Both the position numbers and the translations under genes were made by a program. Shown piece by piece: positions 1 to 64,000 of a stretch of 64,000 nucleotides of DNA. The notes beneath the pieces were generated by a model that was given only the letters and a program-made list of their open reading frames with translations, was not told the origin of the DNA and searched no databases. The stretch spans positions 1 through 64,000 of the forward strand of contig NZ_PVWF01000001.1 in NCBI RefSeq assembly GCF_003003995.1, in the 5' to 3' direction. Numbering within the stretch: position 1 is the first letter of the stretch; each line of letters starts with the position of its first letter. The DNA comes from Pleurocapsa sp. CCALA 161. GTDB lineage: Bacteria > Cyanobacteriota > Cyanobacteriia > Cyanobacteriales > Xenococcaceae.

Positions 1-31
1 GGCAGCTTGGGGGTGGCAGCTTGGGGGTGGC
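1..31. repeat. 14-bp direct tandem repeat at the window edge
   Basis: The unit GGCAGCTTGGGGGT occurs twice in a row and a third unit begins (GGC). The period of 14 is not a multiple of three, so a change in copy number would shift the reading frame of the open frame that crosses it. The left part may continue outside the window. Confidence 0.85.
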
Positions 32-298
32 AAAATTAGTAATTTTATTGCTGTTGATGGCTGGGGGATGCCCTTAAGCGCAAATTTTCCTCTGCATCGT
101 GTCAGTCACGATTATTTTACTCACTGGAGTTCCAGCATTTTAGGCGCAGGACAACAAGGTTTTTATGCCGATCCTGGAAGAGAACATTTAGAGTTATGGC
201 GATCGCCACAAACCAGCTATGGATGGCGGATCATTGCTCCAGGACAGAAAACCCGCGATACTCTAGCCAATTATCTAGGTGATATCTTAAATTCATGA
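2..298 (+). CDS. C-terminal part of an unrecognised protein (5' end outside window)
   Basis: The frame is open from the first bases of the window to the TGA at 296-298, so the ATG at 68 is probably internal and this is the tail of a longer gene. The visible 98 residues are rich in aromatic residues and histidine (HRVSHDYFTHW, GFYADPGREHLELW, SYGWRIIAPG). This suggests a compact beta-rich enzyme domain, but I do not recognise the family. The reading frame passes through the 14-bp tandem repeat at 1-31, so the upstream frame could have been shifted by repeat expansion. Downstream is a 209-base gap and then ilvB on the same strand. Confidence 0.5.
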   Translation, partial: AAWGWQLGGGKISNFIAVDGWGMPLSANFPLHRVSHDYFTHWSSSILGAGQQGFYADPGREHLELWRSPQTSYGWRIIAPGQKTRDTLANYLGDILNS

Positions 299-448
299 CA
301 TTGTTAAGCAGTTAATAACTAGCCCAAAAACCACTATCCATCCTGTAAAGTGTGTATTTTTATATGTTTTACCAAGTGTCTACTCGACAGCAAAAGCAGT
401 TTAATTTATATTAAAAAGCTTAACCGTAAAAATTAATCCTAGTTTTTG

Positions 449-476
449 TTGCAGATTAGACTGCAAATTTTACAAT
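449..476 (+). promoter_or_regulatory. possible sigma70-type promoter of ilvB
   Basis: TTGCAG (449-454) and TACAAT (471-476) are separated by 16 bases and lie 31 bases upstream of the GTG start of ilvB. TTGCAG also forms an inverted repeat with CTGCAA at 461-466. No experimental start is known; this is a match by eye. Confidence 0.35.
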
Positions 477-507
477 AAAGAATAAGCAAGTCATACGGAT
501 AGCAAGC

Positions 508-2361
508 GTGGTATCTACAAGTATTCCCCAAAGTTCACAATCAATTCAGGCTTCACAACGTCGTACAGGGGCCTATGCCCTGATGGACAGTCTTCGTCTG
601 CATGGTGTCAAGCATATTTTTGGCTACCCTGGTGGTGCCATTTTGCCAATTTACGATGAGCTATATCATTCGGAAGCCAGGGGCGAAGTGAAACATATTT
701 TGGTGCGTCATGAACAGGCGGCAGCCCATGCAGCAGATGGTTATGCTCGCGCTACAGGCAAGGTGGGTGTGTGTTTTGCCACTTCAGGCCCTGGGGCAAC
801 TAATTTAGTCACAGGTATTGCCACCGCCCAGCTAGACTCTATTCCCCTGGTTATTATTACAGGGCAAGTGCCACTAGCAGCGATTGGCACTGATGCTTTT
901 CAAGAAACAGATATTTTCGGCATAACCACTCCAATTGTCAAAAACTCTTATGTAGTGCGTCGCGCCCAGGATATGGCGAGAATTGTCGCCGAAGCATTTC
1001 ATATCGCTAGCACGGGTCGTCCTGGTCCAGTATTGATTGATATACCCAAGGATGTGGGGATTGAGGAATGCGATTATGTTCCCGTATTGCCAGGGGAGAC
1101 AAGTCTGCGGGGATACAAGCCTACAGTCAAAGGAAATCCCAGGCAGATCAATGCTGCTTTAAAGTTGATTTCCCAAGCAGAAAAGCCATTACTGTATGTA
1201 GGTGGCGGTGCAGTTGCTGCTGATGCTCATGCTCAAATCAAAGAACTAGCGGAAAAGTTTAAAATTCCCGTCACGACAACGTTAATGGGTTTGGGGTCTT
1301 TTGATGAACACAATCCTCTAGCGGTGGGAATGTTGGGAATGCACGGTACAGCCTATGCTAATTTTGCCGTGAGTGAATGCGATCTCCTCATTGCCCTGGG
1401 TGCTAGATTCGACGATCGCGTTACGGGTAAACTGGATGAGTTTGCCAATCGTGCCAAGGTAATTCATATTGATATTGACCCTGCCGAAGTTGGCAAAAAT
1501 CGGACTCCTGATGTACCAATTGTCGGGGATGTGCGCAAGGTATTGGAGCAAATTTTAGACCGCGCCAAAGGTTCAGATTTTGCAGCTAAACCTAACCTGA
1601 CGAAATCTTGGCTAGAAAAGATCGATCACTGGCGCAAGGAATATCCTTTAACCGCCCCTCACCCTGAACAGGGCTTATCTCCCCAGGAAGTAATTGTCGA
1701 ACTAAATCATCAAGCGCCCCAAGCTTTTTATACTACTGATGTCGGTCAACACCAGATGTGGGCTGCCCAGTTTCTCAAAAATGGGCCTCGTCGCTGGATT
1801 TCCAGCGCTGGTTTAGGCACGATGGGCTATGGTTTACCCGCAGCCATGGGGGTAAAAGTTGCTATTCCCGATGAGGAAACCATCTGTATCAGTGGTGATG
1901 CTAGTTTTCAAATGAATCCCCAAGAGTTAGGAACTTTAGCGCAGTTTAACATCAACGTTAAAACCGTGATTATTAATAACGGTTGGCAGGGAATGGTGCG
2001 TCAGTGGCAGCAAAACTTTTTTGGTGAGCGCTATTCTTCTTCTAACATGGAAATCGGCGCGCCAGATTTTGTCATGTTGGCAGAGGCTTACGGCATCAAG
2101 GGGATGATAGTGCGCGAGCGAGATCGATTACCCAGCGCGATCGCCGAGATGCTTGCTCATGATGGGCCAGTCTTAATGGATGTTCGTGTTACCAAAGACG
2201 AAAATTGCTATCCTATGATTGCCCCTGGTAAGAGCAATGCTCACATGCTGGGTTTACCCCAAAAAGAACAGCCTGACGTTGAGTTTGTTAACTGTAACAA
2301 TTGCGGTACTACCAATCCAATCGCCAACAAGTTTTGTCCTGAATGTGGCACTGGTTTATAG
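508..2361 (+). CDS. ilvB: acetolactate synthase large subunit with C-terminal zinc ribbon
   Basis: Catalytic subunit of acetohydroxyacid synthase, the ThDP- and FAD-dependent first common step of branched-chain amino acid synthesis in the cytoplasm. The 617-residue protein has the usual order: N-terminal ThDP-binding domain with catalytic Glu69 (context [15 protein letters not shown]), central FAD/regulatory domain, and C-terminal ThDP domain with the Mg/ThDP motif starting GDASF near residue 462 and ending in NN. The start is GTG at 508; no in-frame ATG fits the family N-terminus better. After the normal end there is an extra tail with Cys596, Cys599, Cys610 and Cys613 (CNNC...CPEC), a probable zinc ribbon. 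The small subunit gene ilvN is not adjacent. Family assignment is very sure; the role of the tail is unknown. Confidence 0.96.
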
Positions 2362-2386
2362 TTAGGTCTAAAATCAAATTTCTCCT

Positions 2387-2410
2387 AGGGGCGAACGGCT
2401 GTTTGCCCCT
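2387..2410. repeat. inverted repeat downstream of ilvB, dispersed-repeat family member
   Basis: AGGGGCGAAC and GTTTGCCCCT pair over ten positions (one wobble) around the loop GGCT. It lies between the convergent ilvB and the minus-strand gene at 2433, with no T-tract, so it may act as a weak bidirectional terminator. Its core (AGGGGCGAA / TTTGCCCCT) is like the repeats at 12361-12385, 18713-18763 and 53971-54033. Confidence 0.6.
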
Positions 2411-2432
2411 ACATACTCAAAATAACTAGTGA

Positions 2433-3092
2433 TTAATTAGCTTTTCTAGCTTTAAACTCTAGTAAGTTAACTTGATTTTGCAAATCTTTATTTTCAGTTT
2501 TTAAGACAGCAAGTTTCTTTTGCGCTCTATAAAAATGACCTTTATAAGCTCCCAAACTTTTATTGCTAACCCCTAACTTTTCCCGTCGTCTTACTTCCTG
2601 TTGATATTGGCGCTGAAGTTTATTATACGCCGTTTGCAGATCTTTTAAGCCACCTTTGCATTGAGATTTTAGCTGTTTTAATTCGCGATCTCGCGTCGCT
2701 ACCATTTTATTTAAGCATTCTATTTTAACCAACATTTGCTTGTCAAAATTATTAGTTTTAACCTGCTTAATTAAACCTTGATAGCTATCATGAATCCATT
2801 CATGTTGAGCCTTAAAAGCCCGTCTAGTTGCTTCATATTTGACTGTATTTAAAACTGCTTCTTTATAAATTCCCTTATGTTTGCCTTTAATATCAATCAA
2901 TAATCGGTCATAGTTCGTTGCGTTGTGGCGTAAACTATCACAATTAGCTTCAATATACTTAACGCGATCGCCTGTAGTAGAATTAATAATATAAGCTTCT
3001 GATCCTAGTCCTTGGGGTGGATGACAGACAATGCGATCTTTCCAACTTTGAATTACTTCCTCTAACGAAAATTGTTGGGTGTTAATACTCAT
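2433..3092 (-). CDS. unknown protein with conserved N-terminal domain and coiled coil (paralogue A)
   Basis: 219 residues, family not recognised. Residues about 10-110 form a domain shared with the gene at 3480-4295: both show W(K/Q)D(R/Q)I(V/I)C, PPQG or SPQG, YI(E/Q)A(N/S)CD(S/E)LRH, TNY, and VKYEATRR followed by a QH(E/Q)WI helix. Residues 110-190 are predominantly charged helix with coiled-coil character. The last 45 residues again match the paralogue (NKSL.A.K, F..AQ.K). There is no signal peptide or membrane segment, so it is likely cytoplasmic and structural or scaffold-like. It is the last of three minus-strand genes but lies 387 bases from its paralogue, so it may have its own promoter. 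No function is claimed. Confidence 0.75.
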   Translation of the reverse strand: MSINTQQFSLEEVIQSWKDRIVCHPPQGLGSEAYIINSTTGDRVKYIEANCDSLRHNATNYDRLLIDIKGKHKGIYKEAVLNTVKYEATRRAFKAQHEWIHDSYQGLIKQVKTNNFDKQMLVKIECLNKMVATRDRELKQLKSQCKGGLKDLQTAYNKLQRQYQQEVRRREKLGVSNKSLGAYKGHFYRAQKKLAVLKTENKDLQNQVNLLEFKARKAN

Positions 3093-3479
3093 TTGTATTT
3101 CAATTACTAAATAGTAGGTAATAGTTGGCAGCGATAAGCTGAGACTAAATAAAAGGCGTTGGAATCTAAAGTATGACGTACAAAATGTTTCTGTTCGTAG
3201 CTAAAAGCTAATAGCTTTTAGCTTTTTAAATTTAATGAAATATAATGATGTTAAAAAATCATATCTTGATTCACCAACGCCAATAAAACAATAAATATAA
3301 GTTAGCCAGACCATAGCAACGACAACCATCTATCCTATCTTGTTGAATTATGTGCTATGTAAGTCACGTCAGTTTTAACAAGCAAACTAGAAAACCGCCA
3401 CTGTAATTACAGCAAGTCAAATAGTCTTTGATTAGTTATCAATTCAAAATTCAGATGATCAAAAGAAGATAAGGCTTTC
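3093..3479. other. 387-bp gap between coiled-coil paralogues
   Basis: AT-rich spacer without a convincing gene. Its main structure is the strong hairpin at 3199-3227. The right part probably holds the 3' untranslated end of paralogue B and the left part the promoter of paralogue A. Confidence 0.6.
3199..3227 (+). terminator. strong hairpin followed by T-run
   Basis: AGCTAAAAGCTA and TAGCTTTTAGCT form a perfect 12-bp inverted repeat with one base between them, followed by TTTTT on the plus strand. The T-run orientation would stop plus-strand transcription, yet the genes on either side are on the minus strand. It may block antisense reading, be a boundary element, or be a repeat. Confidence 0.5.
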
Positions 3480-4295
3480 TTAACTATATTTGATTTTTAG
3501 TAGCTTAATCTTGCCTTGAAGATCAATATCGTATTGTTCAAGTAATTGGCGATCGCTCTGGATCAGATTAATTTTATTTTGCGCTTTGATGAAGATATTT
3601 TTACAAGCCTGTAAGCTCTTATTTTGACTATCAATCTGTTGTTTATAAGTACAGCTTTTAACAAATTGAGTAATTAATCCTTTGTATTTAAGCTTGAGTT
3701 CCTGTAGTCCCTGATTTAATTCAGATTTAAGGCTGATAATTTCGCGATCGCATTTTTGTAGCTGTTGATTTAGTTGCGCGATCTGACGATTTTTTTGCTC
3801 AATTTCCGCCTCTTTTTGCTTTAAGAGAACATCGGCTTGAATTGCTGACAACTCTTCCTGATACTCACTCTTAATTACGGCGATCGCTTGATTTTGTTCG
3901 GCAATAATTTGTTTAAGATCATCAATTTCTGATGACTGCTGTTCTACCGTTAACTTCTTGTGTTCAATCAATGCTTGATAGCTAGATTGAATCCATTGGT
4001 GCTGTTTACGTACTACTCTTCTGGTTGCTTCATATTTGACACTATTCAAAATTGCTTCTTTTAAATAGCCATAATACTGCTCTTTAATCTTATTCAAAAT
4101 TGAATTGTAGTTAGTACCTAAATGACGTAACTCATCACAGCTTGCTTGAATATAGTTAACTAGGCGACCATCTCTAGAATCCACAAAGTAAGCGCCGTAG
4201 CCTTCGCCTTGAGGAGAGAAACAAATAATCTGATCTTGCCAAGTTTGAACTATTATTTGTAGGCTATTTTGTTTTTCTATGGTGGAATCAATCAT
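3480..4295 (-). CDS. unknown protein with conserved N-terminal domain and extended coiled coil (paralogue B)
   Basis: 271 residues, family not recognised. The N-terminal 110 residues match the gene at 2433-3092 almost without gaps (W.D.I.C, SPQGEG, YIQASCDELRH, VKYEATRR, QHQWIQSSYQALI). From about residue 115 to 215 it is a long charged coiled coil rich in Gln, Glu, Lys and Leu. It is some 52 residues longer than in paralogue A, all of the difference being in the coiled coil. The C-terminal 45 residues again resemble the paralogue. It starts 34 bases downstream of the minus-strand gene at 4330-4983, which suggests co-transcription. The shared ends with a variable-length rod point to a structural or bridging protein; this is inference. 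Confidence 0.75.
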   Translation of the reverse strand: MIDSTIEKQNSLQIIVQTWQDQIICFSPQGEGYGAYFVDSRDGRLVNYIQASCDELRHLGTNYNSILNKIKEQYYGYLKEAILNSVKYEATRRVVRKQHQWIQSSYQALIEHKKLTVEQQSSEIDDLKQIIAEQNQAIAVIKSEYQEELSAIQADVLLKQKEAEIEQKNRQIAQLNQQLQKCDREIISLKSELNQGLQELKLKYKGLITQFVKSCTYKQQIDSQNKSLQACKNIFIKAQNKINLIQSDRQLLEQYDIDLQGKIKLLKIKYS

Positions 4296-4329
4296 AGTAG
4301 CTAATAATAAATTTTAGTTGTTAATTGGC

Positions 4330-4983
4330 TTATTCAATCGGGCTATATTTAAGTAATTGGCTCAATTGATGTTGAGCTAAAAATTGTTCCAACCAAGCTC
4401 TTTTTAACAAATCTAAAGTAGAAGCCTGAGTTGCCAAAGTATACTCCCACTGCGCTCCTTTCCACCAGCTAATATAGCTTGATAAATCGTCATAGGCTTC
4501 TTCCACCGCTGTACTGCCTGTAAGTTGATGATAATTTTGCTGATGAATTGCCAAAATAAAAGCTTCAACATCTTGTTTAAATTTGGCAAATACTTGGGAA
4601 TCTTTGGTTAAATTGTCGATCGCGTAAGCGCATTGTGACCAAGAAATTTTGGTACGAAAGTCGTACTGCTCGTGTTTAAAGATGGGAAAAGCCAATTTTA
4701 ATTCCCTCAAACTGTCAACCTGCCCCAAAGTATAGGTTTTGGCTTTAATAATTCTCAGAGGAAAGCGATCTGGATGAGCCTGAATTTCCAGACAAGAAAT
4801 AAACTCTAGATATTCATAATTTTTAATTGCCGTCAGTCTTTCCAAATCACTTTGAGACAATCCCAACTGCAAGCAGCGTTGATACTCCACCTCTAAAACT
4901 GGCAAAGCAGAATTTAATTTAACCGTCACTAACCCTGCGACCTGATATTGTTTTAATCTTCGTTGCAGGTCTATATATTTCAT
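4330..4983 (-). CDS. unknown protein, first gene of the coiled-coil module
   Basis: 217 residues, not recognised. It is predicted to be mainly helical and soluble, with no signal peptide. The N-terminal segment (residues 5-70) has an amphipathic pattern and a lysine/arginine-rich start (DLQRRLKQYQ). The middle is rich in aromatic residues (SYISWWKGAQWEY near residue 172), and the end is a leucine-rich helix. It is upstream of paralogue B by 34 bases in the same direction, so the two are likely one transcript. Nothing in it resembles an enzyme active site that I can name. Confidence 0.65.
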   Translation of the reverse strand: MKYIDLQRRLKQYQVAGLVTVKLNSALPVLEVEYQRCLQLGLSQSDLERLTAIKNYEYLEFISCLEIQAHPDRFPLRIIKAKTYTLGQVDSLRELKLAFPIFKHEQYDFRTKISWSQCAYAIDNLTKDSQVFAKFKQDVEAFILAIHQQNYHQLTGSTAVEEAYDDLSSYISWWKGAQWEYTLATQASTLDLLKRAWLEQFLAQHQLSQLLKYSPIE

Positions 4984-5189
4984 CTCTTAATCATGATTTA
5001 GGAACTAAAGTTGAGCGCTCAGAATTAAAATTAACCAACTTATCAGGTATAACTTCAAAACTTATGGGTTAGCAACTTATTGGTTTTCAACTTGAAACTC
5101 TAAGCCAAAAAATAATCAGTGAGTTTCAGGCGATCGGGTAAAATAACAAATAATCAACCATAAAAAACAAATTTTACAGGAGATCTTCA

Positions 5190-5285
5190 ATGGGTGGCGC
5201 GATCGCATTTTTACTAATCATTGGTTTGTATACAGGAATTGCTTCTGGTTTATATTTAGGTTTACGCAAGTTCGACATCATTTAA
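5190..5285 (+). CDS. petL: cytochrome b6f complex subunit PetL-like peptide (31 aa)
   Basis: A 31-residue peptide starting MGGAIAFLLIIGLYTGIASG and ending in YLGLRKFDII forms one membrane helix followed by a short basic tail. This is the size and pattern I associate with cyanobacterial PetL, a peripheral small subunit that stabilises the cytochrome b6f complex in thylakoids. A good ribosome site, AGGAG, lies 7 bases before the ATG at 5190. The gene stands alone, with a hairpin terminator at 5456-5485. Other single-helix photosynthetic peptides (PetM, PetG, PetN) have different motifs. Assignment is from memory of the family, so moderate confidence. Confidence 0.7.
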   Translation: MGGAIAFLLIIGLYTGIASGLYLGLRKFDII

Positions 5286-5645
5286 TTTAACCAGTCTTCT
5301 ACCGCTAGTGAGTAGGAGGGCAAATTAATTAGAAGATGCTTTGATAGGGAGTTAGGGAATTAGGGAAGTAAAAAATAGAGATAGCTAACCAATTGCCCTC
5401 AAAATCTATTTTGTCTTTGATTTGATATTTAATTCCACCTACTTACGTATCTAAAAGAGCATCGTTAGACCTGACGGTGCTTTTTATGTGCAGTTTACTC
5501 AGGGATTTAGACATAATAGACAGAGCAAAGCTAATCTCACAAAATTGGGGTGAAATTCTTGGGCAGAGACGGCACAATTAAGAAGCAAAGTTGCTTGCTA
5601 ATGCTGGGTCATTATCGAATTCAATAAAATTAGAGGTAAGTTAGG
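5286..5645. other. 360-bp gap after petL
   Basis: Contains short direct repeats of the form TTAGGGA (about 5350-5370) and the terminator hairpin at 5456-5485. The right part (5490-5645) should hold the promoter of the TTG-started gene at 5646. No further gene seen. Confidence 0.5.
5456..5485 (+). terminator. Rho-independent terminator, likely of petL
   Basis: AGCATCGT (5458-5465) pairs with ACGGTGCT (5474-5481), one wobble, and runs directly into TTTTT. It lies 170 bases after the petL stop on the same strand. Confidence 0.7.
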
Positions 5646-6419
5646 TTGGACGAATCATATCAAGAATATATTAATCGAGTTGCGCGGTTAACTCTACCGA
5701 GCGCCTGTGCCTTACAGCTTCAGGGTATTCAGCAATCACCTAAATTTGTCGATGGCAAAGCCGTATCATTTCCAGGCTACAGCGTGATTACTCCTCCCGC
5801 AGCGGAGGACGATGTCAACCAGCGCTTTTATCAGCAGCTAGAAACTCTACAACGACAATTATTTGATGGTTTGGGACAAAATTTCTTTATTCCTCTACCA
5901 ACGACAAGTTTTCATTTCACCCTAGCCGATTTAATTTGGGATGAAAGCTATCGTCAGGTAGTTAAAGACAATCCTAATTTTGATCGAGAATTGCAGCAGC
6001 AGGTTGCAGCTAGTATGAATGAGTATCAGGCAGAGTGGGATCATCAGCCGATCTCTTGGCAGTTGTGGGGCGTAATCACCAGACCAAGAGCAATTATGGC
6101 TTGCCTAGTGCCAAAAGATCAAAACAGCTATCAATCAGTAATCAAGCTACGTCGCGCCCTCTATCAGAATGCAGGAATTATTGGCTTGGGTGTTGAGCAA
6201 CAGTATGACCTAACGGCACATATTACTTTAGGCTATTTCGATCATATTCCCGACAGCTTAAATCGCGATCGCCTTTGTATCGTCATGTCACAGATTAATG
6301 ATCGACTGATCGAAAGCGAGTTGCCAGAGTTTACTCTCAAACAGGCCGAATTAAGAAAATTTGAAGATATGATTCACTACAACCGTGAGTCAGATTGGGC
6401 GGTAGTTAACTTTGATTAG
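5646..6419 (+). CDS. 2H phosphoesterase-like protein (DUF1868 type)
   Basis: 257 residues. Two H-x-T motifs, HFT in SFHFTLADL near residue 99 and HIT in TAHITLGYF near residue 195, are spaced as in the 2H phosphoesterase superfamily (LigT/ThpR-like folds that act on cyclic or 2'-5' phosphodiesters). The length and the N-terminal region fit the cyanobacterial DUF1868 branch rather than short LigT proteins. The start is a TTG at 5646; no good ATG precedes the first conserved part. The substrate is unknown: RNA 2',3'-cyclic ends or nucleotide derivatives are possible. It stands 83 bases upstream of cobH on the same strand, and a transcript could include both. Confidence 0.75.
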   Translation: MDESYQEYINRVARLTLPSACALQLQGIQQSPKFVDGKAVSFPGYSVITPPAAEDDVNQRFYQQLETLQRQLFDGLGQNFFIPLPTTSFHFTLADLIWDESYRQVVKDNPNFDRELQQQVAASMNEYQAEWDHQPISWQLWGVITRPRAIMACLVPKDQNSYQSVIKLRRALYQNAGIIGLGVEQQYDLTAHITLGYFDHIPDSLNRDRLCIVMSQINDRLIESELPEFTLKQAELRKFEDMIHYNRESDWAVVNFD

Positions 6420-6502
6420 TTTAGTGAGTTTAATTGTTCCCGAACAGTCGGGACAAAGTTTTAGTCTCTTAAATAAAATCATCGAGATCATTACTAAATT
6501 AA

Positions 6503-7114
6503 TTGAGTAAACTAAATCATCCAATTGTCGAACAAAGCTTTGCAATTATTGACCGCGAGGTGGGAAAACATCAGCTTAATCCCCAAGAATATGCTCTTGC
6601 TCGCCGAGTAATTCATGCTACGGCCGATTTTGAGTATTTGAATTTATTATGCTTTAGCTCTGGAGCGATCGCTGCTGGGATTCGCCATCTACAACAGGGA
6701 ATACCAATTGTGACGGATGTAACCATGGTTAAGCAGGGCATCACCAGTCTTGTCAGCCAAACATTTAATAATCCCATTATTAGTGCAGTTGAGCAAGCAA
6801 AAAGAGCCGAAGCTGGCAAAACTCGAACCGAGACAGGTATGCTGCGGTGTTGTTCAAAATATCCCCAGGCTATTTATCTAATTGGCAATGCGCCGACAGC
6901 ACTATTAGCTTTATGCCAAGAGATAACTCATTCTGCAATCAAGCCAGCGCTCGTTATTGGTGTACCCGTGGGCTTTGTTGCTGTGATTGAAGCTAAACAA
7001 GCCTTAATTGAACAAGATGTCCCATACATTACGATCAAAGGGAGAAAAGGTGGTTCTCCCGCAGCCGCTGCAATACTCAATGCCCTGCTAATTTTGGCAG
7101 CAGAAATGCAATAA
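6503..7114 (+). CDS. cobH/cbiC: precorrin-8X methylmutase
   Basis: Moves a methyl group from C11 to C12 of precorrin-8X to give hydrogenobyrinic (or cobyrinic) acid in corrin ring synthesis; cytoplasmic. The 203 residues match the family along their full length: HPIVEQSFAIID at the start, the ATADFEY segment with the catalytic-region histidine just before it, the DVTMVKQGI segment, RTETGMLRC and the glycine-rich end GRKGGSPAAAAILNALL. The start is a TTG at 6503, giving the usual family N-terminus. In the same window lies a CobN-type chelatase (16253-20101), but the two are not in one operon. Confidence 0.93.
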   Translation: MSKLNHPIVEQSFAIIDREVGKHQLNPQEYALARRVIHATADFEYLNLLCFSSGAIAAGIRHLQQGIPIVTDVTMVKQGITSLVSQTFNNPIISAVEQAKRAEAGKTRTETGMLRCCSKYPQAIYLIGNAPTALLALCQEITHSAIKPALVIGVPVGFVAVIEAKQALIEQDVPYITIKGRKGGSPAAAAILNALLILAAEMQ

Positions 7115-7142
7115 GCTGTAGTGACTTGAGTACGTTCTTATT

Positions 7143-7223
7143 CAAATCAAGATTATTCCTATTGCTATGCCTAGAATCTTAACTCCAAGTCAACTGGTGG
7201 AAGAAGTTGATCTCGTAGAATGA
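7143..7223 (+). pseudogene. decayed C-terminal copy of a VapC-like toxin
   Basis: Reading from 7143 to the TGA at 7221 gives a peptide ending RILTPSQLVEEVDLVE. The intact PIN-domain toxin at 7616-8041 ends TILTPSQLIKEVELNLVD. The nucleotide match is close over about 60 bases and both copies are followed by a related repeat (7231-7248 and 8105-8122). It is the tail of a lost or truncated second copy, upstream of the intact pair. Confidence 0.75.
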
Positions 7224-7230
7224 GTTGAGG

Positions 7231-7248
7231 GCGTAGCGAAGCCATGCC
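7231..7248 (+). repeat. short repeat, copy 1
   Basis: GCGTAGCGAAGCCATGCC here and GCGTAGCAAAGCCATGCC at 8105-8122 differ at one base. Each copy lies just after a vapC tail (one decayed, one intact), which supports a local duplication of the toxin 3' end with its flank. Confidence 0.7.
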
Positions 7249-7349
7249 GAAGGCTTATCACCACAACATATATTTTTACTTTAAATGCGATCGCGTAGTT
7301 AGCCTAAGGCATCGTTTAAAATTAGAATGTGTAAACATCTCGCACTCCT

Positions 7350-7619
7350 ATGCAAGCGTACAAACTAACAGGAAAAATTGATTACTCTGGTAAATTAGTT
7401 ATTACCGAGCCTACTAATCTTAAACCTGGCGATGTAGAAGTTATTATTTTACAGTCAGCTACAATAGAAAACAAATTTATCAATGATGAACAAATAAAAC
7501 AACGTCCATCAAAAGTGAAAATATTTCAAGACTGGTTTGCTAAGACTGAGCCAATATCTTCTGATTTTACGTCCGATGATGCTAAGTGGGATTATTTAAA
7601 AGAAAAGCATAACCTGTGA
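7350..7619 (+). CDS. VapB-like antitoxin partner of PIN toxin
   Basis: 89 residues. The N-terminal half is a beta-rich swapped-hairpin-like segment (KLTGKIDYSGKLVITEPTNL, then KPGDVEVIIL) as in many cyanobacterial antitoxins. The C-terminal half is polar and likely wraps the toxin (FQDWFAKTEPI...AKWDYLKEKHNL). Its stop overlaps the toxin start by four bases (GTGA), the usual translational coupling of type II toxin-antitoxin pairs. It is probably autoregulatory with the toxin; no clear operator was found. Confidence 0.75.
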   Translation: MQAYKLTGKIDYSGKLVITEPTNLKPGDVEVIILQSATIENKFINDEQIKQRPSKVKIFQDWFAKTEPISSDFTSDDAKWDYLKEKHNL

Positions 7620-8041
7620 AAGTTTTATTGGACACCAATGTAATTCTAGACTTTGCACTAGAACGTTACCCGTGGTTTGCAGACAGCGAACAGATTATCT
7701 ATTTTGCTGAACAGAAACAGATTCTAGGTTATGTTTCAGCCTCTACTATCAGCGATATTTATTACATAATTAGAAAAAGCAAAAGTAAAGAACTTGCTTT
7801 AGAGTTTCTGCTCAATCTTTCTATTTTTTGCCAAATTGCTGCTGTTGATAGTTCAGTAATATCTATGGCACTAAATGTTAACTTTAAAGATTTTGAAGAC
7901 GCAATTCAATACAGTACTGCGATGATGAATGGTTTAAATATTATCGTTACTCGTAATCCTCAAGATTTTCCTGTTTCCATACCTACAATCTTAACTCCAA
8001 GTCAACTGATTAAAGAAGTTGAACTTAATCTCGTAGATTGA
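7616..8041 (+). CDS. vapC: PIN-domain toxin, VapC family
   Basis: 141 residues with the PIN-domain pattern: first acidic residue Asp6 in LLDTNVILD, the middle DIYYIIRK helix, and the later acidic pair in FKDFEDAIQYSTA, followed by IIVTRNPQDF. VapC toxins are Mg-dependent endoribonucleases that cut tRNA or rRNA when the antitoxin is lost. The start is GTG at 7616, overlapping the antitoxin stop. A decayed copy of its 3' end lies at 7143-7223. Type II pair assignment is strong; the RNA target cannot be read from sequence. Confidence 0.88.
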   Translation: MKVLLDTNVILDFALERYPWFADSEQIIYFAEQKQILGYVSASTISDIYYIIRKSKSKELALEFLLNLSIFCQIAAVDSSVISMALNVNFKDFEDAIQYSTAMMNGLNIIVTRNPQDFPVSIPTILTPSQLIKEVELNLVD

Positions 8042-8104
8042 GTTCAACAATGAAAAATGAATAAGTTTAGAGCGATCGCAATAGTGGATATCTTTACGTT
8101 GATT

Positions 8105-8122
8105 GCGTAGCAAAGCCATGCC
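8105..8122 (+). repeat. short repeat, copy 2
   Basis: Differs by one base from 7231-7248. It lies inside a longer region flanked by TTAGAGCG (about 8084) and CGCTCTAA (about 8133), which could pair to form a hairpin with a long loop. Confidence 0.65.
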
Positions 8123-8228
8123 ATTAGGTTTTTCGCTCTAAGTAACGAAATTTAATTCTTGAACAAAATCAAAATTATTGTGTGTTGGGCTTCAATCTTT
8201 AACCTAATCTAAGATGTCGGCGATCGCA

Positions 8229-8777
8229 CTACAGATCAGCGATCACTAAAAAATCTTTTATTTTCGGTAGCGTCTTGTCACCAATACCACATCGTTGTTT
8301 GGTTAAAAAATTAAGGCTGGTAATTTTATTTTTTTTTCTATATTCAACTATTGATTTAGCTGCTTCTTTAGGCTTAATAGTACTCACCCCATATTTCTGA
8401 GTTTTAATATATTCCAGCACTTCCACAATATCTTTTTCTAATGCAGTAAGAATTGGCAGCCGAATAATTTTTCCTGATTCAACTAAAACTTGATTCAGCA
8501 TTTGATTGTTGATAACAATACACCAAACAAAATTTAAGTTTGCTTTTTTTGCTGCTTCTAGTATTTGGGTATTTTCAATTGCTTTGTAGTTATCCTCTGA
8601 AACAAGTTCAACCATTACAGGCAAAATATTTTTACCTGTAGTTTCCATCTGTTTAGCTAAATTTTTAATTAATGCTGGATGTGCGTCGGATTTACCTTGA
8701 ACAAATTTACTAGGTATGCGTAGAATACGACCAAGTTCAATATCTAAAAGAGATTCGTTTTCTGTAAAAAGTGCCAT
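8229..8777 (-). CDS. ParB-like nuclease/CTPase-fold protein
   Basis: 182 residues. The N-terminal 100 residues follow the ParB/Srx N-terminal fold: a basic strand with IPSKFVQG, the HPALIKNLAKQM helix, NILPVMVEL, and then YKAIENTQILEAAKKANL where classical ParB has the GHRR box. The consensus GxxRxxA arginines are replaced, so CTP binding may be lost. The C-terminal part has a small helical domain, possibly a helix-turn-helix or HhH-like segment (GIGDKTLPKIKDFL). It starts 13 bases after the ParA-like gene, so the two form one operon and probably act together. The gene is far shorter than chromosomal ParB. Confidence 0.7.
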   Translation of the reverse strand: MALFTENESLLDIELGRILRIPSKFVQGKSDAHPALIKNLAKQMETTGKNILPVMVELVSEDNYKAIENTQILEAAKKANLNFVWCIVINNQMLNQVLVESGKIIRLPILTALEKDIVEVLEYIKTQKYGVSTIKPKEAAKSIVEYRKKNKITSLNFLTKQRCGIGDKTLPKIKDFLVIADL

Positions 8778-8790
8778 AATTTAATACCTC

Positions 8791-10247
8791 TTAATTATCT
8801 ATAAAATGATGACCGAGAAAAATTTCATCTGCTAACTGTTTATAAAGTTTAGTGATTGGAGAATTTTGCCAACAGATAACAGGTAAGTGTTTATATTCAG
8901 CTAATTTGGTTTGAGCATAAATTGCTAATCTAGTCTGACATTGATAACCTGTAAATCCTTTATTTTTTAGTTCTTGTTGAATACATTTTTCAAGTTGAGA
9001 GTCTGATGCGACACCAGGAGGACAATTACTAAATACTATTCCCAAATTCCAAGGACCAATATGTAAGTAATTTTGCTTAACTCTATTTTGTCTAATAGTC
9101 AAAGCATCTTTTTGATATAGATCTACAGCATGATGCAATGTCTTTTTACTGTAGTCTGAAGGAATTAAAAAGTATCACAAGAAAGAAGTGTTGCAATTGT
9201 TAAAGGATCACTAGCTGGAGATATATCTATAAAAATATAGTCGTAATCTTCAGTAAATAATTTAATTATTTTTTGGAATAATTGTATTTTTTCACGTTGA
9301 TCATATTCGGTTGCATTAGTTTTAAATTTCTCTTGAGATTTTTGTTCACCTGGGAGAATAGATAAAGCAAAAGATTTTTTATCTGTAGTGCGATAATTAC
9401 GAATTTGAACAGTATCATCAAGAATCTGTTTGGCATCATCTAAATGACCCGCTTGAATTTTTTTCAAAGATAGTTCTAGATACTCTGAATAATTTTTAGG
9501 TTCTAATCCTAAAGCTCTAGTTAAATCATTTTGTGTATCTAAATCGAGTAATAAAACTTTTTTGCCTTCTAATGCTAAGACTGAAGCTAAGTTAAGCGTA
9601 TTAGTGGTTTTGGCGACTCCTCCTTTGCGATTCCAGATAGCACTAACTAATGCTTTGGGTTTTCCATATAAGCAATATTCTAATTGCTGCATTAATTCAG
9701 GAATAGTTGATTCTGTCATTCTTTGAATTGGTGTTAATGGCAAAATTAAACCATCAACTCGTCGCCAAAGTTGAAAAAAGTCACCATTAAAAACTAATCC
9801 GTAAGAAGCTAAACGATTAGGATCGATATTATTGTTACTTTTATTTAGGTATTGTTTGATGCCATTTTCTATTGGAGAATCCTTATAGCCTACAGCATTT
9901 TTATATAGTTGATGTTTTTGACATTCATCAATAAAGTCTTGATCATCAACAGTTGCTAAACTTGATACACGTTTTTTTATTTCGATTACCAAAGCTGGAG
10001 GTTTATCTAAATTTGGATAAATTAGTCTATCTGGTTTTAATCCCGATCCTATACCCAAGTGAATATTTAATATTTGACTAATTTCAAGATTTAAAGATAA
10101 AAGTAATGGTTGAATAAAGTTAAGTTCTAAATTTTGTTCCGCGTAATCATTCGGAAGACTTTTCCAAATTTGAATTATATTATCGTAAGATATTTTATTT
10201 AAAGTAGTTGCTAGCATGAGGATAAATTTGAAGTGTAATATACTCAA
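8791..10247 (-). CDS. PD-(D/E)XK-like domain fused to ParA ATPase, split by a -1 frameshift
   Basis: The first frame (10247 to a TAA at 9165) encodes 360 residues. Residues 20-170 resemble the N-terminal domain of type I restriction HsdR-like proteins, with PD at 72-73 and E89-x-K91 (VIEIKKR), i.e. a PD-(D/E)XK nuclease pattern. From about residue 200 follows a ParA/MinD ATPase with the deviant Walker A KGGVAKTT and LLLDLDTQNDLT. The frame ends at SCDTF, but in the -1 frame the ParA fold continues without a gap (LIPSDYSKKTLHHAVDLYQK) to 8791, giving about 485 residues. The break is at a run of five A (9167-9171, T5 on the coding strand). It may be a programmed slip, a recent mutation or a sequencing error. 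A ParB-like gene follows by 13 bases. Possible roles are plasmid-like partition or defence. Confidence 0.75.
9163..9173 (-). other. frameshift site inside the ParA-like gene
   Basis: On the coding strand ACT-TTT-TAA puts the stop directly after a Phe codon in a T5 run. Slipping one base back after TTT re-reads TTA-ATT-CCT and restores the ParA frame. The slip keeps TTT paired with TTT, so the site is mechanically suited to -1 slippage. Confidence 0.6.
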
Positions 10248-10480
10248 TATTCCCCAAACTCAAATTAAAGTAACCAAAAAATAGATTAAAAATAATTTAA
10301 CTAGATCGAAACAGAAGTAATACTGTAATTAAGTATTCATTTTCTAAAAACTATGAAGGTTTTGGTATATCTAAACGATCATCAATTCTGGCTGCGATCG
10401 CCTTTTGGATCGCGATCGCTATAAATACTTAATCTCTGCAATTGCTGACATTAAAATAAACATGATTTGGGAGTGAGAAA

Positions 10481-10702
10481 CTACACTAAATATAAAACTG
10501 CTTTTTTACCTAAAACACTAAGTGTTAGTTTAAGTTCATCTTTCAGGTTACGTACAATCTTCAACTTATCTCCATAATAGAGAGTTACATGGCTACCTTT
10601 ACTGCGCTTTCTATCAACACGAGATTCAAGACCATTGACTTTTGCTAATTTTTTGACTTTTTTAACAAACTCATTCCCTCTCATTGTCACATTTTCGGAC
10701 AT
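10481..10702 (-). CDS. hicA: HicA-like mRNA interferase toxin, possibly decayed at the end
   Basis: 73 residues with the small dsRBD-like HicA fold: helix GNEFVKKVKKLAK, the motif KGSHVTLYYGDK containing the catalytic histidine, and a final helix. The end (LKLTLSVLGKKAVLYLV) deviates from the usual GTL..ILKQLG helix, so the C-terminus may be altered. HicA toxins are ribosome-independent mRNA interferases neutralised by HicB. No intact hicB is next to it. Downstream on the same strand (about 10362-10410) one frame reads AARIDDRLDIPKPS, which resembles a HicB-type tail and may be a remnant. The start ATG sits inside a perfect 20-bp palindrome (10694-10713). Confidence 0.65.
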   Translation of the reverse strand: MSENVTMRGNEFVKKVKKLAKVNGLESRVDRKRSKGSHVTLYYGDKLKIVRNLKDELKLTLSVLGKKAVLYLV

Positions 10703-10713
10703 TAATGTCCGAA
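10694..10713. promoter_or_regulatory. perfect 20-bp palindrome over the hicA start
   Basis: TTCGGACATTAATGTCCGAA reads the same on both strands. It covers the ATG of hicA on the minus strand and the ATG of a 37-codon plus-strand frame; both begin MSE. The symmetry fits an operator for a dimeric regulator such as a toxin-antitoxin complex, or a stem that hides both starts in mRNA. Confidence 0.6.
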
Positions 10714-10818
10714 GTGATTGAAGATTTAGAATATGATGTAGGAGATACGATATCAGTATTATTTGGTGAACGTGATGATTCTCTTTCTGCGAGAATAGCG
10801 GTTAGACTACCTGTTTAA
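10705..10818 (+). CDS. very small open frame before the RND gene
   Basis: 37 codons, starting MSEVIEDLEYDVGDTISV and ending ARIAVRLPV. It begins inside the palindrome at 10694-10713, diverges from hicA and ends 6 bases before the RND transporter start. It is acidic and may be a leader peptide, a decayed remnant or a chance frame. No family recognised. Confidence 0.3.
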   Translation: MSEVIEDLEYDVGDTISVLFGERDDSLSARIAVRLPV

Positions 10819-10824
10819 TCTCTG

Positions 10825-13500
10825 ATGTTTAAAAAACCGCAGTTTAATCTTTCTCGTTTAGCAATCGAACATTCCCGTTTAACCATCGCCTTTTGGATTG
10901 CGATCGCTGTTGCGGGTTTATTTGCCTTTAGTTCGCTCAAATATTCTTTGTTTCCGACGGTGAACTTTCCTGTGGTGGTAATTCGCGCCCAGGCTGAGAC
11001 AAGCACAGTTTTAGCGACGGAAACGCAGCTAACTAAACCGATCGAGACAGCTTTAGCTGATACCCCAGGATTGGCACAGCTTTATTCTTCGACTTATTTA
11101 GGACAGACAGTAGTTAATCTTCTGCTAGATACCGATATAGATATCCAAGCGGCTACTGCTACGGTGGATAGCAAACTCAAGCAATTATCTTTACCCCCGA
11201 CAACTGATTTAGATATCATTCCTTTTAACCTCAATGAAACTAGCGCGATTAGCTATATAGTTACCGATCAAGAGGACGATTTAGGCAATTTAAACCAGAT
11301 AGCTAGTACAGAAATTGCACCGGTGATTGAAAAATTATCAGGAGTAGCACGAGTAGATATTTTGGGTAATGCCGATTATGGTGAATTTAATCCAGATCTT
11401 CCCACTGCTAACAACACTTTAATTCATTTTAATGGACAAGAAGCGATCGCTTTTCAGGTAATTAAACAGGGAGATGCTAATACTCTAGAAGTTGTTAAAC
11501 AGGTAGAACAACAGATAGCTCAACTCCAAGAGAGTTTACCCAATCTTCAGTTGATTTTAGCCGAAACCTCCGCAGGCTATATCCGCGATAGCACCCAAGC
11601 AACGATTGATGCTTTATGGGGGGCGGTAGTATTGGCAATTTTGATTATTTTTCCCTTCTTACATAATCTTAAGGCAACTCTAATTACTGCGGTGGCTATT
11701 CCTATTTCACTATTAGGAACATTTATTGTCATGGCAATCGCGGGCTATAACCTAGAAACTCTCACCCTGCTAGCTTTAGCTTTAGCAATTGGTATTATTG
11801 TCGATGATGCGATCGTCGAGATCGAAAATATCATGCGTCATCTAGAAGAGGGTAAAACTATTCGTGAAGCTGCTTTTGCTGCCACTACAGAAATTGGCTT
11901 TACGGCTTCAGTGGCGACTTTAACCATTGTGGCGGTGTTTCTGCCTATTGGTTTGATGGGTGGTACTTTAGGGCAATTTTTCCGCCCTTTTGGCATTACC
12001 ATTTCCGCTGCGGTATTAACTTCTTTGTTGGCAGCCCGTACACTCTCCCCTGTATTAGCAGTATATTGGCTTGATTCTAGGGGAGTTAGGACTCAAAATA
12101 ATCTTGAAGAGCGAGGCTTTGTTACTAACAGTTATCATAATTTATTGCAGTGGGCATTAAATCATCGTCGTGCCGTAATTGGTATTGCTGTAGGCAGTTT
12201 TATCGCGGGAATTGCCTTAATTCCTCTGATTCCCCAAGGTTTTATTCCCCAACTAGATCGAGGGGAATTTAAGATTGTTTATACAACTCCATTACCTAAA
12301 ATCGCAGGGACAAATAGCAATTCACTCTCTCAAGGTGTTACGAGTCAGAAAAAAGAATCCGTAGGGGAAAATGCTCATTCGCCCTCCAAAAGTAATTTTA
12401 GTTGGTTAACTAGTCTTGCGCGATCGCCTGAGCGAATTTTATTACGTAAAACGATTAAAGTTGGACAGGAATTAGAACAGGTAGTTTTAAAGCATCCTGA
12501 TGTGGAATCTGTATATACAATTGCTGGGTTAAGGGGTGAACCAAATAAGGGCAAGATCTATATTAAACTCAAAAATGAGCGCAGTTTAACTACTAGCCAA
12601 GTACAGGCAGAAATTCGACAGCAATTACCTTCTATTCCCCAGGGTGTAGTTAGTGTCGAGGATATTCCCTTCGTGGAAACTGGGGAAGATCCTTCGTTTA
12701 AGGTGGCTTTAGAGGGCGAAAATATTGAGCAATTAAGGAAGAGTGCGATCGCTTTTCAATCAGAAATCCAAAAGTTACCAGGGTTTGAAGATGTACGGAT
12801 TGATGGAGTTAACGAACCTTTAGATAAGGTGATTCATTTAGACCAAAAACGAGTAGCCTATATCAATGCTAATTTAAGCGTAAATCAGGGTATTGGTGAT
12901 GCTACAGCTGAAGCTCAGGCGATCGCTAGCCAAATTTTACCTCCTGAAATTACTTTTGATTTAGAGGGAGATTCCGCTCGCTCTAAGAAAATTTTGGGAG
13001 AATTTGCTATTACACTTACTCTAGCTTTAATTTGTATGCTGACAGTGCTTTATTTCCCCTTCCGTCGCTGGTTAGAACCGATGGTAATTGGTTTATCTTT
13101 GCCCTTATCAATCGTCGGGGCAATGCTAGCTTTACTGATGACTCAAAGTGATTTTGGCATGATCTCTTTGATCGGCTTAATTTTTCTGTTAGGCTTATTG
13201 GACAAAAACGCGATCCTACTCCTCGATTATATTAATCAACTACGTACTGCTGGAGTAGAACGCACTGAAGCCATTCTGCAAACTGGAGTCTTACGTCTAC
13301 GCCCAATTATCATGACCACCTTCTCAACCATTTTAGGGATGCTGCCAATTGCTCTGGGTTTGGGTGCAGGGGCAGAATTACGTCAACCAATGGCGGTAGG
13401 AATTATTGGCGGGTTAATTACTTCGTCTCTACTTAGTTTAATCGTTGTCCCTGTACTGTATACTTTACTGGAAGATCGAGGAGTAAAAAAAAGGCTGTAA
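10825..13500 (+). CDS. compact RND-family efflux transporter
   Basis: 891 residues, inner-membrane proton-driven exporter of the AcrB/MdtB/CusA type. Transmembrane helix 1 is near residues 17-40. A first periplasmic loop is followed by helices from about 260. The RND motif VDDAIVEIENI near residue 325 contains the Asp pair of the proton relay. A second periplasmic loop and a second set of helices end in VVPVLYTLLED. Usual members have about 1,020-1,050 residues; here both periplasmic loops are shorter, so docking parts seem reduced. Residues about 489-530 form an odd linker whose DNA contains a dispersed inverted repeat (12361-12385). No membrane-fusion or outer-membrane partner gene is adjacent, so it may share partners or be specialised. 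The substrate is unknown. Confidence 0.88.
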   Translation: MFKKPQFNLSRLAIEHSRLTIAFWIAIAVAGLFAFSSLKYSLFPTVNFPVVVIRAQAETSTVLATETQLTKPIETALADTPGLAQLYSSTYLGQTVVNLLLDTDIDIQAATATVDSKLKQLSLPPTTDLDIIPFNLNETSAISYIVTDQEDDLGNLNQIASTEIAPVIEKLSGVARVDILGNADYGEFNPDLPTANNTLIHFNGQEAIAFQVIKQGDANTLEVVKQVEQQIAQLQESLPNLQLILAETSAGYIRDSTQATIDALWGAVVLAILIIFPFLHNLKATLITAVAIPISLLGTFIVMAIAGYNLETLTLLALALAIGIIVDDAIVEIENIMRHLEEGKTIREAAFAATTEIGFTASVATLTIVAVFLPIGLMGGTLGQFFRPFGITISAAVLTSLLAARTLSPVLAVYWLDSRGVRTQNNLEERGFVTNSYHNLLQWALNHRRAVIGIAVGSFIAGIALIPLIPQGFIPQLDRGEFKIVYTTPLPKIAGTNSNSLSQGVTSQKKESVGENAHSPSKSNFSWLTSLARSPERILLRKTIKVGQELEQVVLKHPDVESVYTIAGLRGEPNKGKIYIKLKNERSLTTSQVQAEIRQQLPSIPQGVVSVEDIPFVETGEDPSFKVALEGENIEQLRKSAIAFQSEIQKLPGFEDVRIDGVNEPLDKVIHLDQKRVAYINANLSVNQGIGDATAEAQAIASQILPPEITFDLEGDSARSKKILGEFAITLTLALICMLTVLYFPFRRWLEPMVIGLSLPLSIVGAMLALLMTQSDFGMISLIGLIFLLGLLDKNAILLLDYINQLRTAGVERTEAILQTGVLRLRPIIMTTFSTILGMLPIALGLGAGAELRQPMAVGIIGGLITSSLLSLIVVPVLYTLLEDRGVKKRL
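12361..12385. repeat. dispersed inverted repeat inside the RND gene
   Basis: GTAGGGGAAAATG and CATTCGCCCT form an imperfect hairpin. The same core (GTAGGGGCGAATG / CATTCGCCCCTAC) occurs in the repeats at 2387, 18713 and 53971. It is read through in frame and codes for part of a polar linker. Confidence 0.6.
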
Positions 13501-13606
13501 ATATATTGTCAGACAAAAATAGAGAGATAAATTATATCTCCCTAATCACACAATATTTTGTACCAATGTAATGTGTCCTTCAAACTCTTTTATGTCTCAG
13601 CAATGC

Positions 13607-14881
13607 TTAAACAGCAGAAACCAGTAGTCCTAATTCTGCACAAAGCTTGTTTAACTCAACCATATACTGCTGATCTAGTTGGGTGGCTACACCATCCCAG
13701 CTAAACTTATCTTCAACTCTTTTGCGAGCATTTTCACTTAGCTCTTGACGCCATTGATCATCAGCCAAAATTGAATCAATACCTTTGGCAAAAGCCACCT
13801 CGTCTTGAGGTGGCACTAATAACCCTGTCTTGTAATCATCTACTGAGAATTTTAAACCACCCACATTAGATGCTACTACTGGAGTGCGGGAAGCCATTGC
13901 CTCGATCGCCACTAAACCAAAGGGTTCATAATGACTAGGAACAACGCAAATATCCGCAGCAGCATAATAGCTGGCTAGATCTTCATGTTTAACTCGACCC
14001 ACAAATTCGGTAATATCTTGAATACCTAATTCTTCGACAAGTTCACCGATGCGATCTCTTTCCATGCCGTCTTTTTCGCCTGGGGTACTACCACCCACGA
14101 TCATTAGCTTAAGATTTTCGTGACGTTTAACTTCGTCTCGGGCGATCGCTCTTACTAAAGTTTCAATACCTTTGCGTTCGTCAAAACGCCCTGCATACAT
14201 GACTACTTTTGCGTCCGCATCTACCCCAATCTTAGCTCGACCCGAAACCTGATCCACGCTTCCGAAGCAGTCAATATTAGTACCGCAAGGAATAACCATA
14301 ATGTTACCCTTTTTCGATACTAGCGATCGCATGTGTTCTTCTTCTTGGGGTGAAGTGGCGATAATCATGTCTGCGTTTTCCAGACATTCTTTTTCTACCC
14401 GCAGACGCGTTTTAGCAATTAAAGGAATAGTATTAATGGAACGATATTTGACTGCTCCCAACGAGTGGTATGTGTGTAGATGTTGTATGGATTGGCGTTT
14501 TTTGATTGCCATCCCCACCCATGCGGAGAGCCAGTAATTAGTATGGACAATAGGATAAATAGTTCTTTGTTGATGTTGGTAGTTGAAAAACTCTTCAACA
14601 AATTCTGGTAAATAGTTAAATATTTTTTGCCGGGCAATAAACTTTTCTGGCCCTGCTGTTAAGCGAATCGTCCGACAGTTTGAATTATGCTCGACAATTT
14701 TCTCTTGGTTGGCATCGCTACAGCGAGTGAACATATCTACTTGCCAACCTTGGCGAGATAACGCTTCTCCAACTTGTCTTACGTAAACATTCTGTCCACC
14801 TGCTTCTTCCTTTCCAATATCTACGGCAGGATCTCCATGAACAGAGATTAAAGCAATTTTTCCTCGACTTTTAGGTAACAT
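13607..14881 (-). CDS. GT-B glycosyltransferase, family 4
   Basis: About 424 residues. The start is best placed at ATG 14881 (MLPKSRGKIALIS), since the in-frame codons upstream to 14950 do not look like family sequence. N-terminal domain: HGDPAVDIGKEEAGGQNVYV, the donor/acceptor loop typical of the sucrose-phosphate synthase/MshA-like branch. C-terminal domain: GRFDERKGIETLVRAI, and then HYEPFGLVAIEAM, the E-x7-E motif that binds the sugar nucleotide. It is a cytoplasmic retaining transferase; donor and acceptor cannot be read from sequence. Sucrose-phosphate synthase, mannosyl- or glucosyl-transfer to a polysaccharide or lipid, or compatible-solute synthesis are possible. It is convergent with the RND gene. 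Confidence 0.85.
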   Translation of the reverse strand: MLPKSRGKIALISVHGDPAVDIGKEEAGGQNVYVRQVGEALSRQGWQVDMFTRCSDANQEKIVEHNSNCRTIRLTAGPEKFIARQKIFNYLPEFVEEFFNYQHQQRTIYPIVHTNYWLSAWVGMAIKKRQSIQHLHTYHSLGAVKYRSINTIPLIAKTRLRVEKECLENADMIIATSPQEEEHMRSLVSKKGNIMVIPCGTNIDCFGSVDQVSGRAKIGVDADAKVVMYAGRFDERKGIETLVRAIARDEVKRHENLKLMIVGGSTPGEKDGMERDRIGELVEELGIQDITEFVGRVKHEDLASYYAAADICVVPSHYEPFGLVAIEAMASRTPVVASNVGGLKFSVDDYKTGLLVPPQDEVAFAKGIDSILADDQWRQELSENARKRVEDKFSWDGVATQLDQQYMVELNKLCAELGLLVSAV

Positions 14882-15240
14882 GATTTTGGGAATTTTTTTG
14901 TTTATCAAAGGCTTTAGCTTAATGTACATTAACATTATATCATAGCGCATCTTTCCTTCGTCTGAGATACGTTTTATTCCGTATCTTTCCCCAGTTATAG
15001 CTCTTTAGTTGTAGATGAGCCGTATATCTTAATACTTTTTTAAGAAATGCTTAAATACCGCAAATATTTCAAATATTAATCAATTCCTTACCAACAATCA
15101 CCTTTTAGGGTAATCAAAAATATATTTTGCTTATCTATTTGAATGCTGTTTTAGTATTAATCAGAGTCTTTTATCTGCAAATTCGTGAGCTTAATGCTAC
15201 TTAATGAACTCTTGAAGTTAATACATATCATAATAACAAC
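14882..15240. other. gap between GT4 and dut genes
   Basis: AT-rich. Its left end should carry the promoter of the minus-strand glycosyltransferase and its right end the 3' flank of dut. Neither a gene nor a clear hairpin was seen. Confidence 0.5.
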
Positions 15241-15672
15241 TTATGTACTGCCAGTGCTTCCAAAGCCTTTATTTGCTCGAGAAGTACTATCTAAATCCTG
15301 AGTAACTATTAGATTGGTTTGAATAAATGAGGCGACAACCATTTGTGCTACCTTCATCCCTGGGATAATTTGAAACGATTTTTTCCCATGATTAATTAGA
15401 ATAATACCGATCTCTCCTCGGTATCCAGCATCAATTGTGCCAGGGGAATTTAAGACAGTAATTGAATGTTTCAAAGCTAGTCCGCTACGAGGACGGATTT
15501 GTGCTTCATACCCATCAGGAAGGGCGATCGCAATACCAGTTTTGATTAACTTAGCTTCACCAGGTAAAATCTCTATCTGTTCAATCGCAAATAAATCTAG
15601 CCCAGCATCCCCTGGGTGGGCATAATGAGGAATAATTGCTGATGGATGAAGTTGCTGAATTTTGAGTTCCAT
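15241..15672 (-). CDS. dut: deoxyuridine 5'-triphosphate nucleotidohydrolase
   Basis: Hydrolyses dUTP to dUMP and pyrophosphate, keeping uracil out of DNA; trimeric cytoplasmic enzyme. 143 residues if started at ATG 15672 (MELKIQQLHPSAIIPHYAHP); a longer in-frame start at 15744 has no family similarity. All five dUTPase motifs are visible: GDAGLDLFA, RPRSGLALKH, NSPGTIDAGYRGE, KVAQMVV region and the C-terminal RANKGFGSTG that closes the active site. It is divergent from the gene at 15735. Confidence 0.95.
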   Translation of the reverse strand: MELKIQQLHPSAIIPHYAHPGDAGLDLFAIEQIEILPGEAKLIKTGIAIALPDGYEAQIRPRSGLALKHSITVLNSPGTIDAGYRGEIGIILINHGKKSFQIIPGMKVAQMVVASFIQTNLIVTQDLDSTSRANKGFGSTGST

Positions 15673-15734
15673 AGATTCTTGTTCTAAATGTTTGAACAGG
15701 TGTTTAAATAAAGATTTACGCAAGGAGATTGAAC

Positions 15735-16151
15735 ATGAACGCATCAGAGAGGGCTAAAAGTTTAGACACTGCTACTAAAATTGCCTCTGTTGTGACCTTG
15801 TTCAAAGCACAATTTCCCGATGCCAAAGCAGATCTCAAGCCCTGGAAAAACGATCCAGATACTCGCAAATTGGTCGATCCTGACTCGATTGATATTGGCT
15901 TTCATTTTCCTGGCTGGAGTAGACGTTATCAAAGCAATAGTATTTTAGTGCAGATCCGTTTCTACCAAGATCCCAGCGAAAAAGCAGAGAAATTTATTGG
16001 CGTGGAAACTTGTGGCTTTAGTCATGTAGGTCAAGCTTGGAAATTTTCAACTATAGACAGTTGGCAATTTGTTGGTCAACATCAGCCAGCCCAGGATGCA
16101 GAAAAACAGCTTAAATTGTTTTGTCGCCAAGTATTTGAGTTATTTAATTAA
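15735..16151 (+). CDS. conserved hypothetical protein
   Basis: 138 residues. ATG 15735 is preferred to TTG 15729 because the ribosome site AAGGAG (15722-15727) is 7 bases from the ATG but only one base from the TTG. It is predicted soluble, with a helical start and a beta-rich, aromatic-rich middle (GFHFPGWSRRYQSNSILVQI, then FIGVETCGFSHVGQAW). No catalytic motif was recognised. It is divergent from dut and 101 bases upstream of the CobN-like gene. Confidence 0.7.
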   Translation: MNASERAKSLDTATKIASVVTLFKAQFPDAKADLKPWKNDPDTRKLVDPDSIDIGFHFPGWSRRYQSNSILVQIRFYQDPSEKAEKFIGVETCGFSHVGQAWKFSTIDSWQFVGQHQPAQDAEKQLKLFCRQVFELFN

Positions 16152-16252
16152 TCTGCGTAATCTTACCTTTTTGCCCTAGACGACATTTATGCGGAAATTT
16201 CTTTACAATCTTAGATAAGCATATATAAAGAAAACTTTAAGAACCTTGGTGT

Positions 16253-19200
16253 ATGAAACGGATCGTCTTGATTGCGGGATTTGAATCTTTTAACGCCAAC
16301 CTGTATCGTCAGGCTGCATCGATGGCGATGGCGCGTTGTGAGAAATTAGAAATCATGGTTTTTAGCGATCGCGACATCACGACAGACCCTGCTAAGGTAG
16401 AAACTGCGCTACAGTCGGCAGATGTTTTCTTTAGTAGTTTAATCTTTGATTACGATCAAGTTATCTGGTTGCGGGAAAGAGTTAAAGATATTCCCATCAG
16501 GCTAGTATTTGAGTCAGCTTTAGAATTAATGAGTTTGACGCAGTTGGGTAAATTTGTCATTGGGGATAAGCCAAAGGGAATGCCCAAACCAGTTAAATTT
16601 ATTCTCAGTAAGTTTGGTAACGACAAGGAAGAAGATAAGCTGGCTGGCTATATTAGCTTTCTCAAAACAGGGCCTAAATTACTTAAATATATTCCAGGTA
16701 AGAAAGTCCAGGATCTACGTAACTGGCTGATTATTTATGGTTATTGGAACGCAGGGGGGACAGAGAATGTTGCTTCCATGTGTTGGATTTTAGCAGAGAA
16801 ATATCTCGGTTTAACCGTTGGCGAAATTCCTCAACCAATTGAAACCCCCAATATGGGTTTATTACATCCCGAATATCAAGGTTATTTCACCTCACCCCAA
16901 GATTATTTAAATTGGTATCAAAACCACGTAGCCCCAAAGGACTTGTCCCGCTTAGTTGGGGATACCGCTTCGCATAGGGCGTTTCGCGAAACGCCCCTAC
17001 CAGTAATCGGCATATTGTTATATCGCAAACATGTCATTACCAAACAATCTTATATTCCTCAGTTAATTAAACATTTCGCCTCCCAGGGATTAATTCCCCT
17101 ACCGATATTTATCAATGGCGTAGAAGGTCATGTGGCGGTTAGAGATTGGATGACGACGACCTACGAACAGGAACAAAGACAGCAGGGTAATAAAGAAATC
17201 CTGTCTTTAAAAGATGATGCGGCTAAGGTAGATGCGATTGTATCTACCATTGGCTTTCCCCTGGTAGGAGGGCCAGCAGGTTCAATGGCAGCAGGCAGAC
17301 AGGTAGAAGTAGCTAAAAGAATACTAACTGCTAAAAACATACCTTATGTAGTTGCTGCACCACTGCTAATTCAAGATATTCATTCTTGGACTCGTCAAGG
17401 TATTGGCGGTTTACAAAGCGTGGTGCTATATTCCCTGCCCGAATTAGATGGGGCGATCGATACTGTGCCATTAGGTGGTTTAGTAGGAGAAAATATTTAT
17501 CTTGTACCTGAAAGACTATCTCGTCTGACTGGTAGACTCAAAAACTGGATTAGCTTACGGCATACTCCCACACCAACTAGAAAGCTGGCGGTAATTTTAT
17601 ATAACTTCCCTCCTGGTTATGGTGCAACAGGAACAGCAGCATTATTAAATGTCCCCAAGAGTTTACTTAACTTTCTTCAAGCATTAAAAGCCCAAGGTTA
17701 TGACGTAGGAGAATTACCCCAAGACGGAGAAGAAATAATTAAACAGGTCAAAGAAGCCGACGAATCTACTACTCCAGTTAATCAGGTAAATGTTCGTACT
17801 TTAGAAAAATGGTTGGGTTATCTACAAACCCATAGAGTAGAAAAACAATGGCAGTCTCTGACAGGGACAGGACTTAAAACCTACGGGGACGAATTTCAAA
17901 TTGGCGGTATTCAATTTGGTAATGTTTGGATAGGAGTACAACCGCCTTTAGGAATAGCAGGAGATCCTATGCGGTTGATGTTTGAAAAAGATTTAACTCC
18001 CCATCCTCAATACACCGCTTTTTATAAATGGTTGCAAAATGAATATCAAGCGGATGCAGTAGTTCACTTCGGAATGCACGGAACAGTAGAATGGCTACCT
18101 GGTTCGCCTTTAGGTAATACAGGCTATTCTTGGTCGGATATTTTATTAGGGGATATTCCTAACCTCTATATCTATGCAGCCAATAATCCTTCAGAATCTA
18201 TTTTGGCAAAACGTAGGGGTTATGGGGTTTTAGTATCTCATAATGTTCCTCCTTATGGACGCGCTGGTTTATATAAAGAATTAATCGCGCTACGGGAATT
18301 AATTGGGGAATATCGTGAAGATCCAGAAAAGAATACTGCCCTCAGAGACATTATTTGTCAAAAAATCGTTGATGCGGGACTAGAAAAAGACTGTAAGTTT
18401 GCAGAGGGCTTAAAACAGGGTATTGATTTTACGCTGGAGAATGCCAAGCTATTTAGTAAAAATGTGATGAACCAATATTTTGTTCAGGTATATGAATACT
18501 TGCAAGTATTGGAACAACGATTATTTTCTTCTGGGTTGCATGTTTTGGGGCAAAAGCCAACAGAAGAACAGTTAAGGTCATATTTAGAAGCGTATTTTGA
18601 TGGTGGGTTGTCGGAGGATGAGATTGAGGGAATTATCTCGCGCGAAGACAAGGACACGCATTTTGAGGAAGCCTCAAAATCGCGAGATGTCCGCGCAAAG
18701 ACGCAAGTTAGGGGCGGTTCGCGAAGCGAAGCTAGTCCTTTAGGGCGAACCGCCCGTACTGGGGGCGAAAAGCTTTCGCCCGAATTGTCAGAAGCAGTAA
18801 AAATTAGAGATTTGTTGGTACAGAATACCGATGAGATGACCAATCTGTTACGGGGTTTAAATGGTGAATACATACCCCCTGCCCCTGGTGGGGATTTGTT
18901 GCGTGATGGTAGTGGAGTCTTACCAACAGGTCGTAATATTCATGCTTTAGATCCCTATCGAATGCCTTCCCCTGCGGCCTTTGAACGAGGTAAAGAAATT
19001 GCCAGAAAGATTATTCAACAAAATTTAGAGGAGAAAGGGGCTTATCCCGAAACTGTAGCGGTGATGCTGTGGGGATTAGATGCAATTAAAACCAAAGGAG
19101 AGTCTTTGGGTATTTTACTAGAGTTAGTTGGTGCTGAACCCGTTAAAGAAGGTACGGGAAGAATTGTCCGCTACGAATTAAAGCCTGTTGCAGAAGTAGG

Positions 19201-20101
19201 ACATCCTCGCATTGATGTATTAGCTAACCTATCGGGTATCTTCCGCGATACCTTTGTCAATATTATTGAGTTACTAGACGATTTATTTAGAAGGGCAGCA
19301 GAAGCGGAGGAAACAGAAGAAAACAACTATATTCGTAAGCATTGTTTAGCAATAGAAGCTCAAGGCGTAGAAAATGCCAGTGCCAGGCTTTTTTCTAACC
19401 CTGCGGGGGATTTTGGATCTTTAGTTAACGATCGCGTAGTAGATAGTAACTGGGAATCTAGTGATGAACTTGCCGATACTTGGAAAAACCGCAATGTCTT
19501 TAGTTATGGACGCAAAGATAAAGGACAGGCTAGACCTGAAATACTGACTCAGTTATTAGAGACAAGCAGTCAAATTATTCAGGAAATAGATTCCGTAGAA
19601 TATGGTTTAACCGATATTCAAGAATATTATGGCAACACTGGCGGATTAAAACTAGCAGCGGAGAAACAAAGTGGTAAAGAAGTAGAAGCATCCTTTGTGG
19701 AAAGTTTTTCTAAAGATACTAATCCCCGCAAGTTAAAAGATCTACTCCGCATGGAATATCGCACCAAGTTGCTCAATCCCAAATGGGCAGCAGCAATGGC
19801 AGATCAAGGTTCTGGTGGTGCATATGAAATCTCCCAACGGATGACAGCGCTAATCGGCTGGGGTGGTACAGCGAATTTTAAAGATGACTGGGTATATGAC
19901 CAAGCAGTTGATACTTATGCCTTAGATGCAGAAATGGCAAATAAACTAAGGGAAGCCAATCCTGAAGCCTTCCGTAATATTGTCGCACGAGCGATCGAAG
20001 CTCAAGGAAGGGGTTTATGGAATGCGGATGAGGAGAAATTGGAGAAGTTACGGGAGTTGTATGAGTCTACTGAGGATGAATTAGAAGGGGTTACTGTTTA
20101 A
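16253..20101 (+). CDS. cobN: CobN-type cobaltochelatase / ChlH-like large subunit
   Basis: 1,282 residues. Large porphyrin/corrin-binding subunit of the class I chelatase family, which works with AAA+ partners (ChlI/ChlD or CobS/CobT, none nearby). Clear homology to ChlH runs along the whole length: HFGMHGTVEWLPG near residue 604, [38 protein letters not shown], and the C-terminal MTALIGWGGTANF region. It differs from the ChlH at 26911 in the EWLPG motif and length, which fit the cyanobacterial CobN branch. Cobalt insertion for B12 is more likely than a second Mg chelatase, and cobH in the window agrees. Two in-frame inserts made of palindromic repeats (16941-17000 and 18640-18785) give polar, low-complexity segments. 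Mg chelatase paralogue remains the alternative. Confidence 0.8.
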   Translation: MKRIVLIAGFESFNANLYRQAASMAMARCEKLEIMVFSDRDITTDPAKVETALQSADVFFSSLIFDYDQVIWLRERVKDIPIRLVFESALELMSLTQLGKFVIGDKPKGMPKPVKFILSKFGNDKEEDKLAGYISFLKTGPKLLKYIPGKKVQDLRNWLIIYGYWNAGGTENVASMCWILAEKYLGLTVGEIPQPIETPNMGLLHPEYQGYFTSPQDYLNWYQNHVAPKDLSRLVGDTASHRAFRETPLPVIGILLYRKHVITKQSYIPQLIKHFASQGLIPLPIFINGVEGHVAVRDWMTTTYEQEQRQQGNKEILSLKDDAAKVDAIVSTIGFPLVGGPAGSMAAGRQVEVAKRILTAKNIPYVVAAPLLIQDIHSWTRQGIGGLQSVVLYSLPELDGAIDTVPLGGLVGENIYLVPERLSRLTGRLKNWISLRHTPTPTRKLAVILYNFPPGYGATGTAALLNVPKSLLNFLQALKAQGYDVGELPQDGEEIIKQVKEADESTTPVNQVNVRTLEKWLGYLQTHRVEKQWQSLTGTGLKTYGDEFQIGGIQFGNVWIGVQPPLGIAGDPMRLMFEKDLTPHPQYTAFYKWLQNEYQADAVVHFGMHGTVEWLPGSPLGNTGYSWSDILLGDIPNLYIYAANNPSESILAKRRGYGVLVSHNVPPYGRAGLYKELIALRELIGEYREDPEKNTALRDIICQKIVDAGLEKDCKFAEGLKQGIDFTLENAKLFSKNVMNQYFVQVYEYLQVLEQRLFSSGLHVLGQKPTEEQLRSYLEAYFDGGLSEDEIEGIISREDKDTHFEEASKSRDVRAKTQVRGGSRSEASPLGRTARTGGEKLSPELSEAVKIRDLLVQNTDEMTNLLRGLNGEYIPPAPGGDLLRDGSGVLPTGRNIHALDPYRMPSPAAFERGKEIARKIIQQNLEEKGAYPETVAVMLWGLDAIKTKGESLGILLELVGAEPVKEGTGRIVRYELKPVAEVGHPRIDVLANLSGIFRDTFVNIIELLDDLFRRAAEAEETEENNYIRKHCLAIEAQGVENASARLFSNPAGDFGSLVNDRVVDSNWESSDELADTWKNRNVFSYGRKDKGQARPEILTQLLETSSQIIQEIDSVEYGLTDIQEYYGNTGGLKLAAEKQSGKEVEASFVESFSKDTNPRKLKDLLRMEYRTKLLNPKWAAAMADQGSGGAYEISQRMTALIGWGGTANFKDDWVYDQAVDTYALDAEMANKLREANPEAFRNIVARAIEAQGRGLWNADEEKLEKLRELYESTEDELEGVTV
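16977..16996. repeat. perfect 20-bp palindrome inside cobN
   Basis: GGGCGTTTCGCGAAACGCCC is its own reverse complement. It lies in a segment (about 16941-17000) coding for LVGDTASHRAFRETPLP, which interrupts an otherwise conserved stretch before VIGILLYRKHVIT. A flanking CCCCAA...TTGGGG pair lies just upstream. This looks like a small mobile palindrome read through in frame. Confidence 0.7.
18640..18785. repeat. cluster of three hairpins inserted in frame in cobN
   Basis: Three perfect inverted repeats follow each other: ATTTTGAGG/CCTCAAAAT (from 18659), GGGCGGTTCGC/GCGAACCGCCC (18713-18763) and GGGCGAAA/TTTCGCCC (about 18763-18782). They code for about 48 polar residues (near 797-845) with no counterpart in the ChlH paralogue. 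The length keeps the frame open. The middle repeat contains GCTAGTCCTTTAGGG, also found inverted near 41518. Confidence 0.8.
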
Positions 20102-20230
20102 TTGACAATAAATCATCAATAAATAATTTTAAGTTAGTAGTGTTTTTTTGTTATTATTTTTTGGGAAAGCTTGATAGAGTAAAAACAAAACATACTCTGT
20201 AAAATTTTGGTATAGATATTTAAAATACAA

Positions 20231-21676
20231 ATGATATTTAAAACATCTCAAACAGAAAAAGAAATTTATAATTTAAGTAATAATTATTTAGCAAGAATAC
20301 AAGACTTAGATATAAAATTAGCTGATTATTATTCTAATAAAATCAAAGTTGAGACAAAGTTAAATAGAAAAATTGTCAGTTTTCAAGCAAATAAGAATAT
20401 TAACTACTATAGGTGGTATAAGTATAAAGAGGCATTTTCTGAAGATTTAACTCAGTATTTAGCTAATGAATATTGTCAAAATAAAGGGAAAATATTAGAT
20501 CCTTTTGCAGGAGTGGGAACAACTCTATTTTCTTGTTCTAAATTAGGTTTTAATACTGAAGGGATAGAAGTTTTACCTATAGGTCAGTATGTTATTGAAG
20601 CTAATATTATTGCTAGAAATATAAATAGTCAAGATGTTATTAATAGATTAAAGTTTTGGAAAATTCAAAAAATATGGAATTTCAAAGGAGATATTAAAGA
20701 ATTTGGAATTATCCCTATTACTGAAGGAGCTTATCCAAAAGATACAGAGTACAAAATCAAAAGATATTTAGCAGAATTAGAGTTAGAAGAACCAATACCA
20801 AGAAAAATTTTATTTTTTGCTCTATTGTGTATTTTAGAGTCAGTTAGTTTTACTCGAAAAGATGGTCAGTATCTTCGCTGGGATTGTCGCTCAGGAAGAA
20901 GACCAGAGAAAAATACTTTTAATAAAGGTAAAATACTTTCTTTTGACGAAGCAATAATAAATAAGTTTGATGAATTTATTCAAGATATTTTTGTTGGAGA
21001 TAGTAATGAAGATATTTTTTCTTATCTAGAAAATAAGCACAAGCGAGGTAAAATTAATATATTTAAAGATTCTTGTTTGAATATATTACCCGATCTTAAA
21101 ACTCAAAGCTATGCAGGAATTATTACATCTCCTCCCTATTGCAATCGTTACGATTATACTAGAACTTATGCGCTAGAACACGCTTTATTGGATATAGATA
21201 ATAATGAGTTATCCTTATTACGTCAAGCAATGTTAAGTTGTACAGTTGAAAATAAGAGAAAAGATTTGCTCTCTTTAAATAATAATTGGAACAAAGCTAT
21301 AAACATTTGTGATAATCTTAATTTGCTTCAAGAAATTATTGATTACCTAGACTACAAAAAAGAACAAAAAGAATTGAATAATAGAGGGATCGTCAGAATG
21401 GTAAAAAACTATTTTTACGAAATGGCTTGTGTAATTCAGGAATGCTATCGCATTTTAGAAAAAGATAGCTTTATGTGTATGGTCAACGATAATGTTAGAT
21501 ATGCTGGTGCTTCTATTTCTGTAGATTTAATTCTTTCTAAAATAGCTGAAGATATTGGTTTTACAATAGAAAATATACTTGTTCTTCCAAAAGGAAAAGG
21601 TAATAGCTCACAACAAATGGGAAAACATGGCAGAATTTCTTTGAGAAAATGTATATATATCTGGAAGAAAGAATAG
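20231..21676 (+). CDS. DNA methyltransferase of an AvaI-like R-M system
   Basis: 481 residues. SAM-binding motif DPFAGVGTT near residue 93 and catalytic motif TSPPYCNRYDY near 297 mark an amino-methyltransferase (N4-cytosine or N6-adenine; the SPPY form favours N4-cytosine). A long variable region of about 200 residues between them should hold target recognition. The stop TAG is immediately followed by the ATG of the restriction gene, so the two are translationally coupled. The gene is AT-rich compared with neighbours and lacks HIP1 sites, signs of horizontal gain. From the partner's family the expected site is CYCGRG; this is inference. The methylase looks intact. Confidence 0.88.
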   Translation: MIFKTSQTEKEIYNLSNNYLARIQDLDIKLADYYSNKIKVETKLNRKIVSFQANKNINYYRWYKYKEAFSEDLTQYLANEYCQNKGKILDPFAGVGTTLFSCSKLGFNTEGIEVLPIGQYVIEANIIARNINSQDVINRLKFWKIQKIWNFKGDIKEFGIIPITEGAYPKDTEYKIKRYLAELELEEPIPRKILFFALLCILESVSFTRKDGQYLRWDCRSGRRPEKNTFNKGKILSFDEAIINKFDEFIQDIFVGDSNEDIFSYLENKHKRGKINIFKDSCLNILPDLKTQSYAGIITSPPYCNRYDYTRTYALEHALLDIDNNELSLLRQAMLSCTVENKRKDLLSLNNNWNKAINICDNLNLLQEIIDYLDYKKEQKELNNRGIVRMVKNYFYEMACVIQECYRILEKDSFMCMVNDNVRYAGASISVDLILSKIAEDIGFTIENILVLPKGKGNSSQQMGKHGRISLRKCIYIWKKE

Positions 21677-22636
21677 ATGCCTTATCAACAACACCTTGAA
21701 TCTTATGAATCACTAATAACACCCTATGAAGAAACAAGAGCAGGGTTTATTGCATTAGCTTTAGAAAAGAATAGAAAAGCTACACCATTTGTTGAAGAAG
21801 CAAAGGCACTTAAAATAATTGCTCAACAAACTAAAACACCAAGAGAACTATTAAATATAAAAAATATACAATCATCTTTACTTACAGCTTCTGCTATTTC
21901 AAACAAAGCAAAGAAATATCTTCGATAAGAAGATAGAAAAGAAGCTATTTTAGGTTTAATTGAAAACTTTCTCGAACCATCAGGAAAAGATTTTATTGAT
22001 GAGCTAGTTTATAGATTTTTATTAACAAAAGGAGATTCTCTTGGTGGAAGTATGAGAAACATTGGAGGTCTTTTGGGAGAATGGAAACTAACTAGAGTAT
22101 TAATATCTACTCTTTCAGTTTATGGTCAAGAATTAGAATATCTTGATATTAATCATAAAAAATGGCTTAAAGCTAGTAATGAGCCAGATTTAGAGAAAAA
22201 AGTAAAAGGACTACATTGGAAAATGGAAGGTCAAGATCGGACTCTTGTGTATAATCTAACTGTGCCTATGGTTAGAAAAAATGTTGATTTAAATTTATTT
22301 AACTGTGTACCTGAAGAAATTATTTTTGGCAACAATAAAAAATCTGTACATTACCAGTCTGAAAAATATATTGCTTTGGGTGAACTAAAAGGAGGGATAG
22401 ATCCAGCAGGTGCTGACGAACATTGGAAAACAGCAAATTCTGCTTTACAAAGAATTAGAGTTGGTTTTTCTAGTAAAAATTGCCAACCATTTACATTTTT
22501 TGTTGGTGCTGCAATTGAAAAAGCAATGGCACAGGAAATATACCAACAGCTAGAAAATAAACTTTTAACAAATGCATCTAACCTTACTAATGAAAAGCAA
22601 GTAGTATCATTATGTAGTTGGTTAATTACTCTCTAA
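21677..22636 (+). pseudogene. AvaI/BsoBI-type restriction endonuclease with in-frame stop
   Basis: One reading frame of 320 codons is interrupted only by a TAA at 21926-21928 (codon 84). Sequence on both sides is in the same frame and of family type: N-terminus MPYQQHLESYESLI, then GFIALALEKNRKATPF, after the stop IENFLEPSGKDF, GDSLGGSMRN, and the catalytic segment LGELKGGIDPAGADEHWKTA with the E-x-K pair and a nearby histidine. I recognise the AvaI/BsoBI family, which cuts CYCGRG. A single base change would restore it, so inactivation is recent or the stop is read through. An ATG at 22052 could start the 194-residue C-terminal part alone, but this would lack the N-terminal domain. The methylase upstream is intact. 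Confidence 0.8.
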
Positions 22637-22654
22637 CAAAAAATCTAATCTTAT

Positions 22655-22735
22655 TTTTTAGATGTGGTGACGGTGAAAAATTTACGAGATATCAATCCTA
22701 AAGCCTTCCGTAATATTGTAAGACGAGCGATCTAA
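22655..22735 (+). pseudogene. remnant of a third ChlH/CobN C-terminus
   Basis: 27 codons ending in TAA read LDVVTVKNLRDINPKAF and then RNIVRRAI. They align without gaps with the CobN-like protein (LDAEMANKLREANPEAF, RNIVARAI), with 38 of 45 bases identical between 22691-22735 and 19954-19998. It lies 18 bases after the restriction gene. It shows that a chelatase 3' segment once continued here, so the R-M pair may have entered beside or within a duplicated chelatase gene. Confidence 0.75.
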
Positions 22736-22744
22736 TATGATTAA

Positions 22745-22880
22745 TATCTAAAATTTTATACTTTTGATGAGAAAGTAAAATACAATGGCTTCTCTGTCTA
22801 ACTTGATAGTATTTACTCTGTTTATTAATTCTCTCTAAGAGTCTAATCGTATCTTTACCTAAGCCTTTAATGTATCTCAT
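22745..22880 (-). mobile_element. IS630-type transposase remnant (N-terminus)
   Basis: The start MRYIKGLGKDTIRLLERI and the stretch QVRQRSHCILLSHQKYKI match the N-terminal helix-turn-helix part of IS630-family transposases. After about 45 residues the similarity ends at the chelatase remnant. The DDE domain is missing. Confidence 0.65.
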
Positions 22881-23181
22881 TTACCAATCTATTCTTTTTT
22901 CTTAGTAACTGCGAGGGCTACATTTGTTGTCGGCGATCGCAATTTAAACTTTCTCAACTCCATTTTCTCAAATTTTATTTAATATATACAAATAATTTTG
23001 CCTACTTACTTATTTGGTTTGGAATAAAGCTAGTTTAAGGCATCCAAGAATAGTGTATGCAAGGGATCATTTATTAGAAATTTTATAATTGCCAAATTGT
23101 GATGGTATTCACTCTCAAAGTGAATCAATTCATATCGCGTTTTCAATGCCTGGTAATCTTTAAAAGCGATCGCAATTTCTT
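22881..23181. other. gap with a small hairpin
   Basis: No gene seen. ATTCACT/AGTGAAT (23107-23125, loop CTCAA) forms a 7-bp hairpin without T-run. The base composition is AT-rich, as in the R-M region to the left, so this may still be part of the acquired segment. Confidence 0.45.
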
Positions 23182-23472
23182 TTAAATTACAGTTTGGTAA
23201 TGTTCAACAGTGGGAAAAGGAGCGTAAAAATGATGCAGTAGTTTTTTCCAAGTTTGATATTCAGCAGACTGTCTAAAACCGACGGTATGATCTTCAATAG
23301 TTTGCCAGTTAACCAATAATAAATATTGATTTTCTATCTCTAAGCACTTTTGGAGATCGTGAGAGAGATATCCATTCATTGAGGCAATAATCTGGGAAGC
23401 TTTCACAAAAGCAGTCTCAAATTCCTGATTCATACCTGGCTTGATGTTTAAGACTGCTACTTCTAAAATCAT
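23182..23472 (-). CDS. antibiotic biosynthesis monooxygenase (ABM) domain protein
   Basis: 96 residues of the dimeric alpha+beta ABM/YgiN fold: strand MILEVAVLNIKPG, helix NQEFETAFVKASQIIAS, then QKCLEIENQYLLLVNWQTIEDH, and a final helix FRQSAEYQTWKKLLHHFY with the common conserved H/W residues. Members include small quinol or heme-related oxygenases and many of unknown substrate. It stands 33 bases downstream of the beta-helix gene on the same strand; co-transcription is possible. Confidence 0.85.
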   Translation of the reverse strand: MILEVAVLNIKPGMNQEFETAFVKASQIIASMNGYLSHDLQKCLEIENQYLLLVNWQTIEDHTVGFRQSAEYQTWKKLLHHFYAPFPTVEHYQTVI

Positions 23473-23505
23473 AGTTTAATCTGACAATACAAAAATACAA
23501 ACCAT

Positions 23506-24537
23506 TTAGACACCGCCAGTAGTATCACCACCAAAAGTACCGCCTGTATAAAAATCATCCTCAAATAGAGAAAAGTCTGCCGCAGCAGGATCTTCAGTTA
23601 TGGCAACTAGGGTTTCTAGTTTCTCATTTGCCCAATAGTCTGTGGAATTAATCTCCATGCTAGAGAAGTCGTTATTATCTCCTAGTTCCATAGTTCTAGT
23701 CGTGAATTCTGTAGCGTCAAATGCTAAGAAATCTTTAGTTGACGTGACGATGTTGTTGTCGACAATTGACTTGTAGCTTTTTTCATTATAAATCCCTGCT
23801 ACCCCAACATTTTTATTATAATCAGGGGCTAAAAAGTCTTCTCCTACTCCTCTAATCTCATTGCCATCAATAGTGGTGTTGCTCGTAAGATCATTCCAAA
23901 TATTAAAAGCATTAACATAAGAAATTTTGTTATCACTAACAGTGACAGCGTTGGTATTGAAAAGCTTGATTCCAGCAGCGTCGAAGCTTTGAGAATGTTC
24001 TGCGTCAAGATTGATATCTTCTAGAGTAAGTCCACTAACTATTCCCCCATCAGTATCAGTAACACTAACTCCTTTACGACCAATATTAGATATTTCTGAA
24101 TCCAGTACCTTAAATCCATCCGCTCCAGCTAGACTGATAGCAATATTGTTTTGACCATCTCTAATTGGGTTTTCAATCCCGATATTATGGATATCAAGAT
24201 TTTTTAAGGTAACATCACTTGCCTGCTTAACATTAATACCGTTGTTGCCGTTAGTTATAATTACATCTTGAATAGTTGTACCGCTTCCGTTTGAGTTGAT
24301 GGTGAGAATAGCATCGGTTGCGCCCTTCCCTTTGATAATTGATTTTCCTCTGATCCCATCAATGGTAATGTCCTTGTTGATGTGAATTCCAGATGTATTG
24401 TAGGTCCTTCTTCCGAGTATAACGGTATCACCATCATTAGCAGCGGCGATCGCTTTATCCAAATTCCCAGCAAAATCTTTGTCTACATAAAAAACTTTAC
24501 TCGTTTTTTCAGCAGAAGTATTATTTGAGTTATCCAT
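23506..24537 (-). CDS. right-handed parallel beta-helix protein
   Basis: 343 residues. From about residue 25 to 270 there are recurring turns of 22-25 residues with the pattern I-x-x-N or V-x-D-x-x-I typical of pectate-lyase-like beta helices (GTTIQDVIITNGNNGI, VTLKNLDIHNIG, DGFKVLDSEISNIG). No N-terminal signal peptide is visible and the start MDNSNNTSAEKT is polar, so export would need another route. The C-terminal 40 residues are acidic, with a glycine-rich end (TGGTFGGDTTGG) that could be a type I secretion-like tail. No catalytic carbohydrate-lyase residues are evident. It may bind a polysaccharide; the role is unknown. Confidence 0.8.
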   Translation of the reverse strand: MDNSNNTSAEKTSKVFYVDKDFAGNLDKAIAAANDGDTVILGRRTYNTSGIHINKDITIDGIRGKSIIKGKGATDAILTINSNGSGTTIQDVIITNGNNGINVKQASDVTLKNLDIHNIGIENPIRDGQNNIAISLAGADGFKVLDSEISNIGRKGVSVTDTDGGIVSGLTLEDINLDAEHSQSFDAAGIKLFNTNAVTVSDNKISYVNAFNIWNDLTSNTTIDGNEIRGVGEDFLAPDYNKNVGVAGIYNEKSYKSIVDNNIVTSTKDFLAFDATEFTTRTMELGDNNDFSSMEINSTDYWANEKLETLVAITEDPAAADFSLFEDDFYTGGTFGGDTTGGV

Positions 24538-24812
24538 ACAAATGTCTATAAATTTTATATAAGGTTAAAACAGAAAGAATTAAGCTAATGTTGAGGACAA
24601 ACCGTTGATTTAATCAAACAAGATGACGATCTCTCCTCCCTAAACTATTTTATTGCCCCTTCCTGCCGAGCGTCACCTAACCTAGAGGAAGATAATTTAT
24701 GGTGAGCCTGTTAACCTTATTCCAGATGGCTTGATTATAGGAGGACTTAAACTCTTATTCTGTGAAGATTGTGTGTCTAAACTGTAAAGTTTAAAGATCA
24801 ATAATTATCTAA

Positions 24813-25283
24813 TTATCCTCGTAGATAAGCTACGATCGCTACTAACAATAAACATCCAATAAAAGTAAAGCCTAACAATACCAAAACAAAAACTTCTCCC
24901 GCAGAAAGTGGGCGATCAGTAGGATCTAGATAAGCCGTCCGAGAAGAGTGAGAATCTTGATTAGATGCCGATTTAGACCAGCTTGGCGCTTGAATTACAT
25001 TCAGACGTGAATAACCGATTTTCAAGTCGTAGAGCGATCGCTGATCGGGACTACTCAAGACAGCATAAGCCTCATTCAGTTTTTGAAACTCATTTATGGC
25101 AACCTGAGGAGGTAATTGGGTCGTGTCAGGATGATATTTTTTACTTAGTTGACGATAACTACGACGGATTGCAATATTCGACGCAGAAGGATGTAGCCCC
25201 ATCAAACCATAATAAGTATTGATTAAAGTTACCTGGGGTGGCAGTGTTGCCGATGTTTGTCGCGAAGAATTGCTGTTAACCAT
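24813..25283 (-). CDS. membrane-anchored J-domain protein
   Basis: 156 residues. A J-domain occupies residues about 23-90: YYGLMGLHPSASNIAIRRSY, the HPD tripeptide in KKYHPDTTQ, and AINEFQKLNEAYAVLSSPDQRSLYD. A polar linker follows, then one transmembrane helix near 132-153 (VFVLVLLGFTFIGCLLLVAI). It is thus a tail-anchored co-chaperone that recruits DnaK to a membrane, perhaps the thylakoid. No zinc-finger or client-binding domain is present. It is divergent from psaC, 249 bases away. An Hsp70-like gene lies at 48066 but is not linked. Confidence 0.9.
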   Translation of the reverse strand: MVNSNSSRQTSATLPPQVTLINTYYGLMGLHPSASNIAIRRSYRQLSKKYHPDTTQLPPQVAINEFQKLNEAYAVLSSPDQRSLYDLKIGYSRLNVIQAPSWSKSASNQDSHSSRTAYLDPTDRPLSAGEVFVLVLLGFTFIGCLLLVAIVAYLRG

Positions 25284-25481
25284 TGTTTGGTGATGACATA
25301 GGCTTTCTTTATTATGTAGCTAACTTTGAGTGTCAAATCAAGCTGTAGTTAGTATTTACCTTAAGAAATATGAAGCATAATCAACAAATCGGTCTATATT
25401 TCGTGGTGCTTGTAACAGAATTTAAAGTTATCTCGTCTTTAGTCGAGGGACAATAGGCGCATAGGGTAAACTATCCCTTGA

Positions 25482-25778
<297 letters not shown>

Positions 25779-26038
25779 GACCAAATCTAATCTTAAATTG
25801 CGGTTTTAACCAAAATTTATTTAATGAAACACCTTTTATGTCGTTTGACTTTGATAATTGCGTTGTTAAGCATCGTGATTTGTTAAGTTGGACGACATTT
25901 TCTCTGAGTGCGATTCGAGGGCTAAGCGCAGCTTAATCGCCCTAAATTTTAACTTCTACAAATGCGATCGCCTTTCTCTTCTACTTATATCAATTCAAGC
26001 GCATTACCCTTAAACTTACACGAATGCTATTAATATAA

Positions 26039-26308
26039 TTATGGAAAATAACGATAAAACTCTTTTCTATGAAGTACCCGCATCACTTCTAAGCGATCAC
26101 CAGATACTTCAATACCAACTCGATAATCGCCTATACGAATACGATATCGATTAGGATAACCTTTCATTGCTTTGACATTACCAATATTTTGTAAGTCTTC
26201 TGCACTGGGTAGAATGTCAAAAGCCAAATTGAAAACTTTATTATAGATAAATTGCTTCTTAAGTTTCTTTAAATCTTTCAAGAAAAGTTGGCGGTATTCG
26301 ACTTGCAA
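26039..26308 (-). CDS. relE: RelE/ParE-type toxin
   Basis: 89 residues with the RelE/ParE fold: N-terminal helical hairpin with basic residues (FLKDLKKLKKQFIYNKVFNLAFD) and then the strand set ending in YPNRYRIRIGDYRVGI, with the conserved R-x-R-I-G-D-Y-R motif. The end LHRKEFYRYFP holds basic and Tyr residues used in mRNA cleavage by ribosome-bound RelE. The start is TTG at 26308, one base after the antitoxin stop. It lies downstream of its antitoxin in one transcript. Confidence 0.88.
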   Translation of the reverse strand: MQVEYRQLFLKDLKKLKKQFIYNKVFNLAFDILPSAEDLQNIGNVKAMKGYPNRYRIRIGDYRVGIEVSGDRLEVMRVLHRKEFYRYFP

Positions 26309-26309
26309 G

Positions 26310-26525
26310 TTATTCCTCCAGAAATTCTAAAGCTGCTGCACGATCTAATAGAGGAGAGTTTTTTGCTTCATCCATTGCCTTGTTTAAACAATAGTCTTCT
26401 ATTCCTGCTGATATTTCGGCTTCAGAAACGGTTTCTATTGTAGTTATTCTCTGCCAAACTTCAATTGGAATAACTACTGCCTTTGGTTTACCGTCTTTAT
26501 CTGTTAAATATTCAAATTCGATCAT
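26310..26525 (-). CDS. antitoxin of the RelE-type pair
   Basis: 71 residues. ATG 26525 is preferred (MIEFEYLTDKDGKPKAVVIP); an upstream frame extension to 26621 has no family sequence. The N-terminal part (KAVVIPIEVWQRI) resembles Phd/YefM-like or related cyanobacterial antitoxins, and the acidic helical tail (LLDRAAALEFLEE) would bind the toxin. It lies directly upstream of the toxin with one base between genes. Autoregulation is expected from the family; no clear operator was seen. Confidence 0.78.
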   Translation of the reverse strand: MIEFEYLTDKDGKPKAVVIPIEVWQRITTIETVSEAEISAGIEDYCLNKAMDEAKNSPLLDRAAALEFLEE

Positions 26526-26910
26526 TTTTGTAGTGCGCTCGCTTGTCTTTTTATATAAATGCTCGCTTATATCTATTTTACTTTGATACTTATATTGCGA
26601 TCGCCTTACTCTCCAAATCAAATCTCGCTACACAAATTTAGATAGTAACAGGTGAAAATTGTCAAACATTTTATTATTAAGTAATGTAAAACAAGGTTGA
26701 AGTATTCGCTCAATAATTCTGTTAAAGTTTGTTACATAATATTTAGTTATTGTTATCGAATTGTGTCAGATCGGGGATTTGGCGGATTTAGAGGAGCATT
26801 TTTTGATAAAAATACTTTACGTAAGCTTTTTAGTCCAGGTTAAGTAAAGAGCAAGCTAATCTTGAAATAACCTGTTCATATCGCCAACTATACAAGGAGA
26901 GTCAAGTTAT
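26526..26910. other. divergent intergenic region upstream of chlH
   Basis: 385 bases between the antitoxin start (minus) and chlH (plus), so it holds both promoters. It also contains the 26-codon frame at 26763-26843. It is AT-rich; the ribosome site of chlH is AAGGAG at 26894-26899. Confidence 0.55.
26763..26843 (+). CDS. possible leader peptide or small protein before chlH
   Basis: GTG-started frame of 26 codons, starting MSDRGFGGFRGAFFDKNTLR and ending KLFSPG, then TAA. It lies 67 bases before chlH on the same strand. The glycine/aromatic repeat GFGGFRGAFF is striking for random sequence, but no Shine-Dalgarno site is obvious. It could be an upstream regulatory frame, a small protein or chance. 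Confidence 0.25.
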   Translation: MSDRGFGGFRGAFFDKNTLRKLFSPG

Positions 26911-29900
26911 ATGTTCACCCAGGTCAAATCCACCGTTCGTCACGTTAAACCCGATGCTGTTAACGGACGCGATCTACTTAGGGTGGTCTACGTCGTACTA
27001 GAGCCACAGTATCAAAGTACTTTAACTGAGGCAGCCAAGTCGATCAATAATAATAATCCCCACCTAGCTATTGAACTGAGTGGTTATTTAATTGAAGAAT
27101 TAAGAAACGAAGAAAATTATCATAATTTTAAACATGATGTCGCTCAGGCGAATATATTTATTGCTTCACTAATATTTGTTGAAGATTTAGCTCAAAAAGT
27201 AGTTGAGGCCGTAGCACCTCATCGTGATAATTTAGACGCAGCAGTGGTCTTTCCTTCGATGCCTGAAGTTATGCGTCTGAACAAGATGGGTAGCTTCTCC
27301 ATGGCGCAGTTGGGTCAGTCAAAAAGTGCGATCGCTCAATTTATGCGCAAGCGTAAAGAAAAGTCGGGCAGTTCTTTCCAAGATGCGATGCTGAAACTGT
27401 TGCGCACTCTGCCAAAAGTATTGAAATACTTACCTGTGGAAAAAGCTCAGGATGCTCGTAACTTCATGTTGAGCTTTCAGTATTGGTTGGGGGGCAATGC
27501 TGACAATTTAGAAAACTTTTTATTAATGCTGTCAGATAAATATGTTTATCCAGACAGACAAGGTAGCAATGTTCAATATGCCGAACCGATTACCTACCCT
27601 GATATGGGGATCTGGCATCCCCTCGCACCCAAAATGTTTGAGGATATTAAAGAATATTTAGCCTGGTTTAATAGCCGTAAAGATATATCTGACGACCTTA
27701 AAGATCCTTTAGCGCCCTGTGTTGGTTTGGTGTTGCAACGTACTCACCTAGTGACTCAAGACAATGCTCACTATGTAGCGATGGTACAAGAACTAGAGTG
27801 TATGGGAGCGCGGGTTATTCCTGTATTTGCAGGAGGACTAGACTTTTCTAAACCCGTAGACGCTTACTTCTGGCAAGAGGGACAGAACCAAGCCATTGTC
27901 GATACGGTAGTCTCTTTGACTGGGTTTGCGCTAGTCGGTGGCCCAGCAAGACAAGATCATCCCAAAGCGATCGAGTCCCTCAAACGTCTTAACCGCCCTT
28001 ATATGGTGGCTTTGCCCTTAGTATTTCAAACCACGGAAGAATGGGAAGAAAGTGAACTAGGTCTACATCCTGTCCAGGTAGCATTACAGATTGCCATTCC
28101 TGAATTAGATGGTGCGATCGAGCCAATTATTGCTTCTGGTCGAGATGGGGCAACAGGAAAATCCATTGCCTTACAAGATCGGGTAGAAGCGATCGCCCGT
28201 CGAGCAATGAAGTGGGGTAATCTACGTAAGAAACCCAAGCTGAAGAAGAAGGTAGCCATTACCGTTTTTAGTTTCCCTCCTGATAAAGGCAATGTGGGGA
28301 CAGCAGCTTACCTTAACGTTTTTGGCTCTATCTACGAAGCCATGAAGGGGTTACGAGATAATGGTTATGATATTCAAAACTTACCTGAATCGGCTGAAGA
28401 TTTGATGCAGCAGGTGATTCATGATGCTCAAGCCCAGTATGCTTCCCCTGAACTTAATATTGCTCATCGGATGTCGGTGGAACAGTATGAAAGATTAACA
28501 CCCTATTCCGTGAAGTTAGAAGAAAACTGGGGACCACCTCCAGGACACTTAAACAGTGATGGTCAAAACCTCTTGATTTACGGCAAGGAGTTCGGGAACG
28601 TCTTTATCGGCGTACAGCCTACCTTTGGTTATGAAGGCGATCCGATGCGGTTATTATTTTCTAGATCTGCTAGTCCCCACCACGGTTTTGCCGCTTACTA
28701 CACCTATTTAGAACACATCTGGCAAGCTGATGCCGTCCTCCACTTTGGTACTCACGGTTCCCTAGAATTTATGCCAGGGAAGCAAATGGGCATGTCTGGG
28801 GACTGTTATCCTGATAGCCTGATTGGTAGTATTCCTAACATCTATTACTACGCAGCCAATAATCCTTCTGAAGCAACTATTGCTAAACGTCGTAGTTATG
28901 CTGCGACAATTTCTTACCTCACTCCTCCTGCTGAAAATGCAGGACTATATAAAGGTCTAAAAGAACTAGGAGATCTGATTGGTTCATATCAAAGCCTGAA
29001 AGATGGAGGCAGAGGTATCCAAATTGTGGATACGGTAATGGATCAGGCACGGATTTGTAATCTAGATAAAGATATTGCTTTTCCTGACCACTCCGCCAAA
29101 GAGATGACTCAGGATGAACGGGATACCATCATTGGGTTGGTTTACAAACAGCTAATGGAAATCGAATCTCGTCTACTACCCTGTGGCTTACATATTATTG
29201 GTAAACCACCATCTGCTGAAGAAGCGATCGCCACTTTAGTTAGTATTTCCAACCTAGACCGCGAAGAAGAAGGAATTATTTCTTTCCCCCGCATCATTGC
29301 CAATAGCATTGGGCGAGATATCGATGAAATCTATACTAATAATGATCGCGGTGTCTTAGCCGACGTGCAGCTATTCCAAGATATTACTCAAGCAACTCGT
29401 GCTGCGGTAGGTGCTTTGGTCAAGGCACAAATTGATGCCGAAGGTAGAGTTTCCATGGTGTCCAAGCTAAATTTCTTGAATATTGGTAAGAAAGCACCTT
29501 GGCTGGAAGCTTTAAACGAACATGGCTACAAAAACATCGATGAAAATGCTCTCAAACCCTTAGTTGAATACCTAGAATTCTGTTTAGAACAGGTATGTGC
29601 CGATAACGAATTAGGGGGACTACTCCAAGCTTTAGAAGGCGAGTATGTTCTACCTGGCCCTGGTGGCGATCCCATCCGTAACCCTAATGTCTTGCCTACT
29701 GGTAAAAACATTCATGCTCTAGATCCTCAGTCTATTCCTACCCTCGCTGCGGTTCAATCAGCCAAAATTGTTGTGGATCGCTTAATTGAGCGTCAAAAGC
29801 TAGATAACGGCGGGAACTACCCCGAAAGCATCGCTTGTGTTCTCTGGGGAACAGATAATATTAAAACCTATGGGGAATCTTTGGCACAAATTATGTGGAT

Positions 29901-30888
29901 GGTGGGAGTACGTCCTGTTCCCGATGCCTTGGGCCGTGTAAATAAACTGGAGTTAATTCCGTTAGAAGAACTTGGTCGTCCTCGAATTGATGTGGTGGTC
30001 AACTGTTCTGGTGTCTTCCGCGATCTGTTTATCAACCAAATGAACCTTCTAGATCGCGGGGTTAAAATGGCAGCAGAAGCGGACGAACCTGTAGAAATGA
30101 ACTTTGTTCGTAAACATGCCTTAGAACAAGCAGAGGAAATGGGTATTAACGTGCGTCAAGCAGCCACGCGAATTTTCTCTAACGCTTCTGGTTCTTATTC
30201 TTCTAACATCAACCTGGCAGTGGAAAACAGCAGTTGGGAAGAAGAAAAAGAGCTACAGGATATGTATCTCAACCGTAAATCCTTCGCCTTTAACTCTGAT
30301 AACCCTGGCGTAATGGATGAAAGCCGTGGTTTGTTTGAGTCTTCCCTAAAAAGAGCAGATGTGACTTTCCAAAATTTAGACTCATCAGAGATTAGCTTAA
30401 CCGACGTATCTCACTATTTTGATTCCGATCCCACCAAGATCGTATCTAGCCTACGGGATGACGGTAAAAAACCCACTGCTTATATTGCTGATACTACTAC
30501 AGCTAACGCTCAAGTCCGCACTCTATCGGAAACAGTTCGTTTAGATGCTCGTACCAAAATGCTTAATCCCAAATGGTATGAGGGCATGTTAAGCAACGGT
30601 TACGAAGGTGTACGGGAACTATCTAAACGCTTGGTAAACACGATGGGTTGGTCAGCTACAGCCGATGCGGTAGACAACTGGGTCTATGAAGATGTGAATA
30701 CTACCTTCATCGATGATCCTGAAATGTGCAAACGGTTGATGGATATGAACCCCAATTCCTTCCGTAAGATTGTTGGTACTTTGCTCGAAGTTAATGGTCG
30801 TGGTTATTGGGAAACTAACGAAGACAACCTCGACAGATTAAGAGAACTGTATCAAGAAGTCGAAGACAGAATCGAAGGTATTGACTAA
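26911..30888 (+). CDS. chlH: magnesium chelatase subunit H
   Basis: 1,325 residues, the usual ChlH length. Binds protoporphyrin IX and, with ChlI and ChlD and ATP, inserts Mg2+ in the first committed step of chlorophyll synthesis. Diagnostic segments include [17 protein letters not shown] near residue 610, [40 protein letters not shown] and the C-terminal [15 protein letters not shown]. Start ATG 26911 has the ribosome site AAGGAG 11 bases upstream. A hairpin terminator follows at 30920-30946. A CobN-type paralogue is 6.8 kb upstream. ChlI, ChlD and Gun4 are not in the window. Confidence 0.97.
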
Positions 30889-30919
30889 GGTTACATATCT
30901 TTTCAATAACTAATAGTTT

Positions 30920-30946
30920 AGAGATGCGATCGCATCTCTTTTTTTT
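30920..30946 (+). terminator. Rho-independent terminator of chlH built around HIP1
   Basis: AGAGATGCGATCGCATCTCT (30920-30939) is a perfect palindrome with the HIP1 octamer GCGATCGC at its centre, followed by a T8 tract. It lies 31 bases after the chlH stop. Confidence 0.85.
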
Positions 30947-31002
30947 GACGTGAGTAAACTAAATAATATTTAACTTAAAAAAAAACCTACACACAAAACA
31001 AA

Positions 31003-31668
31003 ATGGCTATTTACATAGTAACAGGAGCAAATCGAGGCATTGGTTGGGAATATTGTCGTCAGCTTAAAGACAGAGGGGATGATGTTATTGCTGTCTGTCG
31101 TTCGGCTTCAGATGAATTAAACAATTTAGACATTTCGGTAGAAACCGATGTCGATATCACCTCCGACCAGTCGGTTGCCAATTTCGTCACCAGACTTGAC
31201 GGTAGATCGATTGATGTTTTGATCAATAATGCTGGTATTTTAGAGAACGTTAGTCTTAAAAATTTAGATTTTAATAGTATTCGCCAGCAATTTGAAGTAA
31301 ATGCGATCGGGGCATTAAGGCTTACTCATGCTTTGTTGAACAATCTCAAACAAGGTTCAAAAGTTATTATGATGACTAGCCGCATGGGTTCGATTGAGGA
31401 TAATACTTCTGGAGGTTCTTATGGTTATCGAATGTCCAAAGTTGCTTTATCTATGGCGGGTAAATCACTGTCTATGGATTTAAAACCACAGAAAATTGCC
31501 GTTGCCATTCTTCATCCAGGGTTAGTCAAGACTCGGATGACTGGATTTACCAACTCTGGGATTACACCAGAATGTGCAGTTAAAGGATTACTAGCTCGCA
31601 TTGACGAATTAAATTTAGAAAATACAGGAACTTTTTGGCACTCTAATGGTGAAATTTTGCCTTGGTAA
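31003..31668 (+). CDS. short-chain dehydrogenase/reductase
   Basis: 221 residues, classical SDR Rossmann fold: TGANRGIGWEY nucleotide-binding motif at residues 6-16, NNAG near 86, the active-site Ser in MTSRMGSI, and the YRMSK (Y-x-x-x-K) catalytic pair near 147. The short length and missing C-terminal extension fit the C-factor/CsgA-like branch. Substrate unknown. It has its own position after the chlH terminator and is likely a single-gene unit. Confidence 0.9.
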   Translation: MAIYIVTGANRGIGWEYCRQLKDRGDDVIAVCRSASDELNNLDISVETDVDITSDQSVANFVTRLDGRSIDVLINNAGILENVSLKNLDFNSIRQQFEVNAIGALRLTHALLNNLKQGSKVIMMTSRMGSIEDNTSGGSYGYRMSKVALSMAGKSLSMDLKPQKIAVAILHPGLVKTRMTGFTNSGITPECAVKGLLARIDELNLENTGTFWHSNGEILPW

Positions 31669-32101
31669 AACATCAAGGTGCTATGTAAAATTATTGCATC
31701 AGTCTGAAGATGTGCTTTAATTTGAAATACTGTAAAGCCTTGACCAAAGTAAGATACAGCCATTTTGCCCCCAAATAAATATCTACCTTAAGATCGACGA
31801 AATGACTGAGATCGATAAGGCAATATAGTGATTATTCCTAATCAAAAAAAAGACCTTAAAGTATCTTGGCTAAAGCTAATTTTCTTAGCACATAAACCAA
31901 GTTTATTAACATACTTTCTAGGTATAAAAGTTCTAGACTGGGTTGTTAAGTTGATCTTAGCAAATCTTTAAATATAAAAGATTTAACAGCCTGAATCAAA
32001 TGAAACTTAGATAGAATGATTAGGCTTATTTAATTGACGGCCCAATAAAATAATTCATTATCCAAAATCAAAACTGAGACAAAACTGAGAGAAATATCAT
32101 T
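31669..32101. other. 433-bp gap
   Basis: No convincing gene. It contains the 3' flank of the SDR gene and the upstream region of the membrane protein at 32102. A possible weak hairpin built of GGCTAAAGCTAA-like sequence is near 31870. Composition is AT-rich. Confidence 0.45.
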
Positions 32102-32728
32102 ATGGCTTATACAGAACCAGGAAACAATCGAGCAGTTGAAACATTTATGGTGGCTGATGATCGAGATCGAATCAGATGGGGTCCAATTATCGCTGGGATA
32201 TTTGTCGCCATTGCAACTCAGCTAATTTTAAGTGCATTGGGTGCAGCAGTTGGTTTAAGCGTTGGTGCTACAGGTGGTGCATTAGGTATTTGGTCAATAG
32301 TTAGTTTACTGTTGGCTTTGTTTATTGGCAGTTGGGTTGCTGCGAGTGGTTCTGCACCCATGAACCGTAAAACTGCCTTGCTTCAGGGATTAATTTTGTG
32401 GGCAACTACATTAGCACTGAGTGCTTGGCTGTTGGCGAGTGGGGTATCAGGAGCATTTGGTGTCGCAGCATCTAATGCAGGCGAGGTGTTAAATCAAGTA
32501 CAGCAGTCTGGAGGCCCAGCCGTGCCAAATCAAGTGCCTAATATCTCCAATAGTCAGCTCAAGGAAGTTGCTGACGTATCTGGTAAAGCAGCTTGGTATT
32601 TTATTATTGGTTCGCTTTTGGGGCTAGTAGCATCTTTAATTGGGGCTTCAGTTGGAGCAAAAAAACCTAGAACAGTGCGTAACACCGTAGTTGCCGATCC
32701 TCAAGTACCTCAAAACTTCGTTCCATAG
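32102..32728 (+). CDS. conserved membrane protein of unknown function
   Basis: 208 residues. After a polar N-terminus (DDRDRIRWGPIIAG) come about four transmembrane segments: residues 28-55, 60-82, 95-118 and a last one near 161-186, all rich in Gly, Ala and Ser as in small packing helices. A loop between the third and fourth is rich in Gln and Pro. There is no signal peptide. I have seen this type in cyanobacteria and other bacteria next to stress or general envelope genes, but cannot name a function. Confidence 0.75.
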   Translation: MAYTEPGNNRAVETFMVADDRDRIRWGPIIAGIFVAIATQLILSALGAAVGLSVGATGGALGIWSIVSLLLALFIGSWVAASGSAPMNRKTALLQGLILWATTLALSAWLLASGVSGAFGVAASNAGEVLNQVQQSGGPAVPNQVPNISNSQLKEVADVSGKAAWYFIIGSLLGLVASLIGASVGAKKPRTVRNTVVADPQVPQNFVP

Positions 32729-32861
32729 TAAGAAAAATAGTTGAGATAATCATAGGGGACAAAGGATTTAGGTTAGCCTGATTTTTTGTCCTCTATTGAT
32801 TTTTACTAGAAAATTACTAGAAAAGTAAATTAGCAATATTTTCTAACATTTTAACTGTCTT

Positions 32862-32902
32862 CCGTAATTCGTCCCCCAGTTTACTGGTGGTATGAATTAC
32901 GG
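32862..32902. repeat. left-end hairpin of IS element 1
   Basis: CCGTAATTC pairs with GAATTACGG over nine bases; inside, CCCCCAGT...ACTGG adds a second imperfect stem. It overlaps the end of tnpA. Such hairpins are the recognition site for the HUH transposase. Confidence 0.75.
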
Positions 32903-33313
32903 GCTGGGTCTATCTTGTCCGTCTACATATTTGCGTAACTGCTCTATTGTAACGCCACCGCATGAAGCAATAAAATAACTACCAGTCCACAAAACTTTCT
33001 TGTTCCAGTATTTTGTTTTTAGATAATCAGAGTGATTACGCCACATGGTTTTACTAGATGTAGCTTTGAGATTAGCAACTAGATTAGATACAGAAATACT
33101 AGGTTTGTAGCTAACCAAAAGATGTACGTGGTCGGCTTCGCCATTGAACTCTAAAAGTTCTCCGTCTCTGGTGATGAGTATAGAAGCAAATATACTTTCA
33201 AGTTCTGTCAGTAGTTCATCAGTAAGAATTGATTTTCGGTATTTCGTGACAAAAACTATGTGAGTAGTGAGAATATAAACTGCTCTATATGCTTGATTAT
33301 ATTTAGTTTTCAC
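32897..33313 (-). CDS. tnpA: IS200/IS605 transposase TnpA (HUH, Y1)
   Basis: About 138 residues if started at GTG 33313 (MKTKYNQAYRAVYI), the usual family start; the frame is open to an ATG at 33388, which would overlap the tnpB start. Motifs: HIVFVTKYRKSIL, the metal-binding HUH pair in ADHVHLLV, and the catalytic tyrosine in QLRKYVDGQ near the end. It cuts and joins single-stranded DNA at the hairpin ends. The reading frame is intact, so the element may be active. Confidence 0.92.
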   Translation of the reverse strand: MKTKYNQAYRAVYILTTHIVFVTKYRKSILTDELLTELESIFASILITRDGELLEFNGEADHVHLLVSYKPSISVSNLVANLKATSSKTMWRNHSDYLKTKYWNKKVLWTGSYFIASCGGVTIEQLRKYVDGQDRPSP

Positions 33314-33354
33314 AAAGATAATGAGTTCGCCAGTGAGAGTGATATTATTATCGT

Positions 33355-34635
33355 ATGAGAAAAGCGACAAAGGTAAGACTATATCCAACCATTGAACAAA
33401 AACAACTACTAGCTCAACAATTTGGCTGTAGCAGATTTTGGTGGAACAAAGCTTTGAGCTTACAGTACGAACATCGTTTCGAACAAGAAAGATGGTTAAA
33501 ACGTACTGAACTCAATGCAATGCTTCCTGGGTTGAAAGTAGAATTACCTTGGCTGTCTGATTGCTATTCTCAGGTTCTACAAGCTACTACCAAGCATTTA
33601 GAGCAAGCGTTCAAGAACTGGTTTGAGGGTAGAGCCAAAAAACCAAGATTCAAAGCCAAAAAGAATAATCAGTCAATTAGCTTTCCTCAGAATGTCAAGA
33701 TTGTCGAGAATAACCTCAAAATCCCTAAAATTGGTTTGATTAAAGCCAAATTTAGCCGTTCAATTGAGGGAGAAATTAAGACTGTAACTATAAGTGTCAC
33801 TCCTTCGGGTAAATACTTTGCTGCAATTGGATTAGATTTAGGCGACGTTGAAGTAGAGCAATCAACTGATGGAGTCATTACAGGGATTGACTTGGGGCTA
33901 AAAGACTACGTAACTTGCCATAACGGTACAGAAACTTATTCAATCAAGCATCCAAAATGGCTAAAACGTCATGAACGTAATCTTAGAAAACATCAAAAAC
34001 AACTGTCTCGTCGAAACGGCAGTCGCTCTTCGACGGCTTGCACCAAACAAAGCGGTGTAAACATCGCATTGTTTGATGAAACCGTCAAGACCGCGCTGCC
34101 TCTCAAAGGAAGCAACAGAAAAAATAAAGCAAGACTACTAGTCACTCGCGTTCACGAGCGACTAAGTAACACTAGGCAAGATTTTTTGCACAAACTATCT
34201 CGAAAAATAACAGACGAAAGCCAAGTCGTTGTAGTTGAGAATTTGAATATTAAAGGAATGGTCAAAAACCGTAAATTGAGCAAGGCTATTGTTCAGTCTG
34301 GGTGGGGAATGTTCCTCAATTTTCTTAGCTACAAACTAGAACACAAAGGCGGTGTTTTAGTGGAGATAGATAGATTTTTCCCTTCTAGTAAAACGTGTAG
34401 TAAATGTGGTTACATACACACAGAATTGGAACTCAAAGATAGAGAATGGACTTGCAAGCAATGCTCCACTCATCATCTAAGAGACGACAATGCTAGTCGT
34501 AATATTCGCACTGAAGGAATAAGAATCTTAGGGCTGGGACACAGCCCTCGTGGAGATGATGTCAGACTTGAGGCTTGCTTCGAGCAATTGTCTGTGAAAC
34601 GAGTACCATCCTTTGAGCAGCTTACTTTGTTCTAG
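33355..34635 (+). CDS. tnpB: TnpB, RNA-guided nuclease of IS element 1
   Basis: 426 residues. RuvC catalytic residues are present: Asp in GIDLGLKDYVT, Glu in VVVENLNIKGM, Asp in RDDNASRNIR. The zinc finger has CSKCGY...CKQC. The N-terminal helix-turn-helix starts MRKATKVRLYPTIEQKQLL. TnpB proteins use an omega RNA made from the 3' end of the gene and element end to cut DNA, which favours element survival. Between LSRR (about residue 220) and KGSNRKNKARL (about 250) there is an extra stretch of about 30 residues whose DNA contains short inverted repeats (34010-34110). This loop is unusual and lies between the RuvC parts. The gene is otherwise intact. Confidence 0.92.
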   Translation: MRKATKVRLYPTIEQKQLLAQQFGCSRFWWNKALSLQYEHRFEQERWLKRTELNAMLPGLKVELPWLSDCYSQVLQATTKHLEQAFKNWFEGRAKKPRFKAKKNNQSISFPQNVKIVENNLKIPKIGLIKAKFSRSIEGEIKTVTISVTPSGKYFAAIGLDLGDVEVEQSTDGVITGIDLGLKDYVTCHNGTETYSIKHPKWLKRHERNLRKHQKQLSRRNGSRSSTACTKQSGVNIALFDETVKTALPLKGSNRKNKARLLVTRVHERLSNTRQDFLHKLSRKITDESQVVVVENLNIKGMVKNRKLSKAIVQSGWGMFLNFLSYKLEHKGGVLVEIDRFFPSSKTCSKCGYIHTELELKDREWTCKQCSTHHLRDDNASRNIRTEGIRILGLGHSPRGDDVRLEACFEQLSVKRVPSFEQLTLF

Positions 34636-34638
34636 GAA

Positions 34639-34658
34639 TCCCTCAATTTATTGAGGGA
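34639..34658. repeat. right-end hairpin of IS element 1
   Basis: TCCCTCAA, loop TTTA, TTGAGGGA: perfect 8-bp stem four bases after the tnpB stop. It marks the right end and would be part of the omega RNA scaffold region. Confidence 0.75.
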
Positions 34659-34769
34659 GGATGTCAAACAACTTCCACGCGAGTGTCCCCACCCTCAATC
34701 GTAGCGGAGCGGAGATAGGGCGGGGAGGGATAGCGTACTGATTTGAAGGCTCGATGCCTGAAAAATCAG

Positions 34770-35174
34770 TTAACTAGGACTATCCTGCTCATCAATATAC
34801 TTTCTCAAACGCTCTATCGTTACGCCACCGCTACTAGAAATATAGTACGAACCAGACCAAAAAACAGGCTTCCAATATACTTTGTTTATCTCTTCAGCAA
34901 ATTCTTTACGCAGTATGCGACTAGATGCACTTTTTAAACTAGCAACTAGCTGAGAAATATTGTTATCTGGATGTAGGTCAATCAAAAGATGGCAATGATC
35001 GCTTTCTCCATCAAACTCAAGCATTGTGCTTTTTTTTGTTTTGCATATCCTTTGAAACACCTCAGACATTACTCTCATCATGTCTGAGGTTATTATTTTT
35101 TTACGATATTTGGTAACTAAGACCAGGTGTAGGTGAATTGAATAAACAGAGTGAGAACCTTTATGTGGTTTCAT
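34770..35174 (-). CDS. tnpA: IS200/IS605 transposase TnpA of element 2
   Basis: 134 residues, full family length. LHLVLVTKYRKKI, HUH pair in SDHCHLLI, and catalytic Tyr in RLRKYIDEQ. The start MKPHKGSHSVYSIH is normal. The stop lies at the left-end hairpin. Only 31 bases separate its start from that of the divergent tnpB, so a shared short promoter region drives both. Confidence 0.93.
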   Translation of the reverse strand: MKPHKGSHSVYSIHLHLVLVTKYRKKIITSDMMRVMSEVFQRICKTKKSTMLEFDGESDHCHLLIDLHPDNNISQLVASLKSASSRILRKEFAEEINKVYWKPVFWSGSYYISSSGGVTIERLRKYIDEQDSPS

Positions 35175-35205
35175 GATATACTACCTACAGGTCAACTAAA
35201 TAATT

Positions 35206-36480
35206 ATGTTAACACGCCGTATCACCTATCGCTTATATCCGTCTACCAGTCAACTCAACAAATTGTTCTACTGGCGACGTATGCACGCCTATGTCTATAA
35301 CGGCGCAGTGTCTAACAGAATTACTCAGTACAGAAAGTTTGGTCATTCTGTAGACTATTTCGAGCAACAGGCTTCTTTACCTGGCTTTAAGAAAACCTGG
35401 ACTGAATATTTAGAGCTAAATGCTGGATCACTTCAAGCAACTTTGAAGCGAGTAGATTTTGCTTTTGTTCGGTTTTTCCAAGGACTAGCTAAACATCCAA
35501 AATTTAGACCGATTAAACAGTATTCGGGGTGGACTTATCCTGATGCTAGACAGGGGTTTAAGGTACATAGCGATGGCAAAAATGGCTATCTTGAGTTAAC
35601 CGATCTAGGGTGCAAAATTCAGATGCGCGGTGAAGCAAGAACTTGGGGTAAGTCAACTACCTGCACTATCGTGTATCGAAACGGCAAATGGTTCGCTTCC
35701 ATCACGGTTAAATGTATTCCAGTTAGGGAAACTGGCAATGGGGCTATTGGCTTAGATTTTGGCTGCAAAACTGCTATCGCAGACAGTAACGGTAACAAAA
35801 TCGAGCCTCCTAAGTTTCTCAAAGAAGCTCAATCTCAAATCAATAAGATATCCAAACAGTTAAGGAGAAAAAGAAACCCAGAAAAAAGAAAGGTCAAAGG
35901 CTCTCGACGCTGGAAAAAAACGCAAGCGCGTCTCGCCAAACTCAAAAGAAAAGTAGCCAATAAGCGTCAAAACTGGATTCATCATCAGGCAGTAGATATA
36001 GTTAGCTGTAATAGCCTCATTGCCACCGAAAAACTCCAGATTAAAAATATGACGCGGAAAGCCAAGAAAGGCAGCAAGCGAAAACGTCAAAAGGCAGGAC
36101 TTAATCGTTCGATGCTTGATGTCGGGATTGGGATGCTCAAAAGTGCTATTGCTTATAAAGCTCTTGAGGCAAACGCGATATATCTAGAAGCCCCTACTCG
36201 CTCCCTCAAGCCTACCCAGAGATGTAATCTGTGTTGGAAGTTAACCAAGAAAACTTTGAACGACAGATTGCACGTTTGCTCAAATCATCAATGTAATCAT
36301 CAAGAAGATCGAGACGTTAATTCAGCCCAGGTGTGTCTCACGTGGGCAAGGGGTTTGGAACGAGCCTCTTTAGATGGTGATGAGTCTAGCTCTACTGAAA
36401 GTCCCAAGGTGAGATACTGCGGAGGTTTTCAGCAACTAGCTCAAACGAAGCGTTACTTAACTCATGGCTCAACGAAGTAG
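35206..36480 (+). CDS. tnpB: TnpB, RNA-guided nuclease of element 2
   Basis: 424 residues of the second major TnpB branch, distinct from that at 33355. RuvC residues: Asp in GLDFGCKTAIAD, Glu in LIATEKLQIKNM, Asp in QEDRDVNSAQV. Zinc finger: CNLC...CSNHQC. A basic, lysine/arginine-rich stretch (KGSKRKRQKAG) should contact RNA. The end overlaps the right-end hairpin (36460-36488), which is typical since the omega RNA comes from this part. It appears fully intact. Confidence 0.92.
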   Translation: MLTRRITYRLYPSTSQLNKLFYWRRMHAYVYNGAVSNRITQYRKFGHSVDYFEQQASLPGFKKTWTEYLELNAGSLQATLKRVDFAFVRFFQGLAKHPKFRPIKQYSGWTYPDARQGFKVHSDGKNGYLELTDLGCKIQMRGEARTWGKSTTCTIVYRNGKWFASITVKCIPVRETGNGAIGLDFGCKTAIADSNGNKIEPPKFLKEAQSQINKISKQLRRKRNPEKRKVKGSRRWKKTQARLAKLKRKVANKRQNWIHHQAVDIVSCNSLIATEKLQIKNMTRKAKKGSKRKRQKAGLNRSMLDVGIGMLKSAIAYKALEANAIYLEAPTRSLKPTQRCNLCWKLTKKTLNDRLHVCSNHQCNHQEDRDVNSAQVCLTWARGLERASLDGDESSSTESPKVRYCGGFQQLAQTKRYLTHGSTK

Positions 36481-36488
36481 CCATGAGT
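36460..36488. repeat. right-end hairpin of IS element 2
   Basis: ACTCATGGCT and AGCCATGAGT form a perfect 10-bp stem over a 9-base loop and overlap the last codons of tnpB. Confidence 0.75.
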
Positions 36489-36536
36489 AGTTCATACTAA
36501 GATATAAATGAGGCGTAAGTTAATTTCACCTTTCTC

Positions 36537-39500
36537 ATGTCTGAAAATGGCGATTACAAGGGTTATGGCGCAGATCAGCGCGATCGCTATCTAGAAATCT
36601 ATGTCGAGGCAAATCAGCCCGAATTACTTCAGGGTTTGGAGGAATGGTTACGCTTAGGTTTAATTAGCCCAGAACAAATTAACAAGATTGCTCGTAATCA
36701 TTTAAGCTGTGCTTTACCGATTGCCGAAGTTGTCGAGTCGATCTCGTCAGCAGAAATTCATCCTCTTAGTCAGCAAAGTCATCTACCCCAAGTTTTAGAC
36801 AATGTCTCTATACTTCACTTATTGCCAAGAGTTTTTCAGAGTTTTTTAGATGAATTAAGTATTCGCTGGCTATTATTTCTGGGGATCTTCTTAGTGATAG
36901 TTTCTTCAGGAGTTTTGGCTGCCAGTCAATGGCAGAATTTTCCAATTCTGGGACAATATTTGCTTCTTTTAGTTTACACTCTAGGCTTTTGGGGGATTGG
37001 ATTTTGGACAGGTAAAGAGTTAAAACTAACTTCCCAAACTTTAACAGCGATCGCAACTCTCTTAATTCCGATTAACTTTTGGGCAATTAGTCACTTGGGG
37101 TTGGGAGGCAACTTGTTAGAAGGGGGGGTGATTGTGCTTGCTGTGGTTACTTTAGCCGCTGCTAGTTATCTTTCTAGGCAAGGGAATAAATTGTGGCTAA
37201 GGCTGCTGTTTTGGCTGTTGAGCTTTTTACAGTTTGGGTGGCAAATTCCTCATTTCGCTTCACTGGCTATATATGGGGGGATGGGGTTAATTGGTTGGAC
37301 TCACTATCGCTTGTTGTCACGGCGAAAATACCCCGTAGTTAGTTTATTATTTGTCTTGGCGGCATGGTCATTATTACTGGGCAGAAGATTAATTAGCGCT
37401 ACCTATTCACTGCCCAACTATAGTTTGGCGATCGCAATTTTTGCCTGGCTTGTTGCCACAATTTATTTAAGTCAAGCTAGAAAAACGAAAATTATTGCCT
37501 TAAAACGTAAGTCAGTCGCGATTACTAACGCTTTTTTGGGCAAAGTTACCCAGGTTTTCTGTACTATTCTCTTTATTTTTAGCTGGTTAGTTTCAATTAG
37601 GGCAGGGTTGCTTAATTCACCCCTCTATTTTTGGCAAACTTTGGGAATCGGCGCTTTAGCAATTCATTTATTGAGCCAACGTTTAACCCTTTATTGGCGC
37701 AAGTCGGATTTAACCGCGCTGTTTGTGATTGGCTTACAAACTCTTTATATCTGCAAAGAATTAATCCCCAACAGCATTCGCAATCAAGCTTTAGATTTTT
37801 CCGTGGCGGTGAGTCAGACGGAATATTTTCCTGAATCTGTGTTGGGCGTTACTTTGTTTCCCTATGTGATCCTGTTTGTGTTGATTGCCTCTTGGTTATA
37901 TAAACAAAAGAAAACCCAGCTAGCATTATATAGCGAATATCTAACCCTAATTTTGGGTATTGTCTTAACCAGTTTAAGTTTAGTTAATCCTACTTGGCGA
38001 TCGCTAAATCTACTGTTGTCAACTCTAACTTTGGGCTATGTTATCCAAATTCGCCAGCCAATGAGGAACAGTTTAGTTTATTGTACGCACTTATTAGGCT
38101 TAATTACTCTAGTCAATGCGATCGCCGTCATTTACCCTAACTTAGATCTAGCTGGGTGGGGCAGTATTTCCCTTGGGTTAATGATAATTGAGTGGAGTTT
38201 TTATTTAAGACAGATCGGCTACAAGCGCAGTAAAGTTGCTACCCCGATTAAGCAAAGCTGCTGGTATTTTGGTTTACTTCTAAGTACCATTAGCTATACC
38301 TATTTTTGGGCGGTTAATTCAGCTTGGGGTTTATTTTGGCTGACTGCACCCTTGATGTTATCTTTGATTGCTAAATATACTGCCAACATTCGACAACGCC
38401 GTTTAGCTACGATCATTAGTTGTCTTGCCCTTGTTCTGGTGCAAATATTGGTGTTTGAGCAGTTTCCAGCTAGGTTATTCTGCTTATTGACAGCTACAGG
38501 ATTAATGTTTATCAATGCTTTTAACCTGCGTCGCACTTCAGTAACAGTAATTCATCTTGGTTTGGCGATCGCAATTGTTGCTAGTTTGTTCGATCCGCTG
38601 ATTGGTAATCATTTGAGCGATTATAGAAAGTGGTTATCTGTTGGTGGGGTAATTATTCTCCTGCTATATCGGCTGCGCTTGTTCTTATTAAAAACCATTG
38701 ATGCACCTAAATTTGGCTATATTTCCCAGCGTACCGCCTTTGGTATTTTAGGGGTTGGCAGGGAAACGCAAAACTTTAAGCTGGTGAGTAAGTATCTTCA
38801 AGCAGCAGACTATTGGGCGATTTTTTTAATCGGGATCGAATTGCTGGCGATCGGCGGCTTATATTCAGTACTACCCAATCTTAAAATCGATCCCTATTTT
38901 GGACATTATCTTGTCACCACGGCTTTATTAACGGTTGCTATTTTATGGCGCTACGGTAAACAACCTAACAACTTCGTTTTATATACCTTCACTGGGCTGG
39001 TAGGCATTTTTGCTGCGGGATTAGTCAGACTGTTTACCAACAGTAGCTTTGTTTTGGCTACGAGCAATATTATCCTGGGATTAGTAGCCTTGGTAATTGT
39101 CGTCTTACTAACCGAATCTAATACACCCTGGGCAAGGTCAGAAAGACTCCACCGTGGAACAACAGAGCTTCCTCTGACTTCGTTAAATTTATCCTACATA
39201 CCCTTGCTATATGCAGCATTAGGCATTTACTGGCGACTATCATCCTTCAACGCCTATACGGGATTATTAACCCTAGGTGCTGCTTTTATTTTACTGAATA
39301 CCCAACAGAGTAATGAGCAAACTAATCGGCTAGTTAGAGAATCCTCTGACTTCGTTAAATATCTCGGCTTTGCAGGTATCTCTGGCGGGATTTATGAATT
39401 GGTTATTTATCAAATGCAGTCGTCATCAGCAGGTGGTATTGCAGATAGGTTGACAATTTTTAGCTTAGTCACAGGAGCGATCGCCTTTAGCTATCGTTTG

Positions 39501-40550
39501 CTGGCTTGGTGGTATCGGCAAAGATCAATCAGCACTCTATTTAATCTCAGCTTATCCCAAGTAGTGCCGATCGCTCATTGCCATTGGGCAATGAGCAGCA
39601 TTTTAAAAATTATCGCTGCGGGAATCGCGATTGAAACTAATACTGCTAGCTTAATGCTCATCAGCATTGCGACTAGCTTTTGCCTCGGTGTTTATGCCCT
39701 AATTCAGGGTAAAGATGTAGATCCTGCCACTACAAAACCAAAAAATAATCAGAATGACTGGTGGGTATATGTCGGTTTAGTAGAAATTGCCGCCACCCTC
39801 GTTTATAGCCGTCTAATTATTAGTAAATTAAGTTTTTTCGACCCTTGGCGGATTGTTTTTACCTGCGCGATCGCCTTGTTGATTTATCAAATTCCTTGGC
39901 AAAACTTTGGTTGGCGATCGACTCCCTGGCAGCGCAGCGCCTTAATTATTCCTGCTTTGATGGCATTAATTACGGCAGAAGATATTTCAGTTTTTAGCTT
40001 ACTCATTTCTGCTTTATTTTATCTGCGTATTGCTTATGATCAAAAAAATATTCGCTGGAGTTATATCAGTCTGGGATTTATTAACTGGCTTGTGATCAAA
40101 TTGCTGGGAGAATATAACCCTCAATCAACCGTAACTGTAGTGGCGGGAATAATCGGGCTGTCAATTTTATATGTTGCTCAATTCGATCCAGATCTCAAAC
40201 TCCGTCGACACCTACGTCACTATTTACGTCTGTTGGGAAGCAGTATTTTTTGTATTGCTGCCTTATTTGAGCAACCAGCAATTATCACTGGAGCGATCGC
40301 CTTTGGCTTTATTTTAGTAGGTTTAGGTTTAAAAATTAGAGCCTTTCTGTTTACTGGCACAATCACTCTGGTTTTAACCGTCTTATATCAACTAATTATC
40401 CTAATATTCACCTACTCTTTCTTGAAGTGGATAATTGGCTTACTAACAGGAATTAGTTCAATTGCGATCGCTGCGGGATTTGAAAGTCAGCGGGATCGAC
40501 TATCTCATCAACTCAGAAGTTATCGCGATCAATTACAAAGTTGGCAATAA
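36537..40550 (+). CDS. giant polytopic membrane protein of unknown function
   Basis: 1,337 residues. Residues 1-110 are soluble and resemble the short N-terminal domain of DUF2157-type membrane proteins (LLQGLEEWLRLGLISPEQINKI). From about 112 to the end there are more than 30 hydrophobic segments of 18-23 residues, many with Trp and Tyr at the borders and very short loops. There is no ATP-binding or catalytic motif, and no signal peptide beyond the first helices. The last 30 residues are charged (GFESQRDRLSHQLRSYRDQL). Such proteins occur in filamentous and unicellular cyanobacteria without a known job. It starts 47 bases after the end of IS element 2, so its promoter may be affected by that element. 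Confidence 0.75.
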   Translation: MSENGDYKGYGADQRDRYLEIYVEANQPELLQGLEEWLRLGLISPEQINKIARNHLSCALPIAEVVESISSAEIHPLSQQSHLPQVLDNVSILHLLPRVFQSFLDELSIRWLLFLGIFLVIVSSGVLAASQWQNFPILGQYLLLLVYTLGFWGIGFWTGKELKLTSQTLTAIATLLIPINFWAISHLGLGGNLLEGGVIVLAVVTLAAASYLSRQGNKLWLRLLFWLLSFLQFGWQIPHFASLAIYGGMGLIGWTHYRLLSRRKYPVVSLLFVLAAWSLLLGRRLISATYSLPNYSLAIAIFAWLVATIYLSQARKTKIIALKRKSVAITNAFLGKVTQVFCTILFIFSWLVSIRAGLLNSPLYFWQTLGIGALAIHLLSQRLTLYWRKSDLTALFVIGLQTLYICKELIPNSIRNQALDFSVAVSQTEYFPESVLGVTLFPYVILFVLIASWLYKQKKTQLALYSEYLTLILGIVLTSLSLVNPTWRSLNLLLSTLTLGYVIQIRQPMRNSLVYCTHLLGLITLVNAIAVIYPNLDLAGWGSISLGLMIIEWSFYLRQIGYKRSKVATPIKQSCWYFGLLLSTISYTYFWAVNSAWGLFWLTAPLMLSLIAKYTANIRQRRLATIISCLALVLVQILVFEQFPARLFCLLTATGLMFINAFNLRRTSVTVIHLGLAIAIVASLFDPLIGNHLSDYRKWLSVGGVIILLLYRLRLFLLKTIDAPKFGYISQRTAFGILGVGRETQNFKLVSKYLQAADYWAIFLIGIELLAIGGLYSVLPNLKIDPYFGHYLVTTALLTVAILWRYGKQPNNFVLYTFTGLVGIFAAGLVRLFTNSSFVLATSNIILGLVALVIVVLLTESNTPWARSERLHRGTTELPLTSLNLSYIPLLYAALGIYWRLSSFNAYTGLLTLGAAFILLNTQQSNEQTNRLVRESSDFVKYLGFAGISGGIYELVIYQMQSSSAGGIADRLTIFSLVTGAIAFSYRLLAWWYRQRSISTLFNLSLSQVVPIAHCHWAMSSILKIIAAGIAIETNTASLMLISIATSFCLGVYALIQGKDVDPATTKPKNNQNDWWVYVGLVEIAATLVYSRLIISKLSFFDPWRIVFTCAIALLIYQIPWQNFGWRSTPWQRSALIIPALMALITAEDISVFSLLISALFYLRIAYDQKNIRWSYISLGFINWLVIKLLGEYNPQSTVTVVAGIIGLSILYVAQFDPDLKLRRHLRHYLRLLGSSIFCIAALFEQPAIITGAIAFGFILVGLGLKIRAFLFTGTITLVLTVLYQLIILIFTYSFLKWIIGLLTGISSIAIAAGFESQRDRLSHQLRSYRDQLQSWQ

Positions 40551-40565
40551 AAAATGCCTGCAACT

Positions 40566-40610
40566 AATCTAATTAATCTAACTAATCTAACTAATCTAAC
40601 TAATCTAATT
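40566..40610. repeat. 9-bp tandem repeat, five units
   Basis: AATCTAATT, three copies of AATCTAACT, then AATCTAATT, directly after the stop of the giant membrane gene. A sixth partial unit runs into TTTTT. The period of nine and the AT-rich unit suggest a slippage-prone short tandem repeat that may vary between strains. Confidence 0.9.
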
Positions 40611-40698
40611 AATCTTTTTGATTCTCTAGTTCAAGAATAGCTGCGGGCAATTCTATTAATATTTCTGAAATCATTAGCTACATGCTTCATATAATCTC

Positions 40699-40851
40699 TT
40701 AAAAAGAAATGGATGTAATTTGCTGTACAAATCCTGAAATTATTTCCTGTTCAGCATTGATTGTAGGAGTGCTTGAAGCTTTTCCACCCAAGTTTAAAAA
40801 CAGATAAACACAAAAAGTAATCACACCAGCTAACAATATTCTTTCCAACAT
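40699..40851 (-). CDS. small membrane peptide, 50 aa
   Basis: Frame from ATG 40851 to TAA 40699: starts MLERILLAGVITFCVYLFLN and ends QQITSISF. One N-terminal transmembrane helix (about residues 3-20) is followed by a polar tail. A good ribosome site, AGAGGA, lies 9 bases before the start, which supports real translation. The size and layout resemble single-helix subunits of photosynthetic or NDH complexes, but I cannot match a known one. It lies between the tandem repeat and the IS4-type remnant, on its own. Confidence 0.55.
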   Translation of the reverse strand: MLERILLAGVITFCVYLFLNLGGKASSTPTINAEQEIISGFVQQITSISF

Positions 40852-41018
40852 TTCGATTATTCCTCTACACGTCTTTACGTCTTAATTATGTCTTATATAA
40901 AGCAATTAGGCTAAAATATAAAGCTAAATTTACAATCAAATACGACATTAAAGTTAATCTTCAGGGCAACAATTTATTCGAGCGCAAAGCCAAATGAAGC
41001 TGGATATATCAGTAAAAG

Positions 41019-41250
41019 TACTGTGAAAAACGATGGGAAATCGAAAATACTATCGATGAGCTTAAAACTCATCTTTTGGGGCGTAAGACTCGGATTCGTT
41101 CCCCGAAACCTTGTGAAGTGGTGCAAGAAATTTATCCTAAAGGATACACTTCGCTATGGCTGGCTTTTGGGTCACTATGCGATTCGCTCTTTAATGTTCC
41201 AACCCATATTCATCAGCCCCACAGATGAAGTACATCTAAAATCGGGTTGA
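41019..41250 (+). pseudogene. IS4-type transposase C-terminal remnant
   Basis: Frame from 41019 reads KRWEIENTIDELKTHLLGRK, then IRSPKPCEVVQEIY, the conserved Y-x2-RWEIE region of IS4-family DDE transposases. The next family words, GWLLGHYAIRSLMFQ, occur immediately after but in a frame shifted by one, because 22 bases (41136-41157) are inserted exactly between EIY and GWL. The rest of the gene is absent. Confidence 0.8.
41136..41157. repeat. 22-bp short dispersed repeat inserted in IS4 remnant
   Basis: CCTAAAGGATACACTTCGCTAT, preceded by TTTAT. Removing it restores the transposase frame (TAT GGC TGG). A copy with one difference is at 49721-49742, also preceded by TTTAT and ending in TAT, which looks like a 3-base target duplication. 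It resembles the short dispersed repeats known from cyanobacteria. Confidence 0.8.
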
Positions 41251-41342
41251 AAAGCGATGCAATAAAGAAAAAGAACAAGTATGAACTGGATAAAGTGAGA
41301 ATAAGGAAAATTTCGGGGCTAGCGATCGCGCTTTATCTCCTC

Positions 41343-41371
41343 ATTCTCATGAAGCAACCCTTCATGAGAAT
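41343..41371. repeat. perfect 12-bp hairpin
   Basis: ATTCTCATGAAG, loop CAACC, CTTCATGAGAAT. It has no T-run. It may be an end of the former IS4-type element or an independent repeat. Confidence 0.6.
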
Positions 41372-41652
41372 AGCTCTTGTCGAACCCATCACCTCCTTTT
41401 CCCCCTCTGGAAGCGATTCTGGTCTCACTTCTCTATTTCATCATGGTTTGACCAGTATTTCTTTTGTACTTTATCTGTAGGGCTGATAAATGTGGGTTGT
41501 ACCCTTGTGGTATTAGCTTCCCTAAAGGACTAGCTGCTTACGTCCCGTCGCGCGTCCGCTGCATCGCTTGTGGTCGGGAATTTGGCAGTGGTTGCCCGAT
41601 AATTGGGGAGATCGCGTGCAGTCATCTCTTAAAATAAAAATTCTTGACAAGA

Positions 41653-41988
41653 TTAGCTAATTATTTCGCCATAGTCATGGCTGCGATCGAGAAAAAACGT
41701 ACCAGAAACTTTAATGGCATTACCTTGGGGCTGCAACCATAAGGTGTCTATGCCCGTATTACCCTCTAAAGGCCCTGTTTGTTCTAACCAGTGCAAAACT
41801 AGCACTTCTCCTCCTAAAGGATGCTTGCCGTGAGCAAGATATTGCAATGATCCTGATTCATTACCATCGGGAGTTACATATTTTCCACCGTCCTCATTTA
41901 ATAAAATTGTTACTGCCTGCCAATCTTCTTGAGCAACTCGAAAACGGGCAGTAATTTCTTTAGTTCGTAACCATTCTGGTACTGGCAT
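41653..41988 (-). CDS. conserved hypothetical protein
   Basis: 111 residues, not recognised as a named family. It is beta-rich with a balanced composition (DWQAVTILLNEDGGKYVTPD, then VLVLHWLEQTGPL), no signal peptide and no membrane segment. The end LDRSHDYGEIIS is charged. It lies 116 bases downstream of the halogenase-like gene on the same strand; the two could be one transcript. No catalytic motif is visible. Confidence 0.65.
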   Translation of the reverse strand: MPVPEWLRTKEITARFRVAQEDWQAVTILLNEDGGKYVTPDGNESGSLQYLAHGKHPLGGEVLVLHWLEQTGPLEGNTGIDTLWLQPQGNAIKVSGTFFLDRSHDYGEIIS

Positions 41989-42104
41989 TGGGTAAATTAT
42001 CCTTTTTAAACTTTGATTTAATCGGTGTAGTAGACAAGAAATTTTTACAAAAGTATCTTTCTCAATCTCTTTAGGGAAAGATACTAAATTCGAGAGCGAA
42101 TAAA

Positions 42105-43757
42105 TTATTCAACACAAGTCAACTCAGTTTGTAACTTTTCAGTTGTCTCATTTTGGACAATGTAAGGAGTCAATTCTGTGTGAATATCTAAATAATTAAC
42201 CAAATAAGCTTCAATTCTTGAGACCATCACTTCATAATCTTCCTTTGTTTGCTGATTGACTGCTTTTTGTTCGTCTACGGCAATCTCTGCTTCTCGCATG
42301 ATTTGCCAAAGCTGCTTTTGTAATGATTGATAGATTGGATTGAGAATTCCCCAAACGTTAGTATCCGCAAGACAGTAATCGGACGTAATATGCTGATTAA
42401 AGTGTCGACGAGCATCAATTTCTTGGAAACGTTGAATTAGTTCGATCGCTTTGGGGTGATTAAACGACATATAGACAAGCTGATTATCTCGTTCTAGAGC
42501 CTCATAAAGTTTGCCCACAAAGGCTTCGTAATCAGCAAAAGCTTCTTGGGAGAAATTGTTACGGTCGATCGCTCTAAGAGTGCTTTGAGCAGCAAAATAA
42601 GCAGTTGCCACACCACCAGTTAAGCCTGGTGAAATTAGAGGATCGACAAAAAATGCTGCTTCGCCAATGCTTAACCAACCATCTCCTACCGCTTGTTCGG
42701 CATAGCCACGAATGTTAGCCCGCGCTCTTAAAGCTTGTTCAGCGCCATAAAGATCAAAGACGAGTTCAGCACCCTCAAGTAATTCAGCGATCGCAGGATA
42801 TTGTTGGGCATAATGGTCAAATGTTGCTTTACGTCCTTCGGCAAATTTGTCATCGCGATCCTGACGCAACACCATACCAATACTGATGATATCCTCTTCA
42901 GGACAGCCATGACGAGCAGCTAATTCTGCTTTAGTGGGTAATTCTTCTCCACCCAAAAAGCGATTGAACATCGACTCTCTGTCGGCTTCGGGTACGTTTT
43001 CCCAAGAAACTAGAGGAATGTACCACATCCAACCTTCACGGAAACAGAAATGTTGGGTATATTGATCGCGGCTAAATTGAGCCACCTTTTGCCAGTCAGT
43101 GCGATCGCCGAGACGATTGACGTTTTTAAAATAGCCCCAAACAGCATTGCTTTGAAAATTTACGTCTTCTTTGTTATATAAATCGAGATGTTTGGCAATT
43201 ATGCTAGCAGGACCACTGGCATCGACTACTAACTGAGATTTAATCTCATATTTTTGTTGCTGAAAACGATAGGCAATAGTGTTACCGCGATCGCTCAATT
43301 GAGAATTAGCCAGATCCACTCGCGCCCCTTGAATCACTTCTACTCCCAAGCGACGAGCATTGGTAATCAATAAGCCATCTAGTAAACGTCGTTCAACCTG
43401 AAAGGTTTCATCAAATGTTTCCAAAATATATTCTGGTGCTTCGGTGACATTTTCAATTGATTCGTCAACGTGAAAAAAACCTAAGCCATTTTTAGGAAAA
43501 AATAGTAGTTCAAGAGCTTCTTGGGAGATTCCTACAGAACGAAGTGCTTTACAAAACCCCGAAAGCGTACTTTCGCCGATTTTAAACTTTGGTTGTGACT
43601 CTCTTTCAAGAACTACTACTTGCAGTTCGGGGCGTGCTTGTTTCAGCCAAGAAGCATATAAGATGCCTTGAGGACCAGCACCGATTACTACAACCTTATA
43701 TTCGCTTTTGGAACAGTTTTTGGCACGATTGCTTTGAAGTTCAGTGTTAATGCTCAT
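42105..43757 (-). CDS. flavin-dependent halogenase-like monooxygenase
   Basis: 550 residues. N-terminal FAD motif VVVIGAGPQGILYASWL; KIGEST near residue 60, as in tryptophan-halogenase-type proteins; and GWMWYIPLV near 242, which fits the W-x-W-x-I-P signature of flavin-dependent halogenases. Further on comes the second FAD segment GWLSIGEAAFFVDPLISPGL. The enzyme would use reduced flavin and oxygen to make hypohalous acid, with a lysine (often about residue 75-80) passing it to the substrate; whether that Lys is present here is not certain. No biosynthetic cluster (NRPS/PKS, flavin reductase) surrounds it. Alternatives are a geranylgeranyl-reductase-like or other non-halogenating member. Confidence 0.8.
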   Translation of the reverse strand: MSINTELQSNRAKNCSKSEYKVVVIGAGPQGILYASWLKQARPELQVVVLERESQPKFKIGESTLSGFCKALRSVGISQEALELLFFPKNGLGFFHVDESIENVTEAPEYILETFDETFQVERRLLDGLLITNARRLGVEVIQGARVDLANSQLSDRGNTIAYRFQQQKYEIKSQLVVDASGPASIIAKHLDLYNKEDVNFQSNAVWGYFKNVNRLGDRTDWQKVAQFSRDQYTQHFCFREGWMWYIPLVSWENVPEADRESMFNRFLGGEELPTKAELAARHGCPEEDIISIGMVLRQDRDDKFAEGRKATFDHYAQQYPAIAELLEGAELVFDLYGAEQALRARANIRGYAEQAVGDGWLSIGEAAFFVDPLISPGLTGGVATAYFAAQSTLRAIDRNNFSQEAFADYEAFVGKLYEALERDNQLVYMSFNHPKAIELIQRFQEIDARRHFNQHITSDYCLADTNVWGILNPIYQSLQKQLWQIMREAEIAVDEQKAVNQQTKEDYEVMVSRIEAYLVNYLDIHTELTPYIVQNETTEKLQTELTCVE

Positions 43758-43900
43758 GGCTCACTTAAGTAAAATACTTGAACAATCAAACAGTAACTTC
43801 TATTTTGTGATTTGATAATGTAGTAATTACTTAAATTTCAACGTCCAAATATTAGTAAAAAAGACAAAAATTAGTGATAGTACCGATGAAAAATAATTTT

Positions 43901-43938
43901 AAGTAAAAATATTTAAGTAAAAATATTTAAATATTTTT
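43901..43938. repeat. 14-bp direct repeat and AT palindrome
   Basis: AAGTAAAAATATTT is repeated directly (43901-43914 and 43915-43928). The sequence AAAAATATTTAAATATTTTT (43919-43938) is a perfect palindrome. It lies between the stop of the GGDEF-EAL gene and the start of the halogenase-like gene, so it could end the former and open the promoter DNA of the latter. Confidence 0.7.
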
Positions 43939-43952
43939 ATTTAGATAAATAT

Positions 43953-46124
43953 TTAACTTAATCTAGTTACTAACCAATTAAAAAGAGAGTTGGGGTTTAA
44001 AGGTTTAGAAAATAGATAACCCTGTCCGTAAAGACACTGAAGAGTTTGTAATTTAGCAAGTTGAGCTTTAGTTTCAATTCCCTCGGCAATCACTTTTAAG
44101 CCTAAACTCTTAGCCATCATCACAATAGCTTCAACAATTTCACTATTATTTCCTTTAGAATCAATTGCTTGAACAAAAGAGCGATCAATTTTAAGTGAGT
44201 CAATCGGTAGGCTATGGAGATAGCTCAAAGAAGAATAACCCGTACCAAAATCATCTAAATGTAGCCCACATCCTAAAACCTTTAGCTGTCTTAAAGTTTC
44301 CATAGTTGTTTTGACATCCTGCATCAAAAGACTTTCCGTAATTTCTAATTGCAGACTTTGAGGTTCTAAGCCAGTTGTTTGTAGAATCTGAATCAACGAA
44401 TCAATTAGATTAGGTTGAGAAAACTGCTTTTGAGAAATATTAACTGCTATGGTCAAATTAAAATTATTAAACTGAAGTTGCCATTCCTTTAACTGATAGC
44501 AAACTTCCTGCAAAACCCACCAGCCAAGGGGAATTATCATTCCTGTTTCTTCGGCTAGGGTTATAAATTCTCCTGGAGATACATATCCCCTTTGAGGATG
44601 TTTCCAGCGCGATAAAGCTTCAAAACCAGCTACTCGACCATCAACTAAAGAAACAATCGGCTGGTAGTGCAGTCGAAATTCTCCTCTGTCGAGAGAATGA
44701 TGAAAATCAGTTTCCAGGCTTAGTCGATTTGCTACTTGAGTATGCAAACTCTCATCAAACAACTCATAATTAGTAATGCCTAAAGCCTTTGCTTTATACA
44801 TGGCAATATCGGCATTGCGTAATAAGTCTTCTGACGAATTTATCTCAGGCTCACTAAAAGCAATACCTATGCTGACGCTGGTAAAAACTTCGTGTATGCC
44901 CAAATGAAATGGGGATTTTAGGCTTTGTTGAATACGTTCTGCAAGTTTGGTTGCTTCACATAGAGTTTGAATGTCTTCGAGCAAAATTGCAAATTCATCG
45001 CCTCCCAATCTAGCTAAGATATCGCTGGCACGTAAACAAGTTTTTAATCTCTGGGCAATCCCCACTAAAAGTAGATCGCCACTTTTGTGACCTAAACTAT
45101 CGTTAACATATTTAAAACGATTTAGATCTAAGAAAAAGACCGCAAATTTGCGGTTGGGATCGCGTCGATATTTTTCTAAAGCTCGATTAAGATGATTGCT
45201 TAATAAGTTACGATTGGGTAGATCGGTCAGGCGATCGTACAAAGCATCATAAGCTAGTTGTCGTTCGGCTTTTTGACGCTCTAGTTCGGCTGTTGCTCTG
45301 GCTGCAAAAATTTTGAGGATTGATAGTTCAGTAGATCCGTCTTCCATCGGACGCTCATCAATGACGACCAAATGTCCCAGAATTGTTCCTGATGAATTGA
45401 CCAAAGGAACACCAACATAGCTTTCCGCATTTAATTTGGCTAAATCGTGGTCTAGAGGAAAAATAGTCCGTAACTTCCTAGGATAATGACAAGATATACC
45501 AGCAATAACCTGCTCGCAAGGTGTATTTGCTATAGCATATTCAAAGTTTTCACCAAAGTCTTCTTTGCACCAAAAAGCTAAGGTACAGACTCGCTCAGGG
45601 CTAGTTTTTTCTAAACATTCTGTGACAAACGCATAGCTAACCGAGAGCGCGCAAGTCAAATGATAGACTAAAGAGTAGAAAAAGTCTTTCCCCGTTACAG
45701 CCGCCGTACCTTCAACTACCGAACGTAAAGATATTTCTGTTTGCATCTGCTTGGTCATATTTTCCTGAATAATCAGGACTCCAAACCAGTTATCTTGCTT
45801 GACTTGTTTAATATGAATAACTAAAGGATTTTCTAGCTTAAAATTCTCGCTATTGTGGTTAAGTCTAGATTCAGTTTTCTCTGAGCGAGCGATCGCCTTA
45901 ATCTCTGTGGCAATTTTTCGAGCTAATTCTGCTTCGCTACCGACTATAGTCTTACATACATTTAGGTAATTATCTCCAATACTCGTGTTCTTTGAAAAAC
46001 CACTATTAATTGAATTATTTTTCCAAGCTTGATTCAGTGCAATAATTTTGCCTTCTCGGTCGATTAAAGCAACTTGACTATCAAAAGCATCAAAGATTGG
46101 CTGAAATAACTGGAAATATTCCAT
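43953..46124 (-). CDS. PAS-GAF-GGDEF-EAL cyclic di-GMP signalling protein
   Basis: 723 residues, cytoplasmic. Residues 1-130 are PAS-like, 140-285 a GAF domain, about 295-455 a GGDEF domain with intact LGGDEFAIL near 378, and 470-720 an EAL domain with FEALSRWKHP near 501, ITESLLM and LDDFGTGYSSL. Both the cyclase and phosphodiesterase signatures look complete, so the protein may do either, with the PAS and GAF parts choosing. No cysteine at a standard bilin site stands out in GAF, so chromophore binding is doubtful. It stands alone; the neighbouring halogenase gene has the same direction. Confidence 0.92.
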   Translation of the reverse strand: MEYFQLFQPIFDAFDSQVALIDREGKIIALNQAWKNNSINSGFSKNTSIGDNYLNVCKTIVGSEAELARKIATEIKAIARSEKTESRLNHNSENFKLENPLVIHIKQVKQDNWFGVLIIQENMTKQMQTEISLRSVVEGTAAVTGKDFFYSLVYHLTCALSVSYAFVTECLEKTSPERVCTLAFWCKEDFGENFEYAIANTPCEQVIAGISCHYPRKLRTIFPLDHDLAKLNAESYVGVPLVNSSGTILGHLVVIDERPMEDGSTELSILKIFAARATAELERQKAERQLAYDALYDRLTDLPNRNLLSNHLNRALEKYRRDPNRKFAVFFLDLNRFKYVNDSLGHKSGDLLLVGIAQRLKTCLRASDILARLGGDEFAILLEDIQTLCEATKLAERIQQSLKSPFHLGIHEVFTSVSIGIAFSEPEINSSEDLLRNADIAMYKAKALGITNYELFDESLHTQVANRLSLETDFHHSLDRGEFRLHYQPIVSLVDGRVAGFEALSRWKHPQRGYVSPGEFITLAEETGMIIPLGWWVLQEVCYQLKEWQLQFNNFNLTIAVNISQKQFSQPNLIDSLIQILQTTGLEPQSLQLEITESLLMQDVKTTMETLRQLKVLGCGLHLDDFGTGYSSLSYLHSLPIDSLKIDRSFVQAIDSKGNNSEIVEAIVMMAKSLGLKVIAEGIETKAQLAKLQTLQCLYGQGYLFSKPLNPNSLFNWLVTRLS

Positions 46125-46332
46125 AATTAACTATTCGTAACAGATAAGTTAAACTGTGGTATCGATCAAAGTAAATACATATACATATTTTACCTGGATA
46201 GATCAAATTAGACGTTCATATTAGCTTATTCCTGGCTTTTGATTACTGTATTCACAGTGAGACAGTCCAAACTCTCAACAGCAAAGTGTAATCGCTCGCT
46301 ATACATTCTATTTTTACTAGCCGAACCAAGAT

Positions 46333-46503
46333 ATGTTGGCTATGAATAGCCGACAAACCGATACAGTAACCAGAGTCGATATTCGCATTCCCAACCATCT
46401 CTACAGTCAGATTCAAGAAATTGCGATCGCTCATTTTAACGCTAAGATTCACCATCGTAGTAATAAGCCAAAGCTTACTCCCACCATTCTTGAATTAATT
46501 TAG
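46333..46503 (+). CDS. small ribbon-helix-helix (CopG-like) protein
   Basis: 56 codons; start at ATG 46333 or 46342. The N-terminal strand TRVDIRIPNHLYSQIQEIAI is typical of a ribbon-helix-helix DNA-binding strand and first helix. The end KPKLTPTILELI is the usual second-helix start, cut short compared with longer relatives. It could be a solitary antitoxin-like regulator or a truncated one; no toxin gene follows. It lies in the divergent region next to the GGDEF-EAL gene. Confidence 0.6.
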   Translation: MLAMNSRQTDTVTRVDIRIPNHLYSQIQEIAIAHFNAKIHHRSNKPKLTPTILELI

Positions 46504-46514
46504 ATTGGCTAGGT

Positions 46515-46679
46515 ATGTTTTATTCAGAGTCTCCAAAATCTTGTTTTAGTTTATCCAAAACTAAGAGTGTTTCTTCTGTTGAACCTCTTTGCACGACTAG
46601 TTATCTACAAGCTAGATCGCCAGCTAAACTTGACAATAAGGCAAAACATAAGTTTGGCGATCGCATTTCTAAAATTTGA
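46515..46679 (+). CDS. doubtful 54-codon open frame
   Basis: Starts 12 bases after the ribbon-helix-helix frame and codes for a Ser/Lys-rich peptide (MFYSESPKSCFSLSKTKSVS...). It could be a partner of the small regulator by position, but sequence composition is that of noise. No family recognised. Confidence 0.2.
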   Translation: MFYSESPKSCFSLSKTKSVSSVEPLCTTSYLQARSPAKLDNKAKHKFGDRISKI

Positions 46680-46773
46680 TTATGATGTTAATCTATCGCC
46701 TTGGCGAGACTAGTACCGCTGCCCTAAAGGATGTTAAGTACCTAGGCAAAATTAATTTAACATTTAGTAGAGG

Positions 46774-46794
46774 TAGAAACTAGAAACTAGAAAC
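46774..46794. repeat. 7-bp tandem repeat, three units
   Basis: TAGAAAC three times in a row, followed by T. Confidence 0.8.
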
Positions 46795-46940
46795 TAAAAA
46801 TATCTGATGTTACGCATTAATATAACTGCTGTGGTTGCTGACGGGGTGACAAGTGATGGGGTTTTATAGTCTCCAAGTCTCCAAATCCCGAAGTTTTACA
46901 GCTCAATGAGTGCGTAACATTAGTAACTTAACTTGCGCGA

Positions 46941-47732
46941 CTACCTAGATTCCAGTGCATTCTTCTTGCGACGGTAGCTTTTCTTGGCACGGTTCATCTG
47001 AAGCTTTTGGCGAAGAATGAGCGCAAAGAAACCGAGATCCTCCACTAAGTATCTTCGCCAAAGTCTGCCAGGCTCAGATAGTAAACGATAAAGCCACTCT
47101 AAACCTGCCGAACTCATCCAGGCTGGAGCGCGACGCAGATTACCCGCCTCAAAATCAATAGTAGCCCCAATGGCAAAGAAAGTTTTTATTCCACTCAAGC
47201 TGGAGCGATATTGAATAATCCATTTTTCCTGTTTGGGTGCGCCAACTCCCACCGCCAAAACGTTAGCACCAGAACTATTAATAATTTCAATAATTTTCGC
47301 ACATTCTAGCGGATCATTTTCAAAGCCTATGGGCGGGGAATATGAGTCTACCACAATGTTGCGCCCTACTTTGTGATTAATCAGGAGACGGGCTGTTGCT
47401 GCAACTCCTGCTAAACTACCGAGCAAGAAAATTTTGACATTTTCGTCTTGACCATAGCGCTGATAAAAAGCAGGGAATAAATCCGAACCTGAAACTTTTT
47501 CTTGGATTGGCTGACCTAAAAAACGGGCAGCATACATGATTAGCTGACTGTCACATACTCGATAGTCGGCATCTTGATAGACTCGATAAAATTCACGGTC
47601 TTTTTGTAGCTTCATTAAATGGTCTACATTAGGAGTAAAGACTACTCCGCCATGCTTTAACTCATTGAGCAGCTCGCCCATACCTATATTGTCGATGGGA
47701 ATATTTAGTATATTGACTCGCGAATGATTCAT
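46941..47732 (-). CDS. WecG/TagA/CpsF-family glycosyltransferase
   Basis: 263 residues with start at ATG 47732 (MNHSRVNILNIPIDNIGM); codons further up to 47792 do not match the family. Family motifs are present: VVFTPNVDHLMKLQKD with the Thr-Pro-Asn-(V/A)-(D/E) box, RVCDSQLIMYAARFLG with the catalytic Asp, GVGAPKQEKWI, and GATIDFEAG..RRAP. GT26-type enzymes transfer N-acetylmannosaminuronate or related sugars onto lipid-linked acceptors at the inner face of the membrane. The C-terminus (LWRRYLVEDLGFFALILRQ) can associate with the membrane. In cyanobacteria it likely serves extracellular polysaccharide or O-antigen. No partner genes are adjacent. Confidence 0.92.
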   Translation of the reverse strand: MNHSRVNILNIPIDNIGMGELLNELKHGGVVFTPNVDHLMKLQKDREFYRVYQDADYRVCDSQLIMYAARFLGQPIQEKVSGSDLFPAFYQRYGQDENVKIFLLGSLAGVAATARLLINHKVGRNIVVDSYSPPIGFENDPLECAKIIEIINSSGANVLAVGVGAPKQEKWIIQYRSSLSGIKTFFAIGATIDFEAGNLRRAPAWMSSAGLEWLYRLLSEPGRLWRRYLVEDLGFFALILRQKLQMNRAKKSYRRKKNALESR

Positions 47733-48065
47733 TACTGTTTCTGTCAGCTTTTGTTTAGGGCAGGGGTATTTACTCAACTGCAACACTCTCAACTTTACCT
47801 ACGATCAATGTTTATATTTAATGCAAATAAGCAAGAATACCAAGGACCTAAAATGTAGTACCAATTTTTATATATAGAATGAGATTATGAAATAAGCAAT
47901 AATTACCTAGGCGAAAGTTCGTCAATTGAAATAATTTGCTTACGCTTTAATTGAAAATAGTTGGATTATCAACCCCCTAAATATACAAATATGCCGTGAA
48001 TTGCTCTAAAACCTGGACTATAGGTCTAGTTATTCTTACATAAGTACATATTACAGTATGTTTCC
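47733..48065. other. 333-bp gap
   Basis: AT-rich spacer between two minus-strand genes. It should carry the promoter of the WecG-like gene. No hairpin or gene was found. Confidence 0.45.
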
Positions 48066-49676
48066 TTAATTTAGCTTCACGAGTATGTAATTGTTCAGTA
48101 AAGATTTTTGTGTCAGTAAATCCTCAACTGTAATACATAAATATCTCTCAGGGTTAATACTGAAGAGCAATTTTAAGCGATCGCTACCAGGATTTCCTGG
48201 CGGGTCAAGCCGAGCGATCGATCTACCTCCTTCGCTATCGTTGAGCGGTTGAACTACCCGATCTTGAGCAGACAACGTACGGGTAACTAGGCGATCGCCG
48301 TCAAAAAATACTTCTGTAGTCGTGTCGTTACTAAGTTCGCCAATAATCACCTCAATACTGCTTTGATGAGGAGTAGAAGCACCCAAAACCAACTCCTTCA
48401 CTTGAGGCATAGGATAGGCTTGTCCCTGTTCAATAATGGGATGCCAATCATGACGATTGGTTTTGCGATTCCAATAGCGTATCCCATAGCTATGATAGAG
48501 AAAGTCCTGTACCTCAATACTTTGAGACACCTGTAAAGCGCCGACGGCGATCGCCTCAAACTGAAGTTGATGCTTCACCAAAACTTCATCAAAATATTTT
48601 CTTACCCACTGCTGCACCGCTGGAATCTGTACCGATCCGCCGACCAATAAAACAGCATCGATTTCTGCTATGGTAATTCCCTGGCGTTTAGACTGCTGCA
48701 ATAACCTTTCCATGAGACTATCTAGACGATTAATTAAACCTTGTTGGGTCAAAATCTGCTCAAAGCGATCGCGATCTAAACTTAGTTCATAAGTTTCCAA
48801 GGTTTCGTCATCAAAATAAACTTCTTTAGCCTCAGTAACTGTAGAAAGTTGAATTTTGAGTCTTTCCGCCAAGCGAGTGGTCAAACTGGACTTATCTAAA
48901 GATTGAGTAGCGACAAAATAATCTACCAACCAATTATCGAGATCTGCCCCCCCCAAATTATCTCCTGCCTTAGCAATTACCTTGGCCGTATTTTTTGTTT
49001 GAGCAGCACTGTGACCCAACATTCTTTGACCCCACTTGAGCAGATAACCACGATTAGCAGTACCAGCAGATAATTGCACTAAAGATAAATCTAAAGTTCC
49101 CCCGCCAAAATCAATGACCAGTAGCGACTGACGATCCGCAGCACTATAACCCAAAGCAGCAGCCGTCGGCTCGTCCAAAATACTAATCTGCTCCACTGCT
49201 AAAGACTGACACATATCCATCAACCAGAGACGGTAGGATTCAAAACTATCTACGGGGACAGTCAAGACCAAGGATTTAACTTCTCCTGCTGTTTGCTGAA
49301 GATTAGTCAGCAATTCTCTTAAAAACCAGCTGCCTACCTGCTCAAAAGAAATCTTGACTCCATCTAATTCGGGTAAAAAACCCTGAATCTCTGTGCCAAT
49401 ACCGCGTTTGAAATTAGCAAAAAATCGCGCATCACCAGCCAAATCCAAACCGCGATCGCGCACAGCCTGTCCGACGATCACCTTACCCGTCGCTGCATCC
49501 TCCACATATACCAAACTAGGAATTAATGGATGTTGAGAACTAAGCTGCTGAGATAAGTTGGGGAGCTTAACCAGTTCGGCTTTACCAGTAGCCAAATTCC
49601 AGCGGGCGATCGCCGTATTACTCGTACCAAAATCAATCGCGTAAGAATTGGAGGAGAGAGAATTTATCATCAACAA
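48066..49676 (-). CDS. Hsp70-like ATPase with reduced C-terminus
   Basis: 536 residues. Actin-fold ATPase motifs: AIDFGTSNTAIARWN (phosphate 1), EPTAAALGY, LVIDFGGGTLDLSLV (phosphate 2, near 195) and LVGGSVQIPAVQQWV (adenosine, near 345). After the ATPase domain (about 385) only 150 residues remain, with a short beta-rich part and no long lid, unlike DnaK (about 640 residues). This fits the cyanobacterial Hsp70-like relatives of unclear client range. It might work with J-proteins such as that at 24813, but nothing links them. It is divergent from the HtrA gene. Confidence 0.88.
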   Translation of the reverse strand: MLMINSLSSNSYAIDFGTSNTAIARWNLATGKAELVKLPNLSQQLSSQHPLIPSLVYVEDAATGKVIVGQAVRDRGLDLAGDARFFANFKRGIGTEIQGFLPELDGVKISFEQVGSWFLRELLTNLQQTAGEVKSLVLTVPVDSFESYRLWLMDMCQSLAVEQISILDEPTAAALGYSAADRQSLLVIDFGGGTLDLSLVQLSAGTANRGYLLKWGQRMLGHSAAQTKNTAKVIAKAGDNLGGADLDNWLVDYFVATQSLDKSSLTTRLAERLKIQLSTVTEAKEVYFDDETLETYELSLDRDRFEQILTQQGLINRLDSLMERLLQQSKRQGITIAEIDAVLLVGGSVQIPAVQQWVRKYFDEVLVKHQLQFEAIAVGALQVSQSIEVQDFLYHSYGIRYWNRKTNRHDWHPIIEQGQAYPMPQVKELVLGASTPHQSSIEVIIGELSNDTTTEVFFDGDRLVTRTLSAQDRVVQPLNDSEGGRSIARLDPPGNPGSDRLKLLFSINPERYLCITVEDLLTQKSLLNNYILVKLN

Positions 49677-49720
49677 GATCGATTATCTAAGCTTATTGCA
49701 AATCAGTTTATCGCTTTTAT

Positions 49721-49742
49721 CCTAAAGGATACACTTCGTTAT
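49721..49742. repeat. 22-bp short dispersed repeat, second copy
   Basis: CCTAAAGGATACACTTCGTTAT differs from the copy at 41136-41157 at one base. It lies in the divergent promoter region between the Hsp70-like and HtrA genes. Confidence 0.8.
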
Positions 49743-49872
49743 TAACTGACAAGTTAAAGTAGGGCAAAACAAAATAGAGGGCAATTACGACTAGGGGAAC
49801 TCAGATGTCCAATCTCTAGTCAGGCTATGATAAAAAAGCATCATTAATTAAATTAATAGCAGTTAATCAATA

Positions 49873-51111
49873 ATGAAAAACAAGAGATTTCTAGGTAAAG
49901 TAGCTAGCCACGCTATAGCGCTTTTTTTAGGAGTTATTTTAACTTTTAGTACAGTCAGAGTAATGTCTTCTAAGGCTTATACTTTAGCCCCAGACAGCAC
50001 CTCAAATAATCAGCAAATTAATCCCCTTGCCCTGGAAAACGAATCAGTTCAGGCGCAAGCACCCGTAAGCACCACTTCCAGCAGCTTTGTAGCAGCAGCA
50101 GTAGCCAAGACAGGGCCAGCAGTAGTGCGTATTGATACAGAAAAAACCATTGCCAGCCAAGCTGAACCTCTATTTGAAGATCCTTTTTTTCGTGAATTTT
50201 TCGGCGATCGCTTTGGCACACAAATTCCTAGAGAAAGACAGGTTAGAGGACAGGGTTCGGGTTTTATCACCCAAAAAGACGGGATTATTTTTACTAATGC
50301 TCACGTAGTTAGTGGCGCAGATCGGGTGAGCGTCACCCTCAAAGACGGCAGAGAGTTTGCTGGAATAGTTAAGGGTACTGATGAAGTGACCGATCTTGCC
50401 GTAGTTAAAATTGAAAACCCCTCAGGAGACTTACCTATTGCCCCTTTAGGTAATTCCGCTCAGGTTCAGGTAGGAGATTGGGCGATCGCTGTAGGCAATC
50501 CTGTCGGTTTAAATAACACCGTAACTTTAGGAATTATCAGCACTTTAACTCGTTCTTCAGCACAGGTAGGTATCCCCGATAAGCGCATTGACTTTTTGCA
50601 AACTGATGCCGCTATTAATCCTGGTAACTCTGGTGGCCCATTATTAAATGAACGAGGGGAAGTAATTGGTATTAATACCGCTATTCGCCCTGACGCTAAT
50701 GGCATTGGTTTTGCCATCCCCATCGATCAGGCAAAAACTATTACCAACACTCTGGCTATGGGGAAACAAGTTCCTCACCCTTATATAGGAGTACAAATGC
50801 GAACTATGACTCCAGAATTAGCCCGACAAAACAACAGCAACCCCAATTCTCCTTTTGCTCTTCCTGAAGTTGAAGGTGTTTTAATTGTCCGTGTTCTCCC
50901 CAATACCCCCGCCGAAGCAGCAGGTTTGCGCTTGGGAGATGTAATTACTGCCATTGATAGTCAGACAATTAATGATGCGGGACAGCTACAGTCAATAGTT
51001 GACCGCAGCGGTTTAAATAAAAGTCTTCAGTTTAATATCATTCGAGGCGATCGCCCTTTAAAACTTAAAGTAGTAACCAGTCAGCTCAAAAATATCTCTA
51101 TGACACCATAA
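49873..51111 (+). CDS. htrA: HtrA/Deg-family serine protease
   Basis: 412 residues. An N-terminal hydrophobic segment (residues 10-30, ASHAIALFLGVILTFSTV) is a signal peptide or anchor to the periplasm or lumen. Trypsin-like domain with triad His in FTNAHVV (about 143), Asp in TDLAVVKI (about 173) and Ser in NPGNSGGPL (about 252). One PDZ domain follows (VEGVLIVRVLPNTPAEAAGL). Cyanobacterial HtrA, HhoA and HhoB all have this layout; which one this is cannot be settled by eye. They remove damaged proteins under light and heat stress. A strong terminator follows. Confidence 0.94.
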   Translation: MKNKRFLGKVASHAIALFLGVILTFSTVRVMSSKAYTLAPDSTSNNQQINPLALENESVQAQAPVSTTSSSFVAAAVAKTGPAVVRIDTEKTIASQAEPLFEDPFFREFFGDRFGTQIPRERQVRGQGSGFITQKDGIIFTNAHVVSGADRVSVTLKDGREFAGIVKGTDEVTDLAVVKIENPSGDLPIAPLGNSAQVQVGDWAIAVGNPVGLNNTVTLGIISTLTRSSAQVGIPDKRIDFLQTDAAINPGNSGGPLLNERGEVIGINTAIRPDANGIGFAIPIDQAKTITNTLAMGKQVPHPYIGVQMRTMTPELARQNNSNPNSPFALPEVEGVLIVRVLPNTPAEAAGLRLGDVITAIDSQTINDAGQLQSIVDRSGLNKSLQFNIIRGDRPLKLKVVTSQLKNISMTP

Positions 51112-51132
51112 CCGAACGATAGGTTTTAAGAT

Positions 51133-51161
51133 AAGGGTGAATATAATTCACCCTTTTTTTT
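51133..51161 (+). terminator. Rho-independent terminator of htrA
   Basis: AAGGGTGAAT, loop ATA, ATTCACCCTT, then a T8 tract. Perfect 10-bp stem, 21 bases after the stop codon. Confidence 0.92.
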
Positions 51162-51416
51162 GTGATTGAAACAAGTTTAAAACCTAAATTATTGAACATA
51201 GACGCGCTTTATGTCGGAGTACAAGCAACAAGTAATTAAGGTTGTCCCCTAATTCCCTAATTCTCTAAGCCAAAATATTTAACTGTTCAACCGAACTTGA
51301 TATAACAGAGCGATCGCTTGACAGAAAATGGCATATGGTAAGATTCGACAGCTTTGTCTGTGCAAGCCCACAAATAGTATTTAAAATATCAATTACGGAT
51401 AGCTAAAAAATTGGGC

Positions 51417-53882
51417 ATGGGTGAACAAACACTAGATTGGGTGAGGTTGCAAAAAGCATTATCTGTAGAGGCAGAAAGAGGATATGCAGATTTAGTGGGC
51501 AATCAGTTTCGCTTTAGTGAGTTTCTCTGTCTGAGTCTGGGTAAGCCTCCGAGAAATATTGCTGCGACAGATAAAATGCAGTGGCATGATGTGGCGCAAA
51601 AGTTTGCCAACTATGGTCATTTAAGTTCGGCTCAAAGAAAGCAGCTAGTAATTAGTACCCGTAATTTTCTCCAACAGCAAAAAGCGATCGCGGAAACTCC
51701 TCATACTCCACCCCAGCCGAAGACTCCCCGCACCGCTACTTTAAGTAGCCCTAAGGCAAAGACTTATTTCAAACAGGAAATCAGTTTAGATCAGCCTTTA
51801 AGTCAGGTAATTGAGATTGGACGCAGGAGTAACTATCTAGAACGTTTAGGATTGTATACTGTTCGGGATCTACTGTTTTACTATCCCCGCGATCATCTAG
51901 ACTATGCCCGACAGGTGCAGATTACTCATTTAGAAGCGGGAGAAACGGTCACGGTAATTGGCACAGTTAAAAGCTGTAAATGTTTTAGTAGTCCGAAAAA
52001 TAAACAGCTAACGATCTTTGAATTAATCCTCAGTGATGCGACAGGAAGATTAAAGCTGAATCGCTTTTTAACAGGGGCAAGATTTAGTAATCGGGGTTCT
52101 CAGGAAAGATATAAAAGTCAGTATCCTGTCGGCTCGATTGTAGCAGCATCAGGACTGGTTAAACAGAATAAATATGGCATTACCCTAGATAAGCCTGAAA
52201 TAGAAGTTTTAGACGGCGCAGGGGCGAGTATTGAATCTATAAAAATTGGTCGGCTTTTACCCGTATACCCTTTAACAGAAGGAGTCCCTGCCGATACGGT
52301 GAGAAATTCAGTGATTGCTGCTTTACCTGCTGCTGCTCAATTGAGCGATCCTTTGCCGAGGGAATTACGGAATCTTTATGGCTTGATTAAATTAAAAAAT
52401 GCGATCGCCTGCATTCATTATCCCGAAAATAACGAAGAACTCGCCCATGCTCGACGAAGATTAGTATTTGATGAATTCTTTTATCTTCAACTGGGCTTTC
52501 TCCAGCGTCGTCAACAGCTTAAGCAAAATCAGTCCAGCGCCAGTTTTACACCCCAAGGAAAATTAATTGAAAAGTTCAATTGCATACTACCTTTTGTTCT
52601 CACTAATGCCCAGCAGCGAGTGATTCAAGAGATCTTTGAGGATTTAGCTAATGCTGATACGCCGATGAATCGTTTAGTGCAGGGAGATGTCGGTTCAGGC
52701 AAAACTATTGTGGCAGTATATGCGATCTTGGCAGCAATTCAATCAGGTTATCAGGCTGCATTAATGGCACCAACAGAAGTACTAGCAGAACAGCACTATC
52801 GTAAATTAGTGGCTTGGTTTAATTTGTTACATCTCCCTGTGGAATTGCTCACAGGTTCAACTAAAACCGCCAAACGTCGCGAGATTCATTCCCAACTGCA
52901 AAATGGAGAATTGCCGTTGCTAGTGGGAACTCATGCCCTAATTCAAGAGCCAGTAAAATTTAATCAGCTTGGTTTAGCGGTAATTGATGAGCAACATCGT
53001 TTTGGAGTTCAGCAAAGAGCGCGTCTATTAAGTAAAGGCAAATCTCCCCATGTCTTGACCATGACGGCGACACCAATTCCTCGAACTTTGGCTTTAACCC
53101 TTCACGGCGATCTCGATGTCAGTCAGATCGATGAATTACCCCCTGGTAGACAAAAGATTGAAACCATGATGAAACAGGGCAAGGATCGCAAAAAAATCTA
53201 CGATCTAATTCGTCGTGAAATCGCCCAAGGTAGACAGGCTTATATTATTTTTCCTCTGGTAGAAGAATCCGAAAAGTTAGACCTCAAAGCAGCTACGGAA
53301 GAACACCAGCGTTTATCAGAAGTTATTTTTCCTGAGTTTAGTATTGCTTTGCTACATGGTCGCATGAGTTCTGCTGATAAAGATGCAGCTTTAACTTCTT
53401 TTCGCGATAATAAATGTCAGATTATTGTTTCAACTACGGTAATTGAGGTAGGAGTAGATGTTCCTAATGCAACGGTAATGGTCATTGAACACGCCGAACG
53501 TTTTGGTCTATCCCAATTGCACCAGTTACGGGGACGAGTGGGTAGGGGTGAAAGTAAATCCTATTGTTTTTTAATGAGCAGCACCAAAAATATTGAAGCC
53601 AGACAGCGTTTAGCGGTACTAGAAGAGTCTCAAGACGGGTTTTTTATTTCTGAGGCGGATATGCGCTTTAGGGGTCCTGGTGCGGTATTAGGTACTCGGC
53701 AATCAGGACTACCCGATTTTGCCCTGGCAAGTCTAGTAGAGGATCAGGAGGTGCTTAATTTAGCCAGAGAAGCAGCCGAGAAAATTATTGCTGCGGATCA
53801 GCTATTAGTTAATTCTCCATCTTTAAAACAAGAGCTAGAAATTCGTTATCGTCGTTTGATGGGAGGCGATATTTTGAATTAA
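51417..53882 (+). CDS. recG: ATP-dependent DNA helicase RecG
   Basis: About 821 residues; ATG 51417 is chosen, and TTG 51411 two codons earlier is possible. Replication-fork and Holliday-junction remodelling helicase. The N-terminal extension of about 130 residues, common in cyanobacteria, precedes the wedge/OB domain (IGTVKSCKCFSSPKNKQLTI). The helicase core has QGDVGSGKTIVAVYA (Walker A, near 425), VIDEQHRFGVQQR (DEQH), TMTATPIPRTL, STTVIEVGVDVPNA and HQLRGRVGRGE. The C-terminal FRGPGAVLGTRQSG is RecG-specific. It is full length and intact. Confidence 0.97.
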   Translation: MGEQTLDWVRLQKALSVEAERGYADLVGNQFRFSEFLCLSLGKPPRNIAATDKMQWHDVAQKFANYGHLSSAQRKQLVISTRNFLQQQKAIAETPHTPPQPKTPRTATLSSPKAKTYFKQEISLDQPLSQVIEIGRRSNYLERLGLYTVRDLLFYYPRDHLDYARQVQITHLEAGETVTVIGTVKSCKCFSSPKNKQLTIFELILSDATGRLKLNRFLTGARFSNRGSQERYKSQYPVGSIVAASGLVKQNKYGITLDKPEIEVLDGAGASIESIKIGRLLPVYPLTEGVPADTVRNSVIAALPAAAQLSDPLPRELRNLYGLIKLKNAIACIHYPENNEELAHARRRLVFDEFFYLQLGFLQRRQQLKQNQSSASFTPQGKLIEKFNCILPFVLTNAQQRVIQEIFEDLANADTPMNRLVQGDVGSGKTIVAVYAILAAIQSGYQAALMAPTEVLAEQHYRKLVAWFNLLHLPVELLTGSTKTAKRREIHSQLQNGELPLLVGTHALIQEPVKFNQLGLAVIDEQHRFGVQQRARLLSKGKSPHVLTMTATPIPRTLALTLHGDLDVSQIDELPPGRQKIETMMKQGKDRKKIYDLIRREIAQGRQAYIIFPLVEESEKLDLKAATEEHQRLSEVIFPEFSIALLHGRMSSADKDAALTSFRDNKCQIIVSTTVIEVGVDVPNATVMVIEHAERFGLSQLHQLRGRVGRGESKSYCFLMSSTKNIEARQRLAVLEESQDGFFISEADMRFRGPGAVLGTRQSGLPDFALASLVEDQEVLNLAREAAEKIIAADQLLVNSPSLKQELEIRYRRLMGGDILN

Positions 53883-53970
53883 AGATAAATTTATTAAAAT
53901 AACTTATACATAACCAGGGCGCACGGCGATTCATCTGATAGCAAATTAAAAATAGAATGCGACACATTTT

Positions 53971-54033
53971 GTAAGGGCAAATGGCGACGCGAAGCTAACC
54001 CTTTAAAGAATCTTTTAGGGCATTCGCCCCTAC
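53971..54033. repeat. dispersed inverted repeat between recG and sdhB
   Basis: GTAAGGGCAAATG (53971-53983) and CATTCGCCCCTAC (54021-54033) pair with two mismatches around a 37-base interior that includes GCGAAGCTAA...TTTTAGGGC, words also seen inside the cobN insert at 18720-18755. It is a member of the same repeat family as 2387 and 12361. Confidence 0.65.
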
Positions 54034-54093
54034 CCAAAAATCATCTGTTGTAAACTTTAATCGAATTAATATAACTCAATAAACTAACGAATT

Positions 54094-54831
54094 ATGCAAA
54101 TTAACCTCAAAATTTGGCGACAAGAAAACCCAGAAAGCGCAGGTAAATTAGAAGAATATACCGTAGCAGATGCTCACCCCAGTATGTCGTTTATTGAACT
54201 GTTGGATGTTTTAAACGAACAGCTAATTAAAGATCATCAAGAACCTATTGCTTTTGATACTGATTGTGGTGAAGGTATCTGTGGCTCTTGTGGCATGATG
54301 ATTAACGGGGTAGCTCATGGATCACAAAAACAAACGGCGGTGTGCCAGCTACATCTTAGAAGCTTTCAAGACGGAGACACAATAACTGTTGAACCCTGGC
54401 GGGCCAAAGCTTTTCCCATTGTTAAGGATTTAGTAGTTGATCGCTCTGCTTTTGATCGTATTGTGGTTGCGGGGGGTTATGTTTCTGTGAATACTGGTGC
54501 TGCACCCGATGCCAATTCCTTACCTGTGGCTAAAGAAAATAGCGATCGCGCTTTTGATTATGCAGCTTGTATCGGTTGTGGTGCTTGTGTTGCCGCCTGT
54601 CCTAATGCTTCTGCCTCCCTCTTTACCGCAGCTAAAGTTGCTCATCTAGCTTTACTTCCTCAAGGCGCTCCCGAACGCAAACAAAGAGTTTTAAATATGA
54701 CCGCCCAAATGGCAACAGAAGGTTTTGGCGACTGTTCTAATCATGGGGAATGCACGGCTGTATGTCCCAAAGGCGTACCTTTAGAGGCAATTTCTGCCAT
54801 GCGTCGGGAATATATCAAGGCGATGTTTTAG
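54094..54831 (+). CDS. sdhB: succinate dehydrogenase/fumarate reductase iron-sulfur subunit
   Basis: 245 residues. N-terminal [2Fe-2S] ferredoxin domain with CGEGICGSCGMM and a later Cys in AVCQLH. C-terminal domain has CIGCGACVAACPN and CSNHGECTAVCPKG for the [4Fe-4S] and [3Fe-4S] centres. It passes electrons from the flavoprotein SdhA to the quinone pool at the membrane. Cyanobacterial SdhB genes usually stand apart from sdhA, as here. Its last 17 bases overlap the convergent GST gene. Confidence 0.95.
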   Translation: MQINLKIWRQENPESAGKLEEYTVADAHPSMSFIELLDVLNEQLIKDHQEPIAFDTDCGEGICGSCGMMINGVAHGSQKQTAVCQLHLRSFQDGDTITVEPWRAKAFPIVKDLVVDRSAFDRIVVAGGYVSVNTGAAPDANSLPVAKENSDRAFDYAACIGCGACVAACPNASASLFTAAKVAHLALLPQGAPERKQRVLNMTAQMATEGFGDCSNHGECTAVCPKGVPLEAISAMRREYIKAMF

Positions 54832-55504
54832 TTAGTCTTGATTGCTTTTGCTGCCACTGTCTTGCTCTAATTTTTGGCAATTTCTGGATACGCTTGAACC
54901 AATCTTGAATAACTTCGGGGTTGGGTTGGGTTTCTTGCCAAGTTGGGCGTTGCTTTAATTGATTAGACCATAATTCTACTTTGGGATGATTTGAGAAAGT
55001 GACATTTAAATCAGGCAACCAAATAATGACCGATCCTGCAACAATTTCGGCTAGGCTAATTTGATCTCCAGCAATATATAAACCATCGTCAAGCTGCGTC
55101 TCTAAAAAATTAAGCATTGCAGTTATTTGCTGGTTAGCCTGATCAATCGCATTTTCGTTGTTAGTTACACGAATCAGAGTGAGCATAGCTGGAATCAACT
55201 CATGTAGTGTCAGCATTTCTATCATTCGGACAATAGTTAATGTTTTAATATCTTTGGGTAAAAAGCAAGGAGTTGGATACTTAAGTTCGAGATAGTTCAA
55301 AATGCTTGAAGATTCAAAGATAGAAAAGTCGTTATCTACTAGTACAGGAACACGCCCAAAAGGGTTGATTGCTAAAAACTTAGGCTGCCATTGATCTCCA
55401 TCAAGTGCTAATTCAATTAATTCAAAGGGCAGTTTTTTTTCTAGTAATGCAATCCATACAGAACGAGAATACAGTGAAAATTTTTGATAGTAAAACTTCA
55501 GCAT
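54815..55504 (-). CDS. glutathione S-transferase family protein
   Basis: 229 residues. Thioredoxin-like N-terminal domain starting MLKFYYQKFSLYSRSVWIAL, the cis-Pro in FGRVPVLVDND and the ESSSILNYLE motif that binds the gamma-glutamyl part of glutathione. The C-terminal helical domain has GDQISLAEIVAGSVI, the N-capping motif of GSTs. The Ser in SLYSRSVW is the likely active residue. Cytoplasmic; the substrate is unknown (detoxification or an isomerase). Its stop overlaps the sdhB stop on the other strand. Confidence 0.92.
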   Translation of the reverse strand: MLKFYYQKFSLYSRSVWIALLEKKLPFELIELALDGDQWQPKFLAINPFGRVPVLVDNDFSIFESSSILNYLELKYPTPCFLPKDIKTLTIVRMIEMLTLHELIPAMLTLIRVTNNENAIDQANQQITAMLNFLETQLDDGLYIAGDQISLAEIVAGSVIIWLPDLNVTFSNHPKVELWSNQLKQRPTWQETQPNPEVIQDWFKRIQKLPKIRARQWQQKQSRLTKTSP

Positions 55505-55571
55505 AAGATTTATGGTCAGCTAATTTCGTTAATTGAGTGGAAATAGTTTATTCTTTTGCTTTAATTAACAA

Positions 55572-57536
55572 TTATTTTGGGCATTGATTTTGAGCCAACT
55601 TGGTAGCAGCCTGATTTAGATAAAGTTGACGTTGACCGTTAATGATGTATGCTGGGCTTGCTCCTTGGGGAAGATTGAGAGCAAGAGGATCGCTATTGTC
55701 ATTGGGTTGGCGTAGAAAATCAGTCAGAAATACCACAGGGCGATCGCTATCCCAGTAAGTTTGTAGTTCAGTTTGAGTAATTAAATATTCAGGAGAAGAG
55801 CCAGGAAACTCTGGAGGAATACGGTTCTTGCCACCGTCAGCAAGAATTAATACAGTACGGTAGGTACTGTTAGCCACGGTAGTCCATCCTGATTCGGCTC
55901 TATTTTGGTGATAATCTTTGGTTTTGCCCTGATTAAGATAATAGCCAATCGCTCCTGCTGCACCAATTTCTCGCGATCCTTCATAGATCCAAAGAGTGTC
56001 GATACTAAGACAAGCATTTGCCTGTTGGACAAGATTTTTGGATGAGCGAATATCTTGATAGATTGCAAATCCTCTAATTGTAGTCAGATAAGTGAGCATT
56101 AAGACGATGACCAATGGTAACCAAGCCCAAGCAGAACGTTTGAGCATGGCAACTCCTGAAGCGAGACAGCCTGTTCCTAAAGAAATCGCCACAATTATCA
56201 TTAACCTAGAAATTTCTGCCGTTTGCAACAACTCAGGTAACAGGTTTACTACACTAGGTAAGAATGTAATCAAACCATAGCAGGTAACTCCTAAGATTAA
56301 AGCGATCGCACCATATAGATCTACTGTTTTAGTTGAGAGAACCTGATTTGCCACCTGCGCCGAGGATTTACAAAGAGTAACGATTGCAGCAGGATAGACA
56401 GCATTAGATGTTGAGTAGCCAACAAATGTAGAGGACGTTCCTAGAGATTGAACTTTAATTTTAGTTGGACGATAACGCTTTGACCACCAGCCAGCACACA
56501 GGATAATGTAGGGAGGAATAGCAGGAATACTATAGTAAATTAGGCGAGAAGAAAGGGGGAGAAACAAAATTATCGGTAAAATTGCAGCGGAAGCTAGTAA
56601 GAAGATGCCGTCACTATTTTTACGATCTAAGAGAGAAGCATTAGCTAGAAATCCTCGCTGCCAATCTTGAGTAGCCGATTTAATTACCGAGGGCAAAAAT
56701 AAGACCCAAGGAAAGCACCAGCAGGCTGTAATTGCTAAATAACCAACGGCGCTAACTTTAGAAACTTCGTAGTCTGGAGGATAACGGCGATCTAATAGCC
56801 GATCAAAATGTTCGTTAACAATAAAATAGTGCCAAAAACCAGGATTAGCTCGCTCTACCGCAATAAACCAGGGGAGAATAATTGCCAGCATTAATAGTAA
56901 CCCTTGATAGATTTTAATGCGTCCTAAAATTTTGAAATCTCGTCGGACAACAATTAATCCTAAACATCCTAGTAGTGGAAAAACCACCCCAATTAATCCT
57001 TTAGTCAAAACACATAAAGCCAGAGAAATATATGTTCCCCACCAGTTGAGGCGATGGGGTTGATAAAGCGATCGCCAAAGAAAATAATTGCTACTAACCA
57101 GCAATGTCGCTAGTAAGGCATCAATTAAGATTTGATGGGTAAAAATAAACCAGCCGAGAGTTACAGAAAGCATTAACGCAGCAACTCGACTAGAATCAAT
57201 ACCCCAAAGTTCTCTCGTCCATTTCCAGGTAATAACTATGCCGATCCAGCCAGCTAGACCAATAGGTAGTCTAGCAGCAAACTCGGTTGAACCAAAAATC
57301 CCTGTGGTTAAGGCAATCAACCAATATAATAGGGGTGGTTTATTGAGATAGGGTGAACCATTGAGGTGAGGAGTAACCCAATCATGTCGCCACAGCATTT
57401 CTTGACCAACCATGGCAAAATGACCTTCATGGGGTTCATATAATCCATAGCTACCAATACCCAAGAGCGTTACTATTAATGCCAGTAAGAGAATCGAAAT
57501 ATCGACCCAGTATAGATTTTTAATAGTAAATCGCAT
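55572..57536 (-). CDS. GT39-like membrane glycosyltransferase (ArnT/PMT type)
   Basis: 654 residues with about 11-13 transmembrane helices. After the first helix the periplasmic loop has YEPHEGHFAMVGQEML, where ArnT/PMT-family enzymes carry the catalytic acidic residues, followed by PYLNKPPLLYWLIAL. A long C-terminal soluble part (about residues 500-654) faces the outside. Family members use polyprenyl-phosphate sugars to modify lipid A, proteins or glycans. Donor and acceptor are unknown here. It is the same direction as the GST gene but 67 bases apart. Confidence 0.85.
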   Translation of the reverse strand: MRFTIKNLYWVDISILLLALIVTLLGIGSYGLYEPHEGHFAMVGQEMLWRHDWVTPHLNGSPYLNKPPLLYWLIALTTGIFGSTEFAARLPIGLAGWIGIVITWKWTRELWGIDSSRVAALMLSVTLGWFIFTHQILIDALLATLLVSSNYFLWRSLYQPHRLNWWGTYISLALCVLTKGLIGVVFPLLGCLGLIVVRRDFKILGRIKIYQGLLLMLAIILPWFIAVERANPGFWHYFIVNEHFDRLLDRRYPPDYEVSKVSAVGYLAITACWCFPWVLFLPSVIKSATQDWQRGFLANASLLDRKNSDGIFLLASAAILPIILFLPLSSRLIYYSIPAIPPYIILCAGWWSKRYRPTKIKVQSLGTSSTFVGYSTSNAVYPAAIVTLCKSSAQVANQVLSTKTVDLYGAIALILGVTCYGLITFLPSVVNLLPELLQTAEISRLMIIVAISLGTGCLASGVAMLKRSAWAWLPLVIVLMLTYLTTIRGFAIYQDIRSSKNLVQQANACLSIDTLWIYEGSREIGAAGAIGYYLNQGKTKDYHQNRAESGWTTVANSTYRTVLILADGGKNRIPPEFPGSSPEYLITQTELQTYWDSDRPVVFLTDFLRQPNDNSDPLALNLPQGASPAYIINGQRQLYLNQAATKLAQNQCPK

Positions 57537-57736
57537 TTTCGGCTATTTTATTTTATTTAATAGATATTTTAGTCGCATCATGGTCAATTCTCGAAAATAC
57601 TCAATTACTCAATCTAGTTTCAGGGGCAAGAGTTGTTTTTTCATTTAGACTGGCAATTTTTCTAGTAGAGTCGATCCCTGTTTATAGATAAACTTAAGTA
57701 ATAGTTATTTCATACCAAGGATTGATTACAAAGAGG

Positions 57737-59209
57737 ATGCAAATCAAAGCAACTGAGCAAGCATTATTAGACTGGACTGGAGATCTGCTAGCAGTGGGTA
57801 TTACTGAGGGTGAAACAAAGCTCACAGGAGATTTGGCAACCCTCGATGAAAAATTAGCAGGGACAATTGCTGATTTAATTGCTGAAGATGAGTTTGAAGG
57901 TAAATCTGGCACTACCGTAGTTGGTCGTGTGGGTGGTAAAAATACCGTGCGTAAAATTGCTTTAATTGGTTTAGGCAAAGCAGAGGATTTAACTATCAAT
58001 AGCTGGCGCAATGCTGCTGCGGAAATCGCCCGTTTAGCTAAGAAAGAAAAAACGTTGGGGATTAGTCTACCCCTTGGTTCAGCATCCGCTCCAGATGTCG
58101 CTCAGGCAATGACTGAAGCAATTATTTTAGCACTTCATGAAGACAATCGCTTTAAGTCTGAACCAGAATCAAAAAAACCAAAACTAGAGACTGTCGAACT
58201 AATTGGTTTAGCAGGACAAGACGAGGCGATTAGTCGAGGTTCAACCATCGCCGATGGCGTGATCTTAGCTAGGGAATTAGTTAATGCTCCAGCCAACGAA
58301 GTTACCCCTGTAACTATGGCCCAAACAGCGCAACAGTTAGCCACAGACTATGGTTTAGAAATTAAGATTTTAGAAGCAGCCGACTGCGCTCAGTTTGAAC
58401 AGGGGATGGGGGCATATCTTGGGGTAGGACAAGCTTCAGAAATTCCCCCCAAGTTTATTCATCTGATTTATAAGCCTCAAGGAACAGCAAAACGCAAGGT
58501 AGCGATTGTGGGTAAGAGTCTCACCTTTGATTCTGGTGGTTTAAACCTCAAGCCTAGCGGTAGCGGTATCGAAACCATGAAGATGGATATGGGTGGCGGT
58601 GCTGCTACTCTGGGGGCAGCTAAAGCGATCGCGCAACTTAAACCAGATACCGAGGTTCACTTTATCTGTGCAGCGACAGAAAATATGATTAGCGGCAAGG
58701 CAATGCACCCAGGAGATATCCTCAAAGCTGCTAACGGCAAGACAATTGAGGTTAACAATACTGATGCTGAGGGCAGATTAACCCTAGCCGATGCCTTGAT
58801 CTACGCTGAAACTTTAGAAGTAGATGCGATCGTCGATCTGGCTACTCTTACAGGTGCTTGCATTGTCGCTTTAGGTAACGATATTGCTGGGTTGTGGAGT
58901 ACTGATGATGCTTTGACAGCAGAAATGAAAGCGGCTGCGGAATCAGCAGGAGAAAAATTCTGGCAGTTGCCCATGGAAGAGAAATATTTTGAAGGCTTAA
59001 AGTCGCAAATTGCTGACATGAAAAATACTGGACCTCGTGCGGGTGGCTCAATTACGGCAGCACTATTTCTCAAGCAGTTTATCAAGGATACACCTTGGAT
59101 GCATTTAGACGTGGCAGGTCCAGTTTGGGCAGAGTCTTCTGGAGGGATTAATAATAAAGGAGCCACTGGTTTCCCTGTAAGAACTTTAGTTAATTGGGTG
59201 AGCAACTAA
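57737..59209 (+). CDS. pepA: leucyl aminopeptidase (M17)
   Basis: 490 residues starting at ATG 57737 ([20 protein letters not shown], as in cyanobacterial homologues); TTG 57722 in frame is less likely. Hexameric cytosolic dizinc peptidase that removes N-terminal residues. The N-terminal macro-like domain is followed by the catalytic domain with [20 protein letters not shown], the signature [17 protein letters not shown] with the metal ligands, and [17 protein letters not shown]. All metal-binding Asp, Glu and Lys positions appear intact. Confidence 0.96.
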
Positions 59210-59421
59210 ATTAACCCTGCTTGGTAGACACAGCAGATCTAGATTGGTAAGTTGACAATTTCCACAACTCCTGACACCATTGTGTCCATGTATCTAAAGA
59301 TACAAAAATAATGCCATATCGTTGTTAACTTTAAGATTGTTCTGTGTGTTAACTAAGCAGTTAATAATAGAGCGATCGCATTGATAATACGAGCTAATTT
59401 TCTTTTTTAGGTGTGAGGAAA

Positions 59422-61077
59422 ATGTCTAAATTAATCCGTAACTTATTGCTGGTTTCTCCAGCAATGCTTTGTTTTGTGCTAGGTTCTCAACTGCAAGCTT
59501 CTGCTCAAGCAACTTCAGGTGCAGACAGCAATTTTACTAGTAATTCTCCATTACTTAATCAGATTAATAATTATAGTCAGGAAGGCACAAGCAATTCGAG
59601 TAATCAGGTGACCAATGTTAACCAATTACGAGACGTATCTCCTACTGACTGGGCTTATGAAGCACTCCGTAGCTTAGTAGATCGCTATGGCTGTATTGCT
59701 GGTTTCCCCAATCAAACTTACCGTGGCAGTCAACCTTTGACACGTTATGAGTTTGCTGCTGGTTTAAACTCTTGTTTGAATCAAATTGAGCGTTTAATCG
59801 CTTCTCAAGATTCTGTATCTTCTGAAGACTTAGAAACCATAAGTCGTTTAAATCAAGAGTTTCAAGCCGAATTGGCAACTCTTGGTGGTCGCGTAGACGA
59901 AATTGAAACTCGCACTGCTGCTTTAGAAGATAGTCAGTTTTCTACTACTACTAAATTACAAGGAGAAGCTGTCTTTGGGATTAGCAATGAGTTCAATAAC
60001 TCCGACTTGAATGAAGTAGTATTTCAAGACCGAGTACGTTTGAATTTTGTTTCTAGTTTCTTTGGCGAAGACTCTCTTTATACTCGTTTAGATGCAAGTA
60101 ATGCAGCAGATTCTGGTTTTCAAACTACCAGCAATGAAGGCGAAGCGAATGAAGTGGCAGCGCCTTTAGATACTGGTGCTTTAACTTACCAAACTGGCCC
60201 AACTGACGGGAATAATGTAGTTCTCGGCTGGTTGGCTTATTACTTCCCTATCGGTGACAAAGTCGATGTTTATCTGCCTGCTGCTTTTCCTCTGTGGCAA
60301 GATTTTGTTCCTACTCTCAGCCCTTACTTAGACACCTTTACTGGTGCAACGGGTTCTCTCTCTAGCTTTGCTGAATCTAGCCCCATTTATAAAATTGGTC
60401 TTGCCAGCGGTGGTGGTGTTGGTTTCAATTTTAACCCCACAGATTTTGTTACTGTTAGTGCTGGTTATTTTGGCGGTGACTCTGCCAATCCGTTTGAGGC
60501 TGAGGACGGCGGTCTTTTCAACGAAGAATACTCTGCCTTAGGTCAAGTTACCCTAAGTTTCTTAGATGATAAGCTTCAGCTTGCTGGTACTTATGTATTA
60601 GGTAAGTTTGGTGCATCAGACAACACTATCTATGACTTAGGAGTTGGTACTGGCGATGCCAGACAACCTTTTGGCGAGAATGGAGGGGAAGTTTCCACTA
60701 ACTCTTATGGTTTAGAGGCAGCTTTTCAACTTGGCGATCGCATTGCCTTAAATGCTTTTGGCATGTTAACCAAGGCTCAACAGTCTGACGGTCCTGATGA
60801 TGCTGATATTTATTCCTATGGTGGAGGTGTGTCATTCCCCGATTTAGGTAAAGAAGGTAACTTAGCTTCCTTGTTTGTGGGTGCAGAACCATATGTTGAT
60901 TCTGCTTCAAATGGTGCTGGTGAAGACGCGCCAATTCATATTGAAGGTTTGTATAAGTATCAGTTCAACGACAATATTTCGCTCACTCCAGGTGTTGTCT
61001 ATGTCATCAATCCCAATGGTTCATCTGATGACGAAGATGCCTTAATTGGTGTAATGAGAACTACCTTTACGTTCTAA
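59422..61077 (+). CDS. SLH-domain outer-membrane porin (SomA/OprB type)
   Basis: About 551 residues; ATG 59422 is preferred over GTG 59413, and a GAGGAA ribosome-like sequence lies just upstream. Signal peptide at residues 1-30 (LLLVSPAMLCFVLGSQLQASAQA). One SLH domain near 60-110 (DVSPTDWAYEALRSLVDRYG, then GFPNQTYRGSQPLTRYEFAA) tethers it to peptidoglycan-linked polymers. A short coiled coil (about 115-150) is followed by a beta barrel, ending in the typical aromatic residue (MRTTFTF). These are the main outer-membrane proteins of cyanobacteria and pass ions and small solutes. Confidence 0.93.
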   Translation: MSKLIRNLLLVSPAMLCFVLGSQLQASAQATSGADSNFTSNSPLLNQINNYSQEGTSNSSNQVTNVNQLRDVSPTDWAYEALRSLVDRYGCIAGFPNQTYRGSQPLTRYEFAAGLNSCLNQIERLIASQDSVSSEDLETISRLNQEFQAELATLGGRVDEIETRTAALEDSQFSTTTKLQGEAVFGISNEFNNSDLNEVVFQDRVRLNFVSSFFGEDSLYTRLDASNAADSGFQTTSNEGEANEVAAPLDTGALTYQTGPTDGNNVVLGWLAYYFPIGDKVDVYLPAAFPLWQDFVPTLSPYLDTFTGATGSLSSFAESSPIYKIGLASGGGVGFNFNPTDFVTVSAGYFGGDSANPFEAEDGGLFNEEYSALGQVTLSFLDDKLQLAGTYVLGKFGASDNTIYDLGVGTGDARQPFGENGGEVSTNSYGLEAAFQLGDRIALNAFGMLTKAQQSDGPDDADIYSYGGGVSFPDLGKEGNLASLFVGAEPYVDSASNGAGEDAPIHIEGLYKYQFNDNISLTPGVVYVINPNGSSDDEDALIGVMRTTFTF

Positions 61078-61315
61078 GACTCAAGGCGATATTCAAAGCG
61101 ATCGCCAATTGATAATTTGCCAGATTTTGCCAGACTGTAGCTTAAACTATGGTCTTTTTTTTGCCAAAATATAAGATCTGGAGATTATTGAAGATTACTA
61201 AAGATTAAATCATCTAGAAGTGTTTTTTTGTTGAGTAAAAATCACTCTTATACTCTAGTAATTATTCAATTAACCTGTAAACAGACATAATTTAAATAAA
61301 AGGAATTAATTATCT

Positions 61316-62515
61316 GTGACTGAGATTGCAACTAGCCAGCCAAGCACGTCGCCAGTAGATTACGATATTGAATCGACAGTACTATCAAGATATCAAGAAG
61401 GTGCTAGAGAACAGCAGCCAAGTTTATGTTGTCCGACGGAATATGCAGGTAACTATACGGAAAATTTGCCAGCAGAAATTATTGCTAAAGACTATGGTTG
61501 TGGAGATCCTACCCGCTATGTTAATGAGGGAGAAATTGTCGTTGATTTAGGTTCAGGGGCGGGAAAAAACTGCTATATTTTGGCGCAAAAAGTAGGGGAG
61601 TTGGGGAAAATCATCGGTGTAGATTTTAATGATGAGATGCTGAATTTAGCGCGCAAGTATCAGCAAGAAATGGCGGATAAGCTAGGCTATGGCAACACTG
61701 AGTTTGTTAAGGGAAAAATTCAGGATTTAAAATTACCTTTAGATCAACTAGAAACCTGGTTACAGAATAATCCGGTAACATCAGTAGACCAGATGGTTGC
61801 CTATGAAGTAGAGTGCGATCGCCTCAGACAAGAACAGCCTTTAATTGCCGAAAATAGCGTTGATGTAGTAATTTCTAACTGTGTTCTCAACTTAGTTCGT
61901 CCTCAAGACAAACAGCAACTATTTAAAGAGATCTTCCGCGTACTCAAACGAGGTGGTAGAGCAGTTATTTCTGATATCGTCTGTGACGAAGATCCCACTT
62001 CTAAAATCATGCAAGATGCCGATCTGTGGAGTGGCTGCATTGCAGGGGCATTTAGAGAAGATTTGTTCTTGAAAATGTTTGAAGATGCTGGGTTTTATGG
62101 GGTAGAAATCCTGAAGCGAGAAGAAACTCCTTGGCAGGTAATTGATGGCGTTGAATTTCGTTCTATGACCGTCAGAGCCTACAAAGGCAAAGAAGGCATT
62201 TGCTTAGAAAGAAAGCAGTCTATTGTTTATAAAGGACCTTGGAAACAGGTAATAGATGATGATGGTCATGTTTTCTGTCGAGGAGAAAGAATGGCGGTTT
62301 GCGACAAGACCTATAACATTATGACTAGCTGCTGTAGTCCTTATCATAGCGATGTAATCGGGATCGAACCCTATGAGAATATTGCTTTAGAAGCAGCAGC
62401 AGAATTTAACTGTAAAACCAAAGCCATACGCCACGCTAGAGAAACTAAAGGTTTAGAATACAATCTAACCGAAACTAATAGTGATGACTGTTGTTCCCCT
62501 GGAACTTGCTGTTGA
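61316..62515 (+). CDS. arsM: ArsM-type arsenic methyltransferase with extended C-terminus
   Basis: 399 residues; GTG start at 61316 with ribosome site AAGGAA upstream. SAM-binding motif VVDLGSGAGKNCYILAQKVG near residue 77. Cysteines fit the ArsM arsenite-binding pattern: the CC pair in LCCPTEYAG, Cys in YGCGDPTRY, SNCVLNLV and SGCIAGAF. A C-terminal half with more cysteines (MTSCCSPYH and the end DDCCSPGTCC) is found in arsenosugar-type ArsM. It would methylate As(III) as the first step to arsenosugars, with the radical SAM protein at 63706 as next step. Downstream are a PiT-family transporter (42 bases) and that enzyme, likely one operon. Confidence 0.85.
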   Translation: MTEIATSQPSTSPVDYDIESTVLSRYQEGAREQQPSLCCPTEYAGNYTENLPAEIIAKDYGCGDPTRYVNEGEIVVDLGSGAGKNCYILAQKVGELGKIIGVDFNDEMLNLARKYQQEMADKLGYGNTEFVKGKIQDLKLPLDQLETWLQNNPVTSVDQMVAYEVECDRLRQEQPLIAENSVDVVISNCVLNLVRPQDKQQLFKEIFRVLKRGGRAVISDIVCDEDPTSKIMQDADLWSGCIAGAFREDLFLKMFEDAGFYGVEILKREETPWQVIDGVEFRSMTVRAYKGKEGICLERKQSIVYKGPWKQVIDDDGHVFCRGERMAVCDKTYNIMTSCCSPYHSDVIGIEPYENIALEAAAEFNCKTKAIRHARETKGLEYNLTETNSDDCCSPGTCC

Positions 62516-62557
62516 TTAGTAATTAGTTAATAAGTAAGTAAGCAGTAATCAGTAATC

Positions 62558-63658
62558 ATGTGGACTATAGCTATTTTTGCAGTCACGGTCTTTTTAGCCT
62601 ACGCTAATGGTGCGAACGATAATTTTAAAGGGGTAGCAACTCTTTTTGGTAGTAAAACTACTAATTACAATGTTGCTATTTGGTGGGCGACGGCTACCAC
62701 ATTTGCGGGTTCACTCTGCTCGGTAATTCTTGCCAATGCCTTATTACAAAGCTTTTCAGGTAAAGGATTAGTGCCAGATGCGATCGCCGATACTAATTCT
62801 TTCCATTTAGCAGTTGCTTTCGGGGCAGCAGTTACCGTGATCTTGGCTACTGTTACAGGGTTTCCTATTTCTACCACCCACGGTATTACAGGGGCTTTAA
62901 CGGGCGCTGGGTTAGCGGCAATTGGCACAGAATTAAACTTTGCTGCCTTGGGTAAATCCTTTTTTATTCCTCTGCTAATTAGTCCTCTAATGGCGATCGC
63001 TTTAGGAATAGGTATTTATAGTCTCTTGCATTATGGTCGCATTGTGTTGAAAATCGAAAAAGCTTGGTGTGTCTGTGTTGGTAGTAAACAAAAATTAGTG
63101 CCTGTTGGTAGTGAAAAACAATTCACCCAAACTTCAGAAATTACCCTTGATACAGTTGAAAACTGTAACCAGCATTATGTTGGTAATTTTTGGGGCATTA
63201 ACAGTCAAAAGCTAGTGGATGGCTGTCACTTTTTGAGTGCAGGGGCAGTTAGTTTTGCTAGAGGTTTAAATGATACTCCCAAGATTGTCGCTCTACTATT
63301 AACGGTAACGGCTTTTTCGATTAAAGGAGGAATGTTAGCAGTGGGCTTAGGGATGGCAATAGGAGGCTTATTGAATGCTCGTAAAGTAGCAATGACTATG
63401 AGCAATAAGATCACTACTCTTAACCCAGGTAAAGGTTTAGCAGCCAACCTAGTTACAAGCTTTTTAGTTATTTTTGCTAGTCGCTTAGGTGTTCCCGTTT
63501 CTACAACTCATGTTTCTGTCGGTTCCATATTTGGCGTAGGGGTTGTCTCGCAAACTGCTAATTTGGGGGTATTTTCCAAGGTTTTAAGTTCATGGGTTTT
63601 AACCTTGCCGATCGCAGCTATTATCAGTGGGATTATGTACTTGGTATTGCCAAAATGA
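62558..63658 (+). CDS. PiT-family inorganic phosphate (arsenate?) transporter
   Basis: 366 residues, ten or so transmembrane helices in two inverted repeats. The signature is in both halves: ANGANDNFKGVATLFGSKTT near the start and ARGLNDTPKIVALLL near 225. Conserved PISTTHG and PVSTTHV segments are the repeated substrate-binding helices. It is shorter than ordinary PiT proteins (about 410-530). Its place between arsM and an arsS-type gene suggests a job in handling arsenate or phosphate, or export of arsenic compounds; this is inference. It may simply be a phosphate permease. Confidence 0.88.
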   Translation: MWTIAIFAVTVFLAYANGANDNFKGVATLFGSKTTNYNVAIWWATATTFAGSLCSVILANALLQSFSGKGLVPDAIADTNSFHLAVAFGAAVTVILATVTGFPISTTHGITGALTGAGLAAIGTELNFAALGKSFFIPLLISPLMAIALGIGIYSLLHYGRIVLKIEKAWCVCVGSKQKLVPVGSEKQFTQTSEITLDTVENCNQHYVGNFWGINSQKLVDGCHFLSAGAVSFARGLNDTPKIVALLLTVTAFSIKGGMLAVGLGMAIGGLLNARKVAMTMSNKITTLNPGKGLAANLVTSFLVIFASRLGVPVSTTHVSVGSIFGVGVVSQTANLGVFSKVLSSWVLTLPIAAIISGIMYLVLPK

Positions 63659-63705
63659 ACAGTGAGTAATAAGTAATAAGCAATTAATAAAAACAAAAAA
63701 TATTT

Positions 63706-64000
63706 ATGATCAATACGAGAACTTCTATTATTCCTTTTGCGCAGAAGATCAATCTACCTTTAACCAAAAGTCAGATTACGGTATTACAAATAAACCTAGG
63801 TCGTAAATGTAACCTTGCCTGTACCCATTGTCATGTGGAGGCTAGTCCTAAACGCACCGAAGAATTATCTCCCCAAGTGTGCCGACAAATTATCGAGCTA
63901 ATTAATCGCTTCCCGCAAATCCAAACTGTCGATCTAACGGGTGGTGCGCCAGAAATGAACTATGGTTTTCGTCCTTTAGTTGAAGCAGCCAAAGCTCACA
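63706..64000 (+). CDS. arsS: ArsS-type radical SAM enzyme (5' part, runs off window)
   Basis: 98 residues are visible from ATG 63706 (MINTRTSIIPFAQKINLPLT). The iron-sulfur motif is C-x3-C-x2-C in RKCNLACTHCHVEASPKRTE, followed by VDLTGGAPEMNYGFRPLVEAA, the ArsS pattern. Radical SAM ArsS is linked to arsenosugar synthesis together with ArsM. The spacing from the transporter gene is 47 bases. The 3' end is outside the window. Confidence 0.88.
   Translation, partial: MINTRTSIIPFAQKINLPLTKSQITVLQINLGRKCNLACTHCHVEASPKRTEELSPQVCRQIIELINRFPQIQTVDLTGGAPEMNYGFRPLVEAAKAH

Follow-up and report, generated by a model that had tools for sequence, protein, structure and literature searches.

ParA ATPases transport cargo on DNA. 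In ParABS systems the ATPase (ParA/Soj) is paired with ParB/Spo0J, a protein whose CTP-binding motif is of the GERR type. The PD-(D/E)XK fold of restriction enzymes can act as a DNA-binding part without cleavage. To our knowledge, no ParA ATPases carrying restriction-type nuclease domains are known. In the accessible part of a survey of ParB-fold fusions (PMC12704722), Pfam gathering cut-offs were applied and the ParB-DUF3850 fusion is given as the only one consistently found beside a parA homolog. Keyword searches of one open-access library returned no description of a ParA-HsdR-N fusion, which may nevertheless have been described elsewhere. We analysed a stretch of 64,000 nucleotides from Pleurocapsa sp. 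CCALA 161 (contig NZ_PVWF01000001.1, positions 1 to 64,000; hereafter the window). On its minus strand, 8229–10247 encodes first a PD...E-x-K domain, then a ParA ATPase whose deviant Walker A reads KGGVAKTT, and last a ParB-like protein. The combination of ParA with HsdR-N is real as a family, unusual, and wider than the window alone shows. The features of the window locus and its neighbours are as follows.

9165–10217, minus strand: front part of the gene for the ParA-nuclease, running from ATG 10217 for 350 codons to a premature TAA at 9165–9167
9699–10217, minus strand: predicted HsdR-N/PD-(D/E)XK-type N-terminal domain; D63, E79 and K81 in ATG numbering
9168–9644, minus strand: first portion of the ParA/AAA_31 ATPase with the KGGVAKTT Walker A motif (AAA_31 E 2.7e-24, in the front part)
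9167–9168, minus strand: one-base deletion (frameshift) relative to genome G012, from the alignment with G012 and the reading frames
8791–9162, minus strand: back part of ParA, 123 codons plus stop in the -1 frame, codon-conserved
8229–8777, minus strand: partner of the ParB/sulfiredoxin fold with a C-terminal ComEA-like helix-hairpin-helix, 182 aa, intact
8167–10297, no strand assigned: the one block common to the window and G012 at 89% identity with differing flanking genes, the unit that moved
7350–7619, plus strand: neighbouring RelN-like antitoxin (NF050107, 26.3 bits, E 8e-6; below the cut-off of 70)
7616–8041, plus strand: neighbouring PIN-domain toxin (PIN_3, E 1.6e-20)
10481–10702, minus strand: neighbouring HicA-like gene (sub-threshold HicA match, E 0.037)

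The original prediction, made from this DNA alone, had described one large protein joining an HsdR-N-like domain to a ParA ATPase, with a ParB-like gene 13 bases behind it. The domains and their order stood, and the ParB-like gene does start 13 bases past the end of the ParA gene, but the two domains do not share a single reading frame: a one-base frameshift had been overlooked, which closes the front part at the TAA and leaves the rest of ParA in the -1 frame. In the alignment with the 89%-identical copy of G012, the closest relative found, a single A is absent from the window between 9168 and 9167. The G012 product is an unbroken 475 aa and is 82% identical to the window front part. The window copy has no complete ATPase domain, its frame being lost after codon 350. 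The front part could alternatively begin at TTG 10247, but ATG 10217 is the likely start because it coincides with that of the G012 copy; residues D63, E79 and K81 counted from it are D73, E89 and K91 in the earlier numbering. Between the window and G012, the N-terminal domain has a dN/dS of 0.23 and the first part of ParA one of 0.31; past the break the value is 0.18, and in the partner it is 0.09. The genes are thus under purifying selection. Since substitutions are mostly silent both upstream and downstream of the break, the window copy appears either to be recently broken or to reflect a sequencing error in the draft genome. Programmed frameshifting at ACT TTT TAA was rejected because the T run has just five bases and intact relatives need no shift. 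The window's own genome yielded no second fusion copy; three further weak matches lie mainly over the ParA part. The window copy is a broken example only, and the intact relatives are the ones worth studying.

Profile comparisons place the N-terminal domain in the HsdR-N/PD-(D/E)XK type. The absence of any nuclease-fold match had been named beforehand as refuting this assignment, and relatives of the window did give profile matches: HSDR_N_2 was matched by all 12 clade B domains (E up to 0.05), and among the 16 clade A domains HSDR_N was weakly matched by five (E up to 0.5; best E 5e-4) and MmeI_N weakly by four. The window's own domain, a member of clade A, had no Pfam match by itself. The two clades are about 30% alike and were joined by hhalign with a probability of 98.9% (E 3e-17), by which the predicted assignment exceeds chance. 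A distant third protein, L019, combines HSDR_N_2 (33.2 bits) with AAA_31 and adjoins a ParB_N-like partner. The active-site D and E-x-K, present in the window, are retained in 30 of 31 relatives from the two clades; the D, the E and the E-x-K lysine are invariant in all 16 rows of the clade A alignment, and E-x-K was recognised by eye in 44 of the 45 proteins of the tree set, which overlaps partly with the 31. The lone exception, L100/L211, has lost both D and E-x-K, with both of its genes still open. Protein L095/L186 did not enter the active-site count, owing to the missing Walker A pattern of its open reading frame; a stop-to-stop reading shows that D and E-x-K are both retained. In an AlphaFold model of the intact relative L006 (mean pLDDT 79.3), a helix at 37–51 is followed by D74 right before strand 75–77, E90 within strand 87–91 and K92 right after it. 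Structure searches with the whole model, in which the N-terminal domain was included, gave ParA-type ATPases and no solved nuclease among the matches listed, so that the nuclease fold assignment rests on sequence profiles; profile searches with the N-terminal domain gave no solved nuclease structure.

The ATPase part is of the ParA type. The deviant Walker A pattern K-G-G-x-x-K-[ST] was present in 31 of 32 proteins; the remaining one, L095/L186, reads QGGVGKTT, with the first lysine lost, and a standard start codon is missing ahead of its N-terminal domain. The ParA part of L006 superimposed on Soj with a Z of 26.8 (rmsd 2.5 over 251 residues), and McdA was also among the fold matches of this model.

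The ParB-like identity of the partner was borne out by a structure model of the window protein (mean pLDDT 86.4), which matched ParB with a Z of 11.4 (rmsd 2.7 over 84 residues); ParB, Noc and PadC were among its top Foldseek matches. With Z values up to 11.4, the predicted ParB fold is beyond chance. Residues 105–180 resemble the ComEA helix-hairpin-helix (Z 7.3 over 63 residues; HHH_3 E 1.3e-4, below the HHH_3 cut-off), and this element probably takes the place of ParB's parS-reading helix-turn-helix. Pfam ParB_N was not matched by the window's partner and was sub-threshold in some relatives, where the matching partners scored 15.1–23.9 bits against a cut-off of 26.3. Both clade B partners scanned, which come from plasmids, have an added Rho_N domain. 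The arginines of the CTP motif were not visible by eye in the partners, which show N-T-x-I-L-x-A-A where G-E-R-R is expected; at the N terminus they carry an LG-(R/Q)-h-L stretch.

We found the partner gene in 42 of 386 cyanobacterial genomes with a clade A profile (E up to 1e-5) and in 44 of 386 with a broader one (E up to 1e-8). It occurs in 11 of the 12 genomes of genus g68; the ParA fusion is present in 2 of the 13 genomes of the window's genus. Two other phyla, represented by 345 and 296 genomes, gave no match to the partner profile in a search that had no positive control there. Among 19 carriers in few contigs (shown with at most 10 in rounded figures; G132 has at least 11), 18 have the match on a contig of 1.7–6.8 Mb and one, G132, on plasmids. 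In the single-contig genomes G230 and G369 the match lies on contigs of 1.7–1.8 Mb, and in G172 and G371 of genus g68 the module is on a chromosome-sized contig. Four of the 18 megabase-contig carriers have damaged or incomplete modules: the ParA gene is split by an insertion sequence in G077, G149 has a partner fragment only, G162 a short partner, and G065 has no standard start and is missing the first Walker A lysine. Where this can be judged, the family is mostly on chromosome-sized contigs, and it is scattered across cyanobacterial chromosomes and plasmids. The homologues are thus not found only on plasmids beside replication genes. For the same reason, a relic of a plasmid, which the original prediction had offered as an alternative, is rejected as the whole answer: it is possible for the moved piece and fits the decay of the window copy, but does not describe the family.

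The module is a compact two-gene operon, often with overlapping genes. The 44 loci that were fetched hold 45 modules. Both genes are complete in 39 of these, the incomplete ones being L143, L186, L192, L197, L203 and the first of the L199 pair; because the loci were selected for a match to one gene, and L182 and L183 repeat plasmids that had been read before, 39 of 45 is not a survival rate. In the tree of the 45 proteins the six plasmid copies stand at several places, with five label changes required, and cluster no more than shuffled labels do (132 of 500 shuffles were as low). A phage origin was rejected: every one of the 80 viral-contig matches examined, out of 299 relatives, leaves the query uncovered ahead of residue 149, so that the complete N-terminal domain is seen in none, and the two matches in phage records concern the ParA part only.

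Seven plasmid records matched at least 80% of the query and six were read, the seventh, from Leptolyngbya boryana dg5, agreeing with pLBA in length and in where the match lies. Another partition system is present on four of these six: Nostoc p10 and Pseudanabaena pPg_01 have a canonical ParA-ParB pair besides the module, and Nostoc p9 and p4 have ParM/StbA (on p4, within the first 13 kb). On ABRG53g, which has CyRepA1, the module is the sole annotated partition candidate, and on pLBA no other partition gene is annotated within 1–50000 and 54468–77793. In pPg_01, read except for 50001–57951, the gene order ahead of the module, with a rep-like gene, some small genes and a gene for transfer, largely resembles that of ABRG53g, and pPg_01 may therefore be a co-integrate of two plasmids. 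The annotation HsdR N-terminal domain is also given to two stand-alone proteins of pPg_01 (L346:42192–42803 and L348:12167–12883), one within a type I-D CRISPR operon and one near a MazF-type toxin. The module-bearing pLBA has a terminase gene (L345:13179–15317), a hint of a phage-plasmid.

Genomes G003 and G002 match the window flanks at 85–95%; the similarity ends at 7147 and 7106 and resumes at 10781 and 10785 on different contigs, which continue with other sequence. The window site accordingly reads as a rearrangement point carrying the module together with toxin-antitoxin neighbours, not as a clean insertion. Chromosomal modules sit scattered among unrelated genes, as judged by eye. An insertion hotspot at valS common to G012 and g68 was considered and dropped, the g68 neighbour reading by eye as a methionyl-tRNA synthetase. 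The module had been predicted to lie between two toxin-antitoxin loci. On one side this was upheld by the antitoxin-like and PIN genes at 7350–8041, but on the other the HicA-like gene at 10481–10702 is alone and sub-threshold, and the window's list of open reading frames has no HicB-like frame beside it.

By our own reading, which took in 57 proteins from flanks and 69 from control sites, all of 60–200 aa, 8 of 21 module loci and 1 of 40 control loci have toxin-antitoxin genes no farther than 2 kb away (one-sided Fisher p 0.0005); without the window the figures are 7 of 20 versus 1 of 40 (p 0.001). When only Pfam-listed toxin families are counted, with loci assigned by us, the figures are 6 of 21 versus 1 of 40 (p 0.005), and 5 of 20 without the window (p 0.013); the six loci have PIN (three), YhaV, PemK and BrnT. 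Of the 21 contigs, all but the window's carried control sites (20 contigs), placed at offsets of one third and two thirds. Pfam bore out the toxin-antitoxin families in part. Among the Pfam families listed (25 of 37, 25 of 60), the module set includes at least PIN, YhaV, PrlF, PemK, BrnT, HicB-like, RelB-like and DUF433, which we take to be a toxin-antitoxin family; the control set includes, among those listed, a Gp49-like protein, and further control matches may exist. Toxin-antitoxin genes thus look enriched near modules.

Across 48 loci, ParA and the partner were each present at 47. Neighbouring families comprised an ABC-transporter cluster (6 of 48 loci), DUF29-type (4), HicB-like (3) and integrase (3); the remainder are common mainly within genus g68, and none is general. 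The neighbours common to at least three loci include no obvious cargo gene, no HsdM or HsdS and no methylase family, and HsdM and HsdS were not seen by eye among the window's open reading frames between 4000 and 16000; a methylase-like neighbour was noted by eye at L190. The system may have the anti-plasmid, anti-phage or selfish-maintenance role that the original prediction had proposed: toxin-antitoxin genes look enriched nearby, but PADLOC returned for the window proteins two PDC-M28B candidate models only (E 1e-5 and 0.006), whose matches span 34–38 P-loop residues of the front part; the partner matched nothing.

Several other genes were observed near modules. At 20231–22636 in the window, about 10 kb from the module, a gene of low G+C for a DNA methyltransferase-like protein (481 aa) precedes one for a 194-aa protein presumably similar to AvaI/BsoBI restriction enzymes; the two may form a restriction-modification pair. 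In genus g68, what by eye is an IscB-type RRXRR-like gene directly precedes the ParA-nuclease gene at two loci (L185:3666–4763 and L191:7795–8940), being divided into two pieces at L191. Beside the module with the lost nuclease site, at L211:8669–10446, an AAA ATPase gene is followed by what by eye is a DUF4276-like gene, a PARIS-like layout.

At 25 of 27 loci, no 8-base word occurs three or more times within the 250 bases upstream of parA, a result compatible with a single or distant site; the two loci with upstream repeats are L142 and L211. Among the 27 loci, the clearest centromere-like candidate is a 21-base repeat present about seven times ahead of the ParA gene that G058 carries on its chromosome (L142, upstream of 10118). 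A search for an operator shared by the upstream regions found none: the commonest words are A/T runs, the top 6-mer being found at 17 of 33 loci against up to 17 in 100 shuffles. The 7-mer ATTTTTT occurs upstream at 12 loci versus at most 11 in shuffles. The recurring A/T words are taken as base composition.

The cassette is not simply a plasmid relic, and as a partition system it is no more than a candidate. Our leading interpretation, held tentatively and somewhat short of probable, is a nuclease-armed ParA/ParB-like cassette for DNA maintenance or DNA conflict in which the predicted nuclease would be active. The partner would bind DNA without strict sequence, as suggested by its helix-hairpin-helix and by the Rho_N tails of clade B; ATP-bound ParA, judging from the two folds, would dimerise on DNA and meet the partner; and the nuclease domain, the active site of which is conserved, would thereby be brought to DNA to nick or cut competing or unprotected molecules, making the cassette an ATP-gated maintenance or conflict device. 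Counted for this interpretation are the conserved D and E-x-K, the HSDR_N_2 and HSDR_N matches and the clades joined by hhalign; the many complete modules, their patchy spread, scattered sites and the several places of plasmid copies in the tree; and the further partition systems carried by four of the six plasmids together with nearby toxin-antitoxin genes. Counted against it are the position of the module as the only annotated partition candidate on ABRG53g, the lack of a methylase family at three or more loci, PADLOC matches confined to the P-loop, the near-universal partner in g68, which is unusual for a defence gene, the site loss in L100/L211 with open genes and the Walker A loss in L095/L186, and the capacity of a PD-(D/E)XK fold to serve in DNA binding only. 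A more specific form of the nuclease-armed interpretation is more doubtful: a cyanobacterium-centred DNA-conflict module in which ParA, steered by the helix-hairpin-helix ParB-fold partner, would deliver the PD-(D/E)XK nuclease to competing DNA. Such a module might be a partition machine turned weapon or a self-policing segregation device, and we regard this description as no less doubtful.

Divergent plasmid partition, which we consider rather unlikely, would have ParA move plasmids over the nucleoid and the partner bind a centromere, with the HsdR-N domain a silent nuclease fold of DNA-binding or regulatory use only; chromosomal copies would, on this rather unlikely account, be captured or decoy partition loci. 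The ParA gene followed directly by a ParB-fold gene is what such a system would look like, and the partner's LG-(R/Q)-h-L stretch is reminiscent of the LG-R/K-GL ParA-binding motif given in the accessible part of PMC12704722, but a helix-hairpin-helix probably replaces the ParB helix-turn-helix and the active-site residues would not need keeping. The L142 repeat speaks for partition at one locus, against 25 of 27 loci without a thrice-occurring word; the sole partition-like genes of ABRG53g are likewise set against the four plasmids with other systems (of which pPg_01 may be a co-integrate), and the intermixing of chromosomal and plasmid copies in the tree against the 18 of 19 few-contig carriers with the match on a megabase contig. 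A host function that has to do with neither plasmids nor conflict, for example positioning or repair of a polyploid chromosome, is improbable: it would suit the near-universal, chromosome-sized-contig occurrence in g68 (G172, G371) and the large contigs of G230 and G369, but the module is patchy elsewhere (44 of 386 genomes), several copies are broken, and insertion sites differ by eye. Quite improbable, finally, is a selfish addiction cassette resembling toxin-antitoxin or restriction-modification systems, in which the nuclease-ParA would be harmful, the partner would restrain it and loss of the cassette would be punished. The compact, often overlapping gene pair, the toxin-antitoxin genes nearby, the conserved active site, the lowest dN/dS in the partner and retention in 11 of 12 g68 genomes are in keeping with addiction; the broken nuclease gene beside an intact partner in the window, and the split ParA gene of G077, imply however that loss of the nuclease is tolerated.

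If the family does cut DNA under ParA control, as the nuclease-armed interpretation would have it, plasmid segregation would be linked to DNA conflict, and cyanobacteria would offer a testable two-protein system. Compared with known systems, the module resembles type I restriction HsdR-N/HSDR_N_2 domains and MmeI_N in its predicted PD-(D/E)XK-type N-terminal domain with conserved D and E-x-K. It differs from type I restriction enzymes in having no helicase motor, the motor being a ParA ATPase, and from type I restriction-modification systems in that no HsdM or HsdS was recognised by eye beside the module in the window. With the ParB-CTPase-fold fusions in the accessible part of PMC12704722 it shares a partner in which a ParB/Srx fold is joined to another domain; the ParB-HhH combination was not found among the fusions in that part, and since the partners score below the ParB_N cut-off, the survey may have missed them. 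McdAB and other ParA positioning systems likewise consist of a ParA-type ATPase and a small partner gene, but the module has a nuclease-type domain and, among neighbours common to at least three loci, no obvious cargo gene. The module departs from ParABS in its HsdR-N nuclease-type domain, in the helix-hairpin-helix after the ParB fold of a partner whose CTP-motif arginines are not visible by eye, and in the scarcity of upstream repeats (none at 25 of 27 loci), while it shares with ParABS the ParA/Soj fold, the KGGVxKTT Walker A motif and the adjoining ParB-fold gene.
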